Of a DNA stretch of 22,224 nt, positions 1 to 22,224 are shown piece after piece. The stretch lies in IMG/VR virus record IMGVR_UViG_3300035180_002195, positions 1 through 22,224 of that record; one strand, 5' to 3'. This stretch comes from a virus. The position numbers were made by a program, and so were the translations under genes. The notes under the pieces were generated by a model. That model was not told the DNA's origin. It was given only the letters and a program-made list of their open reading frames with translations, and ran no database searches. How positions within the stretch are numbered: the first letter of the stretch is position 1; each line of letters opens with the position of its first letter.

Positions 1-581
1 GTAAAGTGAATAAATTAGATTTGACGGTAAGCCCAGAAGGTTTCCAAAATTTAAGTTTAGATTTTGTTGGAGCAAGAGAGACGGCGTCTACGACAAGTTT
101 TGATTCTACCCCAAATGATTTGACAAAGGTTTCTTGGACGGGTTTTAATATAGCTTATATTAAAGAGGGCGGAACACCAATAGCAACGGTAACTGAAGTT
201 ACTCTTAGTATAGAGAATAACCTTGACGCTTCTGTTTATGTTATAGGCGGGCAAGGTGAAAGATATTCGCTACCAGAAGGAATTGTAAAGGTAAGCGGTA
301 AAGTAAAGGCGTTGTTTGATGGAATGAGTTTACTCCAAAAGGCTATGAATTCGCAAACTTCGAGCCTTGAAATATCCTATTCTTTAGGCACGGGCGACGG
401 CTCCAGTGGCAATGAGGCGTTAGATATTTTAATACCAGAGTTGATATACTCCCCAGCAAGTCCAGCTATAGCGGGGCCAAGTGGCATATTTATTGAATTA
501 CCTTTCGAAGCATTTTACAGCACAAACTCGACGGGTTCGAGTATACAAATGGTGTTAAAATGCACGCAGGCGACTTTATGA
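1..581 (+). CDS. Phage tail tube (major tail) protein, 5' partial
   Basis: The C-terminal ~190 residues of a tail tube protein, the subunit that polymerises into the tube of a long tail. The frame is open to the left edge and the GTG at 6 has no visible ribosome binding site, so the true start is probably upstream of the window. Seen: a beta-rich sequence beginning VNKLDLTVSPEG, a following DFVGARET segment, a TEVTLSIENNLDAS strand pair, a VSGKVKALFDG segment and a late ELPFEAFYS strand. This order is typical of the tail tube family with the VNSLSL..PGG..F.G signature. The position directly upstream of chaperone and tape measure genes supports the call. Family membership is recognised by eye, not by alignment. 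Confidence 0.75.
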   Translation, partial: KVNKLDLTVSPEGFQNLSLDFVGARETASTTSFDSTPNDLTKVSWTGFNIAYIKEGGTPIATVTEVTLSIENNLDASVYVIGGQGERYSLPEGIVKVSGKVKALFDGMSLLQKAMNSQTSSLEISYSLGTGDGSSGNEALDILIPELIYSPASPAIAGPSGIFIELPFEAFYSTNSTGSSIQMVLKCTQATL

Positions 582-925
582 AGTATGAAATAAACGGCAA
601 AAAGTATATCCAAAAGCCTATGGTAATTGGCCAAATTAAGCAAATAGCGGGCCTTTTAAACGATTTCCAATTGAAAGAAACACCCAATACGATGGATTTT
701 ATAAGTGCTTTGGGCGATAAGATACCAAACTTTTTTGCGATTGTTTTAGTCGAAGAAGGCAAGAGCCCAAAAGATAAAGATATCGATTTATTATCTAAAG
801 AATTGGAGCAGTGCAGTTTAGAGACGGCCGTAAAGGTAATAGACGATTTTTTTTCTTGCAACCCACTGTCTTTAGTATTTCAGAAGGTGGGCAGTTGGGC
901 GAAAACTCTGACAAAAACACCTTAG
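578..925 (+). CDS. Tail assembly chaperone, short (G-like) form
   Basis: A 115-residue protein starting at ATG 578, which overlaps the TGA of the tail tube gene (ATGA); an in-frame ATG at 560 is also possible but lies inside the upstream gene. Starts MKYEINGKKYIQKPMVIGQ and is mainly helical and charged. Its place between tail tube and tape measure, its length, and the overlapping second frame entered through a -1 slippery site match lambda-like tail assembly chaperones gpG/gpGT, which hold the tape measure during tube assembly. No sequence motif proves the function; the call rests on gene order and the frameshift signal. Confidence 0.7.
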   Translation: MKYEINGKKYIQKPMVIGQIKQIAGLLNDFQLKETPNTMDFISALGDKIPNFFAIVLVEEGKSPKDKDIDLLSKELEQCSLETAVKVIDDFFSCNPLSLVFQKVGSWAKTLTKTP

Positions 926-1197
926 AAATATTAGACGAAGTGGTTCTTTATTTGGCTAAGGGCGATATTACCAAAAGGGACGGGATAGAATGGAGCTTTA
1001 CTTTAAAAGAAGCAGAAAAGTATTTAAAGTATGTAATGCGCGAAGTTTTATTTCGAGAAAGTGTAATTTCTTTTTTAATAGGCGAGACGGAAGCAGAGAA
1101 AAAAGAACGATACCAGAAAGAATATGAGAAGGCTTGCAAGGTTGCGGGCAGAAAGCCTGGCAAGGCTGAGGTGTTAGATTGGCAGATAACGAAGTAA
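578..1197 (+). CDS. Tail assembly chaperone, -1 frameshift (GT-like) product
   Basis: Predicted fusion of about 206 residues: frame 1 from ATG 578 through the slippery site at 847-853, then a -1 shift into the frame that ends at TAA 1195-1197. The second frame has no good start of its own: its first candidate is a GTG at 811 without a clear Shine-Dalgarno sequence, inside frame 1. The extension carries a charged helical tail containing EAEKKERYQKEYEKA. In lambda the equivalent GT form is made at low frequency and recruits the tape measure. Its end overlaps the tape measure start by 19 bases. Inference from sequence and known biology of this gene pair. Confidence 0.7.
847..891 (+). promoter_or_regulatory. 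-1 ribosomal frameshift signal (slippery heptamer plus hairpin)
   Basis: A run of eight T at 847-854 contains T TTT TTT at 847-853 in exact X XXY YYZ phase with the upstream frame (GAT TTT TTT TCT). Eight bases downstream, CCCAC at 862-866 can pair with GTGGG at 887-891, giving a stem-loop at the usual distance for a stimulatory element. The stem is short (5 bp) and the loop 20 nt, so a larger or pseudoknotted structure may exist. Confidence 0.7.
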
Positions 1198-3950
1198 AAT
1201 TAATTATAAATGCAATAGATAATACCACAACAGCTTTTAATAATCTCAATAATAACCTCAAAAATATGAGCACCCAAGTAGCTGAAGGAATAACCAAATT
1301 TGCCGAATTAGCTGTAACTGTATACGAAACGCTTGAAAAGACAAAAGAGTTTATTACAGAAGGCTATAAAGCCGTAGACGAATTCAATATGAGCGTTTTA
1401 AGAACGGCTACGGTTTTAACTCAATTAAAAGCTTCGCAAGATAAAAATCTCGATACCAAAGAGTATTACAACCAAGCTAAAGAGTATGCAGAAGGCCAAC
1501 AAGAGATAGCGGAGCAAGTGGCGAGCAAGTCTATAGCCTCATTAAAAAACATCGAAAAAGAGATGTTTATAATAAACGAGCACGGGATAACTATTAGTGC
1601 TTCTAAAGAAAGCATCGATAGCTTGGTGGCTCTATCCAATGCAATAGAAATAGTGTCTTTTACGGCGAGAAGTTCTCTTAAGACATTAAAAGCCGAAACT
1701 GAAGGATTGCTCGACGCAGATATAAAGAAATCACAGTTAGCTAAACAAATCAATGAGTCTATGGGCGGAGACGATAACCATAATGTTTTGGCCGAAACAA
1801 TTAGAATGTGGGAATCGCAAGGCCGAGATGTTATGGTTGAGTTGGCAAAGTATATGCAAGGCTATAATGCCTCAGCAAAGGATTATGAGGGCACTTGGGC
1901 AGTAATAGAAAACCACCTCTCTACCATAAAAGACGAAATGATGAGATTGGGCTTTAAAGAAGTCTACCAAGATGTAAATAATTTATTAGTTGGAATTATT
2001 AAATATGTAGAGCAACACAAACAACAGATATCAGAAGGCATAAAAGGGGCCTGGATAGAGGTAAAAGGTGTATTATGGTTTATTGGCGAGTTAATAAAAC
2101 TTATAGCAATGGAGATAAAAGGTTGGCAAATAATTTTTGATTTAATAGCAAGGGGCTTGTTATATATTAGCGATGGAATTTTGCCTTATATAGCAGAAAA
2201 GCTAAGGATTTTAAAGCTTTTAGCGTCGGAGTTTCTTAGCGTATTAACGAGTGGAGCCAAGACAATAGCCTATACTCTAAGTTTTCAATGGGGCAAAGCA
2301 AGCGAGCAGGCAAAAGAAACTGTAAAAGAGGCAGATAAGTTCTCTAAAATTATGAAAATGGCTGTAGACACGTCTTCGTTTTCACAACGTATGAAGTATG
2401 TAGCCACCCTTATAAAAGAAGCTAATGAGCGAGAAAAAAAAGGTAGCGAAAAAGCAGAAACGCCAACTGATTTTAAGTCTCCTAAACACGTTCACCACTT
2501 TACTGATTCTGACAAGGCAAAAGGTGGTGGCGATTTAGACAGCTTAAGAGACTCTTATAATGCTTTAATGGACGAGCTTTACTCCGCAACTCAGGTTGGC
2601 ATAGCAAAAGATTTGGCAGATACTGATAAATGGTTGACCGAGAAACTAAAGAAAATAAAAGAATTTCAAAAGAAAGGCGTTATATCGTCCCAAGAGGCTT
2701 TAAATGCGATAAATTTGGCCCAGCAAGGGGCAAGCACAAAAGACGATAAAATAATCGAAGATTACCATAAAAAAAGGGTTGATTTAGAGAGAGATATCAC
2801 TAAAGAATTTCAGACCGAATATGATAAAAGGCTCGCAGAGGCCCAAGATTGGGGCGATAAAGAGACAGAAAAACTTGACGAAATTTATAAAAATAACCAT
2901 TTCGACCAAATTGTTTATGATAAGCTCCTAAAATTAAATGTAAAAGAGGCGGAGCTTTATAAACAAGACGCAATGACTTATGAGCAATACCAAGATGATA
3001 AAATTAAAATTGAAGAAGCAACAGCCCAAAAAAAGCAAAAAGTCGAGCAAGATTACCAAAATAAAATAGCCGAATTAAAAATACAGAATGCTTTAGCCCA
3101 GATAGATTTAGATGTAAAGCTTCAAAATGAGAGCCAAAAAGACGCATTAAACGAGCAAATCGATTTAAATATGCGTTTGTTAGATGTTTATAAGCAAGAG
3201 GCTAAGCAGTTTAGAGACGCAGGCGACGACCAAAATTATATCCAAAAGATGGAGCAAATAAAGAGGTTGGAGTCCTCCATTGTTGATTTAAAGCTAAAAT
3301 GGTTAGAGTTAAATGGCACAATTGGGCAGGGTTTCCAGTTTGCAATGAAAGAGTTTTCTGACAAAGCCTTATCGAGTTTCCAGCAAGGGAAAGAAATCGC
3401 TAACTCCCTAATAAGCACTATGCAAAATGGGCTGACAAGCTTTTTAGATGTAACGAGTGCAAAGTTTATGAATTTTAGAGATTTAGCAATTTCTACGCTC
3501 CAGAGCATATACCAAGAGCTTTTAAAGATTTTAGTAATACAACCATTAGTTAGCTCTTTGGGTGGTTTATTAGGTGGTGGTGGTGGCCTATTTGGCGGTT
3601 TATTTGGTGGTGGAGCATTAGAGCCAGCGTCGCCAAATATTGGTATGTTGTCGGGATTACACTTCCACACGGGCGGTTATGTGCCACGATTCCATTTGGG
3701 CATTGATGAAGTGCCAGCTATTTTGCAAACGGGCGAGAGAGTTTTGTCGAGAGAGCAAAATAACACTTTTAATAAGTTAGCGAGTGCTTTAGATAACCCC
3801 GCACCAGCAAAGCAACAGCAAAGTGTTAATATAGTAAATGTAATCGACCCACAATTGTTGAATCAATACCTATCCAGCCAAGCGGGCCAAAAAGCGGTGA
3901 TAAATGTAATAAGTAACCAGTCCGCGCAAATTAAAAAAGTTTTGAGGTAA
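1179..3950 (+). CDS. Tail tape measure protein
   Basis: At 923 residues this is the longest gene of the window; it sets tail length and is packed in the tube lumen. Start is TTG at 1179, preceded by GAGGTG; no ATG fits better. Seen: long helical and coiled-coil stretches rich in K, E, Q and A; a hydrophobic region around residues 285-370 (WFIGELIKLIAMEI, then LLYISDGILPYIAEKL) that may act in membrane passage; a glycine-rich linker near 793-815; and a C-terminus with FHTGGYVPRFHLGIDEVPAILQ and GERVLSREQ, typical of lambda-type tape measure proteins. Follows the chaperones, as in most siphoviruses. Confidence 0.93.
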   Translation: MADNEVKLIINAIDNTTTAFNNLNNNLKNMSTQVAEGITKFAELAVTVYETLEKTKEFITEGYKAVDEFNMSVLRTATVLTQLKASQDKNLDTKEYYNQAKEYAEGQQEIAEQVASKSIASLKNIEKEMFIINEHGITISASKESIDSLVALSNAIEIVSFTARSSLKTLKAETEGLLDADIKKSQLAKQINESMGGDDNHNVLAETIRMWESQGRDVMVELAKYMQGYNASAKDYEGTWAVIENHLSTIKDEMMRLGFKEVYQDVNNLLVGIIKYVEQHKQQISEGIKGAWIEVKGVLWFIGELIKLIAMEIKGWQIIFDLIARGLLYISDGILPYIAEKLRILKLLASEFLSVLTSGAKTIAYTLSFQWGKASEQAKETVKEADKFSKIMKMAVDTSSFSQRMKYVATLIKEANEREKKGSEKAETPTDFKSPKHVHHFTDSDKAKGGGDLDSLRDSYNALMDELYSATQVGIAKDLADTDKWLTEKLKKIKEFQKKGVISSQEALNAINLAQQGASTKDDKIIEDYHKKRVDLERDITKEFQTEYDKRLAEAQDWGDKETEKLDEIYKNNHFDQIVYDKLLKLNVKEAELYKQDAMTYEQYQDDKIKIEEATAQKKQKVEQDYQNKIAELKIQNALAQIDLDVKLQNESQKDALNEQIDLNMRLLDVYKQEAKQFRDAGDDQNYIQKMEQIKRLESSIVDLKLKWLELNGTIGQGFQFAMKEFSDKALSSFQQGKEIANSLISTMQNGLTSFLDVTSAKFMNFRDLAISTLQSIYQELLKILVIQPLVSSLGGLLGGGGGLFGGLFGGGALEPASPNIGMLSGLHFHTGGYVPRFHLGIDEVPAILQTGERVLSREQNNTFNKLASALDNPAPAKQQQSVNIVNVIDPQLLNQYLSSQAGQKAVINVISNQSAQIKKVLR

Positions 3951-3953
3951 AAA

Positions 3954-5186
3954 ATGGCATATTCAGGGAAGCAAACTATCACGGGCCAGCAGAATAATTT
4001 TGTAAGTGCCTTTACTAATTTCTTTAGGTTTATTTGTGGAGACCCGAATACTCCAGGGAAGGATTGGCAAATTGTATATACCAATTTAGATACTTCGCCT
4101 AATAGCTTTACCTCTATAGCATATTCGGGCAGTATAACGGTTAATGCCTTAAACACACCAACGGCTTTACCCACTGGTTTTGTAAGTAATTATACCTTTA
4201 CTAATGGTTCGACCACTTTAGTGGAAGGGACTGACTACACTTTAGATTGGAAGCTTGGCTATTTTACCCTTTTGCAAGGGACCGTGCCAGCCACGATTAA
4301 TTATTCGTATAATTTTAAGAGGTATCAGATAGTAGTAAGAAATACAGGCCTTGACGGGCAAAGCCAAATAGATTTGGGCTTTTTAATGCTTTCTACGGGA
4401 TTAGATAAAGCCAATATTGTAATGACGGGATACCGTAGGTTTGATGTTGGAGTAACGAGCTTTTTTGATACAACGGGCAATATGTATGCTTTGCAAAGCA
4501 CTAGTTTAACTAATTGCTCTTTTCCAGCCTTTGGATATTGGACGGGCGATATCTACCAATGGATTTTTTCAAATAAGCAAAGAATTATTATTGTAGTTAG
4601 AAATAATACCTATTACTCTTTTGGCTATGCGGGTTATTTTATGCGAGTAAGTTTGCCTTCAGAATACCCAACCCCTATGTGGATTTATGGTGATTTATGG
4701 ACGGGAAGTGATATAACGAATACGAGTTATGCGATATATTATGATAACACTGCTAATAGTTGGCCTTCGGCAGTAAGAACTTATATCGCTCAACCTTTTT
4801 CGTCTGGTTTTCAGCCCCCTACGAATAGCAATGATTATGGCAAAGGCGGAATGATTAACTATGCTAATCAATGGAGTCGTAGATACAGAATGATACCAAC
4901 GGAAGGGCCAGCTTATTTTTATGATGGAGCAAATTATTATGACGGAGGTTCAATATGGTATACTTGGGCTACTGTAGCATACCAATCGGGATATAATAAT
5001 GTCTTAATGCCTCTTTACCTGTTTTGCGATGAATATATTTCGGGTTTTCCTGATGGTTGTTATTACTCGCCTGGTTTTGCGTTGCAGTCCGAAAATGAAT
5101 TTACGGTTGGAAGCGATACGTATATTATTTTTCAAAATTGTTTTAGGACGGGATATGACGGCTTTATGGCCATCAAGGAGGCTTAA
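3954..5186 (+). CDS. Virion (tail-associated) structural protein, unknown role
   Basis: A 410-residue protein behind a GAGGT ribosome binding site, directly after the tape measure. Beta-rich and full of Tyr, Asn, Ser and Gly. Features: an early TDYTLDWKLGYFTLLQG strand pair (the pattern of a G-T-D-Y-T-L-D motif in phage fibres), then WIFSNKQRIIIVVRNNTYY and GYFMRVSLPSEYPTPMWIYG. The latter resembles phage virion proteins that carry an IIVV..Y.S.Y.GFF.P...PSEYP.P pattern; I know of no assigned function for that group. No transmembrane segment or signal peptide. It may form part of the distal tail or decoration. Confidence 0.6.
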   Translation: MAYSGKQTITGQQNNFVSAFTNFFRFICGDPNTPGKDWQIVYTNLDTSPNSFTSIAYSGSITVNALNTPTALPTGFVSNYTFTNGSTTLVEGTDYTLDWKLGYFTLLQGTVPATINYSYNFKRYQIVVRNTGLDGQSQIDLGFLMLSTGLDKANIVMTGYRRFDVGVTSFFDTTGNMYALQSTSLTNCSFPAFGYWTGDIYQWIFSNKQRIIIVVRNNTYYSFGYAGYFMRVSLPSEYPTPMWIYGDLWTGSDITNTSYAIYYDNTANSWPSAVRTYIAQPFSSGFQPPTNSNDYGKGGMINYANQWSRRYRMIPTEGPAYFYDGANYYDGGSIWYTWATVAYQSGYNNVLMPLYLFCDEYISGFPDGCYYSPGFALQSENEFTVGSDTYIIFQNCFRTGYDGFMAIKEA

Positions 5187-6157
5187 TGGCAGTATTTAAT
5201 AAATACCAATTTACCAATGTAGCGACGCCTTTGGCAGTTTTGCAGAATATAGCCAATAGCGTTGTCTTAAATGGTTGGACGATAGATAAGTTTGATAACA
5301 CAAACCTTGAGTTATATATACACTCTACGGGCAATGGAAGCCAAAATTTGTATTATTCGATGAAGTATCTTTATTATTCTGGCTCGTATGGGACTTATTA
5401 CTATTTACAAATATATGGCAATTTAGGATTTAACGGAAGTTCGGCGTATAGTGCACAGCCAGGAGTGTTTTCAAGCGGATATAACACTCTGATGCCATTT
5501 CATAACCCAGCGCAATTTCCCTTAATGACTCAATGGGTTTTTGCTAATCAAAACGGAATTTTAGTTTTTTTAGACGGAAATTTTAATATTGTTTATAGTT
5601 CAGTTTATCCCTTTAAAGGAAGGTGGATTGTCCCGATTTTTATGGGTTCTATAGAGAGCTACAAAAGTGGAGAGACGGAAGGCAATATTCTTATAACCAG
5701 CAAAGCGATGAATGTTAATGGTGGGCCTGTTGTTTTTAGTATTTGGAGCGGAGCCAATGACGGGTCATACAGTTCGGGCGATTTGTATTATTTGAGTGCA
5801 GGGCGAATAAAAGGGGCGGTGAGCTCTACGGTTTCTTTGGCAAGAGCTTGTGTCCCTGCTGGTTCATATGGTTATATATCTGTTGTGCAGAATAGAGGTT
5901 ACTCTTATAATTGGGCGGTTAAAATGAGCTCCTACACAAATAAAGCCCCAATAATTAAGCCGATAATATCCCTGTCTTATGCAATTAGTGGTTATAATTA
6001 TTTTCACCCAATAGGCGAGTTGCCCTATTATGCAACGGCGGGCTATCCCTATTTCTTGCCTGGCGACACGACTTATTATGGGCAGAGAAAGTTTACGATA
6101 ATTGAAATGGGCGATTATCAGTCCCCTTATGGCGTAGCAATAGAAACAGGTAATTAA
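5186..6157 (+). CDS. Virion (tail-associated) structural protein, unknown role
   Basis: A 323-residue protein whose ATG shares bases with the upstream TAA (TAATG), behind AAGGAGG. Tyr/Gly/Ser-rich beta protein with MTQWVFANQNGILVFLDG and a terminal GDYQSPYGVAIETGN. The QWVFANQNGILV...YSS.Y segment loosely parallels QWIFSNKQRIIIV...YSFGY in the preceding gene, so the two may share a fold. The tight coupling says both belong to the tail operon. Function not assignable from sequence. Confidence 0.55.
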   Translation: MAVFNKYQFTNVATPLAVLQNIANSVVLNGWTIDKFDNTNLELYIHSTGNGSQNLYYSMKYLYYSGSYGTYYYLQIYGNLGFNGSSAYSAQPGVFSSGYNTLMPFHNPAQFPLMTQWVFANQNGILVFLDGNFNIVYSSVYPFKGRWIVPIFMGSIESYKSGETEGNILITSKAMNVNGGPVVFSIWSGANDGSYSSGDLYYLSAGRIKGAVSSTVSLARACVPAGSYGYISVVQNRGYSYNWAVKMSSYTNKAPIIKPIISLSYAISGYNYFHPIGELPYYATAGYPYFLPGDTTYYGQRKFTIIEMGDYQSPYGVAIETGN

Positions 6158-7230
6158 TGGCATATATTTTCTCTATTTTTGAAAGTTTTCTTATACCAGC
6201 ACCAGAATGGCCTGAAAGAGATTTAAATTACTTTCCTACGACGGCTAATGTAGCAATAGATTTATTAAAAGACCAAGAGCCTATCCTTTTAACCCATTTT
6301 ATTTATAAAGATTTAGTATTCGGTGGAGCAAAAAGAAGCGGGCTAAAGGCCTATGATATGTATGATATTTTCTATAACCAGATTTGGTTATCTTTAACTA
6401 ATATAAGTGCGGGCCTCGTATCCACAGACCAATACTATAATTTTTATATTTGGAATGCTTACACCCAAAAAGTTAATTTAAGCCAAATACAAAACAATGC
6501 CCTTGATGGAATAAGTTTCTCCACTGTTTTGACTGGAGCATACAACCCATTGGTTCAAAAAAGCACCGTAATAAAAATTCAAGCGATAAACGGCCAACCC
6601 GTAATAAATGGCAGTTTTGGCTTTTTGTTTGATATTGGCGGGAACTATAATCTATTTATAACGGGCTTAAGAATAACCACATTGCCTTTGGTGCATATTA
6701 TCCCTGATAGTTTTGAATTTACCCTGTCTTATGCTTTAGTTAATGCCGTAAATATGTTTCTAAAAGAGCAAAGGCGAAATTTAGTTGATACCCCACTGAG
6801 AGGTTATAAAGCAAAAGCCTTTGTCGATGATATGTCTTACGGCACAGCAAGAACGAGTTTAGACCAACACGGGGGCAAGTTGTTTGCGGTTTCGATACCA
6901 TTTGAAAAAATAACCCCTGTAGCGAGCAATTTAAACGGTCTATCGTCAATAGTAGTAAATGAAGATATATCTAAATATACCGAAATTACCACTTGCCCTT
7001 TAATAGTAGTTTACCAAAAAAGCACCCAAGTTGCCTATTGTTTGGAAGTGGCTTCGATAAACACAACCAATAAAGCAATAACTTTGCAATATCCAGCAAC
7101 GAGTAATTTACCAGCAAATGATATAGAGATTTACCCAGCCTTTTATGGAGTAATAAATAATATATCCCAAGACGGAAAAGCGGGCAAGTTTGCAATGATA
7201 GATTTTGAGGCTAAAGAGGTGTTTATATAA
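6157..7230 (+). CDS. Tail-associated virion protein, unknown role
   Basis: A 357-residue protein with TAATG start coupling. It contains NFYIWNAYTQKVNLSQIQ, a pattern seen in phage tail proteins of this operon type, and a second half of predicted beta structure (AFVDDMSYGTARTSLDQHGG, then IPFEKITPV). No catalytic motif, coiled coil or membrane segment is evident. The position between tape measure and the tail-tip module suggests a distal tail or baseplate component; that is inference. Confidence 0.5.
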   Translation: MAYIFSIFESFLIPAPEWPERDLNYFPTTANVAIDLLKDQEPILLTHFIYKDLVFGGAKRSGLKAYDMYDIFYNQIWLSLTNISAGLVSTDQYYNFYIWNAYTQKVNLSQIQNNALDGISFSTVLTGAYNPLVQKSTVIKIQAINGQPVINGSFGFLFDIGGNYNLFITGLRITTLPLVHIIPDSFEFTLSYALVNAVNMFLKEQRRNLVDTPLRGYKAKAFVDDMSYGTARTSLDQHGGKLFAVSIPFEKITPVASNLNGLSSIVVNEDISKYTEITTCPLIVVYQKSTQVAYCLEVASINTTNKAITLQYPATSNLPANDIEIYPAFYGVINNISQDGKAGKFAMIDFEAKEVFI

Positions 7231-7862
7231 TGCAATCTATGACGGGACTAAATACCTTAAGCACTATATTTGTTTACCCCCAGCCTGATTTAGATAATTA
7301 TAAAGTGGAGTATTTAGATAATGGCGATTATGTTTCTTTTGCAGGGACAAGAACGATTGGTTACCCATATACCCCTGTATCTCTAAGAAAAATAACGGCT
7401 TCTTATACCTTTAAAACAAGGACGGATTTTCAAACATTAAATTCTTTTTATAAGTTTACCAATGGGCAGTTGTCGAGGTTTTGGCTTGCTTGTTGGAGCC
7501 AAGAGTTCTCTTTAGCTGTGAATGCGAATTTAAACGACCCCTATTTAATGGTTAATTTTTCACAGTTAACGGCTAAAAATGACACTAATTTAAGAATATT
7601 TATCATAACGAAAGCGGGCGATTTGATTGTTAGAAAAGTAACTTCTTATGAAATAGAGACGACGGGCTATGAAAGATTAATGCTTGACACGACAATGCCT
7701 ATCGGAGTAAATATAACTGATATAAGGTTCTTTGGCAGGCTAATCTTAGCAAGGCACGCGAGCGATTTTGTTGTAAAAATACAAAAAGCAGATGGCGAGG
7801 ATATGATAGGCCAGGTTAGCTTAGTCTACCAAGAAGTCCCTTACGAATATTCGGAGGTCTAA
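7230..7862 (+). CDS. Distal tail / minor tail protein
   Basis: A 210-residue protein starting at the TAATG overlap behind GAGGTG. Pattern: FQTLNSFYKFTNGQLSRFW, a Phe/Trp-rich stretch like the F..F.....G..F.FW of DUF2460-type and distal tail proteins, and a C-terminal VYQEVPYEYSEV, similar to the L.E.P..Y end of such proteins. It directly precedes a DUF2163-type gene, as DUF2460 genes do in gene transfer agent-like and lambda-like tail modules. The family call is tentative; the role as a tail-tip ring component is inferred from order. Confidence 0.5.
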   Translation: MQSMTGLNTLSTIFVYPQPDLDNYKVEYLDNGDYVSFAGTRTIGYPYTPVSLRKITASYTFKTRTDFQTLNSFYKFTNGQLSRFWLACWSQEFSLAVNANLNDPYLMVNFSQLTAKNDTNLRIFIITKAGDLIVRKVTSYEIETTGYERLMLDTTMPIGVNITDIRFFGRLILARHASDFVVKIQKADGEDMIGQVSLVYQEVPYEYSEV

Positions 7863-8653
7863 TGGCGTATAATAATGATATTGTGCAAACTCAATTACCT
7901 ACTTTTGCTGAGCTTTATGATTTTTATTTCCCTCAATATGCGATAAATGTAACAAATTACCCAAAGAATATTACCTATAATAGCACCACATATATAGCAA
8001 CGGTAATGCAAAGAAGCGAATTTACAGCAGAGAAAGGCAATAAAAGAGAGGTTACCATAACATTTGCGACTAAAGAGTCGAGCTCTTTAGATTTTTTGGT
8101 TGTAAATGTGCCACGTATTAGATTAGTTTTAAGGCGGTTGTTTTTGTCTACCCAGAGCATAAAAACTCTTTTTGTGGGCGAGGGCGAGGCTGTAGGCGTT
8201 GAGGGAAGGACTATAACTTTTAAGGCAGAAGATATTCTAATGCTTAATCAAACTTTAGTGCCTCAGATAGTATATTCGGCCTATTGTAATGCTACTTTAT
8301 ATGATGGCTATTGTGGAGTATTAAATACCAATTTTAGAGATGTAACGACGGTTTCGGCGAGTGGTTCGGTGATAAAAGCGTCTATATTTGGTTCTAAGCC
8401 TGTTGATTGGTATACCTACGGCTATGTGGAGTATAACGGTAAATATAGAATGATAACAAAGCACGACCAACCAAATAGCCAATGTTTCCTCCATATGCCT
8501 TTTGATGATAATATTGACGGCCAGCAAGTTATAGTTTATGCGGGCTGTGATAAAACACCCGCGACTTGTAAGAATAAATTTAACAACCTTGCAAGATTTA
8601 AGGGGTTTCCATATATACCTACCAAAAACCCCGTAATGTGGGGCTTTAAATGA
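7862..8653 (+). CDS. DUF2163 / phage BR0599 family tail-tip protein
   Basis: A 263-residue protein behind CGGAGGT with TAATG coupling. Diagnostic C-terminal pattern: CNATLYDGYCGV with two Cys, followed near the end by GCDKTPATCKNKFNNL and RFKGFPYIP, matching the Cys-containing C-terminus of the BR0599 family. In gene transfer agents and related tails this protein sits between the distal tail protein and the NlpC/P60 peptidase and belongs to the tail-tip hub; here the same order holds. The paired cysteines may bind metal, as structural work on the gene transfer agent hub suggests for related proteins. Confidence 0.8.
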   Translation: MAYNNDIVQTQLPTFAELYDFYFPQYAINVTNYPKNITYNSTTYIATVMQRSEFTAEKGNKREVTITFATKESSSLDFLVVNVPRIRLVLRRLFLSTQSIKTLFVGEGEAVGVEGRTITFKAEDILMLNQTLVPQIVYSAYCNATLYDGYCGVLNTNFRDVTTVSASGSVIKASIFGSKPVDWYTYGYVEYNGKYRMITKHDQPNSQCFLHMPFDDNIDGQQVIVYAGCDKTPATCKNKFNNLARFKGFPYIPTKNPVMWGFK

Positions 8654-9129
8654 GATATTTTTTTGATAATGACGAAGAATGGGCAAAGTTTAAAAGCGAG
8701 CTTCTTAGTTGGATTGGAACGCCTTATCGACACCTTTGGGGCGCAAAAGGGCGCGGGACTGATTGTAACCAATTTGTTGGGAATGCGCTAACCCAAGCGG
8801 GTATTTTAGACGGCTATAAATTCGATATATATTCTCCTGAGTGGTATATACACCTTGATAAAGAGATTATTTACGACTATATAATGTATAATAAGAGGTT
8901 TTTAAAGAGTGGTTTAGATTTTATTGAGCTTGAGCCCGACAATTTATATAGGGGCGATTATTTGCTTTTTGCTTACCACTCACCTAAGGGGTTAATGAAT
9001 CACGTCGGTGTTTATTTAGACAATAACGAATTTATCCACAGTGCACCAGAAAGGGGCGTAATAGTGTCTGAATTAAATTACCATTGGAAGAAGCACCTTA
9101 AGAAAGTGCTTCGATTGGTGGAGCTGTAA
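8650..9129 (+). CDS. NlpC/P60 family tail-tip peptidase
   Basis: A 159-residue cysteine peptidase domain overlapping the previous stop (ATGA). Catalytic Cys39 lies in RGTDCNQFVGNALTQAG (the family's D-C-x-x-F/L motif), His118 in LMNHVGVYLDN, and a third polar position is likely His130 in EFIHSAP. Members of this family in tail tips cut peptidoglycan peptide cross-links during DNA entry. The gene occupies the lambda gpK position, but without the extra JAMM domain of gpK. Length is normal for a stand-alone phage NlpC/P60 domain. Confidence 0.88.
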   Translation: MRYFFDNDEEWAKFKSELLSWIGTPYRHLWGAKGRGTDCNQFVGNALTQAGILDGYKFDIYSPEWYIHLDKEIIYDYIMYNKRFLKSGLDFIELEPDNLYRGDYLLFAYHSPKGLMNHVGVYLDNNEFIHSAPERGVIVSELNYHWKKHLKKVLRLVEL

Positions 9130-11414
9130 TGGGCTTCGCGGTTATCTTGGGTGCCTTTATAACGGGCGGGCTAACTTGGGCTTTATCGGGTAGTTTAATA
9201 TTGGGTTTAGTAATGGTTGGGCTAACCCTAATTTCTTCTATTTTTACCCCTAAGCCAACAATGAATATGAAGCCCGCAAGTTTTGCCGATTTTCAGGTAA
9301 CCCAAACAAATGAAGGGCAACCCGTGCCATTGACTTATGGAATAGTAAATATACCTGGAAATATTATATTTTACGGCAACCTTTACACTGTCGAAGAGAA
9401 GCAAAAGGCAGGCGGTAAAGGTGGCGGGGGCGGTGGTGATGTCGTAACGGGTTATAAGTATTATATGGACGTTTGGCAGGGAATAGCGCAAGGCAAGATT
9501 AATCTAATAACTATGTATGAAGATTCAGACACTACTAAAGGCGTCTCGAGCCTTTATCAAAAGTTTAATGATGGCACCAATGGAGTTTACCCAACAACGG
9601 CCGACGCTCCACAGCTAACCTATGCCTCATCTATACCTGGAGTGGCACATATATTTTTTAAGAGGTTATATTGTGGCGAAAATAAAACATACGTTCCTAC
9701 CATAAATTTTAAAATCCAAAAGGTTTTGTCTACGGGCTTAAGGAACGAAAATATGTCTAATGGCTCTAACCCAGCAGGGGCGGTATATGACCTACTTGTA
9801 AATATAGCGGGGCTGAACCCAAATGATGTGAATTATGATAATTTTAATCAGGCTTCGGATTATTATTATAGCAAGGGTTGGGGTATTAATTATGTTATAT
9901 CTTCCTCTACACAAGCTAAAGAGGGCGCGAATAAGATTTTAGAGTTTGTCGATAGTTATTTAGATTACGATTCTGATGGCAAGATTGTAATAAAGATATT
10001 TAGACCTGACGATACCCCTGTAGGGACTATCCAAGACGATTGGATAAGTTTCTCTTTAGCAAAGCCCAGTTGGAATACAATTTATAACCAATTTGTTGGC
10101 AATTATGTAGATAATGGCGTAACGAGAACACTAATTCTTGAGAACCCAGCAACCCAATTATTGGCAGGAATGAAAGTGCGTCAAGAAATAGATTTAACGG
10201 CTTTTATAGACCAAACGACGGCGATGTCGAGATTGTCTGAATTTATGAAGCAAGGCAGTTACCCAAGAATGACCTTAAATTTAAAATTACCGATTAAATA
10301 TGCGATGTATTCTATAGGCGATGTTTTAACGGTAATAAATTCTGATATTGGCTTAAATGGTAATTTTAGAATTCTTTCGATAAGCGAGCCAGCGATTGAT
10401 AGTAATGAAATAACAATGCAACTTTTGGAGCAGACTGAAGCCCAAATGGATACCAACTTCTTAAATGTTGGCGGGACTGAATGGGTGCAACCTACTTTTA
10501 CGGCTACCCCTTTAACCCATATTAAGATTGTAGAATTAGATTATATAAGCGGGGTTTCTAGCCCAGCGGTTTTAATTTTAGCTAATAAAGAAATGGGCTA
10601 CGAAACGGGCTTTGCCGTCTATGGAAGCACTGACGGCTCTAATTATGAGTTGCTAACCACTTGTAGTTCTTGGGCTACGGCTGGAGTTTTAGACGGGCCG
10701 TATAGCTCCAATACCTATGATATAGACCCCAACGGGCTTTTATTTACCCCATATAAAGAGTTCTACACATATGCGAGCACGGATATGACGGGGCTGTTTA
10801 CTCAAAAAAGGGTTTTAATAGTGGACAATGAAATAATGGCATTTCAAAACCTTAACCCGTATGGGACCGCAGATTATAGCATTACGGGAATAATAAGGGG
10901 GCTTTTATGGACCACAAAGGCAGACCATAGCAGTGGAGCCCAAGCGTGGATTAATAATGTCGGAGACAACATTTTAAGCGTTCCGTATAATGTAAACACT
11001 TTTTATTTGAAAGTGGCCCCAATAGTTATGAACTCTGTTTTAGATTTGTCGCAAGTAACGGCTATACAAGTAAATTTGAGTAATAAGGCAAATATACCAA
11101 TTACCCCGCAGGCTATAGTAGCCACAAGAAGCGGGGCAAGTGTAAATATTGATATATTTGCAGTAACTAAAGCTAATTTAGATGGAGCGGGTTACCAAAA
11201 TGCGGACGCCTACACAGATACCTACCCATTTTTGGTTGAAGGAAGTTTCGAAGTTACCATCGGAAGTAATGTAATGGTTTATACCACACCAAATATAACA
11301 ATTAGTAATGCGAGCGCCTTCACGGTAAGCGTAAGGCATTATAACAACGGACAGTATTCGTCAAGCAAGTCTTTATATGTTGGAGCTTCTGACGGCGTAT
11401 ATTCTATAAATTAA
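9129..11414 (+). CDS. Tail-tip host-specificity protein (TipJ / gpJ-like)
   Basis: A 761-residue protein, TAATG-coupled to the peptidase gene. N-terminal ~40 residues are hydrophobic (ILGAFITGGLTWALSGS), as in gpI/gpJ-type tail tip proteins, followed by QVTQTNEGQPVPLTYGIV, the entry of the gpJ-like domain (RQP.P..YG), and a glycine-rich loop near residue 100 (KGGGGGGD). Later segments include FVDSYLDYDSDGKI and a beta-rich C-terminal half with likely fibronectin-like parts. Forms the central tail tip and may contact the receptor. Operon order (NlpC/P60 then this gene) is that of lambda and gene transfer agents. Confidence 0.85.
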   Translation: MGFAVILGAFITGGLTWALSGSLILGLVMVGLTLISSIFTPKPTMNMKPASFADFQVTQTNEGQPVPLTYGIVNIPGNIIFYGNLYTVEEKQKAGGKGGGGGGDVVTGYKYYMDVWQGIAQGKINLITMYEDSDTTKGVSSLYQKFNDGTNGVYPTTADAPQLTYASSIPGVAHIFFKRLYCGENKTYVPTINFKIQKVLSTGLRNENMSNGSNPAGAVYDLLVNIAGLNPNDVNYDNFNQASDYYYSKGWGINYVISSSTQAKEGANKILEFVDSYLDYDSDGKIVIKIFRPDDTPVGTIQDDWISFSLAKPSWNTIYNQFVGNYVDNGVTRTLILENPATQLLAGMKVRQEIDLTAFIDQTTAMSRLSEFMKQGSYPRMTLNLKLPIKYAMYSIGDVLTVINSDIGLNGNFRILSISEPAIDSNEITMQLLEQTEAQMDTNFLNVGGTEWVQPTFTATPLTHIKIVELDYISGVSSPAVLILANKEMGYETGFAVYGSTDGSNYELLTTCSSWATAGVLDGPYSSNTYDIDPNGLLFTPYKEFYTYASTDMTGLFTQKRVLIVDNEIMAFQNLNPYGTADYSITGIIRGLLWTTKADHSSGAQAWINNVGDNILSVPYNVNTFYLKVAPIVMNSVLDLSQVTAIQVNLSNKANIPITPQAIVATRSGASVNIDIFAVTKANLDGAGYQNADAYTDTYPFLVEGSFEVTIGSNVMVYTTPNITISNASAFTVSVRHYNNGQYSSSKSLYVGASDGVYSIN

Positions 11415-11423
11415 GGGGGCAAT

Positions 11424-12854
11424 ATGGCTACACTATCACCAACGGGTTTGCAAACGGCAACCTACGGCACAACGGGTTGGAATAATATATATTCTACCAA
11501 TTTTCAAATGATTAATAATTTCTTTAATAGGTTTAATTTATCTCTAAACCAAATAACCTTTTCAAGTGCCATAACGGTTGATTGGAGCATAAGCGATTCT
11601 CAGATAATAACTTTAACGGGAAACACAACGATAAATTTTGCCAATGGGCGAGCGGGTGGCAAATGTATTCTATTAGTGAAGCAAGATTCTACGGGTGGGC
11701 GAGTAATAAATTGGGGCAGTAATGTCGTAAATGGTTTTCAACCCTCGACTACGGGAAATTCTCTGACCGCTATGATATTTGTCTACGATAGCGTAGATTC
11801 TAAATATGTAGGCATTAGTAGCTCGGCGGTTGTTAATAATACCATTACGGTTAATGTAGGCATTATAAGTGCGAGCACCACCTTAACCCAAACCAATAGT
11901 GGTTCTGTAATAGAATTAAATAACCCGAGCGCAAACGCGACTGTTACCTTACCAGCGGTGTCGGCGGGGTTTTATGTAACTTTTATGGGCAATAATAGTA
12001 GTAGCTATTCTTATACACTGCAACCTCCGTCTGGAGCAAATATCTTTTGGAATGGCGTCTGGAATTCTTCGGTTGTATTAAGTGGGCCACTTAAGGGCGG
12101 AATGTATTACCTGTTTTGTGATGGTTATAATTATGTTTTGAGTTATTACCCAAATTTTGTTGGTGCCCCGACAAATAACCCAATCTTCACGGGCAATGTT
12201 GGTATTGGGACGACATCGCCAAGTTCTGCATTAGACGTAGTTGGTGATATAATCGCTGAGTTTGGAAGTAGCACGACAAGAATAGTAGGAATAAATGGAC
12301 TTGCCTCAGGAAAAACGGCGTCGTTCCGATTTGGTGACCAATATAACCAAGTTCAAAACGTTTATGGCGGAAATATGACAATCTATGGTTGGCACTCAGT
12401 CCAATTAATTGGCTCCTCTAATAATCTATCGACAGATAAAGTGTTAAGAGTTACAGAATATACCACTGATAGATTAGTTGTAAATAAAGGGGGTAATGTT
12501 GGCATTGGGAATACGAGCCCTACGGAAGTATTAGATGTCACTGGCAATATCCAAGCAAGTGGAGCGATAAAGTGTAATTTAGTAGCAAGCCTAACGGGGA
12601 CGACGGCGGGCAATATCCAATATTCTCAGTATTTGCAAGGGCAATTTAAGGCTTTGGGAATGCAAGCAAACGGTTATGAGAATAATACCTCAACTAACCA
12701 AACCATAACCTTCCCTGTGGCTTTTACTAATACCCCAGCAATAGTAACCAATACCACTGGTCTAACTTTATCTGTGAGCACCACCACATTAACAATAACG
12801 GCACCCAATAGCGCGACTGTGTATAATGGCATTATCGAAATTAAAGGTTTTTAG
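11424..12854 (+). CDS. Tail fibre protein
   Basis: A 476-residue protein behind AAGGGGG. The N-terminus (MATLSPTGLQTATYGTTGW, then NIYSTNFQMIN) suits attachment to the tail. Repetitive beta structure follows. Two copies of the fibre repeat N-V-G-I-G-[TN]-T-S-P-x-x-x-L-D-V-x-G lie near residues 258 and 358, exactly 100 residues apart. The end contains TITFPVAFTNTPAIV and finishes in EIKGF, resembling C-terminal receptor-binding domains of phage fibres (gp53-like). No endosialidase-type chaperone is visible. Likely the adhesin that decides host range. Confidence 0.82.
   Translation: MATLSPTGLQTATYGTTGWNNIYSTNFQMINNFFNRFNLSLNQITFSSAITVDWSISDSQIITLTGNTTINFANGRAGGKCILLVKQDSTGGRVINWGSNVVNGFQPSTTGNSLTAMIFVYDSVDSKYVGISSSAVVNNTITVNVGIISASTTLTQTNSGSVIELNNPSANATVTLPAVSAGFYVTFMGNNSSSYSYTLQPPSGANIFWNGVWNSSVVLSGPLKGGMYYLFCDGYNYVLSYYPNFVGAPTNNPIFTGNVGIGTTSPSSALDVVGDIIAEFGSSTTRIVGINGLASGKTASFRFGDQYNQVQNVYGGNMTIYGWHSVQLIGSSNNLSTDKVLRVTEYTTDRLVVNKGGNVGIGNTSPTEVLDVTGNIQASGAIKCNLVASLTGTTAGNIQYSQYLQGQFKALGMQANGYENNTSTNQTITFPVAFTNTPAIVTNTTGLTLSVSTTTLTITAPNSATVYNGIIEIKGF
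12195..12548 (+). repeat. Fibre repeat, two copies 300 bases apart
   Basis: Two in-frame copies of AATGTTGG[T/C]ATTGGGA at 12195 and 12495 encode NVGIG, followed in each by TSP...LDV.G. Spacing is exactly 300 bases. The intervening DNA is not obviously repeated. Confidence 0.6.
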
Positions 12855-12863
12855 AGGGTATAA

Positions 12864-13145
12864 ATGAAAAAAAGTCTAAAAGATTATTTAAAAGGTTTTG
12901 GGTTGCAAAATACAATTATTTTGATTGGTTTGTTTATTTTTGCAAGTGGAATAATAGGCCTGTTTTATGCACCACTACAATTTGTATTTAAGAAAGTTTT
13001 TTTAGTCTCTTTATGGTATTCTTTGGCTTATGTTTTTAGAATTTTAAGAATAGGCCATATAGAATGGGACGCAGACGCAAGGCTTAAGGTGGCATATTAT
13101 TTAACTATCCTGTTAAGTAGTTCTATAATTATTGCTTTTGGCTAA
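12864..13145 (+). CDS. Small three-helix membrane protein, possible holin
   Basis: A 93-residue protein behind GAGGG. Three hydrophobic segments: about residues 17-38 (TIILIGLFIFASGIIGLFY), 41-60 (FVFKKVFLVSLWYSLAYVF) and 75-92 (KVAYYLTILLSSSIIIAFG), with a charged N-terminus. Size, topology and position before a lysis enzyme and spanin-like genes fit a class I-type holin, which would form pores for endolysin or membrane collapse. Holins share little sequence, so the call rests on topology and context; with a signal-peptide endolysin a pinholin role is also possible. Confidence 0.55.
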   Translation: MKKSLKDYLKGFGLQNTIILIGLFIFASGIIGLFYAPLQFVFKKVFLVSLWYSLAYVFRILRIGHIEWDADARLKVAYYLTILLSSSIIIAFG

Positions 13146-13250
13146 AAAAAACATATCCGTAAAGGGGCCTACAAGCGTTGCAAACGATTTTTAGGTGTAA
13201 TTGTAAGTCTGAAGGCCCAAACAAGCGTGGCGGGCCATTAGCGTAGCGAT
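13146..13250 (+). promoter_or_regulatory. Structured leader of the transglycosylase gene with alternative hairpins
   Basis: This 105-base gap is clearly richer in GC than its surroundings and has no Shine-Dalgarno sequence before ATG 13251. AGGCCC at 13213-13218 can pair upstream with GGGCCT at 13165-13170 or, through its GGCCC, downstream with GGGCC at 13232-13236; the two stems exclude each other. A small CGTT/AACG hairpin lies inside the first loop. The decamers at 13171-13180 and 13221-13230 are near-identical direct repeats (ACAAGCGT[T/G]G). This could be a translational or processing switch. Structure by eye only. Confidence 0.4.
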
Positions 13251-13835
13251 ATGAGGGTTTTATTAGTTTTTCTTTTGATGTTTTCCATAGCACGGGCAGA
13301 TTGCAGAGTTTTGATACCGAAAGTAAAAAATGCAAGCGAGTTTGTGCTCGGAATTAATTATCCTTACCAATTTAATTTAGGCCAAATTGAAGTGGAGACC
13401 AATTGCATTTGGCGGACGAGCTTAGATGGAATTGGTAGCATTGGATACGCACAAATTACCCCTGTTTTTTGGGATAAGGTTCTAAAAAAGTATTTCCCTG
13501 GTTGGAAGCAAAAAGATAATTTTGATTATTTTTTATCGCAAGCTTATATTATTAAAGACGCGCAAGAGCGGGCTAAGATTAAAAAGCTTTGGGTTATATA
13601 CCAGATATATAACCGCAGTGCTTATTATGTGAATCGTGAGGCAGTGGAAGGACGGGGCAATTGGGAAAGGGCTCTCGATGTATGCGTCGCGAAATATAAC
13701 CAATCTATTTGTGTTTGGAGACAAGGCGGGGTTTGTAAACAGTGGCGGGGCAGTTGTGATATTAATTACGAATATTCTCTAAAAGTGTATGAAAAAGGTA
13801 TTAAATACCAGGGGGTTAAATGCAACTATTGGTAA
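13251..13835 (+). CDS. Lytic transglycosylase-like endolysin with signal peptide
   Basis: A 194-residue protein. The first 16 residues (MRVLLVFLLMFSIARA) form a signal peptide or signal-anchor. The lysozyme-like fold of soluble lytic transglycosylases is suggested by Glu49 in QIEVETNCIW (likely catalytic, the E-S/T motif) followed by DGIGSIGYAQITPVFW, matching the family's G-x-x-G-x-x-Q-x-x-P pattern. It contains several Cys, consistent with periplasmic disulfides. It cuts glycan strands of peptidoglycan. Position between the small membrane protein and the spanin-like genes supports a lysis role rather than a virion role. The ATG is the first possible start after an in-frame TAG at 13239, and it lacks a ribosome binding site. 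Confidence 0.75.
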   Translation: MRVLLVFLLMFSIARADCRVLIPKVKNASEFVLGINYPYQFNLGQIEVETNCIWRTSLDGIGSIGYAQITPVFWDKVLKKYFPGWKQKDNFDYFLSQAYIIKDAQERAKIKKLWVIYQIYNRSAYYVNREAVEGRGNWERALDVCVAKYNQSICVWRQGGVCKQWRGSCDINYEYSLKVYEKGIKYQGVKCNYW

Positions 13836-14158
13836 GTTTTTTGAGTCGTTATAAATGGTATATTGCGGGGTTTGTTTTTATTGTCCTTGCGTATATAGTC
13901 TATGTCGATATAACCAATTATAAAAGCGAGCAAAAGGTAATTAGAGATACGAATAAGTCTTTAGAAAAGATGGTAAAAGAAAAAGACGCCCAGATTAAGG
14001 ATTTACAAGACCAATTAGATGTTCTAAAGAAAGAGCAAGAGCTGAAAGAAAAAACAATCTCTAAGTATGAATATAAGAGGCAAAAGATTGTGGAGCCTAA
14101 AAGTATAAAAGAGCTAAAACAAAGATTTAAGGGGTTGGGATATGCGCCGACTAATTAG
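13820..14158 (+). CDS. Inner-membrane spanin-like (Rz-like) protein
   Basis: A 112-residue protein overlapping the end of the transglycosylase gene by 16 bases, behind CAGGGGG. N-terminal transmembrane segment at about residues 13-30 (WYIAGFVFIVLAYIVYV), then a highly charged coiled coil to residue ~85 (SLEKMVKEKDAQIKDLQDQL) and a short C-terminal tail. This is the layout of i-spanins, which bridge the periplasm to fuse inner and outer membranes at lysis. Spanins diverge strongly; the call rests on topology and location. Confidence 0.65.
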   Translation: MQLLVSFLSRYKWYIAGFVFIVLAYIVYVDITNYKSEQKVIRDTNKSLEKMVKEKDAQIKDLQDQLDVLKKEQELKEKTISKYEYKRQKIVEPKSIKELKQRFKGLGYAPTN

Positions 14159-14516
14159 TGTTTTTTTAATAGCCTTTTTTCTAATTGGAGCGACCACAGC
14201 ATTTGCCGAAGACAAGGTTTGTTTTAGTGTTTCCGACGCTTCTAATATGGTTGTTGAATTGGAGCAAAAAAGAGTTTTAGACCAAGAAATAAAAGAATAT
14301 CAAGCACTAACCCAGAATTTAAAAGACCAGAATGAAGCTTTAGCTAAACAAAATAGCCTTCTTAAGGAGCAAGTGGAGCTCCAGCAAACTATTGCTAATA
14401 ATTATAAAAATGCCTATAATGAGTGCGTAAGCCACAAAAAACCTTCTATAGGCGACAAAGTTCAATATTTTATAATGGGCGCGGGTCTCGGAATAGCAAT
14501 ATTGGTGCTGTTATAA
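14142..14516 (+). CDS. Coiled-coil membrane protein, possible spanin partner
   Basis: A 124-residue protein starting at ATG 14142 behind AAGGGG, overlapping the previous gene by 17 bases. N-terminal signal peptide (LISVFLIAFFLIGATTAFA, likely cleaved after AFA), a central coiled coil (residues ~38-90, heptads in EYQALTQNLKDQNEALAKQ) and a C-terminal hydrophobic segment (FIMGAGLGIAILVLL). There is no lipobox, so it is not a classical o-spanin lipoprotein; the C-terminal membrane anchor recalls the unimolecular spanins or a membrane-anchored partner of the preceding protein. Confidence 0.5.
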   Translation: MRRLISVFLIAFFLIGATTAFAEDKVCFSVSDASNMVVELEQKRVLDQEIKEYQALTQNLKDQNEALAKQNSLLKEQVELQQTIANNYKNAYNECVSHKKPSIGDKVQYFIMGAGLGIAILVLL

Positions 14517-15154
14517 TGGAAGTTTCGATTAAGCTTGAAGGCGTGGAGCAGGTAAAAGAAAAATACAACCCTGAGCAAATTAATAAAGCAATTAAGTTTG
14601 CTTTAAAAAATTCTATTAGAAGTGGCAAGACGGAGGCCAGCTCCGACATTAGAGATAAATTGGGCTTTAATATAAAAAAATCCGATTTAGATAAAAAAAT
14701 ATCTACCAAATATAATGAGACAAAAGCCGAAATATCGGTAGTGGGCGAGCCTATCCTAATGTCCTATTTTAACCCAGTCCAAATAAGCGATAGAGTAAAA
14801 ACTCAGATTAGAACTAAAAAGGGTAAATTTGAATTGACCACCAAAGGGACGAGAAAGCAAGCAACGGGCGGGGTGCAAGTGCAAATTATAAAAGGCCAAC
14901 AAACTATTATAAGTGGGGGCCAATGGCAGATTGGAAATATAGAGGGTGTTTTTATTGCAAGAGGGCGAGGCGGAACACCATTAGTTCTTGGGCGCGAAGC
15001 AAGTGGCAAGTTAATTGCCCTTAAAGTTTATGGCCAAGAATTTATGTTTAAAAAGATTTTGGACTTAGTGGCCGATAAAGTGGTTGTCCAGTGGCAAAAA
15101 GAATTTTCTAATCAAATAAAGCAATTAGAAGCGGGCACGGCAACTTGGATTTGA
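14516..15154 (+). CDS. Minor tail protein Z-like (tail completion) protein
   Basis: A 212-residue protein starting at TAATG 14516; the frame is open further upstream to 14423 but that start lies inside the previous gene. A helical N-terminal half (EQINKAIKFALKNSIRSGK), a segment IRDKLGFNIKKSDLDKKI, then GVFIARGRGGTPLVLGREAS and a C-terminal helix. The order of a basic helical N-terminus, an F-x-A-R-G-x-x-G-x-P loop and an R-containing strand resembles lambda gpZ, which finishes the tail end that joins the head. Its place after the lysis genes is unusual. Its TGA is part of the -35 box of the next promoter. Confidence 0.5.
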   Translation: MEVSIKLEGVEQVKEKYNPEQINKAIKFALKNSIRSGKTEASSDIRDKLGFNIKKSDLDKKISTKYNETKAEISVVGEPILMSYFNPVQISDRVKTQIRTKKGKFELTTKGTRKQATGGVQVQIIKGQQTIISGGQWQIGNIEGVFIARGRGGTPLVLGREASGKLIALKVYGQEFMFKKILDLVADKVVVQWQKEFSNQIKQLEAGTATWI

Positions 15155-15178
15155 CAAAATGGTTTAAATGTTTATAAT
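15151..15178 (+). promoter_or_regulatory. Promoter P1, near-perfect sigma70 consensus
   Basis: TTGACA at 15151-15156 and TATAAT at 15173-15178 are separated by 16 bases; transcription would start near 15185. The -35 box contains the stop codon of the gpZ-like gene, so this promoter starts exactly where the late operon's coding sequence ends. Nothing of useful length is encoded downstream on this strand before a hairpin at 15258. Confidence 0.75.
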
Positions 15179-15184
15179 GTATTT

Positions 15185-15290
15185 AGCCTAATGGTAATTT
15201 TTACTGTATGCCACTTTATTGGGTGGCTCTAATAAGTGTTTCCTACTCAATAGTTAGACGCCCTTAGGGGCGTTTATACTTGATTTTTTA
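15185..15290 (+). ncRNA. Candidate small RNA 1
   Basis: Transcript predicted from P1 to the hairpin at 15258-15273, about 100 nt. No reading frame with a ribosome binding site is seen on this strand. Foldable parts: GCCAC at 15210-15214 with GTGGC at 15223-15227 (8-base loop), which competes with TATTGGGT (15217-15224) pairing with ACTCAATA (15245-15252, one G-U pair). The alternatives exclude each other. I recognise no known RNA family. Could instead be only an untranslated leader running into the next unit. Confidence 0.4.
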
Positions 15291-15337
15291 TATATTTTAT
15301 TGCTACAATAGAGATGGAAAACCTCCGTTAAGTTCAT
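15254..15337 (-). CDS. Possible 27-residue minus-strand ORF
   Basis: On the reverse strand, AAGGAGG stands five bases before ATG (15337-15335), which opens a 27-codon frame (MNLTEVFHLYCSNKI...) ending in TAA at 15254-15256. The ribosome binding site is strong, but no minus-strand promoter is convincing, the product has no recognisable feature, and the stretch is also explained by the plus-strand RNA units. The same DNA read on the plus strand gives the anti-Shine-Dalgarno tracts. Retained as a low-confidence alternative. Confidence 0.15.
   Translation of the reverse strand: MNLTEVFHLYCSNKIYKKSSINAPKGV
15258..15289 (+). terminator. Hairpin terminator, weak T tract
   Basis: ACGCCC (15258-15263) pairs perfectly with GGGCGT (15268-15273) across a TTAG loop. 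The following bases are T-rich but interrupted (TTATACTTGATTTTTT), so termination may be partial and read into the next RNA unit. Confidence 0.55.
15280..15309 (+). promoter_or_regulatory. Promoter P2, extended -10
   Basis: TTGATT at 15280-15285, an 18-base spacer, and TGC-TACAAT with the -10 at 15304-15309. The TGn element compensates for a non-consensus -35. Start expected near 15316, just upstream of the CCUCC tracts. Confidence 0.5.
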
Positions 15338-15402
15338 TATCTCCTCCTTTTTTAGGCCAGCGCCCCAATAGTATTTTGCCAGCTATTGGGGTTCTTTTAT
15401 TA
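15316..15402 (+). ncRNA. Candidate small RNA 2 with two anti-Shine-Dalgarno tracts
   Basis: About 80-90 nt from P2 to a strong terminator. The 5' part contains GGAAAACCTCCG (15316-15327) and, further on, CTCCTCC (15341-15347). The first tract is complementary to CGGAGGTTTT, the ribosome binding site region of the leaders at 17869 and 19205 (10 bases), and to 7-9 bases at the other cassette leaders. The 3' part is a 9-bp hairpin with a T tract. The layout of single-stranded C/U-rich tract plus terminator is that of trans-acting repressing small RNAs. No experiment or alignment backs this. Confidence 0.45.
15363..15402 (+). terminator. Strong intrinsic terminator
   Basis: CCCCAATAG (15363-15371) pairs perfectly with CTATTGGGG (15383-15391) over an 11-base loop, followed by TTCTTTTATT. 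It faces the plus strand and would end both the small RNA unit and any late-operon readthrough before the accessory region. Confidence 0.75.
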
Positions 15403-15439
15403 AAAAAAATATAAAAAAAATAATAATTTTTTAGTGTCT

Positions 15440-15530
15440 TTATTCTTATTATCCTAATGGCATAATCTAACTGAATATTTTTAATAAAAACTTGACAAAT
15501 AAATTTAATGTGATATAGTGTCTTTTAAGT
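15440..15530 (+). promoter_or_regulatory. Promoter cassette A, no coding gene behind it
   Basis: TTGACA at 15492-15497, 16-base spacer, extended -10 TGA-TATAGT (TATAGT 15514-15519). From -35 through the start region it is identical to cassette E, but the sequence then departs: there is no AGGATT hairpin, no CGGAGG and no gene. Upstream, TTATCCTAATGGCATAATCTAAC resembles the TTATCTTAATATAATCTAA element of the other cassettes. Confidence 0.65.
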
Positions 15531-15600
15531 TTAATAAAAAACAATATAAATGACGGCGACGGTGGCCAAAATACTTTAATATAGTTGGCGTTAAGTTTTA
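15526..15600 (+). ncRNA. Possible short RNA from promoter A
   Basis: Between promoter A and cassette B there is no reading frame longer than nine codons behind this promoter. One hairpin is visible: GCCAA (15565-15569) with TTGGC (15585-15589), containing an inner ATA/TAT pair. The 3' end is undefined because no terminator is seen. It may equally be a decayed gene unit. Confidence 0.25.
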
Positions 15601-15612
15601 GAGATTTTTGAT

Positions 15613-15781
15613 AAAAAATAATAAAAAAAATAATAAAAAAAATATACGGTTTAATTATATTGTTATCTTAATATAATCTAAGGGTGTTTTTTAATAAAAT
15701 ACTTGACAAATAAAAAATATTTGATATAGTTAGTCTTAAGGATTTGAAAAAATCCTAAAAAAATTTTTTCGGAGGTTTCCA
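15613..15781 (+). promoter_or_regulatory. Promoter/leader cassette B
   Basis: A-tract region (about 15613-15645), perfect inverted repeat ATTATATT (15654-15661) / AATATAAT (15670-15677) with an 8-base spacer, -35 TTGACA 15703-15708, extended -10 TGA-TATAGT (TATAGT 15725-15730), then at the predicted 5' end of the mRNA a hairpin AGGATTT (15739-15745) / AAATCCT (15750-15756) with a GAAA loop, and CGGAGG at 15770-15775 before ATG 15782. Drives the first acidic paralogue. Confidence 0.8.
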
Positions 15782-16108
15782 ATGAATTATGAACAAACTT
15801 TAAAAGAGTTCGAAAGGCAGGTAAAAGATGGAATGTCTACGCTTACTGTAAATGCTTCTGAATTTTTAGTAACTGAAGATTTGCTCGAAGTTATGGACGA
15901 GATAGTTGAAGAGAGAACGGGCTCTTATAGTGAAAGTATTTTAATTGGTAAAGACGATTTATTCTATATGAGCTCGAATGGTTGGGTCTCGATAATAGTT
16001 ATAAATTGTAAAGATATAGACAATGATACTGACGAAAAGTTTACCGATGAAATATGGAAGGAATTAGAAAAAATAATTGAGGGGTTAGATAAAAATAGAA
16101 AGAGATAG
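15782..16108 (+). CDS. Small acidic protein of unknown function, paralogue 1
   Basis: A 108-residue protein with about 26 Asp/Glu against 13 Lys/Arg. Start set by CGGAGG seven bases upstream. Shares most of its length with the next gene: L-K-E-F-E, LTVNASE, a central GSYS-containing stretch, GWVSIIV and the end GLDKNRK. It has its own promoter cassette and terminator, like a moron gene. Function unknown. Strong acidity and early-type position would be compatible with an anti-host or anti-defence protein, but nothing in the sequence shows that. Confidence 0.7.
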   Translation: MNYEQTLKEFERQVKDGMSTLTVNASEFLVTEDLLEVMDEIVEERTGSYSESILIGKDDLFYMSSNGWVSIIVINCKDIDNDTDEKFTDEIWKELEKIIEGLDKNRKR

Positions 16109-16132
16109 AGGCCTTCGGGCCTCTTTTTTTTT
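16107..16132 (+). terminator. Intrinsic terminator of paralogue 1
   Basis: GAGGCC (16108-16113), TTCG tetraloop, GGCCTC (16118-16123) and a run of nine T. The stem begins inside the TAG stop codon of the gene. Confidence 0.9.
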
Positions 16133-16142
16133 GCCCAAAATT

Positions 16143-16312
16143 TATAAAAAATAATAAAAAAAAATAAGAAAAAAAATACGGCTTGATTATATTGTTATCT
16201 TAATATAATCTAACGGCGTTTTTTTAATAAACGCTTGACAAATAAATTTTATTTGATATAGTTAGTCTTAAGGATTGGTTAAAATCCTAAAAAATTTTTT
16301 CGGAGGTTCCAA
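16143..16312 (+). promoter_or_regulatory. Promoter/leader cassette C
   Basis: A-tract, perfect inverted repeat ATTATATT (16186-16193) / AATATAAT (16202-16209), a second inverted repeat GCGTTT (16216-16221) / AAACGC (16229-16234) abutting the -35, TTGACA 16235-16240, TGA-TATAGT (16257-16262), leader hairpin AGGATT (16271-16276) / AATCCT (16283-16288) with loop GGTTAA, and CGGAGG 16301-16306. Drives acidic paralogue 2. Confidence 0.8.
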
Positions 16313-16642
16313 ATGGGTTATGAAGAAACTTTAAAAGAGTTCGAAGGACAGGTTGAGGCAGGGCGTTACACGCTTACGGTAAATGCTTCTGAATACCTGG
16401 TAAGCGAAAATTTACTAGAGGCTATCGATGAGATAGTCGAAGAAAGGTATACGGGTTCTTATAGCGATAATATCTTAGTCGAAGACGATGATTTATTCTA
16501 TATGGGCTCGAAGGGTTGGGTCTCGATAATAGTTACGGCTTGCTCGTCGATGACCGATGAGGGCGATGAAAGTATAACTAATGAAATATATACAAGGCTT
16601 GAAAAGATAGTCGCGGGGTTGGATAAAAATAGAAAAAAATAA
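16313..16642 (+). CDS. Small acidic protein of unknown function, paralogue 2
   Basis: A 109-residue protein, about 24 Asp/Glu to 10 Lys/Arg, clearly a tandem duplicate of the preceding gene: both contain LTVNASE, DEIVEER, DLFYM, GWVSIIV and GLDKNRK. Differences cluster near residues 14-20 and 82-95. The whole unit including upstream cassette and downstream terminator is duplicated. Divergence with conserved frame and ends shows both copies are maintained. Function unknown. Confidence 0.7.
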   Translation: MGYEETLKEFEGQVEAGRYTLTVNASEYLVSENLLEAIDEIVEERYTGSYSDNILVEDDDLFYMGSKGWVSIIVTACSSMTDEGDESITNEIYTRLEKIVAGLDKNRKK

Positions 16643-16660
16643 AAAGAAATAGAAAAAGAT

Positions 16661-16686
16661 AGAGGCCTTTGGGCCTCTTTTTTTTT
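16661..16686 (+). terminator. Intrinsic terminator of paralogue 2
   Basis: AGAGGCC (16661-16667), loop TTTG, GGCCTCT (16672-16678), then eight T. Same element as after paralogue 1, set back by 18 extra A-rich bases from the stop codon. Confidence 0.88.
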
Positions 16687-16692
16687 GCCAAA

Positions 16693-16864
16693 AAACTATA
16701 AAAAAATAAAAAAAAATAAGAAAAAAAATATACGGTTTGATTTTATTGTTGTCTTAATATAATCTGACGGTAAAAAATAATAAAATACTTGACAAATAAA
16801 AAATATTTGATATAGTTAGCTTCAAGGATTGGTTAAAATCCTAAAACTTTTCGGAGGTGTTCTG
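16693..16864 (+). promoter_or_regulatory. Promoter/leader cassette D
   Basis: A-tract, inverted repeat with one mismatch (ATTTTATT 16740-16747 / AATATAAT 16756-16763), TTGACA 16789-16794, TGA-TATAGT (16811-16816), hairpin AGGATT (16825-16830) / AATCCT (16837-16842) with loop GGTTAA, CGGAGG 16852-16857. It places the start of the ArdC-like gene at ATG 16865 rather than at the in-frame ATG 16829, which lies in the hairpin. Confidence 0.8.
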
Positions 16865-17656
16865 ATGAATGTTTATGATTTGGTGGTCGAAAAAATTTTA
16901 AAGGCAATGGAGCAAGGCATTGCTCCTTGGGTTAGTCCTTATGCAGGCAAGCCAAATAAAAATTTGGTATCTAAGAAAGAGTATCGCGGAATTAATGCTT
17001 TGTTGCTAAATGCAGTAGCAACGGCAAACGGTTTTAAAAGCCCGAATTGGGCGACGTTTAGGCAGGCCACAGAATTGGGCTTGAAAGTTAAAAAAGGCTC
17101 AAAGGCAACGATGGTTGTCTTTTGGAAAGACTTTGAAGTTGAAGAAGAAGAAAAAACCTCTAAAAGGTTTGTATTAAAATACTATAATGTATTTAATGCA
17201 AGCCAGTTAGAAGGATACGAAGAAAAGGATACGGAAGTTTGCAATAATGATGTTTTAAATGATTATTGCAAAAGAGAAAATATAACAATTAAGCTCGCCA
17301 ATGCAGTGGCAAGCTTTTACGCTCCTGGCAGTGATTCTATAGTCTTGGCACCAACGAAACCTGAGTTCTACGATTCGAATTTTGCCCACGAATGCGTGCA
17401 CTCCACAGGGCACCCCAAGAGATTGGGCAGGTTCGAATTGGGTTTTATAGAAACCCCAGAAAGGTCTCTCGAAGAATTGGTCGCAGAGATTGGAGCATCA
17501 ATGTTATGCTCGATAATGGGCAAGCCCGCCCACATCGAAAACACCGCAAGTTATGTTAGCAGTTGGGCAGACTTCCTGAGGGACGATAAAAAGTCCTCGA
17601 TAATAAAAGCTTCTTCTATGGCCCAAAAAGCAGTTGATTATATATTGAATAAATAG
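16865..17656 (+). CDS. ArdC-like antirestriction protein with zincin domain
   Basis: A 263-residue protein. The N-terminal domain (VVEKILKAMEQGIAPWVSPY, then RGINALLL, WATFRQATELGLKVKKGSKA) matches the ArdC/DUF1738 ssDNA-binding domain. The C-terminal half is a zincin-type metallopeptidase with HECVHSTGH at residues 175-183 (HExxH) and EELVAEIGAS near 203-213, which supplies the third ligand in this family. ArdC proteins of plasmids protect incoming DNA from restriction. It forms a single-gene unit with its own promoter and double-hairpin terminator. The start follows the CGGAGG of cassette D. Confidence 0.85.
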   Translation: MNVYDLVVEKILKAMEQGIAPWVSPYAGKPNKNLVSKKEYRGINALLLNAVATANGFKSPNWATFRQATELGLKVKKGSKATMVVFWKDFEVEEEEKTSKRFVLKYYNVFNASQLEGYEEKDTEVCNNDVLNDYCKRENITIKLANAVASFYAPGSDSIVLAPTKPEFYDSNFAHECVHSTGHPKRLGRFELGFIETPERSLEELVAEIGASMLCSIMGKPAHIENTASYVSSWADFLRDDKKSSIIKASSMAQKAVDYILNK

Positions 17657-17701
17657 GCCGAAAGGCTTATATTTGAGCGAGGCCGAAAGGCCTTTTTTTT
17701 T
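17654..17701 (+). terminator. Double hairpin terminator after the ArdC-like gene
   Basis: A first small hairpin GGCC-GAAA-GGCT at about 17656-17667 is followed by AGGCC (17680-17684), GAAA loop, GGCCT (17689-17693) and a run of nine T. The second is the functional terminator; the first looks like a partial copy. Confidence 0.85.
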
Positions 17702-17709
17702 GCCCAAAA

Positions 17710-17881
17710 ATTATAAAATTTTTATAAAAAAATAATAAAAAAAATATACGGTTTAATTTTATTATTATCTTAATATAATCTGACGGTATTTTTTTAATAA
17801 AAACTTGACAAATAAATTTAATGTGATATAGTGTCTTTTAAGGATTGAGAAAGTCCTAAAAAAAGTTTCGGAGGTTTTGAA
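17710..17881 (+). promoter_or_regulatory. Promoter/leader cassette E
   Basis: A-tract, imperfect inverted repeat (ATTTTATT 17756-17763 / AATATAAT 17772-17779), TTGACA 17805-17810, TGA-TATAGT (17827-17832), hairpin AGGATT (17841-17846) / AGTCCT (17852-17857), where the one changed base keeps pairing as G-U, and CGGAGG 17869-17874. Drives a two-gene unit. Confidence 0.8.
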
Positions 17882-18235
17882 ATGAACGGAGCAAGCAACT
17901 CAAAGGTTTTAGGCGTGTTAGTGGATAAAGCGGGACACGGTGTTTTAAATGCAAGTGTCGACGGTATGAGTCTAAATTTAATGTTGGCGTTGGCAAAAAG
18001 GTTCGAGGACTATCTCGGAAAAGAGTTCGTTTGTGCCCACGACGACGACGACAAGGTAGTAATAAGATTAAAAAACACCAATGATAGAAAAGCCCTCAAT
18101 TGGAGCGACGGCGTAGCTGTTGAGGCCACAGATTTAATGGTATTTGATAGCATACCAAAGATAACTGTGGGCGACGAATTAGATATGCAGGCAATAGTAG
18201 TAAGAACAAACTATGCTAAAAGGGGGCAAAAATGA
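17882..18235 (+). CDS. Unknown protein, first gene of a two-gene unit
   Basis: A 117-residue protein behind the CGGAGG of cassette E. It contains DGMSLNLMLALAKRFEDYL, an acidic HDDDDK patch and VVIRLKNTNDRKALNW; a mixed alpha/beta protein without membrane segments. I recognise no family. Its stop overlaps the start of the next gene, so the two are probably translated together. Confidence 0.6.
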   Translation: MNGASNSKVLGVLVDKAGHGVLNASVDGMSLNLMLALAKRFEDYLGKEFVCAHDDDDKVVIRLKNTNDRKALNWSDGVAVEATDLMVFDSIPKITVGDELDMQAIVVRTNYAKRGQK

Positions 18236-18528
18236 ACAATATAGAGATTATGGAACTCCAGTCCAAAAAGGGCTGGGGGTTTTTTGAAATTGACGAGGCA
18301 ACTCAGGAGTTTATCGAAACTGTGGCTGTAGCTGTTGAGGCATTGACGGGCGAACAAACAGCCACAGTAGGGGCGGGCAGGGTGTATCTATATGTAAAAG
18401 CCCCAAAGGTGTGGGCAAATGGTTTAATTATGGTAACCAAAAGAGTAAACGGGCACGAGGTAATTTCTAAGGCCGATAGCGAAAGAATAAAAAAGGCCTT
18501 AGAGATATTAATTGGCAACAAGGCATAA
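18232..18528 (+). CDS. Unknown protein, second gene of a two-gene unit
   Basis: A 98-residue protein starting at ATGA 18232 behind AAGGGGGC. Begins MNNIEIMELQSKKGWGFFEI and contains TVAVAVEALTGEQTATVGAG and a basic helix ADSERIKKALEILIG at the end. No recognised domain. No clear terminator follows; transcription may run on into cassette F. Confidence 0.55.
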   Translation: MNNIEIMELQSKKGWGFFEIDEATQEFIETVAVAVEALTGEQTATVGAGRVYLYVKAPKVWANGLIMVTKRVNGHEVISKADSERIKKALEILIGNKA

Positions 18529-18544
18529 AAAGGTTATTTGTCAG

Positions 18545-18648
18545 GCGTTAAAAAAAATAAAAAAACGCTTGACAAATAAATTTAATTTGTTAGAATGTAT
18601 TTAAAGGATTGGTTAAAATCCTTAAAAAAAGTTTTTCGGAGGTTTCCA
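18545..18648 (+). promoter_or_regulatory. Promoter/leader cassette F, lacking the distal inverted repeat
   Basis: GCGTT (18545-18549) / AACGC (18564-18568) flank an A-rich stretch next to TTGACA 18569-18574; 16-base spacer; TGT-TAGAAT (18591-18596); leader hairpin AAGGATT (18604-18610) / AATCCTT (18617-18623) with loop GGTTAA; CGGAGG 18637-18642. It lacks the ATTATATT/AATATAAT element of the other cassettes. It places the next gene's start at 18649. Confidence 0.75.
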
Positions 18649-18861
18649 ATGGTTAAGGCAGTTTTATTGGGTGAGTGGGACTTCGGGGGTTATAACCATA
18701 ACCACCTGAATGTCTACGAGGGCGAGGGCAAATATTTTATCAACAATGTAACGGACGATGAGGGTTTAATAATTAGCGTTAATGGTGAGGCCATTAATGT
18801 GATAGAGTTGGGCGAGCACCTATGTCCGCCCAAAGTTATAAGCGAGGCGCAAAATGACTGA
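18649..18861 (+). CDS. Unknown small protein
   Basis: A 70-residue protein (MVKAVLLGEWDFGGYNHNHL...) starting at ATG 18649 behind the cassette F ribosome binding site; the frame is open to 18595 but that part overlaps the leader hairpin. It has beta-type segments (YFINNVTDDEGLIISVNGEA) and an acidic C-terminus. No family recognised. Overlaps the next gene by 8 bases. Confidence 0.6.
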   Translation: MVKAVLLGEWDFGGYNHNHLNVYEGEGKYFINNVTDDEGLIISVNGEAINVIELGEHLCPPKVISEAQND

Positions 18862-19126
18862 AATAGAATTCGTGGGTTCTCCAAAAAGAATTCTCGGCGC
18901 AATAGACGCTGAGGCTGTTATAATAGTTTATTGTGTGGGCGAGTATGACGCCCCCAATAATAAATGCAAATCTAATATCTATAGAGATATAAACGGCAAA
19001 GAGTATAAAGACAAATGTTCTAAAAAAATAGAGGGAATGACTGTATATGAATTAAGACACGATGAGCAGGCCGAAAAAATATATTTGATAGAAAGAAGCG
19101 TTGTTTCTGTAAAGGGTGCTTTATGA
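18854..19126 (+). CDS. Unknown small protein
   Basis: A 90-residue protein behind GAGGCG, coupled to the previous gene. It contains AEAVIIVYCVGEYDAPN, two Cys in the middle part and VYELRHDEQAEKIYLIERS. The alternation suggests a compact beta-rich fold. No family recognised. Confidence 0.55.
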   Translation: MTEIEFVGSPKRILGAIDAEAVIIVYCVGEYDAPNNKCKSNIYRDINGKEYKDKCSKKIEGMTVYELRHDEQAEKIYLIERSVVSVKGAL

Positions 19127-19221
19127 GCACCCCCCACAATTATAATAGCAATATGTAGTAATAAGGACGCCGACGCCTGACCATATGGCAGGATAAAGTA
19201 AGCGTTAATATCGGAGGTTTT

Positions 19222-19581
19222 ATGCCCAACCTGAATAAGGTTTTCTTGATGGGACATCTCACAAGAGATGTCGAATTGAAGTATACCGCCACCAATGTGG
19301 CGATTGGGTCTTTTGGCCTTGCTGTGAATACCAAAGGCAAGGACAAGGACGAAGTGCTTTTCGTAGATATTACGGCAATCGGTAAGCAGGCCGAAACAAT
19401 TAGCCAGTATTGCAAAAAGGGCTCCGCAATATTTGTTGAGGGTCGATTGAGATTGCAAAAGTGGCAGGATAAAGAGGGCAATAATAAACAACGAATGGAC
19501 GTTGTCCTAAGTGGTTTCCAGTTTATAAGTGGCGTTAAAGAGAAAAATGAAGAAAGGTTCGAAGACGGCGAGCCGTTCTAA
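19222..19581 (+). CDS. ssb: Single-stranded DNA-binding protein
   Basis: A 119-residue SSB behind CGGAGG. The OB-fold is typical: NKVFLMGHLTRDVELKYT at the N-terminus, IGSFGLAVNT, the FVDITAIGKQAETISQYCKKG core, IFVEGRLRLQKWQDKEG, and a short tail ending DGEPF, the acidic tip with terminal Pro-Phe that recruits partner proteins in bacterial SSBs. The linker is short for a bacterial SSB, as is common in phages. Located upstream of the ERF annealing protein gene, forming a recombination/replication module. Confidence 0.95.
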   Translation: MPNLNKVFLMGHLTRDVELKYTATNVAIGSFGLAVNTKGKDKDEVLFVDITAIGKQAETISQYCKKGSAIFVEGRLRLQKWQDKEGNNKQRMDVVLSGFQFISGVKEKNEERFEDGEPF

Positions 19582-19590
19582 GGGGGTTGT

Positions 19591-19722
19591 ATGATTGATT
19601 ATAAAGATTATGGAAGCAATACCCAAAAGGGTATTAATTGGGCGTTCGGTGTTATCGATTTATTACTGGTTTTGTTAATTTTTATAGAATTAGCCAAAGT
19701 TAAATGGGGGCTGTTATGGTAA
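19591..19722 (+). CDS. Small single-span membrane protein
   Basis: A 43-residue ORF behind AAGGGGG, with a polar N-terminus (MIDYKDYGSNTQKG) and one hydrophobic segment at about residues 17-36 (WAFGVIDLLLVLLIFIELA) followed by basic residues. It lies in tight sequence between ssb and the next gene and overlaps it by 7 bases. No family recognised; small phage membrane proteins of this type can act in superinfection exclusion or host modulation, but this is not shown. Confidence 0.55.
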   Translation: MIDYKDYGSNTQKGINWAFGVIDLLLVLLIFIELAKVKWGLLW

Positions 19723-20195
19723 CTTACAAGCCCCGTAATAAGTTTTCGGAAGAAATGCTTCTATCTGACTATATGCAAATTAAGAGGCTACCAGAGCCCC
19801 ACAGTTTAGCTATAGTCGAGAAGTTTAAAAAGCACTCGCTAAAGTTTCTTGAAGTGGAGCTATTCGCATATATGCACCAAAAAAAGCCAACCACAAGGCA
19901 AGGGAAATTAAACAGGTTTTATAGAATATGGGCTCTAATGTGGTATTTGCAAACTAACCACATTACCTATGCTAAGGCGTTAAATACATTTAATAAATTA
20001 AAGGCGGAAGTTGAGGCAATAGCTAAGGGCCAGCCTGAAGTAGTTAAGGTGTGGTTCCCTAAGCAAGGGTTGTCGGAAGTATATACTTGGGCTAAATGCG
20101 TCCAATATTATTTAAAGTATAAAGAGGCTAAGGGCTTAAAAAGAAATGTATATAAAAAGGTTTTCTTAAAGCTATATCAAGAGGTGTCGAAATGA
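19716..20195 (+). CDS. Unknown basic protein in the recombination module
   Basis: A 159-residue protein. ATG 19716 behind GGGGG is preferred to the in-frame ATG at 19704, which has no ribosome binding site. Lys/Arg and aromatic rich, mainly helical (RFYRIWALMWYLQTN, YTWAKCVQYYLKYKEAKGL). Its stop overlaps the ERF gene start by 4 bases, so a nucleic acid role is plausible. No domain recognised. Confidence 0.55.
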   Translation: MVTYKPRNKFSEEMLLSDYMQIKRLPEPHSLAIVEKFKKHSLKFLEVELFAYMHQKKPTTRQGKLNRFYRIWALMWYLQTNHITYAKALNTFNKLKAEVEAIAKGQPEVVKVWFPKQGLSEVYTWAKCVQYYLKYKEAKGLKRNVYKKVFLKLYQEVSK

Positions 20196-20974
20196 AAGAG
20201 TTAATTTCTAAAGCAATTGAATTAAATAATATGGAGCTATTAAAACAATTGTTAGAGTCGCAGGCAGAGGCAGAAAAAATGGCCTCTAAAAAGGTTTTCT
20301 ATAAGTCTTTGTCCGAATTCCAAAGCGAGTTGCCAGCAATAAAAAAGACTAAGACGGTTTATAATAGAGATGGTAAAACAGTCCGCTATAATTATGCAAG
20401 TTTCGATGACGTGGTTGAGGCAATAAAGCCACTGTTAAATAAGCACGGGTTGTCTTACCGTTTCGAGGCCGAATACCAAGATAAAGCAACAATTACTGTG
20501 CGATGTTTTATAAGCCACGAAGCGGGCCACCAAGAGGTTACCGAGTTTAAGGCAATAGTGCAATATTCGGAGTTTATGCTCCCTATCCAGTCTTTGGCTA
20601 CGGCTTTAACTTATGCTAAGAGATATTCTATATCTTTGGCGTTGGGATTGGCAACCGAAGAGGACACTGACGCTAACGATTTAGAAAATGACAAGGAAGT
20701 TGTAAATACCAATATTAAGAAAGAAATCGAAAAGGCTAAAGAAGCGCAAGCAAAAATTCAAGAAAAAATGAAAGAGACAAAAGATGAGCCTTTTATCGAT
20801 GAAAAACAGGTTAAAAATATCCAGCAGATAATAGAGCGAAAAGGCCTAAAAGAAGACGAAGCCATACAAATTATAACTAAGATAATTGGGCGCTCGATAA
20901 TATCTGTCGATAAAATAAAGAAATCCGAAGCCAATAGAGTAATGATTGAGCTCGTAAAGGCAGGCGTGGAATGA
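20192..20974 (+). CDS. ERF-family single-strand annealing protein
   Basis: A 260-residue protein. The N-terminal domain has the ERF signature: VRYNYASFDDVVEAIKPLL around residues 65-83, followed by HGLSYRFE, and LPIQSLATALTYAKRYSIS with LGLATEEDTDAND around 131-162. ERF proteins anneal complementary single strands in phage recombination and repair. The C-terminal third is charged and helical (a coiled-coil KKEIEKAKEAQAKIQ) and likely mediates SSB or DNA contact. It is flanked by ssb upstream and a probable PD-(D/E)XK nuclease downstream, the usual partners. Confidence 0.93.
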   Translation: MKELISKAIELNNMELLKQLLESQAEAEKMASKKVFYKSLSEFQSELPAIKKTKTVYNRDGKTVRYNYASFDDVVEAIKPLLNKHGLSYRFEAEYQDKATITVRCFISHEAGHQEVTEFKAIVQYSEFMLPIQSLATALTYAKRYSISLALGLATEEDTDANDLENDKEVVNTNIKKEIEKAKEAQAKIQEKMKETKDEPFIDEKQVKNIQQIIERKGLKEDEAIQIITKIIGRSIISVDKIKKSEANRVMIELVKAGVE

Positions 20975-21201
20975 AAAAGAATTCGTTGGCCGACAAGATT
21001 TATGTTATACAAAATACATTGACGGACGAAATGCTAATACCCGAAACTAAGTTAGTGGTTATTTATGGAATTCTTGGGAATATTGAGGGCAAGATTGAAT
21101 TAGAAAAGTTTTCTAAAGAGTTATTTATAAGTAAATACAAGCTTAAAAAAGTCGAAAAGCAGTTAAAAGAGCTTGGCATAATAAAAATAAAAGATTTATG
21201 A
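20971..21201 (+). CDS. Small winged-helix-like DNA-binding protein
   Basis: A 76-residue protein with ATGA overlap. Residues ~37-72 ([18 protein letters not shown] followed by [15 protein letters not shown]) form a helix-turn-helix with a wing-like end, as in the N-terminal part of phage replisome organiser or DnaD-type proteins. It could be a replication or transcription factor. Small size and lack of a known second domain prevent a closer call. Confidence 0.55.
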
Positions 21202-21209
21202 GGTGTAAA

Positions 21210-21770
21210 ATGATTTTAAGCGATAAAGAAATTATTAAAAGGGCAATCAATGGAATGATAGAGCCATTTGAAAGCAGGCAGGTAAAAGATATCGGAGGCG
21301 TAAAAATTATATCTTATGGAGTTTCCAGCTATGGTTACGATATGCGTATTTCTGACGAGTTTAAAATATTTACCAATGTAAATAATGCAATAATTGACCC
21401 GAAAAACTTTTCTGAGAATAGCTATATTGATTATGAAGGCAGTTCTTGCATTATACCACCTAACAGCTTTGTTTTGGCAAGAAGTTTAGAATATTTTAGA
21501 ATACCGAGAGATATCCTAACCATATGCGTTGGCAAATCTACATATGCAAGGTGCGGAATTATTGTAAATGTAACACCTTTTGAGCCCGAATGGGAAGGCT
21601 ACGTTACCATTGAAATATCGAATACCACCCCTTTGCCAGCTAAAATATATGCCTTTGAAGGTATAGCCCAAGTTATTTTTCTAAGGGCTAATGAAGTGTG
21701 CGAAGTAAGCTATAAAGACAAAGATGGTAAATACCAGAATCAAAAAAAGCTTACGACGGCGAAGGTGTAA
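21210..21770 (+). CDS. dcd: dCTP deaminase
   Basis: A 186-residue protein of the dUTPase/dCTP deaminase superfamily; it converts dCTP to dUTP and ammonia. Diagnostic motifs: SSYGYDMRI at 39-47, [20 protein letters not shown] at 108-127 with the conserved Ser/Arg, and [11 protein letters not shown] after it, with the catalytic Glu region typical of deaminases. Start ATG 21210 sits behind GAGGTG; the ATG at 21198 lacks one. Phage copies adjust thymidine supply for replication. Confidence 0.93.
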
Positions 21771-21771
21771 A

Positions 21772-22029
21772 ATGAGATTGATAGAGTTTAAAGATGTAGG
21801 CGAGGCCGAAAGGTTTTTTAGTGAAGTAGGCTACACCACACAGTTTTCTAAAATATTTGAAATAATAAAGATGGAATGGAAGGACGAGGCCCCAACAAAG
21901 ACGTCCGAAAGGTTTCTCCATTATTGGAATGATAGACTAGCGGATACGCCTTGCAGGCCGAGCTTTAAAGATTATACGGTTGGGTTTATTTTAGTAATGC
22001 ATTTAATAAATGAATTGCGCGAGGTGTAA
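21772..22029 (+). CDS. Unknown small protein
   Basis: An 85-residue protein starting at ATG 21772 behind GAAGGTG. Helical and acidic N-terminus (LIEFKDVGEAERFFSEVGY), a middle KMEWKDEAPTKTSERFL and an amphipathic C-terminal helix. No family recognised. The start is one base after the dcd stop codon. Confidence 0.55.
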   Translation: MRLIEFKDVGEAERFFSEVGYTTQFSKIFEIIKMEWKDEAPTKTSERFLHYWNDRLADTPCRPSFKDYTVGFILVMHLINELREV

Positions 22030-22030
22030 T

Positions 22031-22224
22031 ATGGAGCATTGGAGCCATAGCAAAATAGAGGCAACTAAAGGTTGCAAATTGGCATTTGAAAAAAGATACA
22101 TCGAGAAAGCACCAGCAGATACCGAAATACCAGAGTTTGAGTCCGCAAAAGAAATCCACGAAAAAATCCAACAGGATTTTATGGACGGCAAAGCCAATTA
22201 TGAGGCTTTAAATGAGTATTTAAA
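22031..22224 (+). CDS. PD-(D/E)XK-type nuclease, N-terminal part, cut by window edge
   Basis: The first 64 residues of a gene behind GAGGTG that runs off the window. Start MEHWSHSKIEATKGCKLAFEKRYIEK is the S-x-S-x-[IL]-x-x-[YF/A]-x-x-C-x-x-x-[YF] pattern of PDDEXK_1/Cas4-like nucleases, and AKEIHEKIQQDFMDG gives the G/H-x-x-[IH] helix that follows. The catalytic motifs lie beyond the edge, so activity cannot be judged. Such a nuclease next to ssb and an ERF protein would be the exonuclease partner for strand annealing. Confidence 0.6.
   Translation, partial: MEHWSHSKIEATKGCKLAFEKRYIEKAPADTEIPEFESAKEIHEKIQQDFMDGKANYEALNEYL

Follow-up and report, generated by a model that had tools for sequence, protein, structure and literature searches.

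A recombining promoter cassette with a predicted 5′ mRNA hairpin in the accessory region of an uncultivated tailed phage

PeSLs, or promoter(early)-stem-loop cassettes, are elements of T4-type phages, for which the source studies are reportedly those of Arbiol et al. (2010) and Comeau et al. (2014). As described in PMC4503421, they are repeated promoter-terminator units situated between small accessory genes; closely related phages differ in their gene content, and the junctions fall at the motif. In the haloarchaeal tailed virus HGTV-1, a promoter and an inverted repeat precede most ORFs of one genome arm, and this motif has been suggested to act in regulation and shuffling (PMC3950731). Cluster K mycobacteriophages carry the SAS/ESAS, a repeated start-associated element with variable-spacer inverted repeats upstream of non-structural genes, of which the ESAS is 17 bp long, imperfect and located at the translation start (PMC3203893). 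The aprE, ompA and papA mRNAs possess stabilizing stem-loops at or near their 5′ ends (PMC3997798). Here we describe a promoter cassette repeated six times in an uncultivated tailed phage, and compare it with these systems.

Anatomy of the cassettes and their cargo

The DNA analysed (a 22,224-base IMG/VR record, termed the window in its full length) carries all of its genes on one strand. Tail genes extend to ∼15.15 kb and are followed by the cassette region and then by genes for an SSB, an Erf-type annealing protein and a dCTP-deaminase-like protein (the last assigned by inspection). Relatives of the SSB are found in scattered genomes and do not pinpoint the host. A relative that overlaps the window (contig 3300036715_001619) runs on to nuclease-like, primase-helicase-like, methylase, terminase and portal genes (named by inspection, with the terminase assigned by a separate check); this gene order past the window places the cassettes at the border between late tail genes and replication genes. 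Terminator-like hairpins precede the cassette region, and we infer that the cassettes, designated A–F, form part of an accessory region of early type (presumably also early in timing). The region contains the following features:

15151–15178, + strand: sigma70-type consensus promoter (12/12 matches) where the last tail-side gene ends; lies upstream of A and is distinct from the cassette copies
15255–15276, + strand: hairpin resembling an intrinsic terminator, ahead of the accessory region
15492–15519, + strand: cassette A promoter; no hairpin, Shine-Dalgarno (SD) sequence or gene after it
15644–15684, + strand: AT-rich upstream element of B (ATACGG...TAATATAATCTAAGGG), an imperfect inverted repeat with TATAAT
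15703–15730, + strand: cassette B promoter
15739–15756, + strand: cassette B hairpin, 7 bp, GAAA loop
15770–15775, + strand: SD CGGAGG of B
15782–16108, + strand: gene B, 108 aa acidic protein, pI 4.3, no family
16107–16124, + strand: terminator after gene B
16176–16216, + strand: AT-rich upstream element of C
16235–16262, + strand: cassette C promoter
16271–16288, + strand: cassette C hairpin, 6 bp
16301–16306, + strand: SD CGGAGG of C
16313–16642, + strand: gene C, 109 aa acidic paralogue of B, pI 4.2, no family
16661–16678, + strand: terminator after gene C
16730–16770, + strand: AT-rich upstream element of D
16789–16816, + strand: cassette D promoter
16825–16842, + strand: cassette D hairpin, 6 bp
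16852–16857, + strand: SD CGGAGG of D
16865–17656, + strand: gene D, ArdC-type antirestriction protein (ArdcN + MPTase-PolyVal)
17679–17694, + strand: terminator after gene D
17746–17786, + strand: AT-rich upstream element of E
17805–17832, + strand: cassette E promoter, identical to A
17841–17857, + strand: cassette E hairpin, 6 bp including one U-G pair, 5-nt loop
17869–17874, + strand: SD CGGAGG of E
17882–18528, + strand: gene E (117 aa), then a 98 aa gene; neither has a family
18534–18579, + strand: inverted repeat that overlaps the −35 of F; arms of 16 nt, 94% complementary
18569–18596, + strand: cassette F promoter (TAGAAT)
18604–18623, + strand: cassette F hairpin, 7 bp (AGGATT/AATCCT part at 18605–18622)
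18637–18642, + strand: SD CGGAGG of F
18649–18861, + strand: gene F, 70 aa, pI 4.4, no family, conserved in all three phages

Read from the sequence, the six promoter sites of the preliminary description (TTGACA, 16 bases, TGn and TATAGT or TAGAAT) were all found, beginning at 15492, 15703, 16235, 16789, 17805 and 18569, and in each cassette the predicted sigma70-type promoter matches the consensus at 11/12 positions. The CGGAGG reported downstream of the hairpin in B–F is present in 5/5, and the leader of these cassettes runs in the order AGGATT/A(A or G)TCCT, A-run, T-run, CGGAGG. The full repeat proved larger than first noted: there are four copies of 175 nt each, including a 40-nt AT-rich element upstream, and on its upstream side the repeat continues for ∼110 nt until it meets the T-run that ends the preceding gene's terminator. 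Ahead of C, D and E the repeat takes in that terminator, and terminators end directly upstream of these three repeat units; F has no adjacent terminator. Three of the five modules are closed by a terminator (after B, C and D).

The cassettes also differ from one another. Cassette A is a promoter lacking a hairpin, an SD and a downstream gene, and is identical to the E promoter over more than 40 nt. An RNA pairing under promoter A (GCCAA/TTGGC in the window) was considered and rejected, as it is not preserved in the relative. Cassette F lacks the AT-rich element and possesses its own inverted repeat (18534–18549/18564–18579), which overlaps the −35. The promoter spacer in B, C, D and F contains the half palindrome CAAAT-N7-ATTTG, and TTGACAAATAAA is invariant across all copies.

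Among the cargo genes D alone has a named function (phrog_7245, 2e-62; domain matches, 2.3e-30 and 9e-21). AlphaFold models of the B and C proteins (pLDDT 46) and the F protein (pLDDT 40) are of low confidence. The cargo fits a host-takeover or counter-defence region, and its family-less members would presumably act in host takeover.

Relatives and recombination at the cassettes

A search with the tail-hub protein returned twelve fragments from the same phage group (59–100% identical), two of which cover the cassette region. The overlapping relative contains five copies (A2, B2, D2, E2 and F2) and one gene fewer than the window; the second (3300035182_001706) contains a single copy, F3, and lacks the entire A–E gene block. 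When the whole of IMG/VR was scanned strictly for the cassette architecture, the result was these two relatives, one chance match in a portal-like gene and nothing more distant, which indicates that the cassette is specific to this lineage within that collection. A loose scan of IMG/VR (TTGACA...AAGGATT...AATCCT) produced 119 stretches, mostly chance matches within genes, and a scan anchored on TATAGT produced 29, of which only one (L161) is real. Another stretch (L162) contains TTGACAAATAAA and AAGGATT and was rejected for its lack of a 3′ arm.

Comparison of the relatives with the window revealed a point absent from the preliminary description. The upstream part of unit B2 in the overlapping relative resembles window B (39/40 and 40/40), whereas its protein is closer to that of window C (92/109, versus 71/108 for B). 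Informative sites flip from B-like to C-like at positions 6637–6665 of locus L124 (contig 3300036715_001619), in the stretch from the promoter spacer to the hairpin loop, with 22 B and 4 C sites before the switch and 24 B and 63 C sites after it (permutation p=0.0002). In the second relative, the upstream flank of A is joined to gene F via one cassette. The B/C chimera and the A-flank/F join represent two gene-content differences with the junction inside a cassette, and, as judged from these alignments, genes have been gained or lost by recombination at the cassettes. Genes would be exchanged between copies because the cassette sequence is common to them: homologous recombination between copies would delete, add or swap genes, and every recombinant junction would remain functional.

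Conservation and possible role of the 5′ hairpin

The pattern AGGATT-N2-9-AATCCT has 4 exact occurrences in the window (0.02 expected from shuffles), and across the three contigs the + strand hairpin pattern is confined to cassettes. The hairpins claimed for B–F all fold (five of five; −6.1 to −7.1 kcal/mol, z −2.5 to −2.9), and the predicted fraction of the ensemble with the hairpin formed at 37 °C is 84–99%. For the 6-bp hairpins the predicted fraction drops to only about half at 70 °C, a temperature that would matter for a thermophilic host. Folding agrees with the description of the B stem as 7 bp capped by a GAAA loop, and indicates that the F stem is likewise 7 bp, with an extra A-U at its base. 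The base change in E does retain pairing, with U-G in place of U-A, and the loop differs in sequence and length while the stem persists, both as first described. Rfam searches over positions 14900–22224 returned sub-threshold matches only, none above the gathering score.

Conservation was evaluated over ten hairpin copies on three contigs (five in the window and five in the relatives), with pairs counted by pattern since MAFFT placed a gap in the 3′ arm of E and F2. The spacer is 16 nt and the discriminator 7 nt in 10/10 copies; both lengths were preset in the search pattern, yet no copy from the looser scans broke it. The discriminator has seven different sequences among the ten copies with its length unchanged, the hairpin-to-SD linker (10–15 nt) and the loop (4–6 nt) vary in length, and the SD-to-start distance is 6–7 nt. 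Only one of the 12 stem columns varies, versus six of the seven discriminator columns (Fisher p=0.0017), and the sole stem change is the U-A to U-G replacement, found in E and E2. The ten copies comprise only four distinct hairpin sequences (loops UGAAAA, GGUUAA, GAGAA and GAAA), and no compensatory, two-sided pair change was found in their stems; this absence of covariation counts neither for nor against structure.

The preliminary description had favored selection on an RNA structure over mere copying. The exact register, a stem less variable than the discriminator and the changes in the loop bear this out in part; compensatory change lends it nothing. The evidence for structure in these alignments is one G-U-compatible substitution together with stem invariance, over four distinct hairpins, and structural selection on the hairpin is plausible on that basis. 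The copies also recombine, so that some of the loop variety would represent shuffling.

Transcription usually begins 6–8 nt after the −10 element. In every one of the ten copies the stem begins 8–9 nt past the −10, which places the start predicted from the sequence on the A of AAGGATT or the base before it, with 1–2 bases unpaired; most likely, no more than one or two 5′ nucleotides would stay outside the hairpin. In B. subtilis, RppH requires two or more unpaired nucleotides at the 5′ end; 5′-terminal hairpins slow RppH, and they stabilize mRNAs in both E. coli and B. subtilis (PMC3997798). Given that requirement and those stabilizing hairpins, protection of the 5′ end is the most economical role for the hairpin, and probably the correct one.

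We therefore lean, with some reserve, towards a view of the cassettes as autonomous modules that recombine via their shared sequence and carry the hairpin as a predicted 5′-terminal mRNA stabilizer. Each module would comprise a strong sigma70-type promoter, a 6–7 bp 5′ hairpin, an A/U-rich linker, a strong SD and one or two genes. The hairpin would slow 5′-end-dependent decay (by RppH, then RNase E or RNase J), and the protected messages would provide high early expression of genes of the counter-defence and host-takeover type. Several observations run counter to this view: the TATAAT in the upstream element could start longer transcripts, in which the hairpin would be internal; the stems show no compensatory change; the 6-bp hairpins would be only partly formed at 70 °C, should the host be thermophilic; and cassette A keeps its promoter without a hairpin.

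The hairpin might instead have no function of its own, having been carried along with a recently copied promoter-RBS unit that is homogenized by recombination. The recombination described above, the shared A and E promoters and the small number of distinct hairpins, without compensatory change among them, are all consistent with such an origin. However, the discriminator, linker, loop and upstream element have diverged where the stem and register have not, and the spacing is exact to 1 nt in all ten copies; we regard this explanation as doubtful, although it deserves serious consideration.

The preliminary description also raised the possibility of a regulator that binds the hairpin. Recognition of the hairpin by an RNA-binding protein of phage or host origin (a regulator, or boxB-like antitermination), with joint control over the accessory genes, would account for one hairpin being common to five transcripts. 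Loops of boxB are GNRA-like, and so are some of those observed here (GAAA in B, F2 and F3; GAGAA in E). The loop is not constant in either sequence or length, however, no Rfam match was obtained and no candidate regulator was identified, and we found no positive evidence for such binding. Antitermination would be needless, as each terminator has a new promoter after it, and a search of 14.4–19.4 kb for the boxA-like GCTCTTTA of a lambdoid nut site (≤1 mismatch) returned none. We consider a protein-binding role unlikely. It is similarly improbable that the hairpin tags a dispersed phage mRNA regulon, in which a phage-encoded protein or RNA would switch or protect all accessory messages together; if this were true, any gene landing behind a cassette would join the regulon.

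The inverted repeat lies at +1/+2, a usual operator position, and might be a DNA site for a dimeric repressor; the spacer half palindrome of B, C, D and F and the invariant TTGACAAATAAA could be viewed in the same light. We nevertheless consider such an operator very unlikely: the half sites are 4, 5 or 6 bp apart, which would rotate one of them and argues against binding by a dimer; the change in E breaks the DNA symmetry but keeps an RNA G-U pair; and no repressor or integrase was recognized by inspection among the ORFs of the relative's extension. Least credible of all is a riboswitch or thermometer in which the AATCCT arm pairs alternatively with GGAGG to free or hide the ribosome-binding site. 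There is partial complementarity between AAUCCU and GGAGG, and the A-run and U-run of the linker could form pairs, but SD accessibility showed no consistent change when the 5′ arm was blocked in silico (ten leaders; 37, 60 and 70 °C), and an alternative pairing that hides the SD was rejected on that ground.

If, as we favor, the cassettes are recombining modules with protected messages, a gene recombined behind one of them would acquire its promoter, message protection and ribosome site in a single step. Should the hairpin indeed stabilize messages, this combination of a mobile promoter and an RNA protector would be a simple criterion by which to recognize early counter-defence genes in phages known only from sequence.

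Comparison with described systems

The cassettes resemble the aprE, ompA and papA leaders in that a hairpin, here at or near the predicted mRNA 5′ end, is followed by a strong ribosome-binding site; those are single genes, whereas here one hairpin is reused across phage modules and its stabilizing effect is predicted. The T7 gene 10 leader likewise consists of a 5′ hairpin, an A/U-rich stretch and a strong SD, a likeness of layout; unlike the cassettes, it belongs to a late gene and uses a T7 RNA polymerase promoter. As with the SAS/ESAS, a repeated element and variable-spacer inverted repeats precede non-structural genes, but the hairpin lies at the predicted transcription start rather than at the translation start as in the ESAS. 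The 13-bp SAS consensus GGGATAGGAGCCC gave 4 matches in the sequence (≤3 mismatches; 3.0 expected), none of them in cassettes. HGTV-1 shares the arrangement of a conserved promoter with an inverted repeat before ORFs, and differs in its archaeal TATA-box promoter and in the domain of its host.

PeSLs, as described through PMC4503421, have an early promoter recognized by the host RNA polymerase (the six predicted promoters here each match the sigma70 consensus at 11/12 positions); they combine a terminator stem-loop with that promoter, as is seen here at C, D and E; they are repeated between accessory genes of variable content (six copies here, 5 and 1 in the relatives); and recombination junctions fall within the motif, as they do here. 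Unlike the phages that carry PeSLs, this phage is, judged by its gene content, not a T4-type myovirus: the overlapping relative has a terminase 44% like those of Roseobacter/Faecalibacterium phages together with ERF, SSB and a single tail hub, and no T4 genes were seen in the gene content of the window and that relative. Relative to PeSLs as described in that source, the cassettes further differ in having, besides a separate terminator upstream, a conserved hairpin that lies downstream of the promoter, at the predicted mRNA 5′ end, and leads into a conserved SD. This 5′ hairpin before a conserved SD appears to be an addition to the PeSL design as given there. The locus would represent a compact case, outside the T4-type phages, of a phage that keeps a swap-in slot for counter-defence genes, with two natural chimeras whose junctions lie inside the cassette. 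On the description in PMC4503421, PeSLs are the closest known kind of element, together with the similar motif of HGTV-1, and the cassettes work like PeSLs, yet outside the T4 family.

Sites in and around the cassette promoters

Within the six promoter cassettes (A-F), TTGACAAATAAA, lying beyond the −35 element, is invariant in every copy, and cassettes B, C, D and F carry a CAAAT-N7-ATTTG half palindrome between −35 and −10; these sequences are a putative repressor site. Cassettes A-E share a second conserved element, an imperfect inverted repeat centred around TATAATCT and located 20-60 nt 5' of −35, which might act as an additional promoter or be bound by a regulator. It is absent from cassette F, where a different inverted repeat (TTATTTGTCAGGCGTT/AACGCTTGACAAATAA, also present in the related sequence L124) lies over the −35 element, and might serve as an operator or as the terminator of the preceding 98-aa gene.

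15492-18580: TTGACAAATAAA and CAAAT-N7-ATTTG, cassette copies
15644-15684, 16176-16216, 16730-16770, 17746-17786: second upstream element
18534-18579: inverted repeat overlapping −35 of cassette F

Promoter A

15492-15600: promoter without Shine-Dalgarno sequence or gene

The 74 nt after promoter A are 92% identical between the window and a relative, in which the RNA pairing predicted for the window is not kept. A small RNA and the remnant of a lost module are both candidate readings.

The SSB gene leader

Window 19165-19224; L124 9649-9699; L121 (same phage group) 16163-16222: conserved motif and outer stem

In these three sequences, a conserved GCCTGACC-N4-GGCAGG-A..AAGTA is enclosed by an outer stem in which both sides have changed with pairing kept (ACGC/GCGT in the window versus GCGAC/GTCGC in L121). 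The leader, which has no match in Rfam and within IMG/VR is restricted to this phage group, is a candidate structured RNA, as judged from only three sequences, of which L124 has a minimum-energy structure unlike the others. It possibly has a role in SSB autoregulation.
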